Shown here: in pieces, positions 1 to 64,000 of the stretch
How the letters are laid out: each line of letters starts with the position of its first letter
Numbering within the stretch: position 1 is the first letter of the stretch
NCBI GenBank assembly: GCA_023252195.1
Contig: JAHEXI010000013.1
Coordinates: 1-64,000 of the forward strand
Direction of reading: 5' to 3'
Source: Pseudonocardiales bacterium
GTDB taxonomy: Bacteria > Actinomycetota > Actinomycetes > Mycobacteriales > Pseudonocardiaceae
DNA length: 64,000 bases
Made by a program: the position numbers and the translations under genes
Notes under the pieces: generated by a model
Told to the model about the DNA's origin: nothing
The model's database searches: none
What the model saw: only the letters and a program-made list of their open reading frames with translations

Positions 1-213
1 TGGGGCCAACATTCGTGCAGACACACCGACCCCACCACCCGGCAGCGCACCCACCCAGCGGGGCCAAACTTCACGCCGATTCAGGCCTGCACCGGGGCCA
101 GATCAGGTGACCACACTCAGACCTGACTTGCTCCACGTGCTCTCAGCTTGTCTATGTAGGTGGCGTCGCCCTTGGTTGGCACCCAAAACCGAGGAACGCC
201 GGACCGGCGAACG

Positions 214-590
214 CACCAGCTCAACGCTCAGCCCGGCCCTGCGGCCTGCGGCCTGGTGAGAGTCAACCGCCGGAAGATCGCCGAGAACAGCGCAGACCCG
301 CGGCAATGATGATGCAGAACAGCAACATCGGCTCCATACGGAGCGTGTACCGTCCGATACGTCCTTCGAGGGGGCGGCGGCATGGCAGGCAGGCGGCACC
401 GACTGGTCAGTACTCGCAAGGCGGCCGGTTTCAGTCAGGAGCGGTTGGCCGAGACGGTCGGCGTTGAGCGCTCGACGGTCATGCGCTGGGAACGCGGCGA
501 GACGTGTCCGCAACCCTGGGCTCGGCCGAGCCTTGCACGTGCCCTCGGTATCTCGGATTACGCACTATCCGAGTTGCTGAGCGAACCCGT
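214..590 (+). repeat. Duplicated leader and HTH-coding segment, copy A
   Basis: This stretch is closely similar to 3460-3833. The similarity covers the non-coding leader (including a GATGATGCAGAACAGC segment and the CCGATACGTCCTT segment just before the start codon) and the first roughly 65 codons of the XRE gene. It ends where the two regulators diverge, so promoter and DNA-binding domain were duplicated together. The preceding bases 1-213 show no gene I can support. Confidence 0.85.
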
Positions 591-1635
591 TGAACCAGAT
601 AATGCGGTGTCGAGACTTGGACCGCTCGCCGAGGAGGCGGCATCGGTGCATCGCCGCGACTTTCTCAAGCACGGCGTCGTCTTTCCAGCGCTTGGGTTCG
701 ACGAGCTGTGTCACCTCGGAGCGGCCTTTGACGACGCTCGGCGGCATCTCGATATCGAAGTTGTGGGCTATTTTAAGCAGCAGTCGGCCAGCTGCGCTGC
801 GATCGACGGCACGCATGGCCCCACGCAGGCGCTCCCGCTTATGCTCGGCATTGTGGCCGCTATTGAACGCCACGCCCGCCAGACAAAGCCCAATGTTCGG
901 CGCGAGCTGTTGGCAGTCGGTGCTGAAGCCGCCGAATTCCTCGGTTGGCTCTACCGCGACGCTCGCGAGCTGCGTCTGTCGGCCCACTGGCGAGATCGGG
1001 CCACGGAGTGGGCTCAGGAAGCCGGCGACTGGCCCATGCAAGGTTATATCCTGCTCAAGAAGAGTCAGGCTGCCTGGGATGAGCGCGATGGTCTGCGCAT
1101 GCTGACCCTTGCTCAGGCAGCGCATGACGGGCCGTGGCAGTTGCCACCGCTTGTGAAGGCTGAAGTCGCTCAGCAAGAAGCCCGCGGCTTGGCGATGACT
1201 GGCGAATCCAGCGCCGTTGTTGACGCCAAACTCAACGAAGCCTGGGAGATATTCACTAGTGCCGCAACCATAATGAGCGGCTTGGGTTGTCACTACGACC
1301 GTGCCCTGCTGATGATGCAGACGGCCATCTGCTACTGCGAAGCTGGGCAGCCGGAGCGAGCCGCTGCGCTGTACCGGGAGCACCTCGACGATGAGCAGAT
1401 CTCCCACCGCGACCGGGGCTACTTCCTCTCGCTGATGGCAAGTGCATTAGCGCGCGCCGCCGAGCCAGACAACGCCGCTTCGGCTGGGCACGAGGCATTG
1501 ACCGTCGCCGTTGAAACCCATTCACTGCGCACGATTGACGAGCTCAAGCGCGTCAGTAACCTTCTTGCACCGTGGCGTTCCCAACCCGCGGTGTGCGAAC
1601 TACGCGAGGCCGTGTCGCTGCTCAGTGGCAACTGA
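382..1635 (+). CDS. XRE-family regulator with TPR-like C-terminal region (copy 1)
   Basis: A cytoplasmic DNA-binding regulator of 417 residues. An XRE helix-turn-helix occupies about residues 1-65 (AGFSQERLAETVGVERSTVM, then the recognition-helix end RWERGE). A linker follows that carries RRDFLK near residue 92, a twin-arginine-like string that is common in this regulator family and need not mean export. The rest is alpha-helical and TPR-like. The N-terminal part is nearly identical to the regulator at 3623, while the C-terminal parts differ, so the two probably read similar operators but sense different inputs. Such regulators are usually paired with a DUF397 gene, and one lies at 2742-2970. 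The 3' end overlaps the convergent hydrolase gene by 14 bp. Confidence 0.9.
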   Translation: MAGRRHRLVSTRKAAGFSQERLAETVGVERSTVMRWERGETCPQPWARPSLARALGISDYALSELLSEPVEPDNAVSRLGPLAEEAASVHRRDFLKHGVVFPALGFDELCHLGAAFDDARRHLDIEVVGYFKQQSASCAAIDGTHGPTQALPLMLGIVAAIERHARQTKPNVRRELLAVGAEAAEFLGWLYRDARELRLSAHWRDRATEWAQEAGDWPMQGYILLKKSQAAWDERDGLRMLTLAQAAHDGPWQLPPLVKAEVAQQEARGLAMTGESSAVVDAKLNEAWEIFTSAATIMSGLGCHYDRALLMMQTAICYCEAGQPERAAALYREHLDDEQISHRDRGYFLSLMASALARAAEPDNAASAGHEALTVAVETHSLRTIDELKRVSNLLAPWRSQPAVCELREAVSLLSGN

Positions 1636-2440
1636 TCCAATCCACTACAGCGCTAATGACCTCGGCCTGCCACTGTTGGCTCTGGGGATTGGCGTAGCTC
1701 GGATCGTCGTGGACAGCAAAGCCGTGCTGAGCCCCGTCGACCTCCATGAGTCGGTGCTCAACCGTCAGCCGCCGCGCGGCCGAGCGGGATGACTCCACCG
1801 GGATGAACGTGTCCTTGGTGCCGTGCACTATGAGCGTTGGCGCCGCGATGTCCCCGAGCGCCGTATGCGGTTGAAAGTAGAAGAGCTCATTCAGCAGAGG
1901 TCGGCCGAGCTTAAAGGTCGGCGAGTGAACGAGATAGCCCCGATTTAGCAGCTCGCGCCCGGCATCGTCACTGATTTGCCCGTTGCGCCAGTAGGGTTTG
2001 TCGTCGATGAGGCGCCTTCTGTAGTTGAGCAGCGGGTTGAGCATGACGAGGCTGGCCAGATCAGTGGGGTGCTGGGCGGCGTAGTAGCCGCAGATGCCGC
2101 CGCTGAAGCTGGCGCCGAGCAGGGCGACACGATCGGTACCGACGTGGGACCGCGCGAAGGTGATGGCTGCACGGATGTCAGCGAGGATACCGGCGATCGT
2201 GAGGTCTTCCTGACGCCCTTCGCTTTCCCCGTGACCGCGCAGGTCACTGCGGAGCGATGCGATGTCGGCCTCGGCCAGCCCGGCCGCCAGCCGGGCGAAG
2301 AAGCCGCCCTCCTCCCGCGTCACGCCCCCACCGTGTACCAAGACGGCCGCCCGACGAGCACCGTCCGGGAGGACGAGGGTGCTGGACAGTTGGAGGCCGT
2401 CAGCGGTGCGGACCGCCGTGACAATGGTCTGCGCAGACAC
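1622..2440 (-). CDS. Alpha/beta hydrolase
   Basis: A 272-residue serine hydrolase, substrate unknown. The nucleophile elbow is GASFSGG (serine near residue 110), the acid is the aspartate in HGTKDTF, and the histidine lies in GAQHGF near the C-terminus. An HGGG oxyanion-type motif is near residue 38. Length and order fit the dienelactone-hydrolase/acyl-aminoacyl-peptidase-like alpha/beta hydrolases. No signal peptide is seen. It is transcribed toward the first XRE gene, and nothing in the neighbourhood identifies a pathway. Confidence 0.85.
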   Translation of the reverse strand: MSAQTIVTAVRTADGLQLSSTLVLPDGARRAAVLVHGGGVTREEGGFFARLAAGLAEADIASLRSDLRGHGESEGRQEDLTIAGILADIRAAITFARSHVGTDRVALLGASFSGGICGYYAAQHPTDLASLVMLNPLLNYRRRLIDDKPYWRNGQISDDAGRELLNRGYLVHSPTFKLGRPLLNELFYFQPHTALGDIAAPTLIVHGTKDTFIPVESSRSAARRLTVEHRLMEVDGAQHGFAVHDDPSYANPQSQQWQAEVISAVVDWISCH

Positions 2441-2542
2441 GTAGCTCCCTACGGAATCAGTGTGGTCGCCCGATGGCTACTCTACGAGCCGCGCCCCCGA
2501 TACTTGGCGCATGTGATCGGTACCGGAGCGAGTCGCTGGCTG

Positions 2543-2737
2543 TCAAGCAGCGAACAAGCAGGTGGAAGGAGGCTGGTCATTCCACGGCGCGAACTCGATG
2601 TTGCCACGCGGCCGACCCGGCCGTCGGGGTAGTGGCACGAACGTCATCCCGCACCGCGCCGTCACCGTGGTGTCGGTGTTGACCAGACCGGGGTGGGTGT
2701 CGCCGTTGTCGTAGGACCGCAGGTACCACTTCTGCAC
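2543..2737 (-). CDS. Small conserved-looking protein downstream of DUF397
   Basis: I start this 64-residue protein at the GTG four bases after the expected DUF397 stop, because DUF397 operons are tightly packed. The product begins VQKWYLRSYDNGDTHPG, has single cysteines in TARCGM and PSTCLF, and a proline/arginine-rich middle. It resembles short, possibly zinc-binding proteins found beside DUF397 genes in Pseudonocardiales. That is an impression from memory and not a family I can name. It is the third gene of a minus-strand operon. Confidence 0.5.
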   Translation of the reverse strand: MQKWYLRSYDNGDTHPGLVNTDTTVTARCGMTFVPLPRRPGRPRGNIEFAPWNDQPPSTCLFAA

Positions 2738-2741
2738 CGCG

Positions 2742-2970
2742 CTAGAACTCGTTTGTTGCGGACTCCGAAAGTGAACGCTGCCCATTCGCCAGCGGTGAAC
2801 ATCAGGGTGGGTCGACCGGGATTGTTGCTGTCTCTCACAGCCACGATCCCGTCGGGGAATGACGCGACCTCCACGCAGTTATCCGGTGGGTCATCGTCGT
2901 GCGACCGCGAACTCTTCCTCCATTGCAGATCAGTGAGGTCGCGTGCATACAGCGCTGCCTTATTATTCAT
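2742..2970 (-). pseudogene. DUF397 protein, one-base frameshift near the end
   Basis: The ATG at 2970 has a strong GGGAGGA ribosome binding site. The product has the DUF397 pattern: WRKSSRS, then NCVEVA, then VRDSN, then FTAGEWAAFTFGV. DUF397 proteins typically end in a GVxxGEF- or NNEF-like tail. Here the frame runs on unnaturally after GVRN, but removing one A from the AAA at 2752-2754 gives GVRNNEF and an immediate TAG at 2742-2744. This is either a true mutation or an assembly error. DUF397 proteins are small partners of XRE regulators such as the whiJ family of Streptomyces. The start overlaps the upstream gene by 8 bp. Confidence 0.8.
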
Positions 2971-3163
2971 CGGGTGTTCCTCCCAGCTCATCGGCTATTA
3001 TTCTTGCTTGTACCGCAGCGTATTGCGCGTGTTCCTCCGGGGTGACTGGAAGAGGTAACTCCCTGCCCAGGACCACGCCATATAGGTTCGCCTCCTGCGC
3101 TGTCGCGCCAGCGTCCGCGAAGGCTCGAAGCTTTTCGTACGCCTCATCCCACGGGCTGCTCAT
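2963..3163 (-). CDS. Small helical protein, first gene of the DUF397 operon
   Basis: A 66-residue protein starting at an ATG with a GAGGGGG ribosome binding site, MSSPWDEAYEKLRAFADAG. It is predicted to be helical, has no transmembrane segment, and I do not recognise a family. Its end overlaps the DUF397 start by 8 bp, which suggests translational coupling. An in-frame extension upstream to 3295 is possible, but it lacks a good ribosome binding site. Confidence 0.6.
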   Translation of the reverse strand: MSSPWDEAYEKLRAFADAGATAQEANLYGVVLGRELPLPVTPEEHAQYAAVQARIIADELGGTPDE

Positions 3164-3459
3164 TCGTGCCCCCTCACCCTGTGTAGCCAGCCGTTTGCCA
3201 TTGGGCTCGACGTCGACGCCATGGTCGGCGGCCAGTGCACGCAGCGCCTCCGGCCGTACGGACCCGGGTGTCGCCTCCGACGCCGAGTTGGTCATGGTCG
3301 GTGCCGTCACTGTGGTGTATGACCCCCCGATGTACTGGTCTGCATGGTTGCCCTTGTGGTGCACGAGTTTTAGGCCCTATCTAGGTGTCGTCTTACTGGA
3401 GGCGCCCAGGACCGGAGAACCTCTGACGCTGGCGGAAGCGGGGGAGCCTCCATCGGAGG

Positions 3460-3833
3460 GACGCCAGCTCAGTGTTCAGCCCGGCCCTGGGGCCTGGTGA
3501 AAGCCAACCGTCGGAAGATCGCTGAGACCAGTGCAGACCGGCGGCAGTGATGATGCAGAACAGCGATATCGCCTCCGTGCGGAGCGTGTACTGTCCGATA
3601 CGTCCTTTGAGGGGGCGCCAGCATGGTAGGCAGGCGGCATCGACTGGTCAGCACTCGCAAGGCGGCCGGTTTCAGTCAGGAACGGTTGGCCGAGGCGGTT
3701 GGCGTCGAGCGCTCGACGGTCATGCGCTGGGAACGTGGCGAGACGTGTCCACAACCCTGGGCTCGGCCGAAGCTCGCGCGTGCCCTCGGGATCTCGGATC
3801 AGGCACTGTCCGAACTGCTGATTGAATCCGCCG
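3460..3833 (+). repeat. Duplicated leader and HTH-coding segment, copy B
   Basis: Second copy of the segment at 214-590. It contains the same leader and encodes the same helix-turn-helix. The region 3296-3622 otherwise contains no gene that I can support, and probably carries promoters for the divergent DUF397 operon and the second XRE gene. Confidence 0.85.
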
Positions 3834-5089
3834 AACCACCAAATTCTCCACAGGCCGAAGCATTCCTCGGCACGGCCCTCGACCGGACCCCCAACGACGT
3901 AAAGATTCGCTTCACGAGGGCACCGGCTAGGCCCGCGGCCGATCCCACCGTTGAGGCGTTGCATGGAGATAACACGGTGCATCTCGATGAGTCAGCACCT
4001 TTCCTTCCTCCGGGAGAAGATGTAATTTCGGTCGAACCGATGTCGGCCCGAAGCGCATGCGGCATGGAGGCGATCCTCATGGACGCTGCCGATGAGTCTG
4101 CCAAGATTCTGGCATGGGCGGAGACAGCTAATGTTGGCGATCTCACCATTGAACAAATTCAGGTTGAGATACGCCGGATTGCACACGGTTATCTGAAGGT
4201 CCCGACGGTGCCATTATTTGATCGGACACGTAAATTGCGTGACCGTATCGTCGGACTGCTTAACGGCCGACAAAAGCCATCTCATAGTCGAGAACTTTAC
4301 AGTGTGGCCGGTTGGGCATTAACTATGTTGGCGTGGATGTCAACGGACTTGAATGTCCTAGATGCGTCAGAAGAACACCTTCGTACAGCTTGGGTTTTTG
4401 CTGAGAATGCAGATCAGAATAACTTGAGGTCCTGGATTCGCGCAGCTCAGCATACGGTCGCTTTCTGGCAACAGGACTTTGAAAGGGCTGCACAATACGC
4501 CGAGGACGGACTTCGGTATGCCGGTAGCGGCAGCACAGAGTTGTACCTTTCGAGTGCCTGGGCGCTTGACCTGGCACGATGCGGTGACAGCGAACGCGCA
4601 CTAGCCGTTCTGGATAGGGCGCGGAATGCGGCAGAGAACGCGGGTATCGGCGAGGACGCACTGTCCGGTCCATTTACGTGTCCAATCGCTCGCGCGGGCG
4701 GGTTCTGGTCTGATACGCATCTTGCGCTGGGTAATGCGAAAGAAGCGCTCTTGTATGCGGATTCGGCGGTCGGGGTTTTCGAGTCGACCCCAAACGATCG
4801 CCGAAACTTCGGTTCGGAACGAATGGTGCGATGCCAACAGGTGAAAGCGCATTTGTTGGCGGGCGAATTCGACGGCGCCAGCGAAACTCTAATGCCGATA
4901 CTTGACACTACGCCAGAGCATAGAGTTCGTCCGTTGCTTCAACGAGTTGACGAAATTTCTCGTACGATTGCTAGGTATGGGGAGAACAATTCTGTGGCGG
5001 TCGCGAAAATGCAAGATGCTATCGACGAATTTGGATTCTCCGAGCATGCAGATCTTTGCGGTCGCAACAAAGAAAGGTGCGTCGATTGA
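3623..5089 (+). CDS. XRE-family regulator with long helical sensor region (copy 2)
   Basis: A 488-residue regulator. The XRE helix-turn-helix in residues 1-65 differs from copy 1 by only a few residues. A variable, proline-rich linker (about 70-140) follows, then a TPR-like helical region to the end. The DNA downstream of the HTH is noticeably lower in GC than that of the neighbours, which suggests that the sensor half has a different origin from the HTH half. Its stop overlaps the start of the 2H phosphoesterase gene, so the two are probably co-transcribed and coupled. Confidence 0.88.
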   Translation: MVGRRHRLVSTRKAAGFSQERLAEAVGVERSTVMRWERGETCPQPWARPKLARALGISDQALSELLIESAEPPNSPQAEAFLGTALDRTPNDVKIRFTRAPARPAADPTVEALHGDNTVHLDESAPFLPPGEDVISVEPMSARSACGMEAILMDAADESAKILAWAETANVGDLTIEQIQVEIRRIAHGYLKVPTVPLFDRTRKLRDRIVGLLNGRQKPSHSRELYSVAGWALTMLAWMSTDLNVLDASEEHLRTAWVFAENADQNNLRSWIRAAQHTVAFWQQDFERAAQYAEDGLRYAGSGSTELYLSSAWALDLARCGDSERALAVLDRARNAAENAGIGEDALSGPFTCPIARAGGFWSDTHLALGNAKEALLYADSAVGVFESTPNDRRNFGSERMVRCQQVKAHLLAGEFDGASETLMPILDTTPEHRVRPLLQRVDEISRTIARYGENNSVAVAKMQDAIDEFGFSEHADLCGRNKERCVD

Positions 5090-5733
5090 GTGCTCCGTCT
5101 GGTATGACACGCGATCACTGGTGGTGGCGTCCCGGCTGGCGCAAAGGTCGGTCCTTCTATACGTGGCACATCACTTTCTCGTCGAGCAATCCTATTCGTC
5201 AAATCGTTTCCTCGTACGCGCCGATAATCAGTGGAATAAACACGCTCGACCCAGTAGGAATCGACGGAGTGCATCTGACCCTCCAAGGTATCGGATTCAC
5301 CGATGAAGTAAGTAGTGCCGATATTAAGAAAATTGTAGCTTCGACCGTGCCTCGTTGCACCCAGCTGGAACCGATAAAGGCGAGGATGGATGAGCCACGT
5401 ATCGATGAAGAAGCTGTTCATATGAACGTTCATCCAGTCGAACAGATAACGCACGTGAAGCTGGCGCTTCGGAATGGAATCGGAGACGTCTGGGGTCACG
5501 AAAATATTCCTGAAACAATGGACCGTTTTCGACCACATATAACGCTCGCCTACTCTAACGGAGTCGCACCCATCGAGCGTATTGATGCGGCGATAAAAGA
5601 ATGTTCGCTCCCCGCGGATGATGTATTGATATCTTCGGTGTCTCTAATTGATCTGAACCGTGATCGCGGGCGTTACGAATGGACTGAGGTCGCGATGGTG
5701 GCGCTTGGGCGGCGTCGGGTCGATGCATGGTGA
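5086..5733 (+). CDS. 2H phosphoesterase (2'-5' RNA ligase-like) family protein
   Basis: The preferred start is a TTG overlapping the previous stop (TTGA), with AAAGG about nine bases upstream. This gives 215 residues. An in-frame ATG follows seven codons later. Two HxT motifs, in VHLTLQG and RPHITLAYS, are the paired catalytic motifs of the 2H superfamily, which acts on 2'-5' or cyclic phosphates of RNA and nucleotides. A further histidine is in YTWHITF. Translational coupling to an XRE regulator suggests a signalling or RNA-processing role, but the substrate is unknown. GC content is low, like the gene before it. Confidence 0.8.
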   Translation: MSAPSGMTRDHWWWRPGWRKGRSFYTWHITFSSSNPIRQIVSSYAPIISGINTLDPVGIDGVHLTLQGIGFTDEVSSADIKKIVASTVPRCTQLEPIKARMDEPRIDEEAVHMNVHPVEQITHVKLALRNGIGDVWGHENIPETMDRFRPHITLAYSNGVAPIERIDAAIKECSLPADDVLISSVSLIDLNRDRGRYEWTEVAMVALGRRRVDAW

Positions 5734-6360
5734 TGGCACGGCGTGATGATCGGGGCGGCATTTCCCCGGTTGACTTTCGCCACTTCCGACAGGGGTTGGA
5801 GCTGGCCATCGCGTCGATGGACGGCAAGCGGTACCGAATGGCCAGCCCACGTGAACGCGCATTGTTCGGCGTCGTCTATGCGCGGGCACCCGGCGCGGCA
5901 GGTCAGAAGTCGGCCGCCGCGCAGGCGCTGATCACAGCGGAAGATGACCTAGCGTCAGCGACCCACCGGCGATGATGAACCATGGCGGGTGTTCTTCTTC
6001 GGCGAGGCAAGCCTTGCGCACGAGACTGCCTGCACTCTACGCGATACCGGAGACCTCTCCGGCGCTCTCAAGGAGTTCCGCCGCAGCGCGCGTACCCGCA
6101 AGGCGAAAACATTCACCCGTACACACGCCGTGACCATCGGATACCTAGGTGCCGTGCACCTACGTCGAGGCGAGATCGACCAGGCGTGCTCCACATGGTC
6201 TACCGCGTTGGACGCCATGGATGGCATCCACTCAGCACGCGCCCGCCAGATTGTGGTTGACATGCGCGCCGCACTGTCGGCCTTCCGACGTAGCGGTGTA
6301 CCGGCGACCGTCGAACTCGATGCACGCGCCTGCGCTTACCTGAACACCGGGTCACCCTGA
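5727..6360 (+). pseudogene. 3' part of a third XRE/TPR regulator, frameshifted
   Basis: Two reading frames together read like the C-terminal half of an XRE/TPR regulator. The first (5727-5975) ends AEDDLASATHRR. The second (open from 5953, coding to 6360) continues GDDEPWRVFFFGEASLAHE and then TPR-like helices with THAVTIGYLGAV and CSTWSTALDAMDG. The frames join around 5965-5975 with one base out of register. There is no helix-turn-helix N-terminus. I infer a 5'-truncated, frameshifted relic of a third regulator of this kind. The alternative, two separate small genes, is less likely. Confidence 0.65.
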
Positions 6361-6389
6361 CGCCACAACCCTCGGAGAAGGGAAGATTC

Positions 6390-6545
6390 ATGGCGATGAC
6401 TACTGGGGCGGCACCCGCTCCATCATCCGAAAAGCAGCCGCTTCGACGCCGACGCCACCGGCGGCGGAAAACTATGACACGGCTGAGGAATCAATGCTCA
6501 CCTGCTGTTGGTTTATACAGCTGCCCGGGGGTAGAAGTCGGCTAG
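6390..6545 (+). CDS. Possible short basic peptide
   Basis: A 51-codon frame with a good ribosome binding site (GGAGAAGGGAAG) before the ATG. The product is arginine-rich in its middle (RRRRHRRRK) and has no recognised family. It overlaps the end of hisS on the other strand by four bases. Coding status is uncertain. Confidence 0.3.
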   Translation: MAMTTGAAPAPSSEKQPLRRRRHRRRKTMTRLRNQCSPAVGLYSCPGVEVG

Positions 6546-7831
6546 TCCAGCATGGTGGTGACCACCGATAGGGCTGCGTCGGTGGGGGTTTGTTGTTGGT
6601 CGCCGGTCACCATGTTGCGGATGGTGACTGCTCCCACCGCCCACTCGTCGCGCCCGACGATCACCGCGACGCGGGCCCCGGACTTGTGGGCCCGGGCGAG
6701 TTCTTTACCCAATTTCCGGTACTCCAGCGGGGTGCTGGTCCGCAGACCGGCCTGGCGCAGACTGCGGGCGACCTGGCGGGCGGCCTGCGCCAGCGTCTCG
6801 TCCACCGGGATGACCGCGACATCCACCTCGCTGCGCGGCGCCGGAAGCAGGCCATGGGTGCCCAGGAAATCCATCAAGGTGACGTCGCCCATACCGAAAC
6901 CGATCCCGGGGATCTGCGCGGCGCAGAACAGTCCCACCAAGTTCGAGTAGCGGCCGCCGCCGAACAGTGAGCGGCGATTCTCCGGGTTGGTGTCGAACAC
7001 CTCGAAGACCGTTGAGGTGTAGTAGTCGAATCCCCGGACGATCAGCGGATCGAACTTGATCAGATCTCGCGCGCTGGTGTCGAGGACCCGCATCAGGACT
7101 GACTGCTCGCGCGCCTCGCTCGGGAGATCGTCAAGGAGGGCGTCGCCGGCGCTGAGGATCTCGCCCAGCCGGTGGAACTGTTTTTCCGTCAGGCCCAGCT
7201 CGGCGGCTTCTTGGGCCAGCTTGTCCTCAGGGTATTTCTCCCACCGGTCGATGAGCGCGCTCACCTGACGGACCTGATCGGCTGAGACTTCGACCATCGT
7301 CGTCAGGATCGCATTCAACAGAACCCGGTCACTGACGCGCAGCACCCACATGTCGGGCGACGCGATCAGGCCGGCCATCATGTCGTGGATCAGTTCGAAG
7401 ATCTCGATCTCACACGACGGACTGTCCGACCCGAACACGTCGACGTTGATCTGCCAGTGCTCACGAACCCGGCCCCGCTGCGGACGCTCGTAGCGGTGGC
7501 AGTTCGGGTGGCTGTACCACCGCACCGGGAACGGGAGCTTGCCGGCGTTGCCCGCGATGATCCTGGCCACCGACGGGGTCATCTCCGGGCGCAGGGCCAG
7601 CCGCCGCTCGCCACGGTCGGTCAGCGTGTACAGCTGCTGCTCTACGATCTCCTGACTCGACTTCGCCTCGTAGATCTCGACCGGTTCCAGGATCGGGCCG
7701 TCGTAGCGCAGGTAGCCGTACCGTTCGATCACGTCATAGAGCCGCTGGAAAACCTGAGTCCGGACACTCATCTCCGCAGGCAAGAAGTCCCGGGTACCAC
7801 GGTAGGGCGCCGTCGGCAGGTAGTCAGCCAC
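6542..7831 (-). CDS. hisS: Histidine--tRNA ligase, divergent type
   Basis: A class II aminoacyl-tRNA synthetase of 429 residues that charges tRNA-His. Motif 2 lies in RYERPQRGRVREHWQ, the histidine-specific motifs are LIVRGFDYYTSTVFE and SLFGGGRYSNLVG, and motif 3 is in GFGMGD. A C-terminal anticodon-binding domain runs from about residue 335. Usual actinobacterial HisRS has the motif-2 pattern MFRYERPQ-GR-R-FHQ. The REHWQINVDVFG form seen here belongs to a different HisRS branch, so this may be a second or transferred copy. It lies 25 bp downstream of the sigma-factor gene, probably in one transcript. Confidence 0.9.
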   Translation of the reverse strand: MADYLPTAPYRGTRDFLPAEMSVRTQVFQRLYDVIERYGYLRYDGPILEPVEIYEAKSSQEIVEQQLYTLTDRGERRLALRPEMTPSVARIIAGNAGKLPFPVRWYSHPNCHRYERPQRGRVREHWQINVDVFGSDSPSCEIEIFELIHDMMAGLIASPDMWVLRVSDRVLLNAILTTMVEVSADQVRQVSALIDRWEKYPEDKLAQEAAELGLTEKQFHRLGEILSAGDALLDDLPSEAREQSVLMRVLDTSARDLIKFDPLIVRGFDYYTSTVFEVFDTNPENRRSLFGGGRYSNLVGLFCAAQIPGIGFGMGDVTLMDFLGTHGLLPAPRSEVDVAVIPVDETLAQAARQVARSLRQAGLRTSTPLEYRKLGKELARAHKSGARVAVIVGRDEWAVGAVTIRNMVTGDQQQTPTDAALSVVTTMLD

Positions 7832-7856
7832 GGTGCAAGAGCGTAGGCGCAGCTCG

Positions 7857-8642
7857 CTACAGCGCGTCGTGGTGGGCCGCGACGGCGGTGCGTGCCGTCA
7901 AAAGGTTGCGCAGCCGGCTCAGCGCCCGGTGCTGCGCCACCCGGACCGCGCCAGGCGTCGAGCCCACAGCTTCGGCGGTCTCCTCCGCCGACATCCCGAC
8001 CACCACCCGCAAAATGAGCACCTCACGCTGCCGTTCGGGCAAGTTGTGCAGCAGTTTGGCCATCCGTCCGGTGACCTCATTCTGTAGCACCTGCGCCTCC
8101 GGACCTTCGGTCAGCTCCGGAGTTTCCGGCAGTTCCGGGACCAGATCGGCGCGGTTGCGCGCTGCGTTGCGGTGCGCGTCGGCCACCTTGTGCGAGGCGA
8201 TGCCGTAGACGAAAGACAGAAACGGCCGGCCTTGGTCGCGGTAACTCGGCAGGGCGGTGAGCACCGCGAGGCATACCTCCTGGGCTACGTCATCGGCCGA
8301 AGCGAACGTCTTCTCCTGACCACCGACGCGAGCCCGGCAGTACCGCAGCACCAGGGGCCGGACCCAGCGGAGCACCCGATCGACGGCATCTCGCTCACCA
8401 CTGACGGCGGCCGCAACAAGTACGGCGAAGTCGTCTTCGATGGCACTGGGGGACTCCCTGCTAGCAGGAGAAGATGCAAGAGAGGTCTTAGCTTCGGAAA
8501 GACCGAGAACAGATTGACGCAGCGTCGCGATACCATTCCATGCAGTTGCGTCGCGCACTGAGACTGAATTCGTGATAGGGATGGGCTCGCAGTCCTGTGG
8601 CGCCTTGAGCAGTGCAACGTTATCCACGGTTGTGCTCACCAT
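7857..8642 (-). CDS. sigD: SigD/ShbA-like sigma-70 family factor
   Basis: A 261-residue RNA polymerase sigma factor with a long, poorly conserved N-terminal tail (about 1-70). Region 2 contains RYCRARVG, SADDVAQEVCLAVLTALP and YRDQGRPFLSFVYGIASHKV, and region 4 contains LPERQREVLILRVVVGMS and STPGAVRVAQHRALSRLR. This closely matches mycobacterial SigD and Streptomyces ShbA, which transcribe housekeeping and ribosome-related genes including the principal sigma gene. I do not see an anti-sigma gene (RsdA type) next to it. An ATG at 8642 and a GTG at 8639 share a GGGAAGG ribosome binding site. Confidence 0.85.
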   Translation of the reverse strand: MVSTTVDNVALLKAPQDCEPIPITNSVSVRDATAWNGIATLRQSVLGLSEAKTSLASSPASRESPSAIEDDFAVLVAAAVSGERDAVDRVLRWVRPLVLRYCRARVGGQEKTFASADDVAQEVCLAVLTALPSYRDQGRPFLSFVYGIASHKVADAHRNAARNRADLVPELPETPELTEGPEAQVLQNEVTGRMAKLLHNLPERQREVLILRVVVGMSAEETAEAVGSTPGAVRVAQHRALSRLRNLLTARTAVAAHHDAL

Positions 8643-9012
8643 CCCTTCCCCTCGTAGGGCGACCGCAGATCATCAGACGGTCCAGTGCTTACTGCGCACA
8701 GACTGCCGGACTCCGGTGCACTGGTCATCCCATCTACAGATCATCTTCTGGCTACCCCAGGCCCGGCAGGACCACTACCTCAGCTGAGGTAGTGCGGAGG
8801 GCTTCTACATCTGTGGGATAAGCGCGTCGCGCTCAGCGAGCATCCCGCCAGGTGCCCGCTCGTAGCTGCGCGCGCCACTGTCGCCTGCTACGGCGGGTCG
8901 GTGGTCACGCCGATGGTTCACGGAGTTACGTACTGGCTACCGATTGACGCGTGATGTCACGGCTAGGCACAGTGGTGGCTCTGAGTCAGCAAATTTTCTG
9001 GGGGAGAATGCG
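8643..9012. other. Intergenic region between sigma factor and small peptide gene
   Basis: About 370 bp between divergent genes. It must hold the promoters of the sigma-factor/hisS unit on the left and of the small gene at 9013 on the right. I see no open frame or clear repeat that I can name. Confidence 0.5.
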
Positions 9013-9198
9013 ATGCCTGATGCACTGAGTTTCGCCGAGGTATACCGGCAGCACGTCGAGTTGTTGCCAGCCCGGACCGTCTTGTCGATGTTCCTCAAAG
9101 GCAAGGACACCAGTACCGGCGGCACCGGCACCGTCAGTTCCGGCGACGCCGTTACACAGATCGTGGGGCCCATCGTGGCGGGCATGTTGCCCCACTAG
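9013..9198 (+). CDS. Small peptide with HVELLPARTVL motif and Gly/Thr/Ser-rich tail
   Basis: A 61-residue protein with an excellent ribosome binding site (GGGGGAG, seven bases before the ATG). It has three parts: a charged N-terminal helix (SFAEVYRQHVELLPARTVLS), a short Thr/Gly/Ser stretch (STGGTGTVSSGD), and a hydrophobic C-terminus (VGPIVAGML). This leader-plus-small-residue layout recalls RiPP precursors and other small actinobacterial peptides. No modification enzyme is adjacent, so the role is open. It stands alone between the divergent sigma-factor gene and the MerR gene. Confidence 0.65.
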   Translation: MPDALSFAEVYRQHVELLPARTVLSMFLKGKDTSTGGTGTVSSGDAVTQIVGPIVAGMLPH

Positions 9199-9313
9199 CT
9201 TTGAGTAGACTGACTAAGGAGTAATCCCCACGCTAGCGGGCGCACAAATCGTCGATGACCGCTCGTTGCAGGTCTTCATTGGCGAACATTCGCGGGTAGA
9301 TCAGCTCCGTCCG

Positions 9314-9351
9314 CGTGACAGTGGTACTGTTATGACAGTGCCACTGTCACG
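9314..9351. promoter_or_regulatory. Large palindrome, likely MerR operator
   Basis: Two 17-base arms (CGTGACAGTGGTACTGT and ACAGTGCCACTGTCACG) match in inverted orientation at 16 of 17 positions around a 4-base centre (TATG). Each arm itself contains GACAGTG or CACTGTC. It ends three bases before the MerR ribosome binding site, so bound protein would block transcription or translation. The obvious candidate ligand is the adjacent MerR protein. Confidence 0.75.
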
Positions 9352-9367
9352 TTGGGAGGCGCAGTCG

Positions 9368-10129
9368 GTGGTTGACGAGCTCACCATCGCGGGGCTGGCC
9401 GCTCGCACCGGGATCAGTGTGCGGACGATCCGTTTCTACACCGGGTTGGGCCTGATCCCGCCGCCGGCGGTGCGCGGTCGGCTGGGCTGGTATGACGAGT
9501 GCCACGCGGCCCGCCTGCAGCTGATCCGCGACCTGCAGGAGCTGGGGTTCACGCTGGCGGCCATCGAGGGCTACCTCGCCCGGATCCCGCTGGACCGATC
9601 ACCCGAGGACCTCGCACTGCACCGCGCGCTGCTCGCGCCGTGGCTGCCCGAGCAGCCAGAGACCGTCAGCAGGGCCGAGCTCGATACTCGCGCCGGGCGC
9701 ATCCTTAACGACGACGAGCTGGCCCGGCTGGTGACGCTCGGGGTGATCCGGCGCGACGAGGCTGCTGATGCAGCCCAGTCCTGGACGCTCACCAGCCCCG
9801 CAATGCTGAGTTACGGGCTGAGCCTGCTCGGCACCGAAATGGACTTCGCGGTGCAACTGGCGTCCAAGCAGATCATCGAAGCGCATACCAGCGCGCTGGC
9901 CACCGAGTTGGTGGCGTTGTTCCACAACACGGTGTTACGTGAATACCGGGAGCGTGGCCGCCCGCCCGAGCTGCGCGATCGGCTGATCGCCCTGCTGGAG
10001 CAGCTCAAACCGGTCACCGTCGACGGGGTCGTCACCAATTTTCAGCTAGCCGTCAATCGCGCGATCCGCGAATCCGTTCCCGCAAGTGCCGAAGCGCCAT
10101 CTCCACAATCCGGAGCGAGTCATGACTGA
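9368..10129 (+). CDS. MerR-family regulator of the fad operon
   Basis: I chose the GTG at 9368 because GGGAGG lies eight bases upstream. The product has 253 residues. A winged MerR helix-turn-helix (about residues 3-70) includes [21 protein letters not shown]. No metal-binding cysteine motif is seen, so a metal sensor is unlikely. The C-terminal half is helical and may bind a small effector. The gene overlaps fadA by eight bases (ATGACTGA) and is preceded by a 38-bp palindrome. This strongly suggests autoregulated control of the beta-oxidation operon, possibly by an acyl-CoA. Confidence 0.85.
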
Positions 10130-11333
10130 AGCATTCCTTTACGAAGCGCTGCGCACCCCGCGGGGCAAGGGCAAGGCGACCGGCGCATTGCACGGCGTCA
10201 AGCCGATCTCTCTGGTCACCGGGTTGATCGCCGAGCTGCGCAAGCGTCACCCGAATTTGGACCCGGCGCGGATCGACGACATGGTGCTCGGAATCGTCGC
10301 CCCCATAGGTGACCAGGGCGGCGACCTGCCGCGCGCCGCGGCATTGGCCGCCGGGCTGCCCGATACCGTCGCCGGGCTGCAGATCAACCGGTTCTGTGCC
10401 TCGGGACTGGAAGCGGTGAACCTGGGTGCGATGAAGGTCCGGTCGGGCTGGGAGGACCTGGTGCTTACCGGCGGTGTCGAGTCGATGTCCCGGGTGCCGA
10501 TGGGCTCCGATGGCGGCGCCATCGCGATGGACCCGGAGACCGCCTACGCGGCTCGCTTCGTCCCGCAGGGCATCAGCGCGGATCTGATCGCCACCATCGA
10601 GGGCTTCACCCGCCACGACGTCGACTCCTACGCCGTGGAATCCCAGCACCGCGCCGCCAAGGCGTGGAGCAACGGCTACTTCCAGCGCTCGGTCGTCCCA
10701 GTGCGGGACCGCACCGGCACCGTCATCCTCGAGCGGGACGAGCACCTGCGCCCGGACACCACCATGGCGGCCCTCGGCGCGCTCACCCCGTCCTTCGCCG
10801 CCATCGGTGAGCAGGCCGGGTTCGACGCCGTCGCGCTGCAGCGCTACCACTGGGTGGAGCGCATCGAGCATGTCCACCACGCCGGAAACTCCTCGGGCAT
10901 CGTCGACGGTGCGGCGCTGGTGTTGGTCGGCTCCGAGCAGGTCGGGCGGGATCTCGGGCTGACCCCACGGGCCCGGATCGTGGCCGGCGCGGTCACCGGC
11001 GAGGAGCCGACGATCATGTTGACCGGTCCGGCCCCGGCGACCCGCAAGGCGCTGGCCAAGGCCGGCATGACGATGGATCAGATCGACCTGGTGGAGGTCA
11101 ACGAGGCCTTCGCTGCGGTGGTGCTGCGCTTCATGCGGGAGATGGACGTGCCGCACGACAAACTCAACGTCAACGGCGGCGCGATCGCCATGGGCCACCC
11201 GCTGGGCGCCACCGGCGCGATGATCCTGGGCAGCCTGATCGACGAGCTGGAGCGCCGCGACCTGCGGTACGGCCTGGCCACCCTGTGCGTCGGCGGCGGC
11301 ATGGGCATCGCCACCATCATCGAGCGGCTGTAA
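10122..11333 (+). CDS. fadA: Acetyl-CoA C-acyltransferase (thiolase)
   Basis: A 403-residue thiolase that performs the last step of beta-oxidation, cleaving 3-ketoacyl-CoA with CoA. The acylated cysteine is in [12 protein letters not shown] (near residue 90), the catalytic histidine is in [15 protein letters not shown], and the second cysteine is in TLCVGGGMG. The ATG overlaps the MerR stop. The usual middle loop carries [15 protein letters not shown]. It is followed nine bases later by fadB, and the two products normally form a trifunctional complex. Confidence 0.95.
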
Positions 11334-11342
11334 GGGGTAGGA

Positions 11343-13496
11343 ATGTTTCGTTGGGACCGGGATGCCGATGGCATCGTGACGCTGACCATGGACGATCCGG
11401 GCAAGTCGGCGAACACGATGAACGACCGTTATGTCACCTCGATGGAAGAGACGCTGGATCGTCTGGAGGCCGAGCGGGACTCGATCACCGGCGTGGTCCT
11501 CACCTCGGCGAAGAAGACCTTCTTCGCCGGTGCAGACCTCAACGCGCTACGCAACATCACGCCGGAGACCGCCCGTGAGTTCGCCGCTCACATCGCGCTG
11601 CTCAAGGGCCAGCTGCGGCGGCTGGAGAAGCTGGGCAAGCCGGTGGTCGCCGCACTTAACGGCACCGCGCTGGGTGGTGGCCTGGAGATCGCGCTGGCCT
11701 GCCACCACCGCATCGCGCTGGACAACCCGAGTACCAAGATCGGCTTTCCTGAGGTGACGTTGGGAATACTGCCGGGTCTCGGCGGGGTGGTCCGCACGGT
11801 GCGGATGCTCGGCCTGATGACCGCGCTGACGCAGCTGCTGATGGAGGGCCAGCAGCTACCCTCGGCGCAGGCCAAGGAGACCGGCATTGTCGACGAGGTG
11901 GCCGCGACGCCCGAGGAGATGTTCGCGCGAGCGCGCGAGTGGATCGCGGCGCATCCGCGGGCGCAGCAGCCCTGGGACGTCCGAGGCTACAAGATCCCCG
12001 GTGGTACGCCGTCCACCCCGGCGTTGGCGCAGATGCTGCCGGCGTTCCCGGCCACCCTGCGCAAGCAGCTCAAAGGCGCGCCGATGCCGGCCCCGCACCA
12101 CATCCTGTGCGCGGCGGTGGAAGGGTCGCAGGTCGACGTGGACACTGCGATGCAGATCGAGAGCCGCTACTTCATGGACCTGGCCACCAGCCAGGTCGCC
12201 AAGAACATGATCAAGGCGTTCTTCTTCGACCTGCAGCACATCAACAAGGGCGGCAGCCGGCCCGACGGTTATCCGCGGCGCACCTTCAGCAAGGTCGGCG
12301 TGCTCGGCGCCGGGATGATGGGCGCGGGCATCGCCTACTCGTGTGCCCGCGCGGGCATGGACGTCGTGCTCAAGGACGTGGATCTCGCGGCGGCGCAGCG
12401 AGGCAAGGGATACTCCGAGAAGGTGTTGAGCAAAGCCATGTCCCGTGGTCGATCCACCGCCGAGCAGCGCGATGCGCTACTGGCCCGGATCACCCCGACT
12501 GCCGATGCGGCTGATCTGAAGGACTGCGACCTGGTTATCGAGGCGGTGTTCGAGGACCCGGCACTGAAGAAGAAGGTCTTCGCCGAGATCCTCGACGTCG
12601 TCGATCCCGATGCCCTGCTGTGCTCGAACACCTCGACGCTGCCGATCACCGACCTGGCGTCGGGACTCGACCGCCCGGCCGACTTCCTCGGCCTGCACTT
12701 CTTCTCCCCGGTGGACAAGATGCCACTGGTGGAGATCGTCCGCGGGGAGCAGACTTCGGACGCGGCGCTGGCTGCCGCCGTGGACGTCGTGCAACAGATC
12801 CGCAAGACCCCGATCGTCGTCAACGACAGCCGCGGCTTTTTCACCAGCCGGGTGATCGGCACGTTCCTCAACGAGGGCGTTGCCATGCTCGCCGAGGGCG
12901 CGCCCCCGGCATCCATCGAGCAGGCCACCTTGCAGGCCGGCTACCCGGCGCCGGTGCTGCAGTTGATGGACGAGCTGACCCTGACCCTGACCCGCATGAT
13001 CCGTGAGCAGACCCGGCACGGTGTCGAGGCCGCCGGGGGCACCTGGACCCCGCATCCCGCCGACGCGATCGTCGACCGGATGGTGCTGGAGCTTGGCCGC
13101 CCCGGGCGTTTCGGCGGTGCGGGGTTCTACGAGTACGAGGCCGGTCGGCGTACCCGATTGTGGCCTGGTCTGGTCGAACACTTCGGACCGTTGCGTCCGG
13201 ATGCGATTCCGTTCGTTGACATGAAGGAGCGGATGCTGTTCGTCGAGGCGCTGGAGACCGTGAAGTGCCTCGACGAGGGTGTGATCACCTCGGTGCCCGA
13301 CGCCAACATCGGCTCGATCATGGGGATCGGGTTCCCGCCGTGGACCGGCGGCGTGGTGCAGTTCATCAACGGCTACCCCGGTGGCCTGGCCGCCTTCGTC
13401 GTCCGGGCGCGCGAACTCGCTGACCGCTACGGCCCCCGCTTCACCCCACCCGCCTCACTGATCGCCAAAGCCGACTCCAGCGAGTCCTTCGAGTAG
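11343..13496 (+). CDS. fadB: Fatty-acid oxidation complex alpha subunit (hydratase/dehydrogenase)
   Basis: A 717-residue two-domain enzyme. The N-terminal crotonase domain (about 1-190) has AGADLNAL, GTALGGGLEIALACH and GFPEVTLGILPGLGG with the two catalytic glutamates. The 3-hydroxyacyl-CoA dehydrogenase domain begins near residue 318 with the NAD-binding motif GVLGAGMMGAGIA and has the HFFSPVDKMPLVEI and RGFFTSRV segments. It converts enoyl-CoA to 3-ketoacyl-CoA and passes it to FadA. The ribosome binding site is AGGGGTAGGA. Confidence 0.95.
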   Translation: MFRWDRDADGIVTLTMDDPGKSANTMNDRYVTSMEETLDRLEAERDSITGVVLTSAKKTFFAGADLNALRNITPETAREFAAHIALLKGQLRRLEKLGKPVVAALNGTALGGGLEIALACHHRIALDNPSTKIGFPEVTLGILPGLGGVVRTVRMLGLMTALTQLLMEGQQLPSAQAKETGIVDEVAATPEEMFARAREWIAAHPRAQQPWDVRGYKIPGGTPSTPALAQMLPAFPATLRKQLKGAPMPAPHHILCAAVEGSQVDVDTAMQIESRYFMDLATSQVAKNMIKAFFFDLQHINKGGSRPDGYPRRTFSKVGVLGAGMMGAGIAYSCARAGMDVVLKDVDLAAAQRGKGYSEKVLSKAMSRGRSTAEQRDALLARITPTADAADLKDCDLVIEAVFEDPALKKKVFAEILDVVDPDALLCSNTSTLPITDLASGLDRPADFLGLHFFSPVDKMPLVEIVRGEQTSDAALAAAVDVVQQIRKTPIVVNDSRGFFTSRVIGTFLNEGVAMLAEGAPPASIEQATLQAGYPAPVLQLMDELTLTLTRMIREQTRHGVEAAGGTWTPHPADAIVDRMVLELGRPGRFGGAGFYEYEAGRRTRLWPGLVEHFGPLRPDAIPFVDMKERMLFVEALETVKCLDEGVITSVPDANIGSIMGIGFPPWTGGVVQFINGYPGGLAAFVVRARELADRYGPRFTPPASLIAKADSSESFE

Positions 13497-13584
13497 CTCC
13501 GGGGGGCCGCTCTTAGGTGCTCTGAACGGGAGGGCTCTTCCCGAGGAGGAGCCGCCGGGGGGCGTGAGCGGATAGCGTGGCGGC

Positions 13585-14757
13585 GTGAATCGCAGCCCGG
13601 CCCCGAGCTCGGCTAGTCGCGACGCCGCGGCCGCCGTTCCTTACCCGTTGCGGGTGGCGGCCGCGGTGTCGTGGCGGATGCTGGCGGTGGCCGGGCTGAT
13701 CGTCGTGCTGGGCTACGTGGTGATCGCCTTGCGGCAGGTGGTGATCCCGGTGGCGGTGGCGCTGCTGCTGACCGCGTTGTTGGGGCCGGTAGTGGACTGG
13801 TTGACCAGGCGATGGGTGCCCAGGGGGATCGCCACTCTGGTGGTCTTGGTCACCGGACTCGCACTGATCGGCGGACTGCTGAGTTTCGTTATTCAGGCCT
13901 TCATCAACGGGTTGCCCGAGCTGCAGATCCAGATCGCCAACAGTGTCCAGCAGATCCGGGTGTGGCTGCAGCATCCGCCGTTCGGTCTGCCACCAGTGAA
14001 TCTGCAGAACCTGCTCGACTCGCTGAGCCGGTCAGTGGCCAACAACCGTTATGCGATCACCTCGGGCGCGTTGTCCACCGCGTTCACGGTCGGGCAATAC
14101 CTCGCCGGTGCCGCGCTGGCGTTGTTCACGTTGATCTACTTCCTCTACGGCGGCAGGTCGATGTGGCGCTTCCTGCTCGGTGCGGTGCCCCGCCCGGTTC
14201 GTGACCGGGTCGATGTCGCTGGGCAGCGCTCATTCGCCTCTCTGGTCGGGTTCATCCGGGCCACCGCGTTGGTGGCGGTGGTGGATGCGGTGGGTATCGG
14301 GATTGGGTTGGTGGCGGTGGGCGCCCCGCTGGTGGTGCCGCTGGCTGCGTTGACGTTCCTGGCGGCGTTCATTCCAGTGGTTGGCGCAGTGGTCTCCGGC
14401 GTGGTCGCGGTGCTGGTGGTGCTGGTAACCAACGGGCCGGTGCCGGCGCTGATCGTGCTTGCAGTGGTGGTCGGCGTGCAGCAGTTGGAGGGCAACGTCA
14501 TGCAGCCGCTGCTGATGGGCCGCGCCGTCGAGCTCAACGGGGTGGCGGTGGTGTTGGCCGTCGCGGTGGGCTCAGTGGTCGCCGGTATCGCCGGAGCCCT
14601 GCTGGCAGTGCCGATGCTCGCCGTGCTCAACGCTGGCATCCGGGCGCTGGTCAGCGGAAACCTTGAGCCTGACGACGACTCCGGCGCCGCGGGTTCCGCA
14701 TTTCCGCCGGCCGACGTCCCCGCCGACCCACTCACGGGGCACACTGAACAGCCGTGA
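13585..14757 (+). CDS. AI-2E family transporter
   Basis: A 390-residue multi-pass membrane protein with the AI-2E/PerM pattern: two N-terminal membrane segments (residues about 28-75), a third near 90-110, a soluble loop (about 110-165), then a block of hydrophobic helices with LAAFIPVVGAVVSG and VVGVQQLEGNVMQPLLMG, the hallmark of the family. Members export autoinducer-2 or act in Na+/H+ exchange; the actual substrate here is unknown. The start codon is GTG. The final TGA overlaps the next gene's GTG. Confidence 0.9.
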   Translation: MNRSPAPSSASRDAAAAVPYPLRVAAAVSWRMLAVAGLIVVLGYVVIALRQVVIPVAVALLLTALLGPVVDWLTRRWVPRGIATLVVLVTGLALIGGLLSFVIQAFINGLPELQIQIANSVQQIRVWLQHPPFGLPPVNLQNLLDSLSRSVANNRYAITSGALSTAFTVGQYLAGAALALFTLIYFLYGGRSMWRFLLGAVPRPVRDRVDVAGQRSFASLVGFIRATALVAVVDAVGIGIGLVAVGAPLVVPLAALTFLAAFIPVVGAVVSGVVAVLVVLVTNGPVPALIVLAVVVGVQQLEGNVMQPLLMGRAVELNGVAVVLAVAVGSVVAGIAGALLAVPMLAVLNAGIRALVSGNLEPDDDSGAAGSAFPPADVPADPLTGHTEQP

Positions 14758-15362
14758 GGCCAGTCGATCTTGACGACGCCAGCGGGCGCACGATCCCTGA
14801 CGTGCTACCTGGGCCGGACGACCCGCCGTTGCGGGTGCTGTTCTGCGGGATCAACCCTGGCCTGACCTCCGCCGCCACCGGTCACCACTTCGCCCGGCCG
14901 GGCAACCGCTTCTGGCCGGCGCTGCACGGCGCCGGCTTCACCCCGCGCCAGTTGCGGCCCGACGAGCAGCATCTGTTGTCCTCGCTCGGGCTGGGGATCA
15001 CCAACATCGTGCCCCGGGCCACTGCCCGGGCCGACGAGTTGAGCCCGGCTGAGCTGGTGACCGGCGGCGCTGCACTCCGGGATCTCGTGCGGGACTTGCG
15101 TCTGAGTGCGCTGGGTCCGATTGCTTTGGGTGTCGTCGGGATCACCGCCTACCGGGTGGCGTTCGCCGCGCCACGGGCTGCCGTCGGCTTGCAGTCTGCC
15201 TGGGGAACCACCCTCGTCTGGGCGCTGCCCAACCCCAGCGGACTGAACGCGCACTGGTCGTTACCGGCGATGGTGGCCGAGTTCACCCGCTTCCGGCTGG
15301 CCGCCGCCGCACGATCCGAGCTGTCCGATCCATCCAAGACACCCGGTCATCCGAGGTCGTAA
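14754..15362 (+). CDS. mug: G/U(T)-mismatch DNA glycosylase
   Basis: A 202-residue member of the Mug/TDG branch of uracil-DNA glycosylases, which removes uracil or thymine mispaired with guanine. It has the family motif GINPG (near residue 33), the FARPGNRFW segment and the intercalation-loop type motif NPSGLNAHW. The GTG start is inside the previous stop (GTGA), so translation is coupled to the AI-2E gene, although no functional link is obvious. Confidence 0.88.
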   Translation: MRPVDLDDASGRTIPDVLPGPDDPPLRVLFCGINPGLTSAATGHHFARPGNRFWPALHGAGFTPRQLRPDEQHLLSSLGLGITNIVPRATARADELSPAELVTGGAALRDLVRDLRLSALGPIALGVVGITAYRVAFAAPRAAVGLQSAWGTTLVWALPNPSGLNAHWSLPAMVAEFTRFRLAAAARSELSDPSKTPGHPRS

Positions 15363-15546
15363 CGTCGCAGTTATGGGCATCGACGCGAGACTGGATGTAA
15401 TCCGCCCCGCTCGGAAGCTGAGCACGGATCAGCTGGCCTGGAGCAGCTGACCCAGCCGCTCCTGTGGAGTTCGGGAAGCAGGGTGCGGTGCGCGTGGCGA
15501 GGGCCAGTAGCTGCTCACCACCCCAGCACTGGCATGATCCGCGGTC

Positions 15547-16684
15547 ATGCCGGCGGCTACCGACATCATGACGCCGCTGTGGCGGGGCGTGGTGTTGTTC
15601 CGGGCCATCACGGCGGCTTTCGCGATCGCGGCGATCACGGTGCACCACAATGGTTTCGCTCGGCCCGCTCTGGGCTGGGCGGTGCTCGCCGGGATCGCCG
15701 GGTGGACCGTCGCGACCTGTCTGGCCTACAGCTACGACCGCACCCGCCGGACCCGCGTGATCGTGATCGATCTGCTGGTGACACTGACGCTGATGAGTTC
15801 GTCGGCGCTGGTGCTGTCCACTGAGCAGCTCACCGAAGTCGCCGAGCGAACGCCACTGCTCACCACGGTGTGGGCCAGCGGCCCGGTGGTCGCTGTCGCG
15901 GTGCACGCCGGCCGCCTTGCCGGTGCGACGTTCGGCCTCGCCGTCGCGGTGGTCGACGTCTGGGTGCGCGGGTTCTTCAGCATCGACCTCGCCCGCGACG
16001 CGATTCTGCTGGTGGGGACCGGGTTCGTGCTCGGGCTGGCGGCGACGGCAGCCCGGCGAGCGAGCGAACAGCTTCGAAGGGCGGCCCGCGCCGAGGCGGC
16101 CGCCACTGAACGGGAGCGGCTGGCCAGATCCGTCCACGACAGCGTGGTGCAGGTGCTGGCTCGGATGCGAGCCCGTAGTGGCCAGCTCGATGGGGAGGCC
16201 GGTGAGCTGGCGCGGTTGGCGGGAGAGCAGGAGATCGCATTGCGGTACTTGTTCTCGACCACAACGCCGAGCGCTACCGGTGAGCAGGACCTGGCCGGCG
16301 CGGTACAGCTGCTGGCCGGTCCCCGGGTCGAGGTGTCAACGCCCGCGACCGCAGTACCGCTACCCGCCGCCGATGTCGACGAGCTGGTCGCGGTCGTCCG
16401 GGAGGCGTTGGCCAACACCGCCCGGCACGGCGGTCCGGAGGCGAGGTCGTGGGTACTGGTCGAGGATCTCGACGACGAAGTGGTGCTCAGCGTCCGGGAC
16501 GACGGCCCGGGTGTCGACAGCGGACAGCTCGTCGGTGCGCTGCATGACGGCCGGATGGGAGTGTCGCGCTCGATCCGCGGCCGGGTAGCCGATCTGGGCG
16601 CCACGTACGCTGGATACCGGTCCGGGGCGGGGCACCGAGTGGGAGGTGCGGTTGGCTCGCGTCCGGCACGGCGTGGCGCCGTGA
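15547..16684 (+). CDS. Histidine kinase with DUF5931-like sensor, frameshifted near its C-terminus
   Basis: A membrane sensor kinase. The N-terminus PLWRGVVLFRAITAAF and about five membrane segments (residues 10-175) match the DUF5931/MacS-type sensor. The dimerisation H-box is ERLARSVHDSVVQVLARM, the N-box is REALANTARHG, and the G1 box is RDDGPGVDSG. As written, the frame runs on past position 16605 into the response regulator. A shift of one base near 16606 restores the missing ATP-lid end TLDTGPGRGTEWEVRL and a stop at 16682-16684 that overlaps the regulator's GTG. Kinase and regulator are therefore naturally separate, and the apparent fusion comes from an indel. Confidence 0.85.
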
Positions 16685-17352
16685 CCGGCTGCCGTGGTGA
16701 CGGCCGGGCGGTGATCCGGGTCATGGTGGTCGACGACCACCCGATGTGGCGCGACGGGGTGGCCCGCGACCTCAGCGAGCGCGGCTTCGAGGTGGTGGCT
16801 ACCGCGGTTGACGGCGCGGCCGCGTTGCGCATCATCGCTGCCGTCCGTCCGGACGTGGTGCTGATGGACCTGCATTTCGGCACCGCCGGGCCGTCCGGCG
16901 CGGAAACCACCCGGTGCCTCATCGAATCCAACCCCGACATCCGGGTGCTGGTGCTGTCCGCCTCCGGCGCGCATGACGAGGTGCTGGCGGCGATACAGGC
17001 CGGCGCCTCGGGATACCTAGTGAAATCCGCGTCGCTGGACGAGCTGGTCGACGCAGTGCGCCGGACGGCCGAAGGCGACGCAGTATTCACGGCCGGCTTG
17101 GCCGGCCTGCTGCTCGGCGAGTACCGCCGGATCGCGCGCGGCCCCCGCAACGACGTGCCCCAGCTCACCGAGCGGGAGACTGAGGTGTTGCGCCGGGTGG
17201 CCACTGGGCACACCGCTCGACAGATCGCCGACGCGCTGGTGATCAGCCACCGCACCGTGGAGAACCACGTGCAGTCCACGTTGCGCAAACTGCAGCTGCA
17301 CAACCGCGTCGAGCTGGCCCGCTACGCAATCGAGCACGGCCTCACCCAGTAA
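16681..17352 (+). CDS. NarL/FixJ-type response regulator
   Basis: A 223-residue response regulator, partner of the kinase before it. The receiver domain has VMVVDDHPMWRDG and VVLMDLHFG (phospho-acceptor aspartate) and the conserved lysine in YLVKSAS. A LuxR-type helix-turn-helix at the C-terminus has LTERETEVLRRVATGHTARQ and ISHRTVENHVQSTLRKL. I start it at the GTG that overlaps the restored kinase stop. A second GTG at 16711 is also possible. Confidence 0.88.
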   Translation: MTGCRGDGRAVIRVMVVDDHPMWRDGVARDLSERGFEVVATAVDGAAALRIIAAVRPDVVLMDLHFGTAGPSGAETTRCLIESNPDIRVLVLSASGAHDEVLAAIQAGASGYLVKSASLDELVDAVRRTAEGDAVFTAGLAGLLLGEYRRIARGPRNDVPQLTERETEVLRRVATGHTARQIADALVISHRTVENHVQSTLRKLQLHNRVELARYAIEHGLTQ

Positions 17353-17765
17353 GAATAGCCCGCCCGCGGCGGGGTCAGGATTGCCTGACAACAGGTGTCA
17401 CGCGGTGGGTGGGAGCCGTATCGTTCGAGGCAGGCGCCTATCAGGGCCCGAAAGGGCCCGCTAGTGGTCCGCCGACCGGGTATCAAGGGGGGGTGGCACC
17501 CGGTCGGCGGCCGCTACGCCAGCGGCCAGGGGGAGTTGCCGCTTGCGCCATCGGTGTGCCGGGCGCCGTGCGGCGGCCCAGCAACCGTTCGGTCCGGCTG
17601 ACGTCAAGTGGAGCCGGGTCCTGCGGTTTGTTCACCGATCGGTCCAGTGTGCGTGATGACGTGTGCTGTTGACAACCACTGAGCCCACAATGGCCACCAT
17701 TCTGGCTCGCGCGGCGACCCCCGGTACGCTGACGCACCCCGGCTCAACCGGGAGTACTCGCAGGG
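17353..17765. other. Intergenic region before the dnaN-like gene
   Basis: Just over 400 bp without a convincing gene. It contains the GGGCCCGAAAGGGCCC hairpin near 17447 and a 13-base stem at 17469-17481/17498-17510. The promoter of the clamp gene should lie in the right part. A TTGACA at 17669 has no convincing -10 box. Confidence 0.5.
17469..17510 (+). terminator. Hairpin downstream of the response regulator
   Basis: Perfect 13-base arms CCGCCGACCGGGT and ACCCGGTCGGCGG around a 16-base G-rich loop. There is no T-run, as is common for actinobacterial terminators. It could instead be a structured leader of the next gene. Confidence 0.5.
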
Positions 17766-18920
17766 ATGGTGGGTAACGTGGAGTTCGAGCTTGAACGGGA
17801 TGCGTTCGCCGAGGCCATCGCGTGGACGGCGAAGGGTTTACCAGCCCGTCCGGTCGTCCCCGTGACCGCTGGAGTGGTCCTTGAGGTGACCGACGGCGCG
17901 ATGATCGTCTCCGGTTTCGACTTCGAGGTGCTCAACCGCATCGAGGTGCCTGTCACCGACAAGGCTGCTGGCCGGGTGCTGGTGTCCGGCCGGCTGCTCG
18001 CCGAGATCGCCCGCGCACTGCCGCCTAAGGATGTACGGGTGGTGGTCGAGGGAAACCGGCTGGTGGTGCGCTGCGGTTCGGTCCGGTTCAACCTGCCGCT
18101 GTTGCACATCGAGGACTACCCCGCGGTGCCGGTACTGCCGGCCACCTCGGGAAAGGTCCGTGGTGACGTCTTCGCCACCGCCGTCGCGCAGGTCACCGCG
18201 GCAGCCAGCCGTGACGAGACGCTGCCCATGCTCACCGGGGTGCGCATGGAGATCGGCCCCGAGGCGCTCATCCTGGCCGCCACCGACCGGTACCGCCTCG
18301 CTGAGCGGCACATCCCGTGGACGCCGACCGGCACGGTGCCGAGCACCTCGCTCATCGTTCCGGCCAAGACGCTCGCTGATGTCGCCAAGTCGCTCGGTTC
18401 GGCCAGCGAGGTGGTGCTGTCGATGGGCGACGCCGACGACGCGGGGTTCCTGGGCTTCTCCGCTGGTGGCCGCCAAACGCTGACCCGGTTGCTCGACGGC
18501 GAGTTCGTCAAGTTCGCTTCGCTGTGGCCCACCGCGGTCACCACCACGGTAGAGGTGCAGGTCAGCGAGTTCGTCGCGGCGTTGAAGCGGGTGGCGCTGG
18601 TGGCCCAGCGCTTCGCTCCGGTCCGGCTGGCGTTCTCCGAGGACACCGTGCAGCTGTCCGCGGAGGCCGAGGACGAGTCCAGCGCCGAGGAGGAACTCGA
18701 GGTCGGCGTCACCGGTGAACCGTTGACCATCGGGTTCAACGCCGGGTACCTGCTCGACGGCCTGGCCGCGGTGACGACGCCGCGGGCGACGTTGTCGTTC
18801 ACCGAGCCGAGCAAACCGACCGTCATCACGCCGGTCACCGGCCTCGGCGCCGACGACCCGGATGACGCCCGGGACGGCTCCTACCGCTATCTCGTCATGT
18901 CGATGCGGCTGCGGGGCTAG
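17766..18920 (+). CDS. DNA polymerase III beta clamp homologue
   Basis: A 384-residue sliding-clamp-like protein with the three-domain DnaN layout: residues about 1-125, 126-250 and 251-384, including DETLPMLTGVRM at the start of domain 2 and ATDRYRLAERHIPW. The C-terminus YRYLVMSMRLRG corresponds to the clamp's MPVRL-type end. The replication-origin copy of dnaN normally sits beside dnaA and recF, which are absent here, so this is probably a second clamp gene of the kind found in some actinobacteria. Its client polymerase is unknown. Confidence 0.88.
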   Translation: MVGNVEFELERDAFAEAIAWTAKGLPARPVVPVTAGVVLEVTDGAMIVSGFDFEVLNRIEVPVTDKAAGRVLVSGRLLAEIARALPPKDVRVVVEGNRLVVRCGSVRFNLPLLHIEDYPAVPVLPATSGKVRGDVFATAVAQVTAAASRDETLPMLTGVRMEIGPEALILAATDRYRLAERHIPWTPTGTVPSTSLIVPAKTLADVAKSLGSASEVVLSMGDADDAGFLGFSAGGRQTLTRLLDGEFVKFASLWPTAVTTTVEVQVSEFVAALKRVALVAQRFAPVRLAFSEDTVQLSAEAEDESSAEEELEVGVTGEPLTIGFNAGYLLDGLAAVTTPRATLSFTEPSKPTVITPVTGLGADDPDDARDGSYRYLVMSMRLRG

Positions 18921-18929
18921 TAACGGGGG

Positions 18930-19607
18930 CTAATGGCCGCGGCTGATAGCGGCGTGCACGTCTTTCACGGCACAGCCGGACAGCGCCTGCGGGACCGGCA
19001 GTCGGGCTAGGCGCAACGCGCTGTAGGACTTCACACCGAGCACCACAGTGGCGAGGACCGTCGCCGCCAGCGTCGATCCGGTCAGCAGCCACACCAGCAG
19101 CACCGCGCCGGTGTTGGTGGCCTTCGCCGGCGCGGACCAGTTCAGCCGGTGCACGGTGGCGTCGACCAGGCCGAAGTAGTTCGGCGAGAGCAACGACCAA
19201 CGGGCGAACGCCAGCGTGAGGTAGGCGTCGATCACCACGAACTGTCCCAGAAACACCGCAGCGGGCACTGCGGCGGTGGGATGCGTGCCCACGTAGGTGA
19301 CCACCACCAGACACACGCTCAACCGGTCGGCGAGTATGTCGAGCACTGCCCCGGTGCGGGTCTCGCGGTGGGTCACGCGGGCCAGCAGCCCGTCGGCGAT
19401 ATCCCCGACCCAGTAGCACAACAGGGCCGCGAGCAGCCAGCCGTCGCTGCCGGTGGTCACTGCCACTGCCCAGGCGACCACCGTCGCGATGGTGCGGACG
19501 GCTGTCACGACGTTGGGCCAGGTGCCCCACTGCTCAGTGAACGCGGCGGTGCAGCCGCGGTGCCCGCAGCGCAGCGCCCCAGAATTTCCTGCGGCGCTGC
19601 CGCTCAC
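18930..19607 (-). CDS. CDP-alcohol phosphatidyltransferase family membrane protein
   Basis: A 225-residue integral membrane enzyme. The CDP-alcohol phosphotransferase signature appears as GDIADGLLARVTHRETRTG followed by LDILADRLS, with the conserved aspartates. Several hydrophobic helices surround it, preceded by WGTWPNVVTAVR. It would transfer an alcohol head group to CDP-diacylglycerol, but the head group cannot be told. I start it at the GTG overlapping the stop of the upstream BRCT-like gene. A longer open frame upstream is just read-through of the opposite coding pattern. Confidence 0.82.
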   Translation of the reverse strand: MSGSAAGNSGALRCGHRGCTAAFTEQWGTWPNVVTAVRTIATVVAWAVAVTTGSDGWLLAALLCYWVGDIADGLLARVTHRETRTGAVLDILADRLSVCLVVVTYVGTHPTAAVPAAVFLGQFVVIDAYLTLAFARWSLLSPNYFGLVDATVHRLNWSAPAKATNTGAVLLVWLLTGSTLAATVLATVVLGVKSYSALRLARLPVPQALSGCAVKDVHAAISRGH

Positions 19608-19930
19608 CCCACGGATCGGCGGAACAACCGAGGTCGCCGCGCGATGGCCGGTGCCGGCTGGATCGAGTTGGTCCGACTTCGCCAACCAGCGAACTGCACG
19701 CTTGCCTGGGCCGGTTCCAGCACCGGGATACCGAGCGTGTTCGCAGCGCGCACGGTGGGGTGATCCGCCGGAATCGACGGATCGGCGACGACGACGGTGA
19801 CCGCAGGGGTAAGCCGGCTGCGGGTCACCGCTCCGTGCGCCTCCATCAACCGACGCAGTGCTCCGAGATCGGCAGAACTGCCGACGTACAGCACATGCAG
19901 CGGGTCCTCGGTGGCCGCGTGACTGCCCAC
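19604..19930 (-). CDS. BRCT-like domain protein
   Basis: A 108-residue soluble protein with GTG start and a GGAGAC ribosome binding site. The segments HVLYVGSSADLGALRRLMEA, VTVVVADPSIPADHPTVRAA and LGIPVLEP follow the fold pattern of a BRCT domain, where a glycine-rich first strand is followed by a helix and a final aspartate/valine-rich strand. The last 30 residues look unstructured. It is coupled by a GTGA overlap to a phosphatidyltransferase gene, an unexpected partner. Confidence 0.55.
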   Translation of the reverse strand: MGSHAATEDPLHVLYVGSSADLGALRRLMEAHGAVTRSRLTPAVTVVVADPSIPADHPTVRAANTLGIPVLEPAQASVQFAGWRSRTNSIQPAPAIARRPRLFRRSVG

Positions 19931-20018
19931 CGCCGTCTCCAGTCTCCCGACAGGTACTCCTTACGCTTGCCGGCGCACGGTACACCCCGTACCTAACGAA
20001 ACCCACCCGCCACGCAGG

Positions 20019-21344
20019 TTACAGCCCGGTGACCCTGGACACTCTCGAGCGCAACGCGGCATGTGCTGCCGCGCGATCGACCCGGGTCGGCGCACCGCTG
20101 TGCAGCACCCGCTCCCCGGCCACCCAGACATCGCGGACCGCTCGAGCTCCGGCCGCCCACACCAGATTGGCCAGCAACTGACCGTCCGGGACGTCGAGCC
20201 CGGCCGCGAACGCCGGGTCGTCAGCTCCGATGTGCACCAGATCGGCCCACGCCCCCGGGCGCAGCGTGCCCAGATCATCGCGCCCGATCGCGGCCGCACC
20301 GCCCCGGGTAGCCATCAGCAGTGCCTGCGCGGCGGTCAGCGCGGCGGCGTCACCGGTGGACAACCGGGCCAGCCGGGCGGCCAGCCTGACGTCGTCCCAC
20401 AGGTCGAGGTCGTCGTGCGAGGCGGGGCCATCGGTGCCCAAACCGACCGCGACTCCTGCGGCGCGCAGGTCGACCAGCCGCGCGATGCCAGAAGCGAGCT
20501 TGCTGTTCGAGCCGGGGCAGTGCGCCACCCCGGCTCGGTGCCGGGCGAGTACCGCGATGTCGGTGTCGGACAGCTGCACGGCATGCGCCGCGAGCACCCG
20601 CGCACCATCACCCAGCACACCTAGATGTTCCAGCAGCAGCGGCACTGATCCGTGCTGCTTGCGGATCGCGGCGTCCTCGCCGGTCGTCTCAGCAACGTGG
20701 ATGTGCAGCAGAGCCCCGCGCTCCCGGGCAGCAGCGCCAGCCGCCGCTAAAGCCTCGGCGGGCAGCGTGTAGGCAGCGTGCGGGCCGTATCCCAGTTCGA
20801 TGCGTTCGCCGGGGCCGAAGCGGATCCCGTCGGCGTCGATCCAGCGGCTGATGCCGTCGAGCATCTGCTGCCAGGTGCCCAGCCGGTCCCAGCCCGGCGC
20901 CGCGATGATGCCCGGTGTCACCACCGCGCGGCTGCCCGCGGCCAGCACCGCCTCGACCACCGCCTCGTTGTAGAAATACATCTCCACGCTGGTCGTGATC
21001 CCGGCGCCGAGCATCTCCAGGGCGCCGACGAGCATGCCGACCCGGACGTCCTCAGGGTCAACCCGGGCCTCGGCGGGCCAGATCACCTCGGTCAGCCATC
21101 GCATCAGCGGCAGATCCCCGCCGAGGCCGCGCAGTGCGGTCATCGCGGTGTGCGCATGCGTGTTGATCAGACCGGGCGCCAGGATGCCGGTCAGCGCTAG
21201 CTCGGGCCCGGGTGCGGGCGGCGCCGCTGCCGCCGGTCCGACGTAGCCGATCCGGCCGTTGGCGTCGACGTCCACCACCGCGTCGTGCAGCACCGTGCAT
21301 GGCTCGTCGCAGGGCAGCACAACCGGTGCGGTTAACCGCATCAT
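20019..21344 (-). CDS. Amidohydrolase, MTA/SAH-deaminase-like
   Basis: A 441-residue metal-dependent deaminase of the amidohydrolase superfamily. It shows all metal-site motifs in order: HAHT in INTHAHTAM, HIHVAET, LAAHAV, and the aspartate in GTDGPASHDDLDL. The overall pattern fits 5'-methylthioadenosine/S-adenosylhomocysteine deaminases or related chlorohydrolases, so an aminopurine nucleoside is the likely substrate. It overlaps the NYN gene by four bases (ATGA). Confidence 0.85.
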   Translation of the reverse strand: MMRLTAPVVLPCDEPCTVLHDAVVDVDANGRIGYVGPAAAAPPAPGPELALTGILAPGLINTHAHTAMTALRGLGGDLPLMRWLTEVIWPAEARVDPEDVRVGMLVGALEMLGAGITTSVEMYFYNEAVVEAVLAAGSRAVVTPGIIAAPGWDRLGTWQQMLDGISRWIDADGIRFGPGERIELGYGPHAAYTLPAEALAAAGAAARERGALLHIHVAETTGEDAAIRKQHGSVPLLLEHLGVLGDGARVLAAHAVQLSDTDIAVLARHRAGVAHCPGSNSKLASGIARLVDLRAAGVAVGLGTDGPASHDDLDLWDDVRLAARLARLSTGDAAALTAAQALLMATRGGAAAIGRDDLGTLRPGAWADLVHIGADDPAFAAGLDVPDGQLLANLVWAAGARAVRDVWVAGERVLHSGAPTRVDRAAAHAALRSRVSRVTGL

Positions 21345-21976
21345 AAGACCGGTTCGACGATGCTGTGGCGCAGCAATGCGGACAGCGGCCGCAGCGGCGG
21401 AAGCCAGGCGCCCTCAGCGGGCAGCGTCTCCAAGGTGATCCGGGGCAGCGGTTGCAGGAACAGCTCTGGGATGTCCTCCAGATCCTCAAAGCCCAGCACC
21501 AGCGAGTTGACCGCGAATGAGGCGTGCTCCCGGAACCCGAGCACGGTCACCCGCACGCCCTGGGCGACGAGATCTTCCAGCGGTTCCCGGAAGGCTCGGC
21601 TATCCCCGGAGGCGACCAGCAGCTGCCGGAGCACGCCTTGTTCGTGGCGGGCCCGGATGTGCGCCAGCATGTCTTCGTCGATGTCCGATTCGTCGATCTT
21701 GGGCTTGGCGAAGACCGCGAACCCGGTGTTGCGCAGCGCCTCCACCCAGGGTCGGACGAAGTCGGTGCTGCCCGATGCGACGTTGGTGAACACGGTGGCC
21801 TCGGGCTCGGTGTCGGTCCCGGCTTGGGAGATCAGCCAGCGACCCAGCGCGTCGAATCTCGGCCGGGATGCCGAGCTGGGGCGTCCACCGAGGATCGAAC
21901 CCAGGCTCATGTCGATATTGGGCGCATCCCAGACGAGTAGTGACACGGGGACGGTCGGGGCGGGCGCCGGGTTCAT
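21341..21976 (-). CDS. NYN-domain (PIN-like) protein
   Basis: A 211-residue protein with an N-terminal NYN/PIN-type nuclease fold. The first conserved acid is in LLVWDAPNIDMSLGSIL, a second cluster is DESDIDEDML, and SGDSRAFREPLEDLVAQGV is the SGDxDF-like strand/loop. The family is related to nucleases acting on RNA. The same gene lies next to trmB in mycobacteria, supporting a conserved housekeeping role. The ATG at 21976 gives the natural length, and a longer upstream frame overlaps trmB and is not needed. Confidence 0.85.
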   Translation of the reverse strand: MNPAPAPTVPVSLLVWDAPNIDMSLGSILGGRPSSASRPRFDALGRWLISQAGTDTEPEATVFTNVASGSTDFVRPWVEALRNTGFAVFAKPKIDESDIDEDMLAHIRARHEQGVLRQLLVASGDSRAFREPLEDLVAQGVRVTVLGFREHASFAVNSLVLGFEDLEDIPELFLQPLPRITLETLPAEGAWLPPLRPLSALLRHSIVEPVL

Positions 21977-21992
21977 AGTGACCGATCCTGCC

Positions 21993-22658
21993 TTATAAGC
22001 GCGCGAAGAGTAGATCCCGCACCACGCGGCCCTCGTCGCGGGCGCGTTGCTCGAACTTGGTGACCGGCCGCCACGCCGGCCGCGCGGCGAACCCGTGCAA
22101 CGCGGTGTTGCGCAGACCCGGCTCGGCGACGCAGGCCGCGAGCATCTCCTGGGCGTAGGGCTCCCAATCGGTGGCCAGATGCAGCGTGGCGCCAACGGCC
22201 AGCCGGGACGTCACCAGGGCGACCAACTCAGGTCGCACCAACCGGCGCTTGTGGTGGCGTCGCTTGGGCCACGGGTCGGGGAAGTAGATCCGGACTGCGT
22301 GCAGGCTGCTCGCCGCAAGGTGCTCGTGCAGGACCGTGTAGGCGTCGCCGCGGAGCAGTCGCAGGTTGCTGATCTCGGCCTGCTCGATGCGCAGCAGCAG
22401 CTGGGCCAGTCCAGGCTGGTAGATCTCGACGGCGAGATGGTCGACGTCGGGTGCTTCGAGGGCCATCGCCGCCGTCGACTCACCCATCCCCGAGCCGATT
22501 TCCAGCACGACCGGCGCGGTGCGCCCGAACCAGCCGGCGGCATCCAGCGGCCCGTCGGGCAGATCCGCGACGTTTGCACCCCACCGGTCCCAGCAGCGGT
22601 CCCAGGCCCGTTGCTGCCCGATAGTCATCCGGGCTCGCTGCGGGTAGATCGTCTGCAC
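21993..22658 (-). CDS. trmB: tRNA (guanine-N7)-methyltransferase
   Basis: A 221-residue SAM-dependent enzyme making m7G46 in tRNA. Visible motifs are the SAM-binding LEIGSGMGESTAAMA, the acidic AVEIYQPG, and the TrmB signature YFPDPWPKRRHHKRRLV. I chose the GTG at 22658 because the conserved N-terminal segment QTIYPQRARMTIGQQRAWDR would be lost by starting at the internal ATG. It ends 16 bp before the NYN gene, so it is likely an operon with it. Confidence 0.92.
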   Translation of the reverse strand: MQTIYPQRARMTIGQQRAWDRCWDRWGANVADLPDGPLDAAGWFGRTAPVVLEIGSGMGESTAAMALEAPDVDHLAVEIYQPGLAQLLLRIEQAEISNLRLLRGDAYTVLHEHLAASSLHAVRIYFPDPWPKRRHHKRRLVRPELVALVTSRLAVGATLHLATDWEPYAQEMLAACVAEPGLRNTALHGFAARPAWRPVTKFEQRARDEGRVVRDLLFARL

Positions 22659-22709
22659 CTGCCAAGCCTGCCCTGCCCGGTGTTGCGGCGCGCGGGCAGG
22701 ATGGTCGGC

Positions 22710-23006
22710 GTGAACACACTGAAGGAGTGGGTGGATCTGGTGTGCCGCGAGTTGGACATCACCGACGCCGTGTCGCCGACCGCGATGCAGTCGCGGGTGC
22801 TGGACATGTCGCGGGACGTCGCGCACGGTGTCGCGCGGCCGGCTGCTCCGCTCACCGCCTATTTGCTTGGTCTGGCCGCCGGTCGCAGTAGCGACCCGGA
22901 GGCTAGTTCTGCGGAGCTCACCCAGCGCGTGTGTCAGCTGGCCCAACGTTGGGCCCAAGAACACGGCACGGGATCGTCCACGGAATCTGGATCGTCCGCC
23001 ATATAA
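22710..23006 (+). CDS. DUF6457-like small protein
   Basis: A 98-residue protein divergent from trmB. It begins VNTLKEWVDLVCRELDI and contains RDVAHGVARPAAPLTAYLLGLAAG, the pattern of DUF6457 proteins. These are often near molybdopterin genes, but none is visible here. It is predicted to be helical and soluble. The ATG nine bases upstream is an alternative start. Confidence 0.75.
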   Translation: MNTLKEWVDLVCRELDITDAVSPTAMQSRVLDMSRDVAHGVARPAAPLTAYLLGLAAGRSSDPEASSAELTQRVCQLAQRWAQEHGTGSSTESGSSAI

Positions 23007-23252
23007 CGGTTAGGGCCCGGATCGTCCCCGAATGACGACCCGGGCCATCCCGTGGTGCCCGCTCGCGCACCCCCCGTGTGCGGGCCTCGGGCGTTCATCG
23101 CTTGGCTGGGCGTTCCGGCGTGGCGTCCAGGTTGTGCGACCAACAATCCATACGGTGCCGCACCGCGCTGGCCGGCACACGAGGGTTATCCCCTACCGAG
23201 ACCCTGGGTCCAGCACCCTGAGATCCCCGAGAAGCCGCCGCCTCTCGAGCAC

Positions 23253-23678
23253 TTGGAGGAGAACCTGATTCCCGGAACTTCCAGCAACCCCGTGCTGTTG
23301 TTCGACGGAACCTGTGCCATGTGCTCCCGACTTGTGCGCTGGATCATTGAGCACGAGTCCGATCACGATCTGCGCTTTGCCAGCCTGCGCAGTGATGCCG
23401 CGTTGCTAGCGCTACGCAGCTGCGGAGTCTCGGACATCGATTCCGAGACGATGTATCTGATCGAAGATGGACGCCTCCACACTCGATCCGACGCTGTGGC
23501 GTGCTCAGCGCGACACCTTCGGTGGCCATGGCGGGCTCTCGCTGCTACCGCCCTGGTACCCCGAGCTGTGCGGGATGCGGTGTATCGGTTCGTGGCCCGC
23601 AACCGGTATCGCTGGTTCGGCACGCGGACGGAATGCGCGATCCCCGTCCCTCCGTCTCGACAGCGGTTCCTCGATTAG
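23253..23678 (+). CDS. DCC-family thiol-disulfide oxidoreductase-like protein
   Basis: The diagnostic segment is LLFDGTCAMCSRLVRW, a thioredoxin-like CxxC site of the DCC (DUF393) family. The typical C-terminal FVARNRYRWFGTR and a final cysteine follow. Partner and substrate are unknown. The start is unclear: the frame is open from 23052, but homology-like sequence starts near 23290. I use the TTG at 23253, directly before a GGAGGAG sequence. Other options are an unusual codon just after it or the GTG at 23290. Confidence 0.75.
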   Translation: MEENLIPGTSSNPVLLFDGTCAMCSRLVRWIIEHESDHDLRFASLRSDAALLALRSCGVSDIDSETMYLIEDGRLHTRSDAVACSARHLRWPWRALAATALVPRAVRDAVYRFVARNRYRWFGTRTECAIPVPPSRQRFLD

Positions 23679-23749
23679 CGGAAAGCAACGGTCGTCGCCA
23701 CACAGGTCACATGCGCCCCAGCGAGGAGGTGTGTGGAAATTTTGCGTCG

Positions 23750-23794
23750 GTGCCGCAGGCGGCAACTTTGTGGGAAAGTTGCCGCCTGCGGCAC
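23750..23794 (+). terminator. Long perfect hairpin after the DCC gene
   Basis: Perfect 20-base arms GTGCCGCAGGCGGCAACTTT (23750-23769) and their inverse (23775-23794) with a 5-base loop GTGGG. There is no T-run. It is one of a series of long stem-loops at gene ends in this window. Confidence 0.7.
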
Positions 23795-23962
23795 CTACGC
23801 GCGCTGCGACACTGATTCTTTAAACGACACGGACAGTGACGGCGCCCGCTTGTCAACCCTCCTACCGTTTCGCTGGGGATAACTGCGCTCGCTGTGGATA
23901 GCCGCACCGCCAAGGGGGCCGAATCGGACCGTCTGTCGGCACCGTCGGGCATCGTGGCCGGC

Positions 23963-24700
23963 ATGGCACGCCGAATCCAGGACCGCACCTATCGCAGCGC
24001 AGCAGAGCTGATGAGAGCCATCCGCGACGAGCACGTTCTGACGCAGGACGAGCTTGCCGGGCGCACCGGTCTGAGCAGATATCAGCTGTGTCGCTGGGAG
24101 AAAGGCGCCCGCGAGCCGACTTTGGCAATGGTGCGGAGGTTACTGGGCGGGTTCGGTTTGGCGGTCACCTTCGGGTTGGAGCCGAGTACCGCTGCTCTTG
24201 ACCAGCGGCTGGAAACCGGCGCGGACGCGATAGGGCTGGACGCGTGGCTGCTGGCGAACCGGGTGGTGTGGCCCGCGCTGCTGGCCGGAGTACCGATGGT
24301 CGTCGGCGGGGAGTTCGCGGCGGGTCTGCAGGGTGTCCCGATCGAGGAGCCCGAAATGGTGCTCCATCTGAGGCTGACCGATCTCAACGCATTTCACCAG
24401 GTGGTGCGGACCGCGCGGTGCTCGCTGGGGGTCCTCGGGGCATCCCTTGATCCGCTGAAGCCTGAAGAGATCACGGTCGGTAGCGACCTGGCGGTGGTGG
24501 CGATGGTCGGCACCATCCGGGTCCTGCTGGTCGATGAGCTGCCGGTAGCGAAAGTGATCAGTGTCGAGCGCCAGTTCGTCGGGGACAAGACCCCGATCGA
24601 CGTGCCGGTTGTTCCGCTGGCGGCGTTGTGGGAGTCCGGGATGCTCGGGACGGCCGCGGTGGCGCTGGCGCAGCGGCTACTGCAACGGGCGACGGGTTAG
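23963..24700 (+). CDS. XRE-type HTH protein with unassigned C-terminal domain
   Basis: A protein of about 245 residues. An XRE helix-turn-helix spans residues about 20-65 with TQDELAGRTGLSRYQLCRWE. The C-terminal 160 residues (LDAWLLANRVVWPALL, EITVGSDLAVVAMVG, VSVERQFVGDKTPIDVPVVP) look like a globular alpha/beta domain, loosely reminiscent of HTH-fused nucleotidyltransferase-like antitoxin domains. That is only an impression. The start could instead be the GTG at 23894. It precedes tldD by 11 bp, with no obvious functional tie. Confidence 0.65.
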   Translation: MARRIQDRTYRSAAELMRAIRDEHVLTQDELAGRTGLSRYQLCRWEKGAREPTLAMVRRLLGGFGLAVTFGLEPSTAALDQRLETGADAIGLDAWLLANRVVWPALLAGVPMVVGGEFAAGLQGVPIEEPEMVLHLRLTDLNAFHQVVRTARCSLGVLGASLDPLKPEEITVGSDLAVVAMVGTIRVLLVDELPVAKVISVERQFVGDKTPIDVPVVPLAALWESGMLGTAAVALAQRLLQRATG

Positions 24701-24711
24701 GGTCAGTCATT

Positions 24712-26229
24712 GTGAGTACCGGCGTGATCGATCCCGATTTCCTTGCCCTGCCGTTGCGGGCGGTGGCCGATGCCGCGCTCGGGCGGGCGCGTGAGCTGGG
24801 CGCCGAGCACGCTGATGTCCGCATCGAGCGGACCAGCCAGCAGCTGATCCGGCTGCGCGACGGAACCGTCGCGACAGCGCAGGACTCGACCAGCATGGGG
24901 CTGGCCGTCCGGGTGATCGTCGAAGGCACCTGGGGTTTCGCCTCGCACCTCGAGCTGACCCCGCAGTCCGCCGCCGCCACTACGGAGCGGGCCATCGAGG
25001 TGGCTCGCACGCTGCGTCCGCTCAATGCGGAGCGGGTGGAGTTGGCGGCGGAGCCGGTATACCCCGACATGGTGTGGGTCGGCGACTACGAGATCGACCC
25101 ATTCACGGTGCCGCTGGGCGAGAAGGTCGCGTTGCTGTCGGAGTGGTCGAGCCGGTTGCTCGCCGCGGACGGAGTCGAGCACACCGATGTGACCTTCCGG
25201 GCGGTGAAGGAGACCAAGTTCTACGCCGACTCCGCCGGTACCAGCACCACCCAGCAACGGGTCCGGATGCACCCGGCGCTCACCGCGGTCACCGTGGACC
25301 GGGCATCCGGCTCGTTCGAAAGCATGCGGACCTGCGCGCCGCCCACCGCCCGGGGCTGGGAGTACCTGGCCGACAACACCCACTGGGACTGGGACGGTGA
25401 GCTCGCGCAGATCCCGGAGTGGCTGGCGGAGAAGGTCAAGGCGGCCAGCGTCCAGGCCGGCCGGTACGACTTGGTGATCGACCCGACCAACCTGTGGTTG
25501 ACGATCCACGAGTCGGTGGGTCACGCCACCGAGTACGACCGGGCGATCGGTTACGAGGCTGCCTACGCCGGCTCCTCCTTCGCGACCCCGGACAAGCTCG
25601 GCACACTGCGTTACGGCTCGCCGATCATGCACGTCACCGGGGACCGCACCCAGACGCACGGTCTCGCGACCATCGGCTACGACGACGACGGCGTCGCCAC
25701 CTCACGTTGGGATCTGGTGGCCGGTGGCACGCTGGTCGGGTATCAGACCGATCGTGTCTTCGCCCGCCGGCTGGGGCTGGAACGCTCGGCGGCCTGCGCC
25801 TACGCCGACTCGCCACACCACGTGCCCATCCAGCGAATGGCCAACGTGTCGCTGCAACCCGATCCCGATACCGACACCGCGACCGCGGAGCTGATCTCCG
25901 GGGTGCAGCGCGGCATCTACATCGTCGGCGACCGCTCCTGGTCGATCGACATGCAGCGGTACAACTTCCAGTTCACCGGCCAGCGGTTCTACCGCATCGA
26001 GGGCGGCGTCCTGGCAGGGCAGCTGCGCGACGTGGCCTACCAGGCCACTACCACCGATTTCTGGGGTGCGATGGAGGCCGTCGGCGGCCCGTCGACGTGG
26101 TCGCTCGGCGGAGCGCTGAACTGCGGCAAGGCCCAACCCGGTCAGGTCGCGGCGGTCAGCCACGGATGCCCGTCGGCGCTGTTCCGCGGCATCAATGTGC
26201 TCAATTCCCGCGAGGAGGCCGGCCAGTGA
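24712..26229 (+). CDS. tldD: TldD family metalloprotease subunit
   Basis: A 505-residue protein, the catalytic half of the TldD/TldE protease, which in other bacteria processes small peptides such as microcin B17 precursors and the antitoxin CcdA. The metal-binding HExxxH motif is visible in TIHESVGHATEYD near residue 265. GTG start. The last codons overlap the tldE start by four bases. Confidence 0.92.
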   Translation: MSTGVIDPDFLALPLRAVADAALGRARELGAEHADVRIERTSQQLIRLRDGTVATAQDSTSMGLAVRVIVEGTWGFASHLELTPQSAAATTERAIEVARTLRPLNAERVELAAEPVYPDMVWVGDYEIDPFTVPLGEKVALLSEWSSRLLAADGVEHTDVTFRAVKETKFYADSAGTSTTQQRVRMHPALTAVTVDRASGSFESMRTCAPPTARGWEYLADNTHWDWDGELAQIPEWLAEKVKAASVQAGRYDLVIDPTNLWLTIHESVGHATEYDRAIGYEAAYAGSSFATPDKLGTLRYGSPIMHVTGDRTQTHGLATIGYDDDGVATSRWDLVAGGTLVGYQTDRVFARRLGLERSAACAYADSPHHVPIQRMANVSLQPDPDTDTATAELISGVQRGIYIVGDRSWSIDMQRYNFQFTGQRFYRIEGGVLAGQLRDVAYQATTTDFWGAMEAVGGPSTWSLGGALNCGKAQPGQVAAVSHGCPSALFRGINVLNSREEAGQ

Positions 26230-27626
26230 TCCGTCCTGACGAGCTGACCACGACCGCGCTGGCCGCGTCGAAGGCGGACGGCTGCATCGTGGTGCTCACC
26301 GACACCAGCGAGGTCAACGTGCGTTGGGCGAACAGCACGATGACCACCAACGGGCACACCACCACTCGCTCGTTCGCCGTGATCTCGGTTTTTGAGGACT
26401 CGGTTGGCGTGGTGAGCGGTAACGGTGTCGACCTCGATGAGGTGCGCGCCGTGGTGGCGGCCAGCGAGGACGCCGCCCGGCAGTCCGGGCCGAACCGCGA
26501 TGCCGCGGCACTGCTGGATGGCGCTGCTGACGACGACTACGACGCGCCGGCCGCGGCCACCGAGATCGGGGTGTTCGCCCGCCTGACCGATGAGCTGGCC
26601 GCCGCGTTCGCCAGCTCTCGTAATGAACTGCTCTACGGATTCGCCGAGCACCGCCTGGAAACTACCTGGCTGGCGTCCTCCAGCGGGCTGCGCCGCCGTT
26701 GGGTCCAACCCACCGGCACCGTCGAGCTCAACGGCAAGATCGCCGACGACCTCACCCGCAGCGCCTGGGCCGGGGCCTACACGGCTGATTTCACCGATCT
26801 GGATTTCACCGCGCTGGCCGCCGAGGTGCGCCGCCGACTGAGCTGGTCGGGTCGGCAGGTGGAGCTGCCCGCGGGTCGGTACGAGACCATCCTGCCGCCT
26901 TCAGCGGTCGCCGATCTCATGCTTTACATGGCTTGGTCGATGGATGGCCGGCCGGCGCACGAGGGGCGCTCGCCGTTCGCCGCGCCCGGCGACCGGGCCA
27001 GCGACAAGCCGGGCGACGAGCAACCGGGCGGCACCCGGCTGGGTGAGCGGCTCACCGACCTGCCGCTCACGCTGTCCAGCGATCCCGTAGCGGCAGGCTT
27101 GCAAACCGCACCGTTCCTGGTCACCACCGCCTCGGGCGACTCGGTGAGCGTCTTCGACAACGGCGTCGGCGTGCACCGGGTCGACTGGCTGCGCGACGGC
27201 ACGATCAACGCGCTGGCCTACCCCCGGGCGGCCGCCGAGGAGTTGGGTGGGCGGTTCACCCCACCGCCGGAGAACCTGGTGCTGACCGGGGGCTCTCCGG
27301 CGTCGACCGACGACCTGGTGGCGCGCACCGAGCGTGGGCTGCTGCTGACCTGCCTGTGGTACATCCGTGAGGTTGACCCGGTGTCGTTGTTGCTCACCGG
27401 TCTGACCAGGGACGGGGTGTACCTCATCGAAGGTGGTGAAGTGGTCGGTCAGGTGAACAACTTCCGGTTCAACGAGAGCCCGATCGATCTGCTCCGGCGG
27501 GTCACCGATGTCGGCGCTACCGAGCGGACCTTGTGCCGGGAGTGGAAGGACTGGTTTTCCCGCACCGCGATGCCCCCCATCCGGGTGCCGGACTTCAACA
27601 TGTCCTCGGTGAGCCCAGCTAGCTAG
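26226..27626 (+). CDS. tldE: TldE/PmbA family metalloprotease partner
   Basis: A 466-residue paralogue of TldD that lacks the HExxxH motif, as expected for the non-catalytic TldE/PmbA subunit. The GTG overlaps the tldD stop (GTGA), and equal production of the two subunits is likely. The central segment has a hydrophilic insertion rich in Gly/Asp/Pro (about residues 255-275). Confidence 0.9.
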
Positions 27627-27629
27627 CAC

Positions 27630-27643
27630 CTGCGATATCGCAG
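27630..27643. promoter_or_regulatory. 14-base perfect palindrome upstream of pckG
   Basis: CTGCGATATCGCAG is a perfect palindrome four bases after the tldE stop and about 110 bp before the pckG start. It is a plausible operator for a dimeric regulator of gluconeogenesis. Confidence 0.4.
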
Positions 27644-27751
27644 TGCAACGCACTGAACCGATTTTGGAGGGTGAGCGATCTCTCAAGCGTGAGCTCGGCA
27701 CTGAGTGGTCACCTGGGGTTAGCCTTTTTACCATCCGGTAGGAGGCGAGCA

Positions 27752-29581
27752 GTGACTGCAGCGACCATTCCAGGCCTGGATGATGCCCCGATAAGCCACT
27801 CACGGTTGCTCAACTGGGTGCGCGAAATCGCCGACCTCACCAACCCCGACCGCGTCGAGTGGTGCGACGGATCCCAGCAGGAATGGGACCGGCTCACCAC
27901 CCAACTGGTCGACGCCGGCACGGTGCGCCGGCTGGCCCGCAAACCGAACTCATTCTGGGCTGTCTCGGATCCCGCGGACGTGGCCCGGGTCGAAGAGCGC
28001 ACCTTCATCTGCTCGCGAGCGCAGCGGGACAGCGGACCCACCAACAACTGGATGCACCCGGACGAGATGAAGTCGATCATGACCGGGCTGTACCGGGGAT
28101 GCATGCGCGGTAGGACTATGTACGTGGTGCCCTTCTGCATGGGCCCGCTGGGGGACGCGGCACCCAAATTGGGCGTCGAGATCACCGATTCCGCCTACGT
28201 GGTGTGTTCGATGAAGATCATGACCCGGATGGGCGAGGCTGCGCTGCGCAAGTTCATCTCGCCCGACGGTGCCGAGGCGGACTTCGTGGCGTGCCTGCAC
28301 TCGGTGGGTTACCCGCTGGCACCCGGCGAAGCTGATGTGCCGTGGCCGTGTAACGACACCAAGTACATCAGTCACTTCCCCGATGACCGGATGATCTGGA
28401 GCTACGGCTCCGGCTACGGCGGCAACGCGCTGCTGGGCAAGAAATGCTACGCACTACGGATCGCCTCGGTGATGGCCCGCGACGAGGGTTGGCTCGCCGA
28501 GCACATGCTGATCCTCAAGCTGACCAACCCGCAGGGGGCGGCGCATTACATCGCGGCCGCGTTCCCCTCAGGCTGCGGCAAGACGAACATGGCGATGCTC
28601 GCGCCGACCATCCCGGGCTGGAAGGCCGAGACCCTGGGTGATGACATCGCCTGGATGCGCTTCGGTCCCGACGGCCGGCTCTATGCGGTGAACCCGGAGA
28701 ACGGGTTCTTCGGCGTGGCGCCGAACACCAGCTGGAAGACCAACCCCAACGCCATGCGCACCCTGGAGTACGGCAACTCGATCTTCACTAATGTCGCGCT
28801 CACCGACGACGGTGACGTCTGGTGGGAGGGCGGGGATCCACCGCCGGCGCACCTCACCTCATGGACCAAACAGGACTGGACGCCCGCTGACGGTGCGGCC
28901 GGCAAGCGCGGCGCGCACCCGAACTCCCGGTACTGCACGCCGATGGCGCAATGCCCGATGCTCGCCGCTGAGTGGGACGATCCGCAGGGCGTACCGATCT
29001 CAGCGATCCTGTTCGGCGGGCGCCGGGCCGGCACCATCCCCCTGGTCAACGAGGCTTTCGACTGGCAGCACGGGGTGTTCCTGGGTGCCACGCTGTCCAG
29101 CGAGAAGACCGCAGCGGCCGCCGGCCCGCTCGGCGAGGTGCGCCGCGACCCGATGGCGATGCTGCCGTTCATCGGCTACCACGCCGGTGACTACTTCCAG
29201 CACTGGATCGACACCGGCAAGCGCGCCGACGCCAGCAAGCTCCCCAAGATCTTCTACGTGAACTGGTTCCGTCGCGGCGAAGACCAGCGGTTCCTGTGGC
29301 CAGGTTTCCGGGAGAACAGCCGGGTACTCAAGTGGATCATCGAACGGATCGAGGGCCGGGCCGCAGCGGTGGACACCCCGGTCGGCCGGGTACCCACCCC
29401 GGATCAGCTTGACCTGTCCGGCCTGGACATCCCGATCGACGATGTCGCCGCAGCGCTTGCGGTGAACAGCGACGAGTGGCGCGCCGAGATCCCCTACATC
29501 CAAGCGTGGTTCGACAAGATCGGCGAGCCCCTCCCCACCGTGCTGCACGACGAGCTCGCCGCTCTCAAGCACCGCCTCTGA
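27752..29581 (+). CDS. pckG: Phosphoenolpyruvate carboxykinase (GTP)
   Basis: A 609-residue enzyme converting oxaloacetate and GTP to PEP, GDP and CO2, the entry step of gluconeogenesis. Key motifs are the kinase-type P-loop [13 protein letters not shown], the GTP-class substrate segments YVVPFCMGP and [29 protein letters not shown], and [16 protein letters not shown]. The GTG at 27752 has GGAGG seven bases upstream. A truncated relative of its N-terminus lies at 52231-52440. Confidence 0.96.
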
Positions 29582-29590
29582 CCCGCATTC

Positions 29591-29640
29591 AGCGGGCTCA
29601 GCGGGGTTATCCAGGCCTGTTTTACCCCGTTGAGCCCGCT
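29591..29640 (+). terminator. pckG terminator hairpin
   Basis: Nineteen-base arms beginning AGCGGGCTCAGCGGGGTTA pair with the inverse at 29622-29640, with one mismatch and one G-U pair. It lies ten bases after the pckG stop. Confidence 0.75.
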
Positions 29641-29642
29641 CG

Positions 29643-29837
29643 ATGCGCATAATGTCTCAGATGTGGTGGAAGGTGTTGCTGCTGGTGCCGCTGTTGGTGT
29701 TGGTCACGCCGCTATACAACAGCGATGAGCCTCGGGTGTGGGGGTTCCCGGTGTTCTACTGGGTGCAGTTCCTCTTCGTCCCGCTCGGGGTGATCTGTGT
29801 GGCGGTCGTCTACCTGAAGGCGGGTGACCGACGGTGA
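29643..29837 (+). CDS. DUF3311 small membrane protein
   Basis: A 64-residue protein with two transmembrane helices (about 8-22 and 34-58) and the pattern PLYNSDEPRVWGFPVFYWVQ of DUF3311. Such proteins are usually encoded directly before a sodium/solute symporter and are thought to be an accessory subunit. The gene overlaps the permease by four bases. A second ATG three codons in is possible. Confidence 0.85.
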   Translation: MRIMSQMWWKVLLLVPLLVLVTPLYNSDEPRVWGFPVFYWVQFLFVPLGVICVAVVYLKAGDRR

Positions 29838-31480
29838 CGGTGCGCTGGACCGAAACGGCCATCTTTGCGGTGCTGTTCGTGCTGGTCACCGGGCTGGGCT
29901 TCTACGCCGCCCGGTGGCAGCGCGGTGGCACCCTCGATCACCTCGATGAGTGGGGCCTGGGCGGTCGCAGGTTCGGCTCGTGGGTCACCTGGTTCCTCAT
30001 CGGTGGCGATCTCTACACCGCCTACACCTTCGTCGCGGTGCCCGCGTTGATGTTCGGTGCCGGGGCAATGGGGTTCTTCGCGTTGCCCTACACCGTGCTC
30101 GTCTACCCGCTGGTGTTCCTGCCGCTGGTCCGGCTGTGGTCGGTGTCGCGGGTACACGGTTACGTGACCCCGGCGGACTTCGTGCAGGGCCGTTACGGAT
30201 CGCCGACGCTGGCCCTGCTGGTGGCGGTCACCGGAATCGTCGCCACGATGCCCTATATCGCCTTGCAACTTGCCGGCCTGGAAGCGGTCCTGCGCACGAT
30301 GGGCCTCAATGGCGCCGGCTTGGCCGGGCATGCCCCGTTGTTCATCGCTTTCGTGATCCTCGCTCTGTACACCTACCAGTCCGGCCTGCGGGCCCCCGCG
30401 CTGATCGCCTTCGTCAAAGACGGCTTGATCTATCTGGTGATCATCGCCGCGGTGATCATCCTGCCGGCGAAGCTCGGCGGCTGGGGCTCCATCTTCGACG
30501 CCGCGAATGCGAAGTTCACCGCCACGAAAACGCCGAGCGACGGAATCCTGCTGGGCGCGAACAACCAGCTGCAGTACATCACGCTGGCGCTGGGCTCGGC
30601 GCTGGCGCTGTTCCTCTACCCGCATGCCGTCACCGGCGCACTGGCCTCCCGGAGCCGCACCGTGATCAAGCGGAACATGGTGGCGCTGCCGGCGTATTCA
30701 CTGGTATTGGGATTGCTGGCACTACTGGGTTATGCCGCGATCGCGGCGCACACCAAACCGATCGTTAACGCGGCCACCGGCCGCGCGGATTCCAACACCG
30801 TCATCCCGATGCTGTTCGAGGGGCAGTTCCCCTCGTGGTTCGCCGGGATCGCATTCGCGGCCATCGGGATCGGCGCGCTGGTGCCTGCCGCGATCATGTC
30901 GATCGCGGCGGCGAACCTGTGGACCCGTAACATCTACAAGGCCTATCTGCATCGCGACGCCACTACCGAACAGGAGTGCCGGCAGGCCAAAATAGCCTCA
31001 CTGGTGGTGAAGTTCGGTGCGGTGGCCTTGATCGTATTGATCGACCCGCAATACTCTATCGATCTGCAGTTGATTGGCGGCGTGATCATCTTGCAGACTT
31101 TGCCCATGGTGGCGATCGCGCTTTACACGCGCTGGTTCCACACCTGGGGTCTGGTCGCCGGATGGGTCGTCGGTATGGGTTGGGGTTTGACCCTGCTCTA
31201 TGGCATTCCCAACCCGGCCAGCGGAAAGCAACACTTCGGCGGATCAGCGCTCGCGCTGGACAAGTTGTCGATCGTAGGTTGGCAGCCTTTCGCAGGCTCG
31301 CCGACGCAGGCCTATGTCGGATTCGTCGCGCTCATCGGCAACCTCGCCATAGCCATACTGGTCACGATCGCGCTACGCCAGCTACGCGTCTCCAACGGTA
31401 CTGACCAGACCACCCCCCAGGACTACCTCCAAGAAGAAGGCTCCCCGAACCTCAAACCAGTAGCCGGCCTGCTCCGCTGA
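29834..31480 (+). CDS. mctP: Monocarboxylate permease, sodium:solute symporter family
   Basis: A 548-residue membrane protein of about 13 helices with the SSS-family features LDEWGLGGRRFGSWVTWFLI, DLYTAYTFVAVPAL, and NNQLQYITLALGSALALFLYPH. It is most like MctP-type carriers of lactate, pyruvate, propionate or alanine. Its position after pckG and DUF3311 fits uptake of gluconeogenic acids. GTG start inside the DUF3311 stop. Confidence 0.85.
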   Translation: MTVRWTETAIFAVLFVLVTGLGFYAARWQRGGTLDHLDEWGLGGRRFGSWVTWFLIGGDLYTAYTFVAVPALMFGAGAMGFFALPYTVLVYPLVFLPLVRLWSVSRVHGYVTPADFVQGRYGSPTLALLVAVTGIVATMPYIALQLAGLEAVLRTMGLNGAGLAGHAPLFIAFVILALYTYQSGLRAPALIAFVKDGLIYLVIIAAVIILPAKLGGWGSIFDAANAKFTATKTPSDGILLGANNQLQYITLALGSALALFLYPHAVTGALASRSRTVIKRNMVALPAYSLVLGLLALLGYAAIAAHTKPIVNAATGRADSNTVIPMLFEGQFPSWFAGIAFAAIGIGALVPAAIMSIAAANLWTRNIYKAYLHRDATTEQECRQAKIASLVVKFGAVALIVLIDPQYSIDLQLIGGVIILQTLPMVAIALYTRWFHTWGLVAGWVVGMGWGLTLLYGIPNPASGKQHFGGSALALDKLSIVGWQPFAGSPTQAYVGFVALIGNLAIAILVTIALRQLRVSNGTDQTTPQDYLQEEGSPNLKPVAGLLR

Positions 31481-31496
31481 CCCCGTTTGCCTCGTT

Positions 31497-31560
31497 CTGG
31501 ATGCAGACTGCTGTTGCTGGGCCTCCGAGAGCCGCAGTCTGCATCCAGACTGCGGCGCGG
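31497..31560 (+). terminator. Three-arm hairpin region after mctP
   Basis: CTGGATGCAGACTGC (31497-31511) pairs with GCAGTCTGCATCCAG (31534-31548). The latter also overlaps GCCGCAGTCTG (31531-31541), which can pair with CAGACTGCGGC (31546-31556). Two mutually exclusive stems are therefore possible. It is probably the mctP terminator, possibly with a switch. Confidence 0.55.
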
Positions 31561-31602
31561 CGGGTCGGGGGGTGCGGCGAGGTGCGGCATACTGCGGGGG
31601 TT

Positions 31603-32082
31603 ATGGGGGTTCGGAGCGGGGTCGGGGTTGCAATCGCCAGCATCGTCGTGCTGGGGGTTTTAGGTGCAGGCTGTTCGGGGGCGGCGAGGCCGACCGAACC
31701 CAGCCAGCCCAGCTCGTCGCCTGGCCTTTCGGTCGAACCCAGCGCTCCCGCCGAGCCCTCAGAGCCGACGTCAGAGCCGACCCCGTCGCCGGGCTCGGCA
31801 GCGCCCGGGGCGAACTGGTTGCGGGTATCCCCCCAGCAGGGCGCTCCGGGATCGACTGTGTCGCTCGACCTCGCATGCCTGGACAACGTCGGTGCAGTGC
31901 ACTCACCGGTGCTCGACATCGGTGCGTTGAAGGGCAACCCCGAAGGCCACCAACCGTGGCGGCTTTTCGGTACTGCCACGGTCCGCCCGAACGCCGCCAG
32001 CGGTCAGTACCAGATTTCCACGACCTGCGGAGCCAACGAACTGTCCACCGATTTCACCGTCGTCGCACCGCCGCCTCGGTAG
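31603..32082 (+). CDS. Secreted lipoprotein with Ig-like domain
   Basis: A 159-residue protein with a lipoprotein signal (VRSGVGVAIASIVVLGVLGAGC; lipobox LGAGC, cysteine near residue 24). A low-complexity Pro/Ser/Glu linker (about 25-70) and a small beta-rich domain (WLRVSPQQGAPGSTVSLDLA to the end) with two cysteines follow. Function unknown. Lipid anchoring on the outer face of the membrane is expected. Confidence 0.75.
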   Translation: MGVRSGVGVAIASIVVLGVLGAGCSGAARPTEPSQPSSSPGLSVEPSAPAEPSEPTSEPTPSPGSAAPGANWLRVSPQQGAPGSTVSLDLACLDNVGAVHSPVLDIGALKGNPEGHQPWRLFGTATVRPNAASGQYQISTTCGANELSTDFTVVAPPPR

Positions 32083-32139
32083 CGGTGGCCGAGCCCGATC
32101 TCCACCGGGATAATCGGCCGGGGGACGGAGGTGGCGCGG

Positions 32140-32775
32140 ATGTTCGCTGATCGCGCCGACGCGGGGCGGCAGTTGGGCCAGCGGTTGCAGCATCTCCGGG
32201 GCCCCGAGGCAGTTGTCCTGGGCCTGCCACGTGGCGGGGTTGAAGTCGCGGCTGAGGTGGCGGCAGCACTGGCCGCTCCACTAGACGTGATCATGGTGCG
32301 CAAGCTCGGCGTACCGTCGCAGCCTGAGCTGGCCATGGGCGCCATCGGGGAAGGTGGCGTGCGCATCGTGCTACCCGAAACGGTCCGTCGTGCCGGTGTG
32401 ACCCCAGACGAGCTAGCCGCCGTGGAAGTCCGGGAGCGAGCCGAGCTGCAACGGCGCGCCCAGCGGTTCCGCGGTGACCGACCCCACATCCCGCTGGCCG
32501 GGCGGACCGCCGTGGTGGTCGACGACGGCATCGCGACCGGGTCTACCGCTCGGGCCGCATGCAAGGTCGCCCGAGCTCTCGGTGCGGCCCGCATCGTCCT
32601 GGCGGTTCCGGTGGCGCCACGCGGCTGGGTGCGCGGAATGCCCGACGCCGCCGATGACTTCATCGCCCTGCTCACGCCTGCGGCGCTGCAGGCGATCGGC
32701 GTCTGGTACTCCGACTTCTCCCAAACCACCGACGAGCAGGTCGTCGCCCGCCTGCGCGGCGCCGTCACGGGATGA
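32140..32775 (+). CDS. Phosphoribosyltransferase family protein
   Basis: A 211-residue protein with the PRPP-binding motif TAVVVDDGIATGSTARAA and the N-terminal pattern FADRADAGRQLGQRL, VVLGLPRGGVEVAAEVA and KLGVPSQPELAMGAI. This matches the Rv0571c-like family whose substrate is unknown. I prefer the ATG at 32140 with GGAG nine bases upstream. A GTG three codons earlier is possible. Confidence 0.85.
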   Translation: MFADRADAGRQLGQRLQHLRGPEAVVLGLPRGGVEVAAEVAAALAAPLDVIMVRKLGVPSQPELAMGAIGEGGVRIVLPETVRRAGVTPDELAAVEVRERAELQRRAQRFRGDRPHIPLAGRTAVVVDDGIATGSTARAACKVARALGAARIVLAVPVAPRGWVRGMPDAADDFIALLTPAALQAIGVWYSDFSQTTDEQVVARLRGAVTG

Positions 32776-33019
32776 CGACCGCCGCACCATGCAACGGGTC
32801 GCGTGATTGCGCACCTTTTTCCGAATAGTCGGTCTGCTATTTCCGGGAAATAAGTGACGAAGAGTGGCACAGTTGATACCGACAGCGATTAAGTGTGAAA
32901 TCGGTAACACCGCGACAGCTGTAGTCGATGAGAACGATAAGGCGGCATCGGCATAGCGCTGCGGCCTGAGTCACGATGGCCGCGCGATGGCAACGCATCG
33001 GATCGGAAAGGTCGGGACG

Positions 33020-33298
33020 ATGAAGAGCTTCGATCACGCGTTGTGGGACCACGAACTAGCCGAGTACCTCAGCCTGCACCCCGACCTGGAAAACCTGCCA
33101 CCCCCGGCGTTTCCGCGGCGGTCGCGACTGGCCCGGGGATTACGTCGGATACGTCGGTTACGGCAATCGTGGCGAGCACGCCGACGGCAGTGGTATGAGC
33201 GGTTACGAGGTGGTTACTCGCTGCTTGTCATCATGGTGGTAATCGAGACGTTGGTTCTGGGTGCCATTGTCGGCTGGTGGCTCGGCTGGCATCTGTAG
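33020..33298 (+). CDS. Small single-pass membrane protein
   Basis: A 92-residue protein with an acidic N-terminus (MKSFDHALWDHELAEYLSLH), a very basic middle (about 38-65, arginine-rich) and one C-terminal transmembrane helix (VIMVVIETLVLGAIVGWWLG). This is a tail-anchored layout with the soluble part probably inside. I do not recognise it. The region 32776-33019 upstream shows no gene. Confidence 0.6.
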   Translation: MKSFDHALWDHELAEYLSLHPDLENLPPPAFPRRSRLARGLRRIRRLRQSWRARRRQWYERLRGGYSLLVIMVVIETLVLGAIVGWWLGWHL

Positions 33299-33334
33299 AC
33301 TACGTCGAGCCGAGCGACAGTAGAGTCGATCGAT

Positions 33335-34333
33335 GTGACCGCAACGAAGATCCGGCTCACCCAGTTCGCCCACGGCGGTGGCTGTGCCTGCAAGATCCCG
33401 CCCGGCGAACTGGAGTCGGTGCTGGCCGGGCTGCTCGGTGCCGAGGTCACTGACCCGGTCGGTGAGCTGATCGTCGGTCTGGATGACGGCGACGACGGCG
33501 CGGTGGTGCGGATCCAGCACGGTCTGGCGGTAATCGCCACCGCGGATTTCTTCACTCCTGTGGTCGATGACCCCTACGACTGGGGTCGGATCGCGGCGGC
33601 CAACGCGCTGTCCGACGTCTACGCCATGGGCGGGCGTCCGGTGGTCGCGGTGAACCTGCTCGGCTGGCCACGTGACGTGCTGCCCCTTGAGCTGGCCGCC
33701 GAGGTGTTGCGCGGCGGCCGCGATGTGTGCGGCAGCGCCGGCTGCCACCTTGCCGGCGGGCACAGCGTGGATGATCCAGAGCCCAAGTACGGCATGGCAG
33801 TCACCGGCATCGCCGACCCGCGGCAGCTACTGCGCAACGACGCCGGCGTGGCGCGCACGCCACTGTCCCTGACCAAACCGCTGGGCATCGGAGTGCTCAA
33901 CAGCAGGCACAAAGCCACCGGCGAGATCTTTCCGCACGCCATCGAGGCGATGACCACGCTCAACGCGGCGGCCGCCACGGCGGCGGTGGCCGCCGGTGCG
34001 CGGTGCGCCACCGACATCACCGGTTTCGGGCTGCTCGGACACCTGATGAAGCTGGCCCGGGCCAGCGGGGTTTCGGCGGTGCTGGACGCCGCTGCGATCC
34101 CCTACCTCGACGGTGCCCGCCAGGCGCTGGCCGGCGGTTACGTCAGCGGAGGTACCCGGCGCAACCTGGACTGGGTACGCCCGCACCTCGCGGCGTCGGT
34201 CGACGAGGATGAGCTGCTGTTGCTGGCCGACGCGCAGACCTCCGGCGGCCTGCTGGTGGCCGGTGAGATTCCCGGCGCACCGGTGATCGGCGAACTCCTA
34301 CCCCGGGGCGAGAAGCTGATCACGATCTCCTGA
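33335..34333 (+). CDS. selD: Selenide, water dikinase
   Basis: A 332-residue enzyme making selenophosphate from selenide and ATP. The N-terminal active site is HGGGCACKIPP with Cys17, Cys19 and Lys20 in the same positions as E. coli SelD. DVYAMGGRPVVA and CATDITGFGLLGHLMKLA are family signatures. The protein uses Cys, not Sec. No selA, selB, selC or selU is visible nearby, so the consumer of selenophosphate must be elsewhere. Confidence 0.93.
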   Translation: MTATKIRLTQFAHGGGCACKIPPGELESVLAGLLGAEVTDPVGELIVGLDDGDDGAVVRIQHGLAVIATADFFTPVVDDPYDWGRIAAANALSDVYAMGGRPVVAVNLLGWPRDVLPLELAAEVLRGGRDVCGSAGCHLAGGHSVDDPEPKYGMAVTGIADPRQLLRNDAGVARTPLSLTKPLGIGVLNSRHKATGEIFPHAIEAMTTLNAAAATAAVAAGARCATDITGFGLLGHLMKLARASGVSAVLDAAAIPYLDGARQALAGGYVSGGTRRNLDWVRPHLAASVDEDELLLLADAQTSGGLLVAGEIPGAPVIGELLPRGEKLITIS

Positions 34334-34541
34334 ACCCCGCTCTACGTCGACCTCGGCGCCGACCCGGCCGCCGTCCACCATCTGCTGCCAGCGCACTGAG
34401 GTGCGTCGCCGTTACCTGTACGCCCATTCTCGCGTTAGCAACCGGGGTGCGTCGGGGCGGCCTCGCGATCCTGCTCTTTCCGGGCGCTGGGGCTTGCCGT
34501 ATTCGCGTGACGCGCGGATGTCGATGCTGTGGGGGATGATG

Positions 34542-35639
34542 ATGTTCAGTCACCGTGCTCGTGCCGGGGCCGCGGTCGTGGTCGCGGCAGTCACGGTAGG
34601 CCTGGCTCCGCCGGGAGCCGCGCAAACGGCACCGCGGGGTCAGGTGAGTCGGGTTGCGGCAATCACCGGCGCTGCGTCGATCAACGACACCGAGGCGCGT
34701 TATGACATCAAGGGCACCGACCTGGGCATCATGTGGACCGACGAGCGAGGGCAGATCCTGGCCGCCTTCGGTGACACCTTCGGTGCCAACTGGGCGGGTC
34801 CCGACAGCGTAGCCGCGGATCCGGCCGTGATCGACTGGCGCTCGAACACGCTGGCCCGCAGCAGCGACCGGAATCCCGCTGACGGCATGTCCTTCGATGA
34901 CTTCGTCACCGACCGGGCCGGCCACGCCAAGGAGCTGGTGCCCTCGCTCAAGCGTGACGGTGTCGAGATGACCAAGATCCCCACCGGCGGCGTCAACGTC
35001 GGCGGACGCAACTATCTGGCCTACATGTCGGTGCGCCACTTCGGCCAACCGGGGCAGTGGACCACGAACTACAGTGGCGTCGCGTACTCCGACGACGGCG
35101 GGCAGACCTGGCAGGACGCCCTGACCACCCGGCGGCTGAACACCCCTGGTTGTGACGAGAAATTCCAGATGATCGCCTATGCCCGACGCGACGGCTTTGT
35201 TTACGCCTTCGGCACGCCGAACGGCCGTTTCGGCGACGCCTATGTCGCCCGGGTGCCCGAGCAGCGATTGCTGGACAACTTCGCCTACGAGTACTGGACC
35301 GGGAAAGACTGGCAGCGCGGCACCAGTGCACCCGCGGCCCCGATCGTAGGTGGCCCCGTCGGTGAGCTGTCGGTTCGCTACGACCAGATCCTCAACAGCT
35401 GGGAGATGATGACGCTGGACGAGTCACGCGGCGCGATCGTGCTCCGGTTGGCCCCGCAGCCGACCGGGCCGTGGGGCGCGCCGATAACGGTCGCGACCGC
35501 CAGCCAGTACCCGCACCTCTATGGCGGCTTCCTGAACCCGGACTCCAGCGGGTCCGACCTCTACTTCACGATGACCCAGTACGACCGATACAACGTCTCG
35601 CTGATGCACGCCACGCTGCCGACCAGCGGCAGCCGTTAG
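34542..35639 (+). CDS. Secreted DUF4185 protein, possible endo-D-arabinanase
   Basis: About 365 residues with a Sec signal peptide (MFSHRARAGAAVVVAAVTVG, cleavage near APPGAAQT). The mature part has DUF4185 features: ARYDIKGTDLGIMWTDERG, FGDTFGANW, IDWRSNTLA, GGRNYLAYMSVRHFG, and several beta-propeller-like repeats with Trp/Asp. Part of DUF4185 has been assigned to glycoside hydrolase family GH183, enzymes that cut mycobacterial-type D-arabinan, so a role in remodelling cell-wall arabinogalactan is a reasonable inference. The ATG at 34542 has GTGGGGG six bases upstream; earlier in-frame ATGs exist. Confidence 0.8.
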   Translation: MFSHRARAGAAVVVAAVTVGLAPPGAAQTAPRGQVSRVAAITGAASINDTEARYDIKGTDLGIMWTDERGQILAAFGDTFGANWAGPDSVAADPAVIDWRSNTLARSSDRNPADGMSFDDFVTDRAGHAKELVPSLKRDGVEMTKIPTGGVNVGGRNYLAYMSVRHFGQPGQWTTNYSGVAYSDDGGQTWQDALTTRRLNTPGCDEKFQMIAYARRDGFVYAFGTPNGRFGDAYVARVPEQRLLDNFAYEYWTGKDWQRGTSAPAAPIVGGPVGELSVRYDQILNSWEMMTLDESRGAIVLRLAPQPTGPWGAPITVATASQYPHLYGGFLNPDSSGSDLYFTMTQYDRYNVSLMHATLPTSGSR

Positions 35640-35670
35640 CCGCCGCCCGTCGCGCTTCCACGACGCTCAC

Positions 35671-35736
35671 CTTCCCGAACTCCACAGCAGTGTTGTCAGC
35701 CGGGCCGCGAACAGCTCTGCCGTGGAGTTCGGGAAG
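35671..35736 (+). terminator. Long hairpin after the DUF4185 gene
   Basis: CTTCCCGAACTCCAC (35671-35685) pairs perfectly with GTGGAGTTCGGGAAG (35722-35736). After one mismatch the stem continues for four more pairs. The half-arm TGTGGAGTTCGGGAAG also occurs unpaired near 15464, so the arm sequence is a recurring element. Confidence 0.65.
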
Positions 35737-35818
35737 GATAGAGCAGCCAGTGGGGTGGCACTGCTCGGCTGGGGAGGATTCTTGACTCATTCCAGATAAG
35801 CCTGGGATAGTCTGTGTC

Positions 35819-36145
35819 ATGAGTTCTTTGGACGTCAGCCATCAGCTGCGCCAGGCCGGGTTGCGGGTAACCGCGCCTCGCCAGTGGTTGGCTGAGCATC
35901 CCCACGCCACCGCCGAGCAGGTCCGTTGCGGGGTGGTACAGCGGCTGGGATCGGTGTCCACCCAGACCGTGTACGACGTGCTGGCTGCCTGCACCAGCGC
36001 CGGGCTGGTGCGCCGGATCGAACCGGCCGGTCATCCCGAGGCGGAGGTGCTGTTCTGGGGAACGTGTCCTAGTTGCCAAGATCCGCCCCCGGCGCCTAAA
36101 CCAACAGAGCCCGACGAAAACCACTATCAGGAGGCACTACAGTGA
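35819..36145 (+). CDS. furA: Fur-family regulator with internal deletion
   Basis: 108 residues where the family has about 140-150. The N-terminal winged helix is recognisable ([52 protein letters not shown]). A few residues are missing inside the first helix region. After EPAG the sequence jumps to [13 protein letters not shown], the normal C-terminal end. The stretch in between, which holds the HHH and CxxC metal-binding and dimerisation parts, is absent without loss of frame. It is coupled to katA by a GTGA overlap. Normal FurA represses the catalase gene behind it; this version probably cannot sense metal. Confidence 0.85.
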
Positions 36146-37665
36146 CCGGCGAGCAGCCCAAGCCGACGACGACGGATGCCGGGATCCCGGTCGCGAGTGA
36201 TGAGCACTCGCTCACCGTCGGTCCGGATGGACCGATCCTGCTCCAGGATCATTACCTCATCGAGCAGATGGCGCAGTTCAACCGCGAACGCGTGCCGGAG
36301 CGCCAGCCGCATGCCAAGGGCGGCGGCGCCTTTGGCCGATTCGAGGTGACCAATGATGTCAGTGCCTACACCAAGGCCGCGGTGTTCCAGCCGGGTACCA
36401 AGACCGACATGCTGGCCCGGTTCTCCACGGTGGCCGGCGAGCGTGGCAGCCCCGACACCTGGCGCGACCCTCGCGGCTTCGCGCTGAAGTTCTACACCAC
36501 CGAGGGCAACTACGACATGGTCGGCAACAACACGCCGGTCTTCTTCATCCGCGACCCGATGAAGTTCCAGCACTTCATCCGTTCGCAGAAGCGCCGCGCG
36601 GACAATAACCTGCGTGACCACGACATGCAGTGGGACTTCTGGTCGCTGTCCCCGGAGTCGGCCCACCAGGTGACCTGGTTAATGGGTGACCGGGGTATTC
36701 CGCGCAGCTGGCGGAACATGAACGGCTACTCCAGCCACACCTACATGTGGGTCAACGCTGCCGGCGAGAAGTTCTGGGTGAAATATCACTTCCTGACCGA
36801 CCAGGGTATCGAGTTCTTCACCCAGGATGAAGCCGACCAGATGGCCTCGATCGATACCGACTACCACCATCGTGACCTGTATGAGCACATCGCCGCCGGC
36901 GAGTATCCGAGCTGGACGCTCAAGATGCAGATCATGCCGTTCGATGATGCCAAGACCTACCGGTTCAACCCATTCGACCTGACCAAGGTGTGGCCGCACG
37001 GCGACTACCCGCTCATCGAGGTCGGGAAGATGACGCTGGACCGCAACCCCACCGACTACCACACCGAGATGGAACAGGCCGCTTTCCAGCCCAACAATCT
37101 CGTGCCTGGCATCGGCCCGAGCCCGGACAAGATGCTGCTGGGTCGGTTATTCGCCTACGCCGACGCGCACCGGCACCGCATCGGCGCGAACTACCAACAG
37201 TTGCCGGTGAACGCTCCGCAGTCGCCGGTGCACAGTTACAGCAAAGACGGTGCGATGCGGTACCAGAACGTGTCGGACCCGGTGTACGCGCCGAACTCCA
37301 AGGGCGGTCCAAAGGCCGACGGCGCCCGGTACGGCGAGTCTGCGGGGTGGCAGACCAGCGGGGACATGGTGCATGCCGCCTACACCCTGCACGCTGAGGA
37401 CAGCGACTGGGGCCAGGCTGGCACGTTGGTCCGTGAGGTACTCGACGACGCGGCCCGCGGGCGGCTGGTGGACAATGTCGTCGGCCACCTGCTCAACGCC
37501 GTGACCGAGCCGGTCCTGCAACGGGCCTTCGAGTACTGGCGCAACGTTGACAAGGACCTGGGTGACCGGATCGAGCAGGGCGTGCGCGCCAAGCAGTCCG
37601 AACGCGATCCCAAGGCCGCCAAGCAAGCTAACCCAGCGCGCTCCGGCGCGCAGGCCAAGGCCTGA
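36142..37665 (+). CDS. katA: Monofunctional haem catalase
   Basis: A 507-residue clade-3-type catalase that destroys hydrogen peroxide. The catalytic histidine is in [17 protein letters not shown], the conserved asparagine in [12 protein letters not shown], and the haem-ligand tyrosine in [14 protein letters not shown]. The GTG start has GGAGG upstream and lies in the furA stop. The C-terminal tail is Lys/Ala-rich. Regulation is likely to be altered because the upstream furA lacks its sensor part. Confidence 0.95.
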
Positions 37666-37704
37666 CTGGAGAGCCTGACCGGGGGGCGGAAGCCAGACCG
37701 AGGG

Positions 37705-37753
37705 GAATAGCCGAGGGCCCGGCACACTGGGGGTGCCGGGCCCTCGGCTATTC
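37705..37753 (+). terminator. katA terminator
   Basis: Perfect 21-base arms starting GAATAGCCGAGGGCCCGGCA (37705-37725 and 37733-37753) with a 7-base loop ACTGGGG, 40 bases after the katA stop. Confidence 0.85.
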
Positions 37754-37785
37754 GGTAGCGGACGCCTCGCCGTAGGGTCCCTGAC

Positions 37786-38379
37786 ATGGGGCTCACCGTG
37801 GTCGGCATCGGTGGTTCGATGCGCGAAGACTCACAGTCCGAGCGAGCCCTGAGCGTGGTTCTTCAGGGTGCCCGAGCCGCCGGTGCGGACACCGTCGCGA
37901 TCACCGGCACGGAGTTGATCCTGCCGTTCTACGACCCGGCGGTGCTCGAGCGCAGCGAGCTGGCGTGCCGGCTGGTGCAAGCGTTGCGGGAGGCCGACGG
38001 GGTGGTGCTGGTTTCGCCGGGCTACCACGGCACCGTCTCCGGGTTGGTGAAAAACGCGTTGGACTACGTCGAGGACCTGCGCGGGGATCCCCGCCCCTAT
38101 CTGGACGGACGGGCGGTCGGCTGCGTGGCGATGGCGCTGGGCTGGCAGGCGACGGTGACCACGCTGACGGCGCTGCGCTCCATCGTGCACGCGCTACGCG
38201 GCTGGCCCACGCCGTTGGGCGCGGCGCTGAACTCCGCCGAGGTGAGTTTCGACGACCACGGCGTCGCCTCCAATCCCGCGGTAGATCGCACGCTGCGCAC
38301 GATCGGGCAGCAGGTGGTGCAGTTCGCCCTGGATCACCGCGCCGGTGACGCGCAGAACTACCGTGCCGGCAGCGCGTGA
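37786..38379 (+). CDS. NADPH-dependent FMN reductase family protein
   Basis: A 197-residue flavodoxin-fold protein. The FMN phosphate loop is GIGGSMREDSQSE, and the second FMN segment is VSPGYHGTVSGLVKNALDYVE. It resembles azoreductase/chromate reductase-like quinone reductases. Its place after catalase suggests, but does not prove, a role in redox defence. Confidence 0.85.
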   Translation: MGLTVVGIGGSMREDSQSERALSVVLQGARAAGADTVAITGTELILPFYDPAVLERSELACRLVQALREADGVVLVSPGYHGTVSGLVKNALDYVEDLRGDPRPYLDGRAVGCVAMALGWQATVTTLTALRSIVHALRGWPTPLGAALNSAEVSFDDHGVASNPAVDRTLRTIGQQVVQFALDHRAGDAQNYRAGSA

Positions 38380-38479
38380 GGCCAGTGCCGTCAACTGCTC
38401 ACGGCTGCTCCTCCACCGGCCGCGGCGGCGGACCGATCGGCCGGGCTTGCCACCAGCGGGCCTTCTACATCCGGGGTGG

Positions 38480-39550
38480 CTAGGCCAGGCTGACCTCGGT
38501 GGGCGCGGTCGGGCTGGGTTCCTCCGGGTGCAGCGCGGCCCGCACGCACAGCGAGCCGCCCTCCAACCGGCCGCGTGGTCGTAACCCGGCGCGGCGCAAT
38601 ACTCGGGTCAGCGCGCCGTTGCCCGCTCGGGATATCGCGGTGAACTCGGTGAGCTGATCGGTTCGGGCCAGCTCCACCAGGTTGCGGGCCAGCGCGGTTC
38701 CTACTCCCCGACCCTGCCAGAGGTCCTCCACCAGCAGCGCGACCTCGGCTGTGCCCGGTCCGGTGCCGACCAGATTCGCCAGCCCGACCGCCGCGCCACC
38801 ATCGGTGGTCATCGCGAGCACGCTGGTGGAGCCGTCGGCGCCGATCAGTTGCTGCAATACCGCCGCGGTCAACACCGGTCTGGTGGACAGCGATCGCAAC
38901 GCCCGGGTGTGCGGGGAGCAGCGCGCGTGCAGCGCGGCGACCAGCGGCGCGTCAGCCGCCGTCGCGACCCGCAGTACCACCTCCGCCCCGTCGGTCAGCT
39001 GCACGCTGACTCGTGGTCGCACAAGCCGGACAGCGGCGCGGTCGGCGTCGGCGGCTCCGGCGAGCTCGAGCAGCGCCGCGGCCCGGGAGATTTCGGTGGC
39101 GGTGAACGGCCAGCCGCGGCGCAGCCGCACTCGTCTCGCGCCGACGCCGACGTCGGCCTGATGGGCAGCTTGATGCGGTGGCGCGCCGGCTTCGGCCAGC
39201 TCAGCGCGCAGCATGGTCGCTACCGCCCGGTCGGCGCTGCCGGGGTCGACCGCCACGCAGTGCGCCAGCGCCAGCGCGGCCGTCACCGGGTCGGCTAGCG
39301 CTTGGGCGTCGGCCTGTACCACCACCGTCACGGGAAACCCGGCCGACTCGACGGCTTCGACCAGTGCCGGCATCGCGACCTTCGGTGGCAGCCTGACCAG
39401 CAGCTCGTCGGTCACCGCGCCGTCTTCGGCCGGTTCGCCGACCACGTGCAAGGAGACGATGTTGGCGCCGTGGCCACCGATCGTCGCGGCGAGCGCGCCC
39501 AGTCGGCCGGGTTGATCAGCCACGTCGACGTGTAGCCGCCACAGGGCCAT
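38480..39550 (-). CDS. ACT-domain / GNAT acetyltransferase fusion
   Basis: A 356-residue protein. An N-terminal ACT domain (about 1-75; LHVDVADQPGRLGALAATIG and GANIVSLHVVG) is the usual amino-acid-binding regulatory fold. A C-terminal GNAT acetyltransferase domain (about 205-335) has the acetyl-CoA loop VEDLWQGRGVGTALARNLVE. The combination suggests an acetyltransferase controlled by an amino acid. The ATG at 39550 has AGGAGG nine bases upstream. Confidence 0.85.
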   Translation of the reverse strand: MALWRLHVDVADQPGRLGALAATIGGHGANIVSLHVVGEPAEDGAVTDELLVRLPPKVAMPALVEAVESAGFPVTVVVQADAQALADPVTAALALAHCVAVDPGSADRAVATMLRAELAEAGAPPHQAAHQADVGVGARRVRLRRGWPFTATEISRAAALLELAGAADADRAAVRLVRPRVSVQLTDGAEVVLRVATAADAPLVAALHARCSPHTRALRSLSTRPVLTAAVLQQLIGADGSTSVLAMTTDGGAAVGLANLVGTGPGTAEVALLVEDLWQGRGVGTALARNLVELARTDQLTEFTAISRAGNGALTRVLRRAGLRPRGRLEGGSLCVRAALHPEEPSPTAPTEVSLA

Positions 39551-39608
39551 GGTGACCACCTCCTGGCTTAGCTTCCGCTGTTGTCGTTACCCCCATGTTG
39601 ACGGACGA

Positions 39609-41468
39609 TCAACTTTCGCGCAGAACCTCGCGGACGAACGCGACCTCGACTGCGGCCTGCCGGAGGTTCTCGGCTACCACCAACGACCCATGCCCCGCGT
39701 CGTAGCGGTAACTCCGGAACGGCTTGCCCAGCTCAGTGAGCCGGTCGAGGTAGTTGTCGATCTGACGGATCGGGCAGCGCGGATCGTTGTCCCCGGCCAG
39801 CAGCAGCACCGGGGCCCGCAGGTCGGTCGCGTAGCTGATCGGAGAGGACTCCCGGTAGAGCTCAGGCAGCTCCTCGGGGGAGCCGCCGAACAGCGCGCGA
39901 TCGAAAGCCCGCAGCGGCTCCATCTCATCGGCGTAGGCGGCGGGGTAGTCGGCGACCGGGATCCCGGCGATGCCGGCAGCCCAGTGCTGCGGTTGGGTCC
40001 CCAACGCGAGCAGGGTCAGGTAGCCGCCCCAGGACCAACCTTCGACGACGCACCTCGCCGGGTCGGCGAACCCGCTGGTCACTGCCCAGTCGTGCACGGC
40101 CGCGACGTCTTCCAGTTCGGTCAGCCCGGGTCGGCCCTCGATCGCGTCGCGCCAGGTCGAGCCGTAGCCGGTCGAGCCGCGGTAGTTGACGTGCACGACG
40201 GCGAAGCCGGCGTCCAGCCACAGCGCTCGGCTTGCGGAGAAGCGGTCCTCGTCGGCTGCTTGCGGGCCACCGTGCAGCGCGAACACCGTGGGCAGCGGTC
40301 CTGCCGGGGTGTCGGGCGGCCTGGCTACCAGGGCGTGCACCGCACCGGCCGGGGTTTCCACGAACTGGTCGGCCAGGGCTTGTGAGCCAGGCGCCGGCTC
40401 GCCCCGCGCAGCCAGCAGCGCGCGGTGGGTGCCGTCTTCGTCCAGTGCCTGGATGCTGGGCGGCTGGGCGGCGCAGGACCAGGCGTACTCGACGGTGCCG
40501 TCCGGCCGGACCGCCGCATTGCTGACAGTGCCGGTGGGGATGTCCAATGCGGTCAACTCACCAGTGGCCAGCTGGTAGCGGTGCAGTGTGGAGCGTGCGG
40601 CGTGCTCATGGATGACGAGCAGCGCGGCGCCGTCGGGATACCAGTCGGCAGTCAGCTCACCGGGCAGGTCCAGGGCAATCTCGGTCTCAGTGTTGGCCTT
40701 GACGTCCCAGATCAGCAGCTCTTGGCGGCCGTGTCGCTCGTGGCTGAGCAACAGTCGGGGGTCGCCCGCCAGCGGGGCGAAGCCCAGCACCTCCAACCCT
40801 TTGCCGGGCCCGTCCCACATCTGCGCAATTGCGTCACCGGTGCCGGTGTCGAGCACCCGGACCGCGGGGTGCCGGGAGTCGCCGTGTTCGGAGTGCACGA
40901 TCGCGAGTAGCTGCTCGTCCCGGGACAGCGCGCCCACCCCGGCGTCGTGCTCGTTGCGGTAGACCACCTGTGCGGTGCCGTCCCGGGAGATCCACACCGT
41001 GGTGCCGTCGTCGGTGGCGGTTCCGACCGCCGCGGTGCGCAGGCCGAGGTCAAGCCCGGCCGGGTAGCCGGGCGCGGTACCCGGCACGGCAGGCTGGGGC
41101 TGCTCGTCCACGGGCCGCCCGGCGAACGGCTCGGTCACCCAGCTACCGAATTCGTCGCCGTCGGTGTCGGCGAACCACCACACCTGCTCACCGTCGGGAC
41201 TCACAGTGGCGCTGTGGGTGCCGTGCGGCCGCTCGGTGACCTGCCGGTGCGAGCCGGTGGAGCGGTCCCAGGCGTAGACCTCCCACGTGCCCGAGGCGTT
41301 GGAGGTGTACAGGCAGCGGTCCGGGGCGTCTCGGGCCCAGTCCGGCAGGCTGACCCGGGGTGCGGTGAACCGGGCTCGCCAGCGCGCCTCCGCGACCGGA
41401 TCGTCGAACAGCGTGTCGGGAACTCCCGCTGAGTGCGTCACGCGCTGATACTGCCCTATCCGCGCCAC
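39609..41468 (-). CDS. S9-family prolyl oligopeptidase-like peptidase
   Basis: A 619-residue serine peptidase. An N-terminal beta-propeller (about 40-370) precedes an alpha/beta hydrolase domain with the catalytic serine in GWSWGGYLTLL, aspartate in LLAGDNDPRCP and histidine in YDAGHGSLV. The oxyanion segment is ALHGGPQAADEDRF. There is no signal peptide, so it probably trims cytoplasmic oligopeptides. The GTG at 41441 is an alternative start. Confidence 0.9.
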   Translation of the reverse strand: MARIGQYQRVTHSAGVPDTLFDDPVAEARWRARFTAPRVSLPDWARDAPDRCLYTSNASGTWEVYAWDRSTGSHRQVTERPHGTHSATVSPDGEQVWWFADTDGDEFGSWVTEPFAGRPVDEQPQPAVPGTAPGYPAGLDLGLRTAAVGTATDDGTTVWISRDGTAQVVYRNEHDAGVGALSRDEQLLAIVHSEHGDSRHPAVRVLDTGTGDAIAQMWDGPGKGLEVLGFAPLAGDPRLLLSHERHGRQELLIWDVKANTETEIALDLPGELTADWYPDGAALLVIHEHAARSTLHRYQLATGELTALDIPTGTVSNAAVRPDGTVEYAWSCAAQPPSIQALDEDGTHRALLAARGEPAPGSQALADQFVETPAGAVHALVARPPDTPAGPLPTVFALHGGPQAADEDRFSASRALWLDAGFAVVHVNYRGSTGYGSTWRDAIEGRPGLTELEDVAAVHDWAVTSGFADPARCVVEGWSWGGYLTLLALGTQPQHWAAGIAGIPVADYPAAYADEMEPLRAFDRALFGGSPEELPELYRESSPISYATDLRAPVLLLAGDNDPRCPIRQIDNYLDRLTELGKPFRSYRYDAGHGSLVVAENLRQAAVEVAFVREVLRES

Positions 41469-41481
41469 CCATCGCCGCCGC

Positions 41482-41544
41482 CCGTGAACTCGACAGCACC
41501 GACGTCTGGATCGACCAGGGACGTCGGTGCTGTCGAGTTCACGG
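41482..41544 (-). terminator. Long perfect hairpin after marR
   Basis: A 25-base perfect stem (arms 41482-41506 and 41520-41544; core GTGAACTCGACAGCACCGAC) with a 13-base loop. It lies between the marR stop and the S9 peptidase start on the minus strand, so it is best placed to terminate marR. Confidence 0.75.
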
Positions 41545-41552
41545 CGCGTTGG

Positions 41553-41972
41553 TCATCGAGCGAGGCGCCGGGCGGTGTCTTTGAGGACTTCCGTGAGGAC
41601 GCGCTGGGCTGCCGAGCCCATGGTCTTCAGCACCGCCTGCAGACGTCGGGCAGTGTCCGGGTCGATCTTGCCGAGCATCTGCGCCGCGGTACCGGTGACG
41701 GCTACCAGCACGCGCCGAAGGTCCTCGGGGTCTGGTGTGCGACAAACCAGCCCGGCTCGGGCGAGCCGATCGACCATCGCGCAGGTGGCTGGTGGTCGGG
41801 TGCCCAAGGCGTCGGACAGTGCCATCAGTGTCATCGGAGCCCGCGCGCTGATGATGTGCAGCGCGATCAGCTGAGACAGGGTCATTTCGGTGCCGGCCCA
41901 GGCGGCGGGGCGGGTGGACACCAACTTCCGCAGGTAGCCGGCGAGCCAGCGGGCATCCTCAGTCGTTACCAT
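41553..41972 (-). CDS. MarR-family regulator
   Basis: A 139-residue winged-helix regulator. It begins MVTTEDARWLAGYLRKLVST and contains MTLSQLIALHIISARAPMTL, SDALGTRPPATCAMVDRLARAGLV and the wing DPEDLRRVLVAVT. The ATG has GGAGG 11 bases upstream. A degenerate relative is present at 51849-52108. The target is unknown. Confidence 0.88.
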   Translation of the reverse strand: MVTTEDARWLAGYLRKLVSTRPAAWAGTEMTLSQLIALHIISARAPMTLMALSDALGTRPPATCAMVDRLARAGLVCRTPDPEDLRRVLVAVTGTAAQMLGKIDPDTARRLQAVLKTMGSAAQRVLTEVLKDTARRLAR

Positions 41973-41981
41973 CGACTGCAC

Positions 41982-42256
41982 GCCTCCGAGACGACTGTCC
42001 AGACTCCCAGTCGAGACACTTTCTCACGTTCCTCAATGAAACCAACGGAAGCATCCGACCGCAAGAACCTGCAGGTACATGGCACCCAATCGATGGTAGA
42101 GCCGGTGACTAGCCGGCACCGCCCGCCCGCCCGAGCACGGCATACCGGCTCTGATACCCAACCTAGCCCCAGGCGTCGAGAGCATGGCTGACTGGCAGGG
42201 GTGCCTGGGGATCGACATCTGATGAGCCCGACGCAACCGTCGGTGGGGTTTGGGCG
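41982..42256. other. Intergenic stretch upstream of marR
   Basis: About 275 bp between marR and the phage-like cassette, both on the minus strand. It should contain the marR promoter. I see no gene or repeat. Confidence 0.4.
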
Positions 42257-42679
42257 CTACTCCGTCGAGGAGCGGCCCTGGCGCGCTGACGTGCGGCCGT
42301 GGTGCGCCAACTCCTCGATCTGAGATTCCGCCACCGAAAGGTCCGCCTTGCACCGTGCCAAGTATCCGGACAGCCGGGCGACCTGCCGGCTCTCATTCTC
42401 TAGTGCCAGAGTCAGCTCAGCGCGCTCGATGTCCCATTCCCTCTGCATCGCCTGGGAGCGGGCCTGCACCTTGCCCAGCTCTTCGCGCATCGCCTTCTCC
42501 CCGCCTTGCAGCGTCGCGATGTACTCGTTAGCTGAGGTGAGCGCGGTCGACCCCGATGTCGCATCCAAGCTACGCAGCTCACTGCGGCGTTTGAGCAGGA
42601 AAATGCCCATCTGCACGCTACCGCCACCGAGCGCGATCGCAACGACCTGGAGGACGAACCGCAGCGTGTCAGGACTCAC
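42257..42679 (-). CDS. Membrane-anchored coiled-coil protein, phage-like
   Basis: A 140-residue protein with one N-terminal transmembrane helix (FVLQVVAIALGGGSVQMGIF), then a continuous coiled coil (about 45-130) with GEKAMREELGKVQARSQAM and regular leucines. This layout resembles small spanin-like or tail-associated membrane proteins of actinophages. It overlaps the preceding gene by 11 bases. Third of a three-gene minus-strand set. Confidence 0.6.
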   Translation of the reverse strand: MSPDTLRFVLQVVAIALGGGSVQMGIFLLKRRSELRSLDATSGSTALTSANEYIATLQGGEKAMREELGKVQARSQAMQREWDIERAELTLALENESRQVARLSGYLARCKADLSVAESQIEELAHHGRTSARQGRSSTE

Positions 42680-43088
42680 TGGCGCGATCTACTTCCCGGG
42701 CGACAGCAGCGAGGGTGATGACGCGCCTGATCGTGCCCGCCGCGATAGCGAGGAATCCGCTCCCGGCGACCGCGCCGTGCAAACCGAGCCCGAGGATCAC
42801 GCCGAGACCGTAGATGGCACATCCGATAGCGGTGACTGTCAGACCCAGGGTCTCGGCCAGTGTCCGATTGCGGGCGATTCCGGTGAGGGTGAGCGCCGAT
42901 CCCACTACGAGCAGAGTACCCATCAGGCGCGAGATGCTGCCCGCGGCGATGTTACTCAGGGCTTGGGATACCTCGTCCCCGTAAACAATGGCCAACGCGC
43001 CGGGGAACACCAAGACGACCGCGAGTACAACGGTGTACGGACGGTGCACCCACGCCGATTGAAGCTGCCGCCGGATCGATGGCGTCAT
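42669..43088 (-). CDS. Four-helix membrane protein, phage holin-like layout
   Basis: A 139-residue protein with a short basic N-terminus (MTPSIRRQLQSAWVHRPYT) and about four hydrophobic helices. The ATG lies in an ATGA overlap with the gene before. Similar small membrane proteins occur at the end of phage structural modules. A longer frame starting at 43262 with its own GGAG site would add 58 low-quality residues; I consider it unlikely. Confidence 0.6.
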   Translation of the reverse strand: MTPSIRRQLQSAWVHRPYTVVLAVVLVFPGALAIVYGDEVSQALSNIAAGSISRLMGTLLVVGSALTLTGIARNRTLAETLGLTVTAIGCAIYGLGVILGLGLHGAVAGSGFLAIAAGTIRRVITLAAVAREVDRASES

Positions 43089-43252
43089 GCCCCGAGAACC
43101 TGTGTCGCGATGAGCCCGCTGACCGGCTTGGCCCACCCGGTGGTGACTGCTTTGCCGGTGGCGCTGATCCTGTGTGGATTGGTCTCGACCTGGGCGAACA
43201 GCTTGGGACAGCTGGCCTTCATGGCCGCCGTCTGATCGGCCAGGCCGCTCAT
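43085..43252 (-). CDS. Small protein, first gene of the phage-like cassette
   Basis: A 55-residue protein, MSGLADQTAAMKASCPKLFA and onward, ending VSGLIATQVLGA in an ATGA overlap with the next gene. I do not recognise it. The ribosome binding site AGGAG sits about 15 bases upstream, rather far, so the start is uncertain. Confidence 0.45.
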   Translation of the reverse strand: MSGLADQTAAMKASCPKLFAQVETNPHRISATGKAVTTGWAKPVSGLIATQVLGA

Positions 43253-43333
43253 CGACGGCCATGTGATGCTCCTATTCGTTGGGTTACGGAACGTTACTCT
43301 CAGTAGACGCCCGGTGCAAAGGGCCTGGTGCAA

Positions 43334-44140
43334 AGGGCCCGGGGCACGCCATGCGCGGGCGCGTTGCGGCGACCAACGCAGAGCGCACCTCGCTTAAGCC
43401 GAAGTAAGGTACTAATCGCTAATCGGGAGTGGGTCCGCCTACGAGTGTCTGTCATCGCAAAACAGTAGGGCGAGGCCGAACGTAACGAGCAGCGGCGGGT
43501 TCCAACCAGCCGGCGGGGCTTGCCGCACCCGCCGTGTCGGCACTGTGTCAGTAATCTGCCTGCGAGTTGGGAATGGCGCTCGTCGCCCGAGTTTGATGCT
43601 ACGTCCGCGCAGTAGCTCGCGTATTCGACGACATGGGGACAAACTCGTCCCACTTCTCGGGCTATCGGGCACCGGCGGAGACGTCTCTCGCGCCGGTCGG
43701 AGGCCGCTCGGAGTCGTTGCGGCTGGTGGCCGACGCCGACCGGCGGCGGGAAACCACCCGGCTTCGGCGGTGGCCGCTCAGTCAAACAGACCGGTCGGTA
43801 TGGTGACTGCTATTACCTACCGTGACACGATGGCTGGATATGTCCCTCACGCGGTGGGCTAGTCGCGACCTGGTGGCGTGGTGTTCGTGCACCGTTAGTA
43901 AGAAATTAAGTGGCGTGACACTTTCGCGGAGAAGCGAGCTTACTGAGATGTTCGCTAAACGTCTCATGAACTGTCTGTCAAATGATCTCAGTTCAGTTCG
44001 GGGCTTCCGCCTTCGGCGTGGCGATCGCACGAAACCGAATAACCCGGTCTTATGCTCGCGAAACCAAGCGAGGGGCATCGCTGACCGGAAGAAACAGCAG
44101 CACCGCGACGGCAACCATGACCCTGAGACGGAGGTGAGCG
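43334..44140. other. About 800 bp without a supported gene
   Basis: The left edge has a short tandem repeat (GGTGCAAAGGGCC twice near 43313-43340). Several open frames exist on both strands, but their composition is like random high-GC translation. GC is lower near 43870-44080. It may hold an RNA or decayed genes; I cannot support either. Confidence 0.5.
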
Positions 44141-45388
44141 GTGGTCGGCCCGCAGGGCAGGTGTGGGGTGACCGCATCGACTGCGGCGGTGCGGCGGTGT
44201 CTGATCATGCTCACCGCGGCCGCTGCCCGGCACCCCGTCGCCGCTACCGCCTTGTTCGCGCTGCTACGCCGCCGACCCGCTCTCAGCGCGTACGCCACCG
44301 CCCCGATGGTTCAGCTGGTCGTCGACCAAGCCCCCGATGACGTCGCCGCCGCCGTCGATTCGGCGCTGCCTCGATATAGCACCGAGCTGCTGTGGGCAGC
44401 GACCGCTCTGGCTCGCCGCTTGTGCGACACCCTGCCCGCCGCTGCTGGCCCGGCCCAACGTGCCCACCGGCTGGATAACCTCGGCGTGCGGCTGTCGGAC
44501 TTGGGGCGACTGGAGGACGCCCTTGTCGCCAGCACCCAAGCCATCGAGGTCTATCGCCGCCTGGCGGCCGGCGATTCCGCCGGGTTCGATCCCGACCTCG
44601 CCCGGGCGCTGACCAACCACGGCATCCGGCTGTCGGCTCTGGGCCGGTGGGAGGACGCCGTGATGATCACCACCGAAGCCGTCGGGCGCTACCGACGGTT
44701 GGCGGAGCTTAACGGCACCGCGTTCGAACCAGACCTTGCCGGCTCGCTGAACAACCTCGGTGTGATGCTGTCGGACTTGGGGTTGCAGCGCGAGGCTCTG
44801 ACCGCCAGTACCCAAGCGGTGGACATTCGTCGCCGGCTGGTGGCGGTCGACCGCACTGCGTTCGAGCCTGGGCTCGCCAGGGCGCTGAACAATCTGTCGG
44901 TCCTCTTGTCGAACCTGGGTCGGTGCCACGACGCCGTGGTCGTCAGCGCTGAAGCCGTCGAGACCTATCGCCGGTTGGCGGCCGGGGCCGTCACCGCATA
45001 CGAACCCGACTTCGCGCGGGCGCTGACGAACCTTGGTGCCGACTTGTCGGATCTTGGTCGGTGGCACGACGCTCTGCCCGTCACCACCGAAGCTGTGGAC
45101 ATTCGCCGCCGGCTGGCTGCCGCCAACCCCGTCGCGTTCGAACCCGACCTCGCCCGCGGATTGTGGGTTTTTGCGCGGGTACGAGCTGCCGGGAAGGTGG
45201 AGCTACCGCAGGCGTTGATAGCCGCGCAGGAGTCAGTCGCGCTCTTGGAGGGGTTGTTCCGGCAGCGGCCGCGGGTGTTCACCGGCGATCTGCGCGGCGC
45301 GCGCGCGACGGTGGCCGAGGTGCTCGCAGACCTTGACCGTGGCCGCGACGCGGACCGAATCGATAGTGCGGCCGCCGGTTCGTCCTGA
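44141..45388 (+). CDS. TPR protein with five 46-residue repeats
   Basis: A 415-residue soluble protein. After an alpha-helical head (about 1-105), five consecutive repeats of exactly 46 residues follow (to about residue 336). Each has the form L-NLGV-LSDLGR--DAL--TTEAV--RRRLA followed by FEPDLARA. These are extended, kinesin-light-chain-like TPR units that normally bind a protein partner. A non-repeat C-terminal cap ends the protein. The GTG start has GGAG nine bases upstream. No partner is evident next to it. Confidence 0.8.
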   Translation: MVGPQGRCGVTASTAAVRRCLIMLTAAAARHPVAATALFALLRRRPALSAYATAPMVQLVVDQAPDDVAAAVDSALPRYSTELLWAATALARRLCDTLPAAAGPAQRAHRLDNLGVRLSDLGRLEDALVASTQAIEVYRRLAAGDSAGFDPDLARALTNHGIRLSALGRWEDAVMITTEAVGRYRRLAELNGTAFEPDLAGSLNNLGVMLSDLGLQREALTASTQAVDIRRRLVAVDRTAFEPGLARALNNLSVLLSNLGRCHDAVVVSAEAVETYRRLAAGAVTAYEPDFARALTNLGADLSDLGRWHDALPVTTEAVDIRRRLAAANPVAFEPDLARGLWVFARVRAAGKVELPQALIAAQESVALLEGLFRQRPRVFTGDLRGARATVAEVLADLDRGRDADRIDSAAAGSS

Positions 45389-45548
45389 TCACGGTCAGCC
45401 TTCGCTCGAACCTCGATGAGCGCTGCACGTTTACTTACACGGTCTGGCGTCAAACTCCCCGGTCTTGAACACTGAAGAGTGAATAGCGACCCGATCGGGG
45501 GTCTGGACGATCCACAAGCCGTGCCGTCCGCAACCACATCGACGCGCC

Positions 45549-46979
45549 GTGAGGATGAGAAGCGTGATGCCGTTGGAGACCCGGTTGGACCGCAGCGCGT
45601 GGCGTCCGATGCACAGTCGCATCCTGCTCGCGTTGGGAATCGGTTGGGCGCTGGACTCCTTCGAGGTCCAGATCATCGGCAGTGTGCTTACGCCGTTGGC
45701 GAAGGACTTCGGCGTGCTCGGCGCGGACGGTGCGGTATCGCCCGGCGCGGTGTCGCTGATCTGGGTCGTGTGGTTCGCCGGGCTGATGACCGGCGCGACG
45801 GCGTTCGGCTGGCTCGCTGATCGCTTCGGCCGCAAACGGCTCTTTGTGGCGACTCTAGTGATGTACTCGATCGCCACAGTGGTCAGTGCGTTCTCCCCGA
45901 CGTTCCTGACATTCCTGATCTTCCGGTTCGTCACCGCGATGGGCGTCGGTGGGGAGTACTCGGCTGTCACCTCGGCGATCGCCGAGTTCATGCCGACCCG
46001 CCGTCGTGGCACCGCCACGGCCGCCACCATGAACTTCTGGTCCGTCGGCGGCATCCTGGCAGGCCTGGTCGGCATTTTCTTCCTCAACAACTTCGTTGCC
46101 AACCAGCTCGCCCTCGGCGGCGTCACGCTGTCCGCTTGGCGATTGTGCTTGCTTGCCGGCGCTGCCGCCGCGATCTACGGCCTTATTGCGCGTCGCACGA
46201 TCCCGGAATCTCCCCGTTGGCTGGCGTCCCAGGGCCACCACGCGGAGGCCAGCGTGATCGTCACCGAGATCACCGGTATCGCCGACGATGGCACCGACCT
46301 CGCGGGTACCCCCAAGCGCCGCTCGCTGGCCTCGCAGATCGGCGAGCTGTGGGCGAACTGGCGTGTCCGATTGGTGTACGGGATGGTGTTGGAATTCTCC
46401 GGTAGCGCCGCCTATTACGGATTGTTCACCTTTGTGTCGGCCTATGTGCTGATCTCCACGCAGGTCGACGTATCCCCGGCCACGGTGCCGCTGTTCTACC
46501 TGGTCGGCAACATTGGAGCGCTGGTCGGGGGTTTCACCGTGGCGGCGCTGATAGACCGGATCGGTCGTACCGTGGTGACCCGACTGTCCTATGGCACGGC
46601 CAGTATCTCCGTGCTGCTGCTCGCACTGGCCGCGCTGGCCAAGTCCCCAGCAGAGACGTTGGCCGCATTCACGCTCTGCGTGTTCTCCGCCACCTGCTCG
46701 TGGATCTCGGCCTACACCACGTTCAGCGAACTATTTCCGACAGAGCTGCGCGCCACCGGCATCGGCGTATCGGTGGCGGCCGGCCGGCTGGGTGGCATGG
46801 TGGGGGTGGTCGGGTTGTCCTATGCCGTGTCCGGGCTCGGGCTGGTCTCCGCGTTCGTCATCCTCGCGATATTCTTTGCCATTGGCGCCATCGCCGCGCT
46901 GCGCTGGGGCCGTAGCGGCGGCGTTGAGGCCCGTGGCCTGTCCCTCGACGCGGTGGCCCCCGTTGCCGCCACGGTGTGA
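45549..46979 (+). CDS. MFS transporter, metabolite:H+ symporter-like
   Basis: A 476-residue protein with 12 predicted helices. The N-terminal GWALDSFEVQIIGSVLTPLA and the MFS loop motif GWLADRFGRKRLFV place it with SV2/aromatic-acid or sugar symporters. IPESPRWLASQGHHAEA follows helix 6, and SELFPTELRATGIG is a second family signature. Substrate unknown. The start could be the ATG six bases, or the GTG 15 bases, further in. Confidence 0.85.
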   Translation: MRMRSVMPLETRLDRSAWRPMHSRILLALGIGWALDSFEVQIIGSVLTPLAKDFGVLGADGAVSPGAVSLIWVVWFAGLMTGATAFGWLADRFGRKRLFVATLVMYSIATVVSAFSPTFLTFLIFRFVTAMGVGGEYSAVTSAIAEFMPTRRRGTATAATMNFWSVGGILAGLVGIFFLNNFVANQLALGGVTLSAWRLCLLAGAAAAIYGLIARRTIPESPRWLASQGHHAEASVIVTEITGIADDGTDLAGTPKRRSLASQIGELWANWRVRLVYGMVLEFSGSAAYYGLFTFVSAYVLISTQVDVSPATVPLFYLVGNIGALVGGFTVAALIDRIGRTVVTRLSYGTASISVLLLALAALAKSPAETLAAFTLCVFSATCSWISAYTTFSELFPTELRATGIGVSVAAGRLGGMVGVVGLSYAVSGLGLVSAFVILAIFFAIGAIAALRWGRSGGVEARGLSLDAVAPVAATV

Positions 46980-47020
46980 TCGGTGGGCTGTCACTCCAAC
47001 ACCTTCGCCAAAACAATGAG

Positions 47021-47167
47021 TCAGGCTTCGGGCCCACTCGTGATGGCCTGGACCACGGACCTATCCCCTTGAGACGCACCTCCGTTGCGCGCTGCGCCCA
47101 CTTGTCGGGCCTCGTCCGTAGCCAGCTCCAGCACATGCATTAGTTCGTCAACCTTGGCAGGGTCCAT
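47021..47167 (-). CDS. Possible 48-residue protein divergent from the kinase-like gene
   Basis: A short frame, MDPAKVDELMHVLELATDEA and onward, with GGGAAG before its ATG. It would start one base away from the opposite-strand ATG at 47169, so each ribosome binding site lies inside the other gene. Helical composition is protein-like, but the evidence is weak. Confidence 0.3.
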   Translation of the reverse strand: MDPAKVDELMHVLELATDEARQVGAARNGGASQGDRSVVQAITSGPEA

Positions 47168-47168
47168 A

Positions 47169-47717
47169 ATGGCTTCCCAAGTAAATGGCGGTGAAATTGA
47201 TAGCCACACCTTGTCCCGCACGACCGTCACGACCACAGTCGCGGGAACCGCGTATGACGTTGATGAAGACCACTTCCGGGCTTGGTATAACAAGGACACC
47301 GACAGGCGCGCCGAAGACCAAAAAGAGTGGAAGGACACGAGCATCGACTGGCGTAGGCGCTACTGGCTAAAAATTGAGCGTCCAAAAATTGAATTAATCG
47401 CTGAGATGTCGAAGTCCCAGGACAAGCCGGTCTTCCTGTGCGGGACTACGCCGAATGACAATGACGGGTGGGATTTGTTTGACGAGGTGATCAGCCTATC
47501 AATCAGCAACGAGAAGACAGTGAAAAGACTTGCCAGCAGGACCAATAATGACTACGGCAAGCATCCGGATGACTTGAAGGATATATTGGGCTGGAATGAG
47601 ACGACTGATGAACGCATGGCGAGCTATGGCGCGATCATAGTTAATGCCGAGCAGCCACTCGGCAGCGTCGTCGATCGGGGTCATAGTGGCCACGTTACAG
47701 ATCGTGGTAACGAGTGA
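47169..47717 (+). CDS. Nucleoside/adenylate-kinase-like protein lacking a P-loop
   Basis: A 182-residue protein. The middle and C-terminal parts match a small actinobacterial kinase family: TAYDVDEDHFRAWYNKDT, DKPVFLCGTTPNDND, LFDEVISLSISNEKTVKRLA and SRTNNDYGKHPDDL. These proteins normally open with a P-loop (GxxGxGKST) before TVTT. Here the start is MASQVNGGEIDSHTLSRTTV, so the ATP-binding loop is missing. It may be a decayed gene or a protein that no longer phosphorylates. Its GC is lower than that of its neighbours. Confidence 0.6.
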   Translation: MASQVNGGEIDSHTLSRTTVTTTVAGTAYDVDEDHFRAWYNKDTDRRAEDQKEWKDTSIDWRRRYWLKIERPKIELIAEMSKSQDKPVFLCGTTPNDNDGWDLFDEVISLSISNEKTVKRLASRTNNDYGKHPDDLKDILGWNETTDERMASYGAIIVNAEQPLGSVVDRGHSGHVTDRGNE

Positions 47718-48375
47718 AGGTGTGCGCCGTCTTTTCGAACGGGTTGCCGCAGCCGGCTGCGTTGAGGTCGTTCCACGAGCCGCCCTGCGCCGATCCCCAG
47801 AGGGCACCGATCGTGACGTAGCTGAGGTAGAAGCCGAGCTCTCCGATGGCCGCCACGGTCCGGCTATGCGTCGACTCGTGCCGGGCCAGGTTGTCCGGCA
47901 CGGTCCCGTCCGGGTTGAAGCAGCCGGACCGGGTCCAGGCCACCGCACCGAGTGTCAGTGCGCCGCCACCGGGACCCACCGCGATGAACAGCATGCCCCG
48001 GCGGAAATCCACCTCACGGCCTGCGACGGTCACGATCAGGGTTGCGACGAGACCAACAGTGGTCAGCAGCGGCGATTGCACCCACTTGATGACGAAGCTG
48101 CACAACCACGCTACTGGACCGTCCGTGTTGTCCAGCAGCGGAGCAACCACGGCCCCGAGCAGGCCCGCCGTCCCGAAGAGGATCAAGCTGATGGCGACGC
48201 TGGACTCGACCTCGAACAGTGCCCAGATGATGCCGGTCCAGGCGAGTACGGCGAGCACGCCGCCGATCGTCCCGCCGATCACCCACAGCAGAAACTCGTC
48301 CCAGGTCTTTACCTTGTTGGCCGCCGCGCCCACGGCCCCAAGGATCGCCCCAACGAGGGACGCGATCAGCAGCAC
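47695..48375 (-). CDS. Multi-pass membrane protein with HEXXH-like motif
   Basis: A 226-residue protein with about five membrane helices in residues 1-140, then a segment DNLARHESTHSRTVAAIGELG containing HESTH, which fits the HExxH zinc-protease pattern, and a final helix. The tail WNDLNAAGCGNPFEKTAHT recurs in actinobacterial membrane proteins as far as I recall. Whether it is a protease is not established. Confidence 0.65.
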   Translation of the reverse strand: MLLIASLVGAILGAVGAAANKVKTWDEFLLWVIGGTIGGVLAVLAWTGIIWALFEVESSVAISLILFGTAGLLGAVVAPLLDNTDGPVAWLCSFVIKWVQSPLLTTVGLVATLIVTVAGREVDFRRGMLFIAVGPGGGALTLGAVAWTRSGCFNPDGTVPDNLARHESTHSRTVAAIGELGFYLSYVTIGALWGSAQGGSWNDLNAAGCGNPFEKTAHTFTRYHDL

Positions 48376-48416
48376 GACGAGCAGTATCGGCTACGGCCAC
48401 CACACACTGTCCGCGC

Positions 48417-48818
48417 TCAGCGGAGGGCGGCGACCGCTTCGACCTCAACCAGTTGGTCCGGGTAGCCCAAGACCGCCACACCCAGCAACGTGCCGGGTGC
48501 ATCGTGGTCCCCAAAGTGTCGCCGCACTACCGCCCAGACGGCGCGCAGGTCCTCACGGCGTTGGCTGGCGACGTAGATCGTCGTCTTGACAACATCGGGC
48601 AAGTCTGCGCCTGCCGCCTGCAGGGCGGTACGCAGGTTGGTCATGACCTGCTCCGCCTGACCGACCACATCGCCGACCGCAACGATCGCTCCGCCCTGAT
48701 CGAGCGGACAGGCCCCAGCCGTGAAGACCAGCCGCGAGACGTCGTGCGCCACCGCAGCGTAGGCGTAGGGGACACGACTGGTCAGCCCCGACGAACCGCA
48801 CCAGCTCAACCGGGACAT
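48417..48818 (-). CDS. RidA/YjgF family protein
   Basis: A 133-residue protein of the RidA fold, whose typical members hydrolyse reactive enamine/imine intermediates. Signatures include FTAGACPLDQGGAIVAVGDV, QAEQVMTNLRTALQAAGA, and VVKTTIYVAS. The final arginine-containing strand LGYPDQLVEVEAVAAL is present. Confidence 0.88.
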   Translation of the reverse strand: MSRLSWCGSSGLTSRVPYAYAAVAHDVSRLVFTAGACPLDQGGAIVAVGDVVGQAEQVMTNLRTALQAAGADLPDVVKTTIYVASQRREDLRAVWAVVRRHFGDHDAPGTLLGVAVLGYPDQLVEVEAVAALR

Positions 48819-48931
48819 GTGCCATCACCCTCGCACTGTGGCACGGTCTTTGGCCCCCTTGGGATCGATTCGGATGCGCTCGGCGCCGACTGGGATCGCG
48901 GCCCGTCTGCTGAGGGCGCGATGATGAGCTC

Positions 48932-49921
48932 ATGTTGGCCTGGCGGGTGCAGCGACCGGGGGCCATGAGTACCCGGCCGCTGGTGTCGATACGAGAGTCG
49001 GTACCCCGACGCAGCGGTGACGAGCTGCTGGTGCGAGTGCTGGCCTGCGGGGTGTGCCGCACCGATTTACATGTTGCCCAGGGTGACCTATCTGTGCATC
49101 GGCAGGGTGTCGTCCCCGGCCACGAGGTGGTCGGTGAGGTCGTTGAGGCTGCCGGCCCCTTCCAGCCAGGGCAGCGGGTGGGTATCGCCTGGTTGCGCGC
49201 CACCTGCGGGAAGTGCCGGTACTGCACCCGCGGGTCGGAGAATCTCTGCCCATACTCGGAGTACACCGGGTGGGACGCTGATGGCGGCTACGCCGACTAC
49301 GCCACGGTTCCCGCCGGCTACGCCTACCCGCTGCCTGCTGGCTACTCCGATACCGAACTCGCGCCGCTGCTGTGCGCGGGCATCATCGGATGGCGAGCGC
49401 TGGCTCGGGCGAACCTGCCGGCAGGAGGCAGTCTTGCCCTCTACGGCTTCGGCGCGAGTGCGCACCTCACCGCCCAGATCGCCCTAGCCCAGGGCGCGCG
49501 GGTGCACGTTTTGACCCGCAGTCTCCCGGCCCGAGAGCTCGCGGTGGAACTGGGCGCAACGTCAGCGGGCAGCGCTGATGATCCACCACCGGAGCCGGTC
49601 GACTCCGCGATCCTGTTCGCCCCCGCCGGGGATCTGGTGGCGCCGGCGCTGGCCGCGCTGGACCGAGGCGGCACCCTGGCGGTGGCCGGTATCTACCTCA
49701 CCGACATCCCCGTACTGCGTTACCAACAGCATCTGTTCCAGGAACGGCAGATCCGCAGCGTCACGGCCAATACTCGCCAAGACGGTCACGACTTCCTGCG
49801 TTTCGCCGCCGAGCACCGGCTGCACGTGGTGACTACCCCTTATCCCCTCGACCGGGCTGACGTGGCGCTGACCGACCTGGCGGCTGACCGGGTCCACGGC
49901 GCGGCCGTCCTCGTCCCGTGA
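48932..49921 (+). CDS. Zinc-dependent alcohol dehydrogenase
   Basis: A 329-residue medium-chain dehydrogenase of the AdhA/AdhP type. The catalytic zinc ligands are in [10 protein letters not shown] and PGHEVVG, the structural zinc cysteines in [15 protein letters not shown], and the NAD-binding loop is [15 protein letters not shown]. It probably oxidises or reduces short alcohols/aldehydes. TTG start or a downstream ATG at 48965. Confidence 0.9.
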
Positions 49922-49966
49922 CCGTGACGGCGCCCTCGACGGCAAGGCTTCTTCGTCGTAAGGGCT

Positions 49967-50205
49967 TCACTGCTTCGCCCGAGCGTTGTCTGGTGAGCTG
50001 CGAGCGGCGGTACCTTCCCAAGACCGCACGACCAGCTCGCCCTTGGTGATCTCCACGTAGGTGGCGTCCGAGAGCCAGTTGCCCGAGTTCACGTAGAGGC
50101 CCTCGGGCAGCGTGACCATCTCAGCTGAATGCGTGTGACCGAAGACGACCGCGTCGAAGCCCCGACGGACCGCGTCGTGCCGGCCTCGGGCAATCTCGCC
50201 GTGCG
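49967..50205 (-). pseudogene. C-terminal fragment of a metallophosphoesterase
   Basis: About 79 codons encoding ARGRHDAVRRGFDAVVFGHT HS followed by LYVNSGNWLSDATYVEI. This is the GHTH-containing C-terminal end of calcineurin-like phosphoesterases (LpxH-like pattern). The N-terminal metal sites are missing because the gene is cut by a transposase relic on the opposite strand near 50205. A further copy of its last 33 bases is found at 56044-56076. Confidence 0.75.
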
Positions 50206-50905
50206 GGGTAAACAGTTCTGGCTCGGACCCACCCGCGCCGGGGTCACCGTCACGTTCTGGGCTGATCACGACGTGATCCACCTGAGCATCGCCGGTGCCC
50301 GGGTCAAAACCGTCCGCTCGCATCTGTCCGCCACCGACCTGGCCGCCCTGGCTGGCACCGGGGGCCGCCCCGCTGGCCCCTCACCGCTACCCCCGGCCGG
50401 ACCCGACGCCGCCCTGGAGATCGATCGGACCGTGTCCTGCGGGGGCCTGGTCTCCCTGGGTGAACACCGACTGCTCGCCGCGGAGATCCTCAGCGGCCGG
50501 CGGGTCAGCATCCGCATCGACGCCGCCACGCTAATGTTCTTCGATCCCGACACCCGCGAGCTGCTGCGCACCCGACCCAACCCGCTGAGCTACGACCAGG
50601 CCCGCAAGCTGCGCGGCGCCCGCTCCGCCGGCCCACCACCCCGGCCCTCGGTGGAGCCGGTCACCATCCAACGCCGAGTATGGGACACCGGGGTCATCAT
50701 GGTCGCCGGACAAAAACTGGCCCTGGGCCGCACCCACGCCCACACCATCATCACCGTCCACGTCGCCGAGCACACCATCACCGTCGATTTCACCGACGGC
50801 GCCCAACGCACCTTCCGCCGCACCACCACCCAACCCATCCGCAGCTGGCAAGCCCAGCGCCCCCGCACACCCAAACCCAATGACCAACCGGCGGTAGGCA
50901 CATGA
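50181..50905 (+). mobile_element. IS481-type transposase remnant 1 (C-terminal part)
   Basis: The frame encodes the C-terminal extension of an actinobacterial IS481-type transposase: ASGNLAVRGKQFWLGPTRAG, VIHLSIAGARVKTVRSHLS, GRRVSIRIDAATLMFFDPDT and RELLRTRPNPLS, followed by a repeat-like block VAGQKLALGRTHAHTIITV. The catalytic DDE domain is absent, so it cannot transpose. It truncates the metallophosphoesterase gene. Confidence 0.8.
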
Positions 50906-51140
50906 AACGCCGGGTCACCACCGCACGGGCGGCGCAGCTTACGGGCCGGCCCCTCCAGCCTCCAGGGTGCTACGCATCGCGAACGCGACCGCCTCCGGCG
51001 GCCCTGGACCCTGGAGCCTCTACCGACCCTGCGGCAGGATCAAGGGCAGGCCACGGCCTGCCCCACACCACGCGCCGCCCGCGCTCACCACCGAACCCGG
51101 CCGACCGTGGACACACAACCCCCTACGTTTCCTAGCCCCA

Positions 51141-51231
51141 ACGTCAAGCATCACCTGGGACTAAAACGTCAAGCATCAGGTGGGACAAGACAGTCATCGC
51201 GTGCTGTGTCCAGTCCCGCCTGATGCTTGAC
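51141..51231. mobile_element. Insertion-sequence ends in tandem
   Basis: ACGTCAAGCATCA occurs twice (51141-51153, 51166-51178). The second starts a 19-base arm GTCAAGCATCAGGTGGGAC that pairs with GTCCCGCCTGATGCTTGAC (51213-51231, one mismatch). Between them lies GTCATCGCGTGCT, which is also present beside IS remnant 2 at 54317. This looks like two abutting IS termini. Confidence 0.6.
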
Positions 51232-51339
51232 AGTGAGGCCGCCGCATCAGCCCAGCCTGCCCGCGCCGGTGATCTGCTGAAGCAACAGTGCCTGAGTCCC
51301 GCTGCGTTGACCTGCTGGACGCCACTTCTCGACCGCGGG

Positions 51340-51385
51340 CTCGTGAGTGCCTAACGGTGTCCTAACGCTGTTAGGCACTCACGAG
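51340..51385 (-). terminator. Long hairpin overlapping the end of the orphan DUF397 gene
   Basis: Perfect 16-base arms CTCGTGAGTGCCTAAC (51340-51355) and the inverse (51370-51385), loop 14 bases. The DUF397 stop codon lies inside the arm. Confidence 0.7.
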
Positions 51386-51594
51386 GCCAGGTCGTCAAAC
51401 TCACCGGCCTTGACGCCGTTGATCCAGGCGTTCAGCTCGGTGTGGGTGAACAGGATCGTTCCATCGTCGGGGTGTTTGCTGTTGCGCACGGCGATGTGTC
51501 CACCGGGTATGGCGGCGACCTCGACGCAGGTTCCGTTGTTGCCGCTGAAGCTACTGGTGCGCCAGTGGGTGATTGAGGGGTCTGGGGCGGTCAC
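51379..51594 (-). CDS. DUF397 protein (orphan)
   Basis: A 71-residue DUF397 protein: WRTSSFSGNNGTCVEVAAIP, IAVRNSKHPDDGTILFTHTE, ending GVKAGEFDDLAS, a complete normal end. The GTG has GGAGA upstream. No XRE partner gene is adjacent, although a tandem repeat resembling a regulator-binding array lies upstream at 51705-51746. Confidence 0.85.
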   Translation of the reverse strand: MTAPDPSITHWRTSSFSGNNGTCVEVAAIPGGHIAVRNSKHPDDGTILFTHTELNAWINGVKAGEFDDLAS

Positions 51595-51704
51595 GGGCTG
51601 TCTCCGACCTTGAGGATCTGATGATCGATGGGATGAAGCTAACGGGCTCCTCGGGGCAGCCCATTGCAGGTTTTCCGAAGCCATGGTAAGTGCGTGGACT
51701 TAAA

Positions 51705-51746
51705 GTCTTGTAACAACTTGAGAATGTCTTGCGACAACTTGCGAAT
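51705..51746. promoter_or_regulatory. Two tandem 21-base repeats upstream of DUF397
   Basis: GTCTTGTAACAACTTGAGAA-T (51705-51725) is followed directly by GTCTTGCGACAACTTGCGAA-T (51726-51746), differing at three positions. A third partial unit (CTTGTAAG) follows. The CTTG/CAAG content and position suggest an operator array for a regulator of the XRE type. Confidence 0.55.
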
Positions 51747-51848
51747 CTTGTAAGTAGACGCGGCCATCGTGGAGCCCGACACAACCGATCGAGCGCACAG
51801 TCTCGACGTCCACCACCGCACGACCTGGCGAGAGGAGGCGTTCGGCGT

Positions 51849-52108
51849 CTACTTGGCGGACCGTCGTACGGTGTCGATGAGGACGTCGATGAGTGGAGGG
51901 CGGGTCTGGGTGCTCATGGCGTGCAGCACGGCCATGAGGCGTGGGCCTGGGCCAGCTCGGTGGGGGTGGCCGGTGCCAGCGCACTGATGAAGTGCAGCGC
52001 GATGAGCTGCAGCAGCGTCATCCCGCGGCCGGCCCAGATAACAGGGCTGGCAGTGACCATCGCTTGCAGCCGCCCCACGAGCCAATCGACATCCTCCGTT
52101 GTGACCAC
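51849..52108 (-). pseudogene. Degenerate marR paralogue
   Basis: From the ATG at 52108 the product MVTTEDVDWLVGRLQAMVTA and MTLLQLIALHFISALAP mirrors the MarR protein at 41553-41972. It then loses the DNA-recognition part, shifts frame near 51925, and recovers a C-terminal segment (PLIDVLIDTVRRSAK, like VLTEVLKDTARRLAR) in another frame ending at 51849. A non-functional duplicate. Confidence 0.75.
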
Positions 52109-52230
52109 GCCGGCGCCGGGGCCGCCACCGCGCCATCAGACTGCGAGACAGCACTTTTGCTGCCCGATGACGCGCCGCTGGGGCTAGCTCGGCGCTGCGC
52201 GCGTTGATGACCCAGTCGCCATGTCCTCTC

Positions 52231-52440
52231 CTACGAGTTGGGCTTGGCGTCTTCGGCCAACCGCACAAACGTGCCTGCGCCGACCAGCTGGCGCGTCAGC
52301 CGCTGCCAGTCCACCGACGATCCGTCGCACCAGACCACTTGGTCGGGGCGGGTGAGCTCGGCGACCTCGCAGACCCACTCCCGCAGTCGACGGTGGCGGG
52401 TGGGTGCCTGGTCAAGGCCCGGAACGGTTGCTGCCGTCAT
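52231..52440 (-). pseudogene. Truncated N-terminal copy of pckG
   Basis: A 69-codon frame. [19 protein letters not shown], then [20 protein letters not shown] and [20 protein letters not shown] align without gaps to the first 65 or so residues of PckG (27752-29581). It ends in a TAG at the point corresponding to the KPNS of the real enzyme, so no substrate or nucleotide site is present. It is a fragment of a pckG-like gene, diverged from the local one. Confidence 0.8.
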
Positions 52441-52860
52441 CGCGTATGTCGTCACGGGCGCAGGCACCACCGGCTGCGGCGTCAACCGAACCGGGGTGCG
52501 CGTGCGGGGTTCGGTGGGCGGCGGCGGAGACCACCGCCGCTGCGAGACCGGGATCCGACAGACGGGCACGCGGTGTAGGTCGCTGGTACGGCTGTGGGTC
52601 GGTGTGCGTCCGGGTGTCGCAGGTCCGCGGAGGATGTCGCGCTCTCGGCGTACCGCCCGCGTGTAACACCAAGCCCTGTGTACGGCGATCACCAGGCCGC
52701 GGCCGGGGCTAGCGGCCGCCGTGCGACAAGCTGGACTCTTCGGTTCGACACGGGCGAGCAGTTCCCGCTTCGGTCGCGGTTCCGGGCCGTCAGCTCTAGG
52801 AGCATCGACGTGGGATGACCGGCGTGCCCACCGCCGCCCCACGCCGCGGACCACCTCGAC
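52441..52860. other. Non-coding stretch between two gene fragments
   Basis: About 420 bp in which frames are open on both strands, but none has protein-like composition or a ribosome binding site. It probably represents decayed DNA. Confidence 0.45.
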
Positions 52861-53057
52861 TCACTCCTCGGCCAAGGCGAACGGCAGCCGTGAGCCATCC
52901 ACCCATGTCGCGACGTCGATGCCACGGCGCGCGGCCATGTCCATCAGGTCTTCCAGGCGCGCGGTGACAAGTACACCTTGTACGGCAGACCGGCCTCGCC
53001 CGCGAGGACTAGGTTGCGCTGAACCGTCTTGACCTGTGTACGCAGCTTCTCGGTCAC
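52861..53057 (-). pseudogene. Small helical protein gene with a one-base frameshift
   Basis: The start at the GTG at 53057 reads VTEKLRTQVKTVQRNLVLAG and EAGLPYKVYLS. The other frame continues ARLEDLMDMAARRGIDVATW and ends FALAEE at 52861. Together they make about 65 residues of a two-helix protein known from other actinobacteria. The frames differ by one base near 52960. AAGGAG lies 12 bases before the start. Confidence 0.6.
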
Positions 53058-53432
53058 GACCGTTAGCTCTCCTTCCCCAGCCTTCCAGAAACACAATATC
53101 TGCACTTTAGAAATCGCGCAATTGCGTGAGGGGTGGTGTGTGGCGCCAAGTTCGCCGAGCATGCGGTGCCGAGTACCGGCCCGGGTCCGGGGAAGTGGTG
53201 ATGATCGGAGTCTGCGCGAGTTGGTCCAGACGCCTCCGCGATCGAGGGGGAAGCTCATCGGTCTACAAGTCTTGCCAAGTTTGCAACTGCTGTATCTTTT
53301 GGGAGCGCGGGCGTGGCCGGTTCTCGTGCGATGTGCGAACGAAGGAGGCTCGCCGGTATGACGAGAGAGGGCAGCGACCAGGCGCCGGCGGTGTGCAGCC
53401 TTGCGGGCGTTGACTCTGCGGAGCTGATCTGA
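53058..53432. other. Intergenic region before the arsR-type gene
   Basis: About 375 bp with promoters of the divergent small gene and the ArsR gene presumably inside. It has a lower-GC part near 53080-53120 and near 53270. No gene is supported. Confidence 0.4.
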
Positions 53433-53801
53433 GTGAGTAGGCCGCTTTATCAGCTCAAGGCCGAGTTCTTCAAGACCTTGGGGCACCCAGCGCGGATCCG
53501 GGTGCTGGAACTGCTCAGCGAGCGTGAGCACGCGGTGGGCGAGATGTTGTCGGAGGTGGGGATCGAGCCGGCCAACCTGTCGCAGCAGTTGGCGGTGTTG
53601 CGGCGGACGGGTCTGGTGGCCACGCGTAAGGAGGGTTCGAACGTCTACTACTCGTTGACCAGCCCCCGCGTGGCCGAATTGCTCGCCGTCGCCCGCGCGA
53701 TCCTGACCGGTGTGTTGTCCGGTCAGGTCGAGTTGCTGGAAGAGATGACTGTGTCGGCGCCCGAGGGAGATCAGCCGGATAGGGTCTCGCGGGTTAGTTG
53801 A
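53433..53801 (+). CDS. ArsR-family regulator
   Basis: A 122-residue winged-helix repressor: LYQLKAEFFKTLGHPARIRV, LELLSEREHAVGEMLSEVGI, the recognition helix in PANLSQQLAVLRRTGLVATR, and the wing KEGSNVYYSL. No metal-binding cysteine pair is seen, so it may sense another ligand. Relatives are typically followed by a SulP-type anion transporter gene. Here that position is occupied by an IS relic, so the transporter has been lost or moved. Confidence 0.85.
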   Translation: MSRPLYQLKAEFFKTLGHPARIRVLELLSEREHAVGEMLSEVGIEPANLSQQLAVLRRTGLVATRKEGSNVYYSLTSPRVAELLAVARAILTGVLSGQVELLEEMTVSAPEGDQPDRVSRVS

Positions 53802-53929
53802 GCCGCGGCCACGCCGCCGGTTCGCCTCCTCCCCGATGGGAGACCGCTTCCACGGTCCGGGATTGGAGGGGAAGTGTGCTGGCGGATCTGACACAAGATC
53901 TACGCGACTGGCCCGGGAGTCGAACCGTG

Positions 53930-54261
53930 TCCTGACCCGCGCCATTCCGCTAACCCTGACCCCTACCCAACGCGCCCGTCTCCAAGGCGCCCACACCCCC
54001 GGCCCTCCTCCGATCTTCGACCAGCGTCCTGCCCGGGCCCAGCGCACCGTGTCCTGCCCCGGGGGCACCCACGTCATCGGCCAACGCGTCCAAGTCGGGC
54101 TGCGCTATGCCGGGCAGATCGTCACCATCGAAGTCGACGAAACCACCCTGCGCGTCTACGACCACCACGATCATTTGATCAAGACCGTTCCCCGCAGCAG
54201 CCGCAGGGAGGTCACCCGCCACAAGGCCTACGGACACACCACCAACCGCAAAACCGGCTAG
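53930..54261 (+). mobile_element. IS481-type transposase remnant 2 (C-terminal part)
   Basis: The last 110 codons of an IS481-type transposase: IFDQRPARAQRTVSCPGGTH, VIGQRVQVGLRYAGQIVTIE, VDETTLRVYDHHDHLIKTVP and HKAYGHTTNRKTG with a proper stop. The catalytic domain is missing. Downstream, GTCACCCATCA is found twice (54267-54277, 54292-54302), the same doubled-end arrangement as in remnant 1. Confidence 0.82.
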
Positions 54262-54380
54262 GCACTGTCACCCATCAACTGAACACGATCCGTCACCCAT
54301 CATGTGGAGTCAGACATGTCATCGCGTGCTTACGGATCGCGGTCAGGTAGCTCATGGTTTTCCCTGGTCAGCGGACCTTG

Positions 54381-54514
54381 CGGGTGGGGGTCTCCCTTGC
54401 GGTGCAGGCATCGCCCTACCCGGTGGGGCAGGGCTCGGCATCGCCGACCGCGTGCCGGCGTGGCCTTGCGCCATCGGGTAGCCATCGGTGCGTCGCAAGG
54501 GAGACCCCCACCCG
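54381..54514. repeat. 134-bp element bounded by 21-base inverted repeats
   Basis: Perfect arms of 21 bases (54381-54401 and 54494-54514; core GTGGGGGTCTCCCTTGCG) enclose 92 bp that contain further partial self-complementarity (GCATCGCC, GCCATCGG segments). No frame inside. It resembles a MITE-like non-autonomous element or a structured RNA. No target duplication is visible. Confidence 0.6.
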
Positions 54515-54782
54515 AACGTCTCCCATTCCTCCCGACGCGGTCGCCCGGTCCAAGGCAGCGCTCTGGCCGCCGGAGGCACCAGCATCGACGGGAAACTGGA
54601 TGACACGGGACTAGCTGTGGTCGATCACGGCGGACTAGCTGGGGGACCTTCCGGGTTACCGCTCGGGCCGTTTTGATCAGCTCATGTCACTCGTGCGCTC
54701 GACAACCGACGGCACAGCAGAGGTTTCCGCGACGTTCCCGGACACGGGGAGCGGTGTACGCGGTAACCATCGCCGGGTGATC

Positions 54783-54950
54783 ATGACCACCTGCGAGGCG
54801 CATGGCTCGCCTGGGTTCACGAATCTGCTGGTGACCAAGGAGGACGGGATCATTGTGTTGAACCCGCACGTGGCGAACTGCTGCGTGCTGCGGCTGGATG
54901 AGCAGGCCGCGAGGGCGCTGCTGGGCATCCTCGGCGAGTGGCTCGGGTGA
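54783..54950 (+). CDS. Small conserved-looking protein
   Basis: A 55-residue protein, MTTCEAHGSPGFTNLLVTKE then DGIIVLNPHVANCCVLRLDE and a C-terminal helix. The regular strand/helix pattern and repeated cysteines look like a real small protein of actinobacterial regulator neighbourhoods. No function known. The GTG at 54777 is an alternative start. Confidence 0.5.
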   Translation: MTTCEAHGSPGFTNLLVTKEDGIIVLNPHVANCCVLRLDEQAARALLGILGEWLG

Positions 54951-55053
54951 ACGGGCACCTGCACGTTGTGGATGAGCACACGTGAGCTGCACGGGGACAG
55001 TGCGAGGAACGCACGGGTGCGAGCTGGACGGCGCTCACCGTCAGCGGTCCCCG

Positions 55054-55290
55054 GTGATCGGCTTGACTCGGTTTGCGAGATCTACCCGTGATGGTTGCGT
55101 GCACGTCCTCGCGCCTGCAGATGAGCATTCGACGGATGGGCTCATGGCGCGCTGTGGACAAGTGTTGCCAACTGAGGTCATCGAGCATGACCAGCCACCA
55201 CCCGGCCCACCCTGCGAGCCCTGCCGGCTGATGTTCCTGGAGGACTTCACCGCTGGTGGCCGCTCACGCAGCAGCGGTGCCGCCAACTGA
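55054..55290 (+). CDS. Small cysteine-containing protein
   Basis: About 78 residues from a GTG. The core is HVLAPADEHSTDGLMARCGQ, then VLPTEVIEHDQPPPGPPCEP and CRLMF. The spaced cysteines (ARCG and CEPC) suggest a zinc ribbon. It resembles the type of short protein found beside DUF397 genes. The start is uncertain because the frame is open from 54982. Confidence 0.5.
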   Translation: MIGLTRFARSTRDGCVHVLAPADEHSTDGLMARCGQVLPTEVIEHDQPPPGPPCEPCRLMFLEDFTAGGRSRSSGAAN

Positions 55291-55305
55291 TGTCCCCGGA
55301 TCCCC

Positions 55306-55350
55306 GGTCGGCCGCCGGTCGAGCACCCCCGACACTCCCGGCGGCCGGCC
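55306..55350. terminator. Bidirectional hairpin between convergent genes
   Basis: CGGCCGCCGG (55309-55318) pairs with CCGGCGGCCG (55338-55347); with a G-U and two more pairs the stem reaches 13. It sits between the small gene ending at 55290 and the HAD fragment ending at 55376. Confidence 0.6.
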
Positions 55351-55375
55351 AGTCCCATGCAGGAAGACATCAGTG

Positions 55376-55790
55376 TCAGTCGGCTAGCAGCGTCTTGAGT
55401 CCAACGGGTAGCTCGCTGAGCGAGTCGAGTTCGAGGTCCGCGGTACCGGATTCGTAGATGATGTAGCCCCACAGGCCGCGCCTGACAAAGACGGTGCGCA
55501 GACCGGTTTCGGCCGCGGGGCGAAGGTCGTTGTCGAGGCGGTCGCCGACGTAGGCGATCTCGTGGGGCTGGTGGCCGCTGACGGCGATGAGTTTGCTGAA
55601 AAACGCTACGTCGGGTTTGGTGACGCACCAGTCATCGGAGGTGGCGAGAACATCGCATGGGAGGTTGAGTTCGCGCAGGAAGTGCCCGGCGCGGGTGGTC
55701 TGGTTACCGGCAATGCCTACGAAGTACTCGGCGTTTTTGAGCGTCTGGAGGCAGGGGCGGACATCGGGGTAGAGGTCGTACCACGAGCGA
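55376..55790 (-). pseudogene. HAD-family hydrolase, N-terminus lost
   Basis: About 135 codons with HAD motifs II to IV: FVGIAGNQTTRAGHFLRELN, the lysine in VTKPDVAFFSKL, and IAYVGDRLDNDLRPAAETGL. Motif I (DxDxT), which carries the nucleophile, is missing. The reading frame runs into foreign sequence at about 55790, where a duplicated piece of another gene begins. It cannot be active as it stands. Confidence 0.78.
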
Positions 55791-55802
55791 TGACCGCACC
55801 GA

Positions 55803-56040
55803 ACAGCTTGGCCGCTGTAGCGGTCCTGGGCGAGCGTGAGGCGCACCTCTCGGGGTGCAGCGCCTTGCCGTGGTCGATGCCGCCGCGTGGTGGCTCTCGG
55901 AACCCAACGGTGGCGAGGAACTTGCCTACGCACTGCTTGCTGCGAGCTGTGTCGCGGAGATCACCACCGAGCACGTTTACCTGGCCCTGATCACTCCATT
56001 CAACGAACCAGAGGATGAGGGTGAGGCTCCTTCTTTGTAG
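55803..56040 (+). pseudogene. Duplicated 3' part of the 188-residue protein gene
   Basis: Close copy of 63680-63920. The reading frame LAAVAVLGEREAHL is followed, after a one-base loss near 55850, by VDAAAWWLSEPNGGEELAYA and LLAASCVAEITTEHVYLALI. It lacks the first 110 codons. Bases 56044-56076 continue with a copy of the metallophosphoesterase tail found at 49964-49996, so this is a junction of at least three old fragments. Confidence 0.8.
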
Positions 56041-56233
56041 AGCTTCACTGCTTCACCCTAGCGTTGTCCGGTGAGTGGGCCCGCGGCCGTGGTCATGAAG
56101 GGAGGACGGCGCGAACGCGCCGCCTTGATACCTTCCGCGCGTGGCCATGGAATGCCGCATCACAAGGGTGCGGGCCCTCCCGATAAGTGTTCAGACGATC
56201 GGTTCATATTGGCAGCTCCGTGATGTTAAAGCT

Positions 56234-56488
56234 TCAGTCGTCGTCAAATGGATCATCCACGATCGTCGGTGCGCTGTACCAGTAGCATTCAGCCCACGGA
56301 ATCCCGCATCGTGGGCATCGGTTCTGCTTTTCGTGGGCGATGCGAAGCGCTGCCCACTCCTCGTTGAGGCTGCGGCGTTCCTCGGCCTGTCGACGGAGTC
56401 GGGCCTGTAACGCCTGGATCGTCCAGGTCGTTCCCAGCAGCAGCCCGAGGCAGATCAGCACCACCGCGGTCAGCGCTAGCGGCATCAC
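56234..56488 (-). CDS. Small membrane protein with CxxC-type motif
   Basis: An 84-residue protein with one N-terminal membrane helix (LALTAVVLICLGLLLGTTWT), a charged helix (LQARLRRQAEERRSLNEEWA) and a tail RCPRCGIPWAECYW that may bind zinc, then an acidic end. It is divergent from gntR and shares the intergenic control region. Such proteins occur in actinobacterial integrative elements. Role unknown. Confidence 0.65.
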   Translation of the reverse strand: MMPLALTAVVLICLGLLLGTTWTIQALQARLRRQAEERRSLNEEWAALRIAHEKQNRCPRCGIPWAECYWYSAPTIVDDPFDDD

Positions 56489-56560
56489 TGTGTCGACATG
56501 ATTGCCCTCCTCATGAGGTGTGAGTCCGAACCGGCAGTTAGACAGCAGTGTAGTCAGACA

Positions 56561-56592
56561 TCAGACGTCCGTCCAGTGGTTAACACGTCTGA
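56561..56592. promoter_or_regulatory. Inverted repeat in the gntR / membrane-gene control region
   Basis: TCAGACGT (56561-56568) and ACGTCTGA (56585-56592) are exact inverses 16 bases apart. Between them is GTGGTTAACAC, itself nearly palindromic and similar in type to FadR-family half sites. This is a likely operator for the GntR regulator. Confidence 0.5.
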
Positions 56593-56771
56593 CGCCTTAC
56601 GGGTGTACCCTCTGGTCGGACAACCATCCGCTCTCGCGCCAACCGCCCGGTCCGCCCGTCACAAGCGGGCAACGACGGCTAAGCCCCATAGCTCCTGCGT
56701 TGCCGGTCGTATGACATTCAGCCGCGACGCAGAGGTAGACAGACGGGGACGCGAGACAGACAGGAGTGACG

Positions 56772-57587
56772 ATGAGCAGTACCCCGGACGGTGACGCAAG
56801 GGGCTCGCGGGTCCACGAGTGGGAGCTGAGGCTGGACGCACGGCGACCTCTACCGGAAGTGATCGAGGACAAGCTGCGAGAGCTCATCGAGACCGGTGTG
56901 CTGCAACCCGGCGAGCGCCTTCCCAACGAGCCGGAGCTCGCCAGGAGGATGGGGGTGGCGCGCAGCTCAGTACGAACCGCATTGCAGCGCCTAGAGGTTC
57001 TCCGAGTGGTGGAGGTGCGACGGGGACGTGGCTGGTTCGTTCGACGAACACCGGTTGGCCATCCACCAGACGAGTTCGCAGACTGGATTTCTGAGCGGCG
57101 TTTCCGGATCAGTGAACGCCTCGAAGTCCGGATGGCGCTCGAGGGCATGGCCGCAAGTCTTGCTGCCGCGCGTGCAACCGAGGGGGAGATCGATGACATT
57201 GCAAAGCTCAGCAAAGATCATCTCACGGCTTCCCCCGACGTTGATGAGCTGATCAGGACTGATGAGGCCTTTCACGACGCTATCTTCCGCGCCAGCCACA
57301 ACGATTTGCTGGTCGAGACTTACCGGAGGCTGATTCCAAAGCTCACCGAGTGGCGCCGACGAGGTCTCGGGCGGGATGGGATGCCGGCACGTTCTGCTAC
57401 CGAGCACGATAATGTCGTCCACTTTCTGAGACGAGGTGACCCCGCCGGCGCACGCGCCGCGATCATGACTCACCTGCTCGGCCTCTACCACGACATTCAT
57501 GCAGCCGAGGATCGGCAGGCCACAGAACAGCCTGCCCAGCTCGCTACATTCATGGGCATTGAGGACGAACCGGACTGGCAGCCCTGA
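56772..57587 (+). CDS. FadR-type GntR-family regulator
   Basis: A 271-residue repressor-type protein. The winged helix-turn-helix spans about 25-95: PLPEVIEDKLRELIETGVLQ, PGERLPNEPELARRMGVARS, SVRTALQRLEVLRVVEVRRG. A C-terminal FCD helical ligand domain (about 105-240) has HDAIFRASHNDLLVETYRRL and the metal-type histidine pattern ATEHDNVVHFL. The ATG at 56772 has AGGAG five bases upstream. It precedes the peptide-modification genes in the same direction, and a degenerate copy lies just past them, so it most likely controls this cassette. Confidence 0.88.
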   Translation: MSSTPDGDARGSRVHEWELRLDARRPLPEVIEDKLRELIETGVLQPGERLPNEPELARRMGVARSSVRTALQRLEVLRVVEVRRGRGWFVRRTPVGHPPDEFADWISERRFRISERLEVRMALEGMAASLAAARATEGEIDDIAKLSKDHLTASPDVDELIRTDEAFHDAIFRASHNDLLVETYRRLIPKLTEWRRRGLGRDGMPARSATEHDNVVHFLRRGDPAGARAAIMTHLLGLYHDIHAAEDRQATEQPAQLATFMGIEDEPDWQP

Positions 57588-57672
57588 CCCGGGGCCTGCG
57601 CCAGGTGGCACTCTCAGCGCTGTGACCTCAAGATGTTGTCACTGGCAACTCCACGGACGGGGAGTCTTCGCG

Positions 57673-58716
57673 GTGGGTGTGGCACTTTTGGCGTTTACGG
57701 CCGCGTTCCTTGGCGGTGTCCTCACGGCAGCACTCCTCGCAGTGGCCTATCGGACCATGTGGCGACGCCGCTTGACTGACGAGCTTCTCCAGCTGTCCGG
57801 ACCGTCGATTGTGCAAGCGCTCGTACCGCAGCAGGTGATGACCACCCTGCTCTCAAAGATCTACGGCAACGGCGAAGCCAACCACGATGTGGTTGCCGGC
57901 GTGCTAGGCGGTGAGGGCGTCGACTCACACGGCGCTGATCTGACCATCAGCACCCACACCACCGTGGACTACGAACTCCGGGCAGTTGATCATCAAATTT
58001 ATGAGATTATCTCCACAGTTACGTACAGTTTCAAAGGAAATGTGCCCGACCACAGGTTTGTCATTTTTGCGGCGTGCAACCCGTTACTCCGTGACTCAAT
58101 TACACTTGCCTGCCGACTGCCGCTATTCGAATTCTGGTTCGTGCACGACCGGTTACTCTTCGAGCAGGCGGTGGACGCAATGCTCTCGTCGGTGAACATC
58201 GGTATCCGCTACACCGATCTCGACGGTTGCCATCATGATGTGCCACCCAGCAAGGTGCAGTTGACTGAAGTGAGCTATCGCGACTGGCCTGAGTTCTTGA
58301 CTTTCTTCCGCGGACCAGTGGGGACGATGCCCCGCCAGAACCCCGCACAATACATTGGCACTCTGCGAATCTTCGAGTGTGACCTCGACGAACTCGCCCA
58401 CGTCGACCACGCTGTCAGCTCAGTGGAAAACCTGTCTCTGCGGTCGACGACACTGCAACGGCTGGACGACGGCTTCTGCTATTGGCAAGCCCCCTACCCA
58501 TGCTACGTTGATCGCATCAGCTTCAACCCGACCGCGCTTATTATCGACGGTAGTTCCTGGCTTTTCAACATCGTGCCCTTTACTTTTCGATCTGGCATCG
58601 CGACGGTCGCATGGACCCCGGCAGAGCAGCTAAAAGATCTAGCTGTACGCTCCTGGCTGCTCCCTGGCCACGGCGTTGCCCTCCTGTGGAAGCGATCGAA
58701 TGACCACACCAGCTAG
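57673..58716 (+). CDS. Membrane-anchored protein of the RiPP-like cassette, unknown function
   Basis: A 347-residue protein from a GTG with GGGGAG eight bases upstream. The N-terminal membrane helix is VALLAFTAAFLGGVLTAALL. The remainder is a soluble domain without motifs that I can name. It includes ISTHTTVDYELRAVDHQIYE, FVIFAACNPLLRDSITLACR and FRGPVGTMPRQNPAQYIGTL. It overlaps the next gene by 17 bases, so the two are translationally linked. In this context it could be an accessory for maturation, export or immunity; that is inference only. Confidence 0.6.
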   Translation: MGVALLAFTAAFLGGVLTAALLAVAYRTMWRRRLTDELLQLSGPSIVQALVPQQVMTTLLSKIYGNGEANHDVVAGVLGGEGVDSHGADLTISTHTTVDYELRAVDHQIYEIISTVTYSFKGNVPDHRFVIFAACNPLLRDSITLACRLPLFEFWFVHDRLLFEQAVDAMLSSVNIGIRYTDLDGCHHDVPPSKVQLTEVSYRDWPEFLTFFRGPVGTMPRQNPAQYIGTLRIFECDLDELAHVDHAVSSVENLSLRSTTLQRLDDGFCYWQAPYPCYVDRISFNPTALIIDGSSWLFNIVPFTFRSGIATVAWTPAEQLKDLAVRSWLLPGHGVALLWKRSNDHTS

Positions 58717-60025
58717 ACCCGTGCGATCTGACATCCCCGCACTGCACGCATACATCGCGTCCTCGGGCGCGTTGCAACGAGAACGTCGAGCTCTCTATCA
58801 GTTCGCTACCGAGCTGCTGCCGGGCGGCTGTCCACAGCAGATGCTGGATCCCGATGTCATCGACAGTCCGCTGGCCCGTAACCACATTGGCGCCGTGCTG
58901 GCCGGCCGCGCGAGCCTGACGTACTCAGCGCTTGTTGGCACCAGTGCCGTGGCAGATGCTGCTAGCCGCGTACAAAACCTCTGGGTGGCGTCGCGACCGG
59001 AGGCCAACACCCTGCTAGCGGCGGCGTTGGACACCGTTGGATCAGAGCTATCTCGTCAGGAGGCGGGGTTCGAGTCCCCTCGGCTCCTTACCGAAACAGA
59101 TGGCGAGCGCTTTATCTCAGCGCTACGTGTGCTGAGTGATGGAGTTGCTCTGGCTCGGTCGGTGAACCCCGAACTGATTGATGACCTACTTGTCCATATC
59201 ACACTAGTCGGGGTCCTCGATCCGCAGTGCGCCGGACGACTGGCGTCTGCGTCTCTTCGCACCTTTCCCGGATTAGTTCTGCTGAAAAGTTCGCAATCGA
59301 GCATCGAGGTCGCCGAGGCACTAGTGCACGAAGGCGCTCATCAGAAGCTCTTTGACCTGGCCATCACTCATGACCTACTGAATGCTGACTCACACCAGTG
59401 CCCACCGTTTCACCCACCATGGGGACCGGAGGAAAGTCTCTGGCCGCTGGAGCAGACCCTCGCCGCGTGCCACGCATACGCTTGCATGGCTCGATTCGCT
59501 CTCGACGCGGGTGTCATGGCCGGAATCCGCGTGGTTGGGCACAATTCGTTGCTTCCCGTAGCCAGTGAGCGGAGCGAGATCCTTGGTCAATGGCTGCTGG
59601 ACAAGGGTGATCACCTCGGTGATGATGCGCATATACTGTTGAACGGCCTCCTTGGTCGATGGCCGCGCACCTCCCGTATCACGGAAGTCTTGCCTAGGCA
59701 GGTGACTGCGGACTACGTCATCGACAGGCAGCTAGAGTTCCGCCGTTGTGGTTCTTCGAACCGGGTTCTTGTGGGGTGTCCGTCGCAACCTCCGCGGCTG
59801 TGCTGGGTCAGTGATGAGGCGGCGACGGTAATCGAGCTTCTCGCGCAGAGCTCCCTCGATGAGGTCACCAAGATCTTCGCCCAACAGTGGCGAGTGAATC
59901 AATCTGACGCCGCTGGCCGGCTGAGTGCGGTGCTCTCGGACCTCTGCGTAGCTGGGCTGCTAAGTAGCAGGGCTACTAGAAGTAGGGACTCAGTGGGTGG
60001 TGGCCGTAACACAGGGTGTTGCTAG
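58700..60025 (+). CDS. HExxH peptide-modification protein fused to a PqqD-like domain
   Basis: A 441-residue protein starting at an ATG inside the previous gene. The central motif ALVHEGAHQKLFDL (His210, Glu211, His214) plus the later block HPPWGPEESLWPLEQTLAAC fits the mod_HExxH family (named alpha-ketoglutarate-type HExxH peptide beta-hydroxylases in recent annotation), enzymes associated with ribosomally made, modified peptides. The C-terminal 80 residues (about 345-425: PRLCWVSDEAATVIELLAQS, then AGRLSAVLSDLCVAGLL) have the helix-rich pattern of PqqD-type RiPP recognition elements that bind a precursor's leader. This fusion would let one protein both capture and modify the peptide encoded 91 bp downstream. 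Confidence 0.72.
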   Translation: MTTPARPVRSDIPALHAYIASSGALQRERRALYQFATELLPGGCPQQMLDPDVIDSPLARNHIGAVLAGRASLTYSALVGTSAVADAASRVQNLWVASRPEANTLLAAALDTVGSELSRQEAGFESPRLLTETDGERFISALRVLSDGVALARSVNPELIDDLLVHITLVGVLDPQCAGRLASASLRTFPGLVLLKSSQSSIEVAEALVHEGAHQKLFDLAITHDLLNADSHQCPPFHPPWGPEESLWPLEQTLAACHAYACMARFALDAGVMAGIRVVGHNSLLPVASERSEILGQWLLDKGDHLGDDAHILLNGLLGRWPRTSRITEVLPRQVTADYVIDRQLEFRRCGSSNRVLVGCPSQPPRLCWVSDEAATVIELLAQSSLDEVTKIFAQQWRVNQSDAAGRLSAVLSDLCVAGLLSSRATRSRDSVGGGRNTGCC

Positions 60026-60070
60026 CATGATCCTTACAGCGCTAGGATGATCTTCACCATGAGTGAGGTG

Positions 60071-60100
60071 TGACCGTCAACAGTAGATCTGACCGTCAAC
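60071..60100. promoter_or_regulatory. Direct repeats before the peptide gene
   Basis: TGACCGTCAAC occurs at 60071-60081 and again at 60090-60100, spacing 19 bases, immediately upstream of the ribosome binding site of the 57-residue peptide gene. Two binding sites on nearly the same DNA face suggest a separate control point for the peptide. Confidence 0.5.
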
Positions 60101-60116
60101 GAGGGGACAGGTTCTG

Positions 60117-60290
60117 ATGATCAAGGAAAGCATTGCCAAGGACAACGCACCATCGAAGCACGCCGTGCCTGTTGCCTGGTTCCAGGGTGATCCTGGGGGC
60201 ACTATCTTCATCGTTCCACCGGGGGGTACAGCAGCTTCCAAGCCAATCATCGAGGAGGGCGGTGATGGCATCACCAGCCCTCATAACTGA
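60117..60290 (+). CDS. Candidate RiPP precursor peptide
   Basis: A 57-residue peptide that is too short for ordinary gene calling but has a clear ribosome binding site (GAGGGGACAGG, five bases before the ATG). The N-terminal part MIKESIAKDNAPSKHAVPVA would be the leader. The C-terminal part has WFQGDPGGTIFIVPPGGTAA, then SKPIIEEGGDGI and TSPHN. It is rich in Gly, Pro, Thr, Ile and Asp, residues that HExxH-type hydroxylases could modify on their beta carbon. It lies directly after the HExxH/PqqD gene in the same direction. The precursor role is inference from size, location and composition. Confidence 0.65.
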   Translation: MIKESIAKDNAPSKHAVPVAWFQGDPGGTIFIVPPGGTAASKPIIEEGGDGITSPHN

Positions 60291-60369
60291 CGACCGCTCG
60301 GTCCGCCGACCGACCGGTTCGAGCCCCACTGGCTAGCAGTGAGGCGGAGGTCCCGGGCAGCGCCGTCTC

Positions 60370-60702
60370 CTATCGCTGGGAGTTGAAGCTGGACGCACGG
60401 CGACCTCTACCGGAAGTGATCGAGGACAAGCTGCGAGAGCTTTATCGAGACCGGTGTGCTGCAACCCGGCGAGCGCCTTGCCAACGAGCCGGAGCTCGCC
60501 AGGAGGATCGGGGTGGCGCGCAGCTCAGTGCGAACCGCATTACAGCGCCTAGAGGTCCTCTGAGTGGTGGAGGTGCGACGGGGACGTGGCTGGTTCGTTC
60601 CTCGAAAACCGGTCGGTCATCCACCAGACGAGTTCGCGACTGGATTTCTGAGCAGCGTTTCCAGATCAGTGAACGGCACGAGAGCCCCCTGGATCTTGAA
60701 TA
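60370..60702 (+). pseudogene. Degenerate copy of the gntR regulator gene
   Basis: Closely similar in DNA to 56817-57130. Three lesions are visible. One extra base in GAGCTTTATCGAG shifts the frame. A C-to-T change turns CTCCGA into CTCTGA, a stop. One base is lost in the segment before ACTGGATTTCTGAG. Only the DNA-binding part is present. It flanks the peptide gene on the side opposite the intact gene. Confidence 0.88.
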
Positions 60703-60809
60703 AGCGATTCGACTGCGGTGCGCGTGTGCCCACCCACAAGGCGCTGGCTTGTGGCCGTCTAGCCTGGAGGTCACTCGGATCGGTTACACGCTGTTAAGTC
60801 TCATGCTGC

Positions 60810-60822
60810 CGGTATACACTGT
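60810..60822. repeat. 13-base repeat CGGTATACACTGT, copy 1
   Basis: An exact copy is at 61362-61374. Both lie in low-GC stretches 50-90 bp before possible starts, as expected for promoter -10 regions or operators. Between 60704 and 60912 I find no gene, only this element and AAGGAGG at 60855. Confidence 0.5.
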
Positions 60823-60912
60823 AGCGTGTGAGCCTCATGCACAATGATTGTAGCAAGGAGGATCACGGCAGGAACGTGCGTTGGGGTGTAATGACCAGTA
60901 TCAACGGGTGCT

Positions 60913-61194
60913 GTGGCGTGCCCATGGCAAGTCTACGCCAATGACGTTACTGTACAGTCAAAACTCACAAAGATTGAGATTTCCAATACTCGATCGCTTC
61001 AGATCGGTCAAAGTCATGACAGTCAAGACCAGACGGGTGAGATTCAATCGGTTCCGGGACTAGCGAGTCCGAACATGGCCGAAGCGACTCGCCAGATTGA
61101 TGCTGAATTACATCGGAACGCCGCGAAACCTCTGGTATTGAGTGAACGAGCTCGGGAGAGGCTGGAATCGCTTCAGGGAGCAGTACCTTGCTGA
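60913..61194 (+). CDS. Possible small protein of unknown function
   Basis: A 93-codon frame from a GTG: WQVYANDVTVQSKLTKIEIS, then LQIGQSHDSQDQTGEIQ, and a helix with EATRQIDAELHRNAAKPLVL. GC is clearly below that of the surroundings. Its final helix SERARERLESLQ overlaps the next frame by 53 bases, so the two could be one gene broken by a frameshift. No function is recognised. Confidence 0.35.
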   Translation: MACPWQVYANDVTVQSKLTKIEISNTRSLQIGQSHDSQDQTGEIQSVPGLASPNMAEATRQIDAELHRNAAKPLVLSERARERLESLQGAVPC

Positions 61195-61519
61195 CCTCGG
61201 CATGAAATCCGTACGGATTGCCCGGCGGCGAAATCTTGAGACTGTGGACGAGTCGCACGTCCTAGCAGCCCGTGAACGGATGGGTGGGCCATCACGCGGA
61301 TCCGCGCTCATCGCCTTCACGAATACAATTGGCGGTGTAGTTGCTGGTGCGTAAATTGCTTCGGTATACACTGTCACGTTTACCGCAGGCCCACATAGTA
61401 CACGTGAGATGTTGGCATCAATCCTACTATGCATTGCCGGATTTGTACTCCTAGCGGTTTGTTTAACAGTGCTGCCGCCCAACGGCGATCCTGAAAGCCA
61501 GATAGCTTCAGTGGCGTGA
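61142..61519 (+). pseudogene. Small membrane protein gene with an in-frame TAA
   Basis: From the GTG at 61142 the frame reads FREQYLADLGMKSVRIARRR, then NLETVDESHVLAARERMGGP and a hydrophobic stretch, to a TAA at 61352. The same frame then continues without shift through a strong membrane helix (LASILLCIAGFVLLAVCLTV) to a TGA at 61517. It is probably one protein of about 125 residues with two membrane segments, interrupted by a stop mutation. Alternatively it is two short genes, the second starting at the ATG at 61415. Confidence 0.5.
61362..61374. repeat. 13-base repeat CGGTATACACTGT, copy 2
   Basis: Identical to 60810-60822. It lies just after the in-frame TAA and 41 bases before the ATG at 61415, so it could drive the distal half as a separate unit. 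Confidence 0.5.
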
Positions 61520-61631
61520 AGTCCAACCAGTCGGGGACCCCGTCGGCGAAGATGGCAACATCTCAACTGCAAAGAGTGCTGCCGGCGTGGACGAGTACAT
61601 CGCCCGTCGCGTCGCCGAGGCGTGCGCATGA
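61505..61631 (+). other. Short open frame directly before the integrase
   Basis: The frame after a TAG reads VGDPVGEDGNISTAKSAAG, then VDEYIARRVAEACA, and ends in a TGA overlapping the integrase ATG (ATGA). The overlap and position match an excisionase gene end in pSAM2-like elements, but no helix-turn-helix is present. It is at best a remnant. Confidence 0.3.
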
Positions 61632-62850
61632 GTACGCCGAGAGTCAGAGCCAACGGCGAGGGTTCGCTGTTCGCCTACCGCAACGGATACGCGGCCTACG
61701 TGTGGGTCACGACGCCGGGTGGCGGCCGCGAGCGCAAATGGATCTACGGGCAGGACCGGGACGAGCTGCATAGTCGGTGGATCGACCTGCAGAAACAGGC
61801 AAAAAGCGGCCCGTAGCTACAAAGGTGCCCAAGGTCGCCGAGTACCTCACCTACTGGTTGCAGGAGATCGTGGCGCCCAACCTCGCTCCACTCACGTACG
61901 CGACATACGAAACCCTGACCCGGCTGTACATCGTGCCGGGCCTGGGCGCCAAGCGCCTCGACAAGCTCACCTTGCGAGACGTACAGACATGGCTGAACAA
62001 AGTCCGGCAAAGCTGCCAGTGCTGCGCCCAGGGCAAGGACGCTCGCCGGCCGGCAAAGGCCCGTCGATGTTGCGCGGTCGGCAAGTGCTGCGGCGCTGCG
62101 CCGTCACCGCGCACGGTCAGCGATCTTCGGACCGTGCTCCGGTCCGCGCTGTCCTCGGCCGCTCGGGAGGAGCTGATAACCAAAAATGTGGTGACCATGA
62201 CCCAACTGCCGGCACGGCGCCGACGCAAGAGAAAGCCGTGGTCAAGTGACGAGGCGCGGACCTTCCTTGAATCAGTACGCCTCGACGACAACGCGCTCTA
62301 CGCCGCCTACGTGCTGATACTTGTCCTCGGCCTGCGTAAGGGTGAGGTCCTCGGGCTCACCTGGCTCGATGTGGATCTGGATGCAGCCGAGCTGACCGTT
62401 GGTTGGCAACTGCAACGGGTCCGTGGCGAACTGCTGCACCGAGAAACCAAGACGGCGGCCTCGGATGCGACGCTGCCGTTGCCGCCAATCTGCGTGGCAG
62501 CGCTCAGGCAACGGCGAACGGCCCAGGACCGGACTCGCGAGGTCGCCGGCGAGGCGTGGACCCGATCGGACCTGGTGTTCACCACCCGGTACGGCGACCC
62601 CATCGAGCCCCGCAACTTCAACCGCTACTTCGCGGCTCGATGCGCGGCGGCAGGGGTCCGGCAGATCACTGTCCACGATGCCCGGCGCACCTGCGCCACC
62701 CTCCTCGTCGACCTGGACGTACACCCGCGAGTAGTGATGCAGATCCTGAGGCACGCACAGTTCGACGTGACGATGGAGGTGTACGCGTCGGCGTCCTCCG
62801 CGGCGACCCGGGAGGCGCTCAAGCGGCTGGGGGCGAGCCTCGATGGCTGA
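61628..62850 (+). pseudogene. int: Tyrosine recombinase (integrase), split by a one-base shift
   Basis: A phage-type integrase. The N-terminal arm-binding part ANGEGSLFAYRNGYAAYVWV is in the first frame, which hits TAG at 61814-61816 after QAKSGP. The second frame continues VATKVPKVAEYLTYWL and the SAM-like domain PLTYATYETLTRLYIVPGLG. The catalytic domain holds Arg in LGLRKGEVLGL, HxxR in VHDARRTCATLL, His in LRHAQ and Tyr in MEVYAS. Adding one base near 61813 restores a full-length protein of about 407 residues. A cysteine-rich insertion (CQCCAQGKDARRPAKARRCC) is present. It points toward the tRNA-Pro remnant 100 bp away. Confidence 0.85.
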
Positions 62851-62904
62851 GACGCGCTGCTGTACTTCGCAGCTGTACAGGCCGATTCAGGCGCAGAAAA
62901 AGAA

Positions 62905-62930
62905 CAGGAGCCCGCTGTTATGGGCTCCTG
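62905..62930 (-). terminator. Rho-independent terminator, minus strand
   Basis: CAGGAGCCC (62905-62913) pairs with GGGCTCCTG (62922-62930), loop 8. On the minus strand it is followed by a T-rich run (TTCTTTTTCTG), the classical form. It lies just beyond the 3' end of the tRNA-Pro remnant and so belongs to that tRNA. On the plus strand it may also end int transcripts. Confidence 0.75.
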
Positions 62931-62948
62931 ACCTGCTGCTTTGTGGTG

Positions 62949-62992
62949 TCGGGGTGGCGGGATTCGAACCCACGGCCTCTTCGTCCCGAACG
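62949..62992 (-). tRNA. 3' half of a tRNA-Pro gene (integration-site remnant)
   Basis: On the minus strand the sequence runs from the anticodon loop TTCGGGA (anticodon CGG) through CGAAG, the variable loop, the T arm GTGGGTTCGAATCCCGC and the acceptor strand CACCCCG plus discriminator A. Homology to a tRNA stops inside the 5' anticodon stem, where CTTCG is expected. No D arm or 5' acceptor exists. Such an anticodon-to-3'-end segment is the typical core of att sites for pSAM2-like elements, so I read this as attL or attR. It cannot encode a working tRNA. Confidence 0.8.
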
Positions 62993-63005
62993 CGCGTAGA
63001 CCGTG

Positions 63006-63021
63006 ATGACCAGTATCAACG
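63006..63021. repeat. 16-base direct repeat ATGACCAGTATCAACG
   Basis: Exact second copy at 60891-60906. The two copies bracket the integrase region, one of them 14 bases from the tRNA remnant. It may be part of the recombination site or a relic of an earlier insertion. Confidence 0.6.
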
Positions 63022-63251
63022 AGTACGGTCACGTGCTCGTGGGTCTCCGCGTCGGGTGCTCTGGTGGCATCTCGTGCCGGTCGGTTGCTGACTTTCTGCT
63101 GACTTCGATCAACCAGGCACCCTGGTCGAGCCTCCACTAACGGAGCTGCTGTGTCCTGCCCAAAAACAGTACCCAGGCAGTCGGGACTAGTTCCGAAGGG
63201 GCGGTGCGGACCAGGAGCGGGACCTGGTTCGGCGCCGGATGAGCAAGTGAG

Positions 63252-63312
63252 ATCAGAGGGCGCACCCGCCCTCTGATGAGACGGCCGAGGGTCGGTGCTG
63301 GAACACCGACCC
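63252..63312 (+). other. Two hairpins in the leader of the 188-residue protein gene
   Basis: ATCAGAGGGC/GCCCTCTGAT (63252-63261, 63268-63277) and GGGTCGGTG/CACCGACCC (63289-63297, 63304-63312) form consecutive stems about 40 bases before the start codon. They could terminate upstream transcripts or regulate the gene. The rest of 62996-63353 has no supported gene. Confidence 0.5.
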
Positions 63313-63353
63313 CCGGCCTTGATCGCCAACCCTGCAGAGAGGGTGGAGACCCG

Positions 63354-63920
63354 ATGCCAGACCCTAGGCAATTCGATCCGGACCGGCTCCGGGTGGTGCT
63401 CGATCACGGTGAGGCTGTGGAGCTAGACGGCGGCACGCTCATCCTGGAGGGCCAGGAGTCCCCGAGCGTGGTGCTCCGGCTGGCGCCCTGGCGCGTGCGG
63501 TCAGTCGCCCGGGTACTGCACGAGTGGTCGTCAGTGTCACGGATCCTCCACCACCCGACTCGACCGCACCTGAATGAGCTGGATCTGTCGCGGACGCTGG
63601 AGTTGGCCGCTGCGGTGCTCGGCGCCAGCGACGAGCCAAACGCGCGGTCTCTCCGCGGATCGCGCGTCATTCCCAATCGGCAACGCTTGGCCGCGGTGGC
63701 AGTCCTGGGCGAGCGTGAGGCGCACCTCACGGCGGTGCAGCGCCTGGCTCTGGTCGATGCCGCTGCGTGGTGGCTCTCGGAACCCAACGGCGGCGAGGAA
63801 TTTGCCTATGCACTGCTTGCTGCGAGCTGCGCGACGGAGGTCACCACGGAACACGTGTACCTCACCCTGATCACCTCATCCCACGAACCAAATGATGACG
63901 GCGAGGCTGCGTCCCCGTAG
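63354..63920 (+). CDS. 188-residue protein of unknown function
   Basis: The ATG has GGTGGAG upstream. The N-terminal half (about 1-75) is beta-rich (VVLDHGEAVELDGGTLILEG, VVLRLAPWRVRSVARVLHEW), and the C-terminal half is helical (AVQRLALVDAAAWWLSEPNG, then EEFAYALLAASCATEVTTEH). No signal or membrane segment. I do not recognise it. Its last third is duplicated, with a frameshift, at 55803-56040. Confidence 0.75.
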   Translation: MPDPRQFDPDRLRVVLDHGEAVELDGGTLILEGQESPSVVLRLAPWRVRSVARVLHEWSSVSRILHHPTRPHLNELDLSRTLELAAAVLGASDEPNARSLRGSRVIPNRQRLAAVAVLGEREAHLTAVQRLALVDAAAWWLSEPNGGEEFAYALLAASCATEVTTEHVYLTLITSSHEPNDDGEAASP

Positions 63921-64000
63921 CAGCTGGCCTACAGATCCTACCGCGCCTCAGTACTCCCACCCTGCCGTGCAATGGAACGGATTTCCACTGGGTGGATGGT

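Follow-up and report, generated by a model that had tools for sequence, protein, structure and literature searches.

A conserved unit of Pseudonocardiaceae with a predicted aKG-HExxH-type peptide hydroxylase and a short motif-bearing peptide

Gene content of the locus

The 64,000-nucleotide stretch of Pseudonocardiales DNA analysed here (the window) contains a compact set of five genes between positions 56234 and 60290, and all five reading frames listed in the initial annotation are open at their positions. The first (56234..56488, reverse strand) encodes an 84-amino-acid protein that contains a CPRCG segment and, at its N-terminus, a single hydrophobic stretch, and is divergent from a gene for a GntR/FCD-type transcriptional regulator (gntR; 56772..57587, forward strand; Pfam FCD 4e-25, GntR 3.9e-19). 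Neither Pfam nor NCBIfam yields a match above cut-off for the small protein, which is restricted to loci of the window's genus: homologues 57–68% identical lie beside gntR at six other loci, one of which is a paralogue in the same genome. The remaining genes, all on the forward strand, encode a membrane-anchored protein, P0002 (57673..58716), a predicted aKG-HExxH-type peptide hydroxylase of 441 amino acids with a C-terminal RRE/PqqD-like domain (58700..60025), and a 57-amino-acid precursor-like peptide (60117..60290), with GAGGGGA about 9 nt upstream of its ATG.

P0002 combines a hydrophobic N-terminus with a beta-rich domain that is probably cytoplasmic. Its start is more likely GTG 57673, with GGGGAG about 8 nt upstream, than ATG 57499 inside gntR, since relatives from the same genus start at the former. 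It had been described as lacking known domains, and indeed no Pfam or NCBIfam family scored above cut-off. The best fold matches of its AF2 model (pLDDT 78) reach Z ≤8.7 and are not decisive. M1-aminopeptidase-like and ribophorin-like domains were considered and rejected (best Z 8.7, TM-scores near 0.25), and we claim no family for P0002 because these values resemble those of unmatched models. The P0002 gene is broken in the genome's second copy of the locus.

The description of the surrounding DNA as damaged is supported by repeats: a broken copy of the gntR 5' part (56820-57124) lies 3.56 kb downstream of the first (60377..60681, forward strand; direct repeats D1, D3 and D5, 91–97% identical), and the segment 55806-56040 recurs at 63685-63920. 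An integrase lies at 61777-62850, but we claim no integration site for it because no tRNA was found at 50000-64000. No RNA family reached its gathering score at 55500-61000.

The enzyme and its predicted recognition domain

The 441-amino-acid protein matches NCBIfam TIGR04267 (mod_HExxH, 'aKG-HExxH-type peptide beta-hydroxylase', IPR026337) at 67.3 bits (E 1.6e-18), where the cut-off is 40 bits, and its HEGAH motif (residues 210–214; 59327..59341, forward strand) is the same in all 13 aligned enzymes. In the predicted structure, residues 11–320 match ChlH (PDB 8s5f; Z 20.9, 268 aligned residues) and residues 10–319 match SjiH (PDB 22ob; Z 20.2, 279 aligned residues), a protein for which we found no paper. 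Among PDB sequences, the enzyme profile retrieved ChlH alone (E 0.0088), and ChlH has the signature S-x-S...PG and HE-x-x-HQK in common with the window enzyme. The HExxH–PqqD-like fusion proposed initially was borne out, and we regard the protein as a predicted aKG-HExxH-fold enzyme fused to an RRE-like domain.

The two halves of this fusion were recognised in different ways. Checked against profiles, 58700-60025 was positive for mod_HExxH, whereas PqqD (PF05402) was negative by sequence (E 0.11; 13.3 bits, below the 23.4 cut-off) and positive by structure alone; a relative (L025) likewise scored 18.7 bits against TIGR04353, for which the cut-off is 35. Because the PqqD sequence profile was not significant, it was dropped as proof and the RRE assignment rests on fold comparison. 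The domain (residues 337–426; 59708..59977, forward strand) consists of strands followed by three helices (H372-381, H386-396 and H401-417), and its fold matches PqqD (3g2b; Z 7.0), TbiB1–leader complexes (Z 6.7 and 6.3) and a lasso B1–leader complex (Z 6.4). It appears not to be essential everywhere, since two Pseudonocardia enzymes (L024 and L026) lack the helical part yet adjoin motif peptides.

The peptide motif and the distribution of the unit

The gene set is conserved: each of the 52 mapped loci carries a peptide-profile match downstream of the enzyme on the same strand (≤295 nt away in 49 loci, median 159), as well as gntR and P0002 within 1.8 kb. Judging from this sequence comparison, the 57-amino-acid peptide is real rather than a chance open reading frame, in keeping with its initial designation as precursor-like, and no mapped locus lacked the small peptide gene. 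This count leaves out two genomes, G005 (unit split over contig ends) and G009 (at a contig edge), and includes L024, which does not come from the 297-genome family sample; 37 of the 52 loci contributed no row to the peptide profile, many of them being close relatives of loci that did.

The peptides share a single conserved stretch, whose distance to either end varies, with the motif V-D-[WF]-F-R-R-x-P-x-G-G-T-x-[YF]-x-[KR]-P; they show no recognisable division into leader and core. In the window it spans residues 19–34 (VAWFQGDPGGTIFIVP; 60171..60218, forward strand), with G at position 24 and QGDP where the consensus has RRxP, and a strict DNA pattern search misses this peptide along with several other loci. 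Among 17 aligned peptides, F22 and T29 are invariant and the positions of V19, R24, G27 and P34 are at least 90% conserved. Across 81 motif copies, P (98%), G (98%) and T (97%) are nearly constant; conservation at the [VINAL]-x-[WF]-F places of this set is by choice, since copies without that pattern, or at ≤22 bits, were dropped. The N-terminus is variable, and residues 1–20 are thus not supported as the recognition part. Pairwise dN/dS was 0.23–0.63 in 42 of 43 peptide pairs and undefined in one.

Within the 297 sampled genomes of the family, the peptide profile (E 0.01) matches 86, of which 52 have the unit or, in G009, a truncated portion; the matches in the remaining 34 are all weak (1.7e-4 to 0.0099), mostly inside long open reading frames. 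One weak match to this profile is a TNT-domain protein with a WFEQPGGGTAFVLP stretch, a similarity that we treat as unexplained. The enzyme profile (E 0.001) matches 60 genomes: the 51 counted here and nine with weaker matches (1.8e-20 to 7.4e-4) that, on sequence grounds, are taken for other mod_HExxH proteins. P0002 is absent from eight of these nine; one of the nine (G004) is from the same genus as the window. Conversely, P0002 is present in all 51 enzyme-bearing genomes of the sample (50 at E <1e-90 and one split over contig ends), and seven of the 58 P0002-bearing genomes lack a complete enzyme gene. Amycolatopsis and related genera, including Pseudonocardia, commonly carry the four-gene unit, so that it occurs in several genera of one family (Pseudonocardiaceae, by record title, in 12 of 12 loci). 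Class-wide searches of 393 and 334 other genomes, a sparse sample, returned nothing strong outside the window's genome and one weak partial match. Plasmid carriage was considered and rejected, as plasmids gave no match for the enzyme or P0002; nor did they contain the motif.

Proposed function and its alternatives

Our analysis favors, with some confidence, a RiPP-like unit in which the predicted RRE-like domain would hold the peptide for oxidation by the Fe(II)/alpha-ketoglutarate domain. We infer that the reaction would most simply be beta-hydroxylation of at least one motif residue, with the W/F-F pair, the acidic residue and the prolines as candidates. More tentatively, P0002 may anchor, export or sense the modified peptide, and the GntR regulator may switch the unit on. 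The initial annotation listed no radical SAM, cyclodehydratase or lanthionine enzyme at the locus, and wider searches agree: the genome's 16 radical SAM matches all fall on contigs other than those of the window and the paralogue, YcaO had no match in the whole genome, and lanthionine enzymes were absent from the flank proteins scanned. A scan of flanking genes revealed no second peptide-modifying (RiPP) enzyme, and the conserved set includes no protease or exporter.

The suggestion that this is an undescribed pathway type holds in part: aKG-HExxH beta-hydroxylases are already in print, whereas a unit whose scanned flanks reveal no further recognisable modifier appears to be new. In ChlH/ChlB, a radical SAM enzyme is fused to aKG-HExxH in the formation of cyclophane RiPPs (Morishita 2024, per PMC12636437); the ChlH domain has the same catalytic fold and signature but needs a preinstalled cyclophane, while the window enzyme carries an RRE-like domain instead, on a contig free of radical SAM genes. 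The other relatives likewise work in richer company: PflC/PosC of Pseudomonas act on a small precursor, but the pfl cluster adds an MNIO-nitroreductase, a GNAT and two transporters, and its precursors end in ARMD (PMC12636437); BpmH/BipH perform a tailoring step of biphenomycin beside MNIO, B12-radical SAM and JmjC enzymes (PMC12257519, PMC12707348); and PesO, a proline beta-hydroxylase of the nitrilobacillins, is accompanied by MNIO, a nitrile synthetase, peptidases and a transporter (PMC13060819). Since a radical SAM or MNIO enzyme takes part as well in each of the four published pathways considered here, a unit relying on aKG-HExxH-RRE as its one recognisable modifier looks like a new variant among them, and our literature search found no report of the four-gene unit.

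The motif also occurs outside the unit, near the N-termini of proteins in five virus records (once in tandem) and in three prophage-like regions, two of which represent DNA already counted among the five virus records. All three prophage host genomes have the unit, compared with 51 of 297 sampled. It is conceivable, although speculative, that host micro-peptides and phage proteins have in WFRRxPxGGTxY a common tag for modification or recognition: the hydroxylase or its membrane partner would read the tag, host peptides would be the proper clients, and phages, one of them with tandem repeats, would imitate it so as to titrate the system, exploit it or evade it. A role in outright phage–host conflict, in which the host unit reads the tag and phage proteins use it as decoy, bait or hijacking signal, seems rather unlikely, though it is compatible with the peptide-oxidation reading and the two are not exclusive. 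The cases are few, with hosts known for two of the five virus records, and none of the unit's five proteins matched the PADLOC 2023 anti-phage profiles. Furthermore, viral matches to the motif pattern equal those to a permuted control (8 and 8), so that the profile score alone separates the five virus records (E ≤8.7e-9) from other pattern records (≥0.011) and control records (≥4), and these records were picked by patterns overlapping the profile. Named phages gave no match, or matches at E 3 to 10 alone.

Alternatively, the peptide may be a regulator or ligand of P0002 or GntR rather than a substrate, with the enzyme acting on something else. Five genomes belonging to a single genus carry P0002 together with gntR but no enzyme, which shows that the two can exist independently of it, and 19 of the 52 loci have an extra peptide match on the far side of P0002 (one of them <20 bits). 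However, those five loci also lack the peptide, which therefore tracks the enzyme and not the membrane protein, and in all 52 loci a peptide match has its same-strand place downstream of the enzyme; the peptide is missing from all eight neighbourhoods with P0002 and no complete enzyme gene (L097-L103 and L105), one of which (L103) is cut by a contig edge in a genome whose peptide lies on another contig. We consider this explanation improbable.

HExxH is the classical zinc-protease motif. The protein could accordingly be a peptidase (zincin) that trims an ordinary, unhydroxylated signal peptide, as the model's resemblance to unrelated zincins (Z 4.8 to 5.9) and the proteolytic activity described for PflC when the leader is missing (PMC12636437) might suggest, but ChlH and SjiH (Z 20-21) are far closer than any protease listed, the mod_HExxH cut-off is passed and HE-x-x-HQK is common with ChlH, all of which makes a protease a poor candidate.

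If peptide oxidation by the aKG-HExxH-RRE enzyme is correct, a short peptide would be acted on by a single aKG-HExxH protein that carries the recognition domain itself. This would supply the young oxygenase fold with a one-enzyme model and make hydroxylated peptides accessible in a simple way. The motif shared with phages makes the biological role of the unit directly testable, and if the tag is indeed read on both sides, these Pseudonocardiaceae would possess a peptide-hydroxylation system at the host–phage interface with a single recognisable modifying enzyme.

Conservation of the unit across the family

The gene set is genuine and conserved. All five ORFs of the initial annotation were found in the window with their reading frames intact, among them, on the forward strand, the gntR gene (56772-57587; a GntR/FCD protein by Pfam), the membrane-protein gene (57673-58716), the gene for the 441-aa enzyme (58700-60025) and that for the 57-aa peptide (60117-60290). 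A second copy of the unit, on another contig of the same genome, encodes an enzyme 65% identical to the window's; its membrane-protein gene is broken, and its enzyme frame and one peptide are still open. Across our 297-genome sample of Pseudonocardiaceae, 50 genomes carry a strong enzyme match (E < 1e-90) and one more has the gene split over contig ends; the membrane protein was found in all 51. Nine additional genomes have weak enzyme matches only, and seven others encode the membrane protein but no complete enzyme: in five, all of one genus, gntR alone is beside it, in one it is solitary, and in one it lies at a contig edge. The GntR and membrane-protein pairs of those five genomes, whose genus is a different one within the family, are at L097-L101 and lack both enzyme and peptide.

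We mapped 52 loci, 51 from the 50 strong-match genomes (counting both copies in the window's genome) and one from a separate search. In all of them, gntR and the membrane-protein gene lie no more than 1.8 kb away, the latter divergent from the enzyme gene in 42 and running in the same direction in 10. The proposal that a peptide gene accompanies the enzyme held throughout: a profile match occurs downstream on the enzyme's strand in 52/52 loci, at 27 to 1850 nt (49 within 295 nt), the profile having been built with rows from 15 of these loci and none from the other 37. In eight neighbourhoods where the membrane protein occurs and a complete enzyme gene does not (L097-L103, L105), no peptide match was present; the L103 neighbourhood runs into a contig edge, and a different contig of that genome does carry the peptide. 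Pairwise dN/dS for the peptide was 0.23-0.63 in 42 of 43 pairs, synonymous sites being saturated in the remaining pair. The peptide is a real gene.

Two other features were observed near the unit: a conserved hydrophobic ORF of 53-80 aa 5' of the enzyme in Amycolatopsis (L018:4699-4860 and equivalent sites in L019-L023), and a ClpC-type ATPase gene shortly upstream in two Pseudonocardia genomes (L024:3-2435, L026:3-2540).

The peptide motif and its occurrence in phage proteins

The peptides share a motif with the consensus P-V-T-x-V-D-[WF]-F-R-R-M-P-x-G-G-T-x-[YF]-x-[KR]-P over 81 copies (P 98%, one G 98%, T 97%), for which the [WF]-F anchor was obligatory; F22 and T29 are invariant in a 17-peptide alignment to which no anchor rule was applied. 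It sits close to the C-terminus in peptides of the Amycolatopsis type and in the middle of the peptide in the window's genus; the remaining sequence is variable. When the 297 genomes were searched with a DNA pattern encoding D-x-F-R-R-x-P-x-G-G, 41 sites turned up in 36 of them (39 at unit loci, one in a prophage-like region of genome G217 and one elsewhere, in G147), and the reversed pattern, used as a control, gave none; the window's own peptide deviates from the pattern and is missed. Two Pseudonocardia enzymes without the helices of the PqqD-like recognition domain (RRE; L024, L026) adjoin peptides with an altered RR pair, which from two cases is no more than a hint. Within the TNT domain of a protein of 861 aa (L152:391-2976, forward strand), a WFEQPGGGTAFVLP stretch bears a weak likeness to the motif.

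Away from unit loci, three strong motif-bearing ORFs were found, in G217, G232 and G096, all of which also have the unit. Genes of phage type, with a WhiB-like gene and PHROG families represented, surround the G217 ORF, and the ORFs of G232 and G096 are identical in DNA to virus records L156 and L161, respectively. Further motif-bearing virus records are L155, L163 and L165. In motif profile scores, the five virus records reached E 8.7e-9 or better against 4 or worse for controls, while raw pattern counts were equal (8 vs 8). The motif is near the N-terminus in L155:2966-3250, L163:11460-11945 and L156:319-828 (forward strand), in L161 and L165 (reverse strand), and in L149:6023-7009 and L150:5294-5803 (forward) and L151:5776-6249 (reverse). 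The L155 contig also carries endolysin and thymidylate-synthase genes; its motif occurs as two complete copies and a partial third, in tandem within a single open stretch of 131 codons. Read from the nearest GTG, L163 and L165 start V-[NS]-E-V-[DE]-W-F-R-R and seem mutually related; otherwise, the phage and prophage proteins with an N-terminal-side WFRRxPxGGTxY motif look mostly unrelated. L155 and L156 gave no enzyme match.

Flanking DNA and other modifying enzymes

The reported lack of a radical SAM or cyclodehydratase partner was borne out: none of the genome's 16 radical SAM matches is on the contig of either unit copy, and a YcaO match is absent from the whole genome. In 19 flank proteins scanned with Pfam, nine from the window and ten from three relative loci, the domains were sugar/MFS transporter, alcohol dehydrogenase, TPR, HAD, integrase, HIRAN, ClpC-type, dynamin-like and VWA, with one ABM-monooxygenase domain; there was no recognised RiPP-modifying enzyme among the 19. 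Around the window's unit, two direct-repeat pairs of gene pieces (56820-57124 with 60377-60681; 55806-56040 with 63685-63920), between which lies a tyrosine integrase (61777-62850), suggest tandem duplication followed by decay.

In the passages covered (PMC12636437, PMC13060819, PMC12707348, PMC12257519, PMC12452194, PMC12710340, PMC13174530 and PMC13252029), each of the aKG-HExxH enzymes described, namely ChlH, BpmH/BipH, PflC/PosC and PesO, works in a cluster that includes a radical SAM or MNIO enzyme. No published account of the unit was found in literature on HExxH with PqqD, RRE, Amycolatopsis, phage, SjiH or the family accessions, which is weak evidence since most subscription journals lie outside this coverage.

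The enzyme and its probable client

The proposed HExxH-PqqD fusion stood at its HExxH part, with the 441-aa protein scoring 67.3 bits against the curated cut-off of 40 for NCBIfam TIGR04267 (aKG-HExxH-type peptide beta-hydroxylase), but fell short for Pfam PqqD (13.3 bits vs 23.4). The structure predicted by AlphaFold2 from 13 sequences (pLDDT 87.5, pTM 0.86) nevertheless resembles both: its fold matches are the HExxH domain of ChlB (8s5f, Z 20.9) for residues 11-320, SjiH (22ob, Z 20.2) for residues 10-319, and, for residues 337-426, PqqD (3g2b, Z 7.0), two TbiB1-leader complexes (Z 6.7 and 6.3) and one lasso B1-leader complex (6.4). ChlH was the single PDB sequence matched by the 13-enzyme profile (E 0.0088). 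The enzyme is very probably a peptide oxygenase that carries its own recognition domain, and it probably has the peptide as client.
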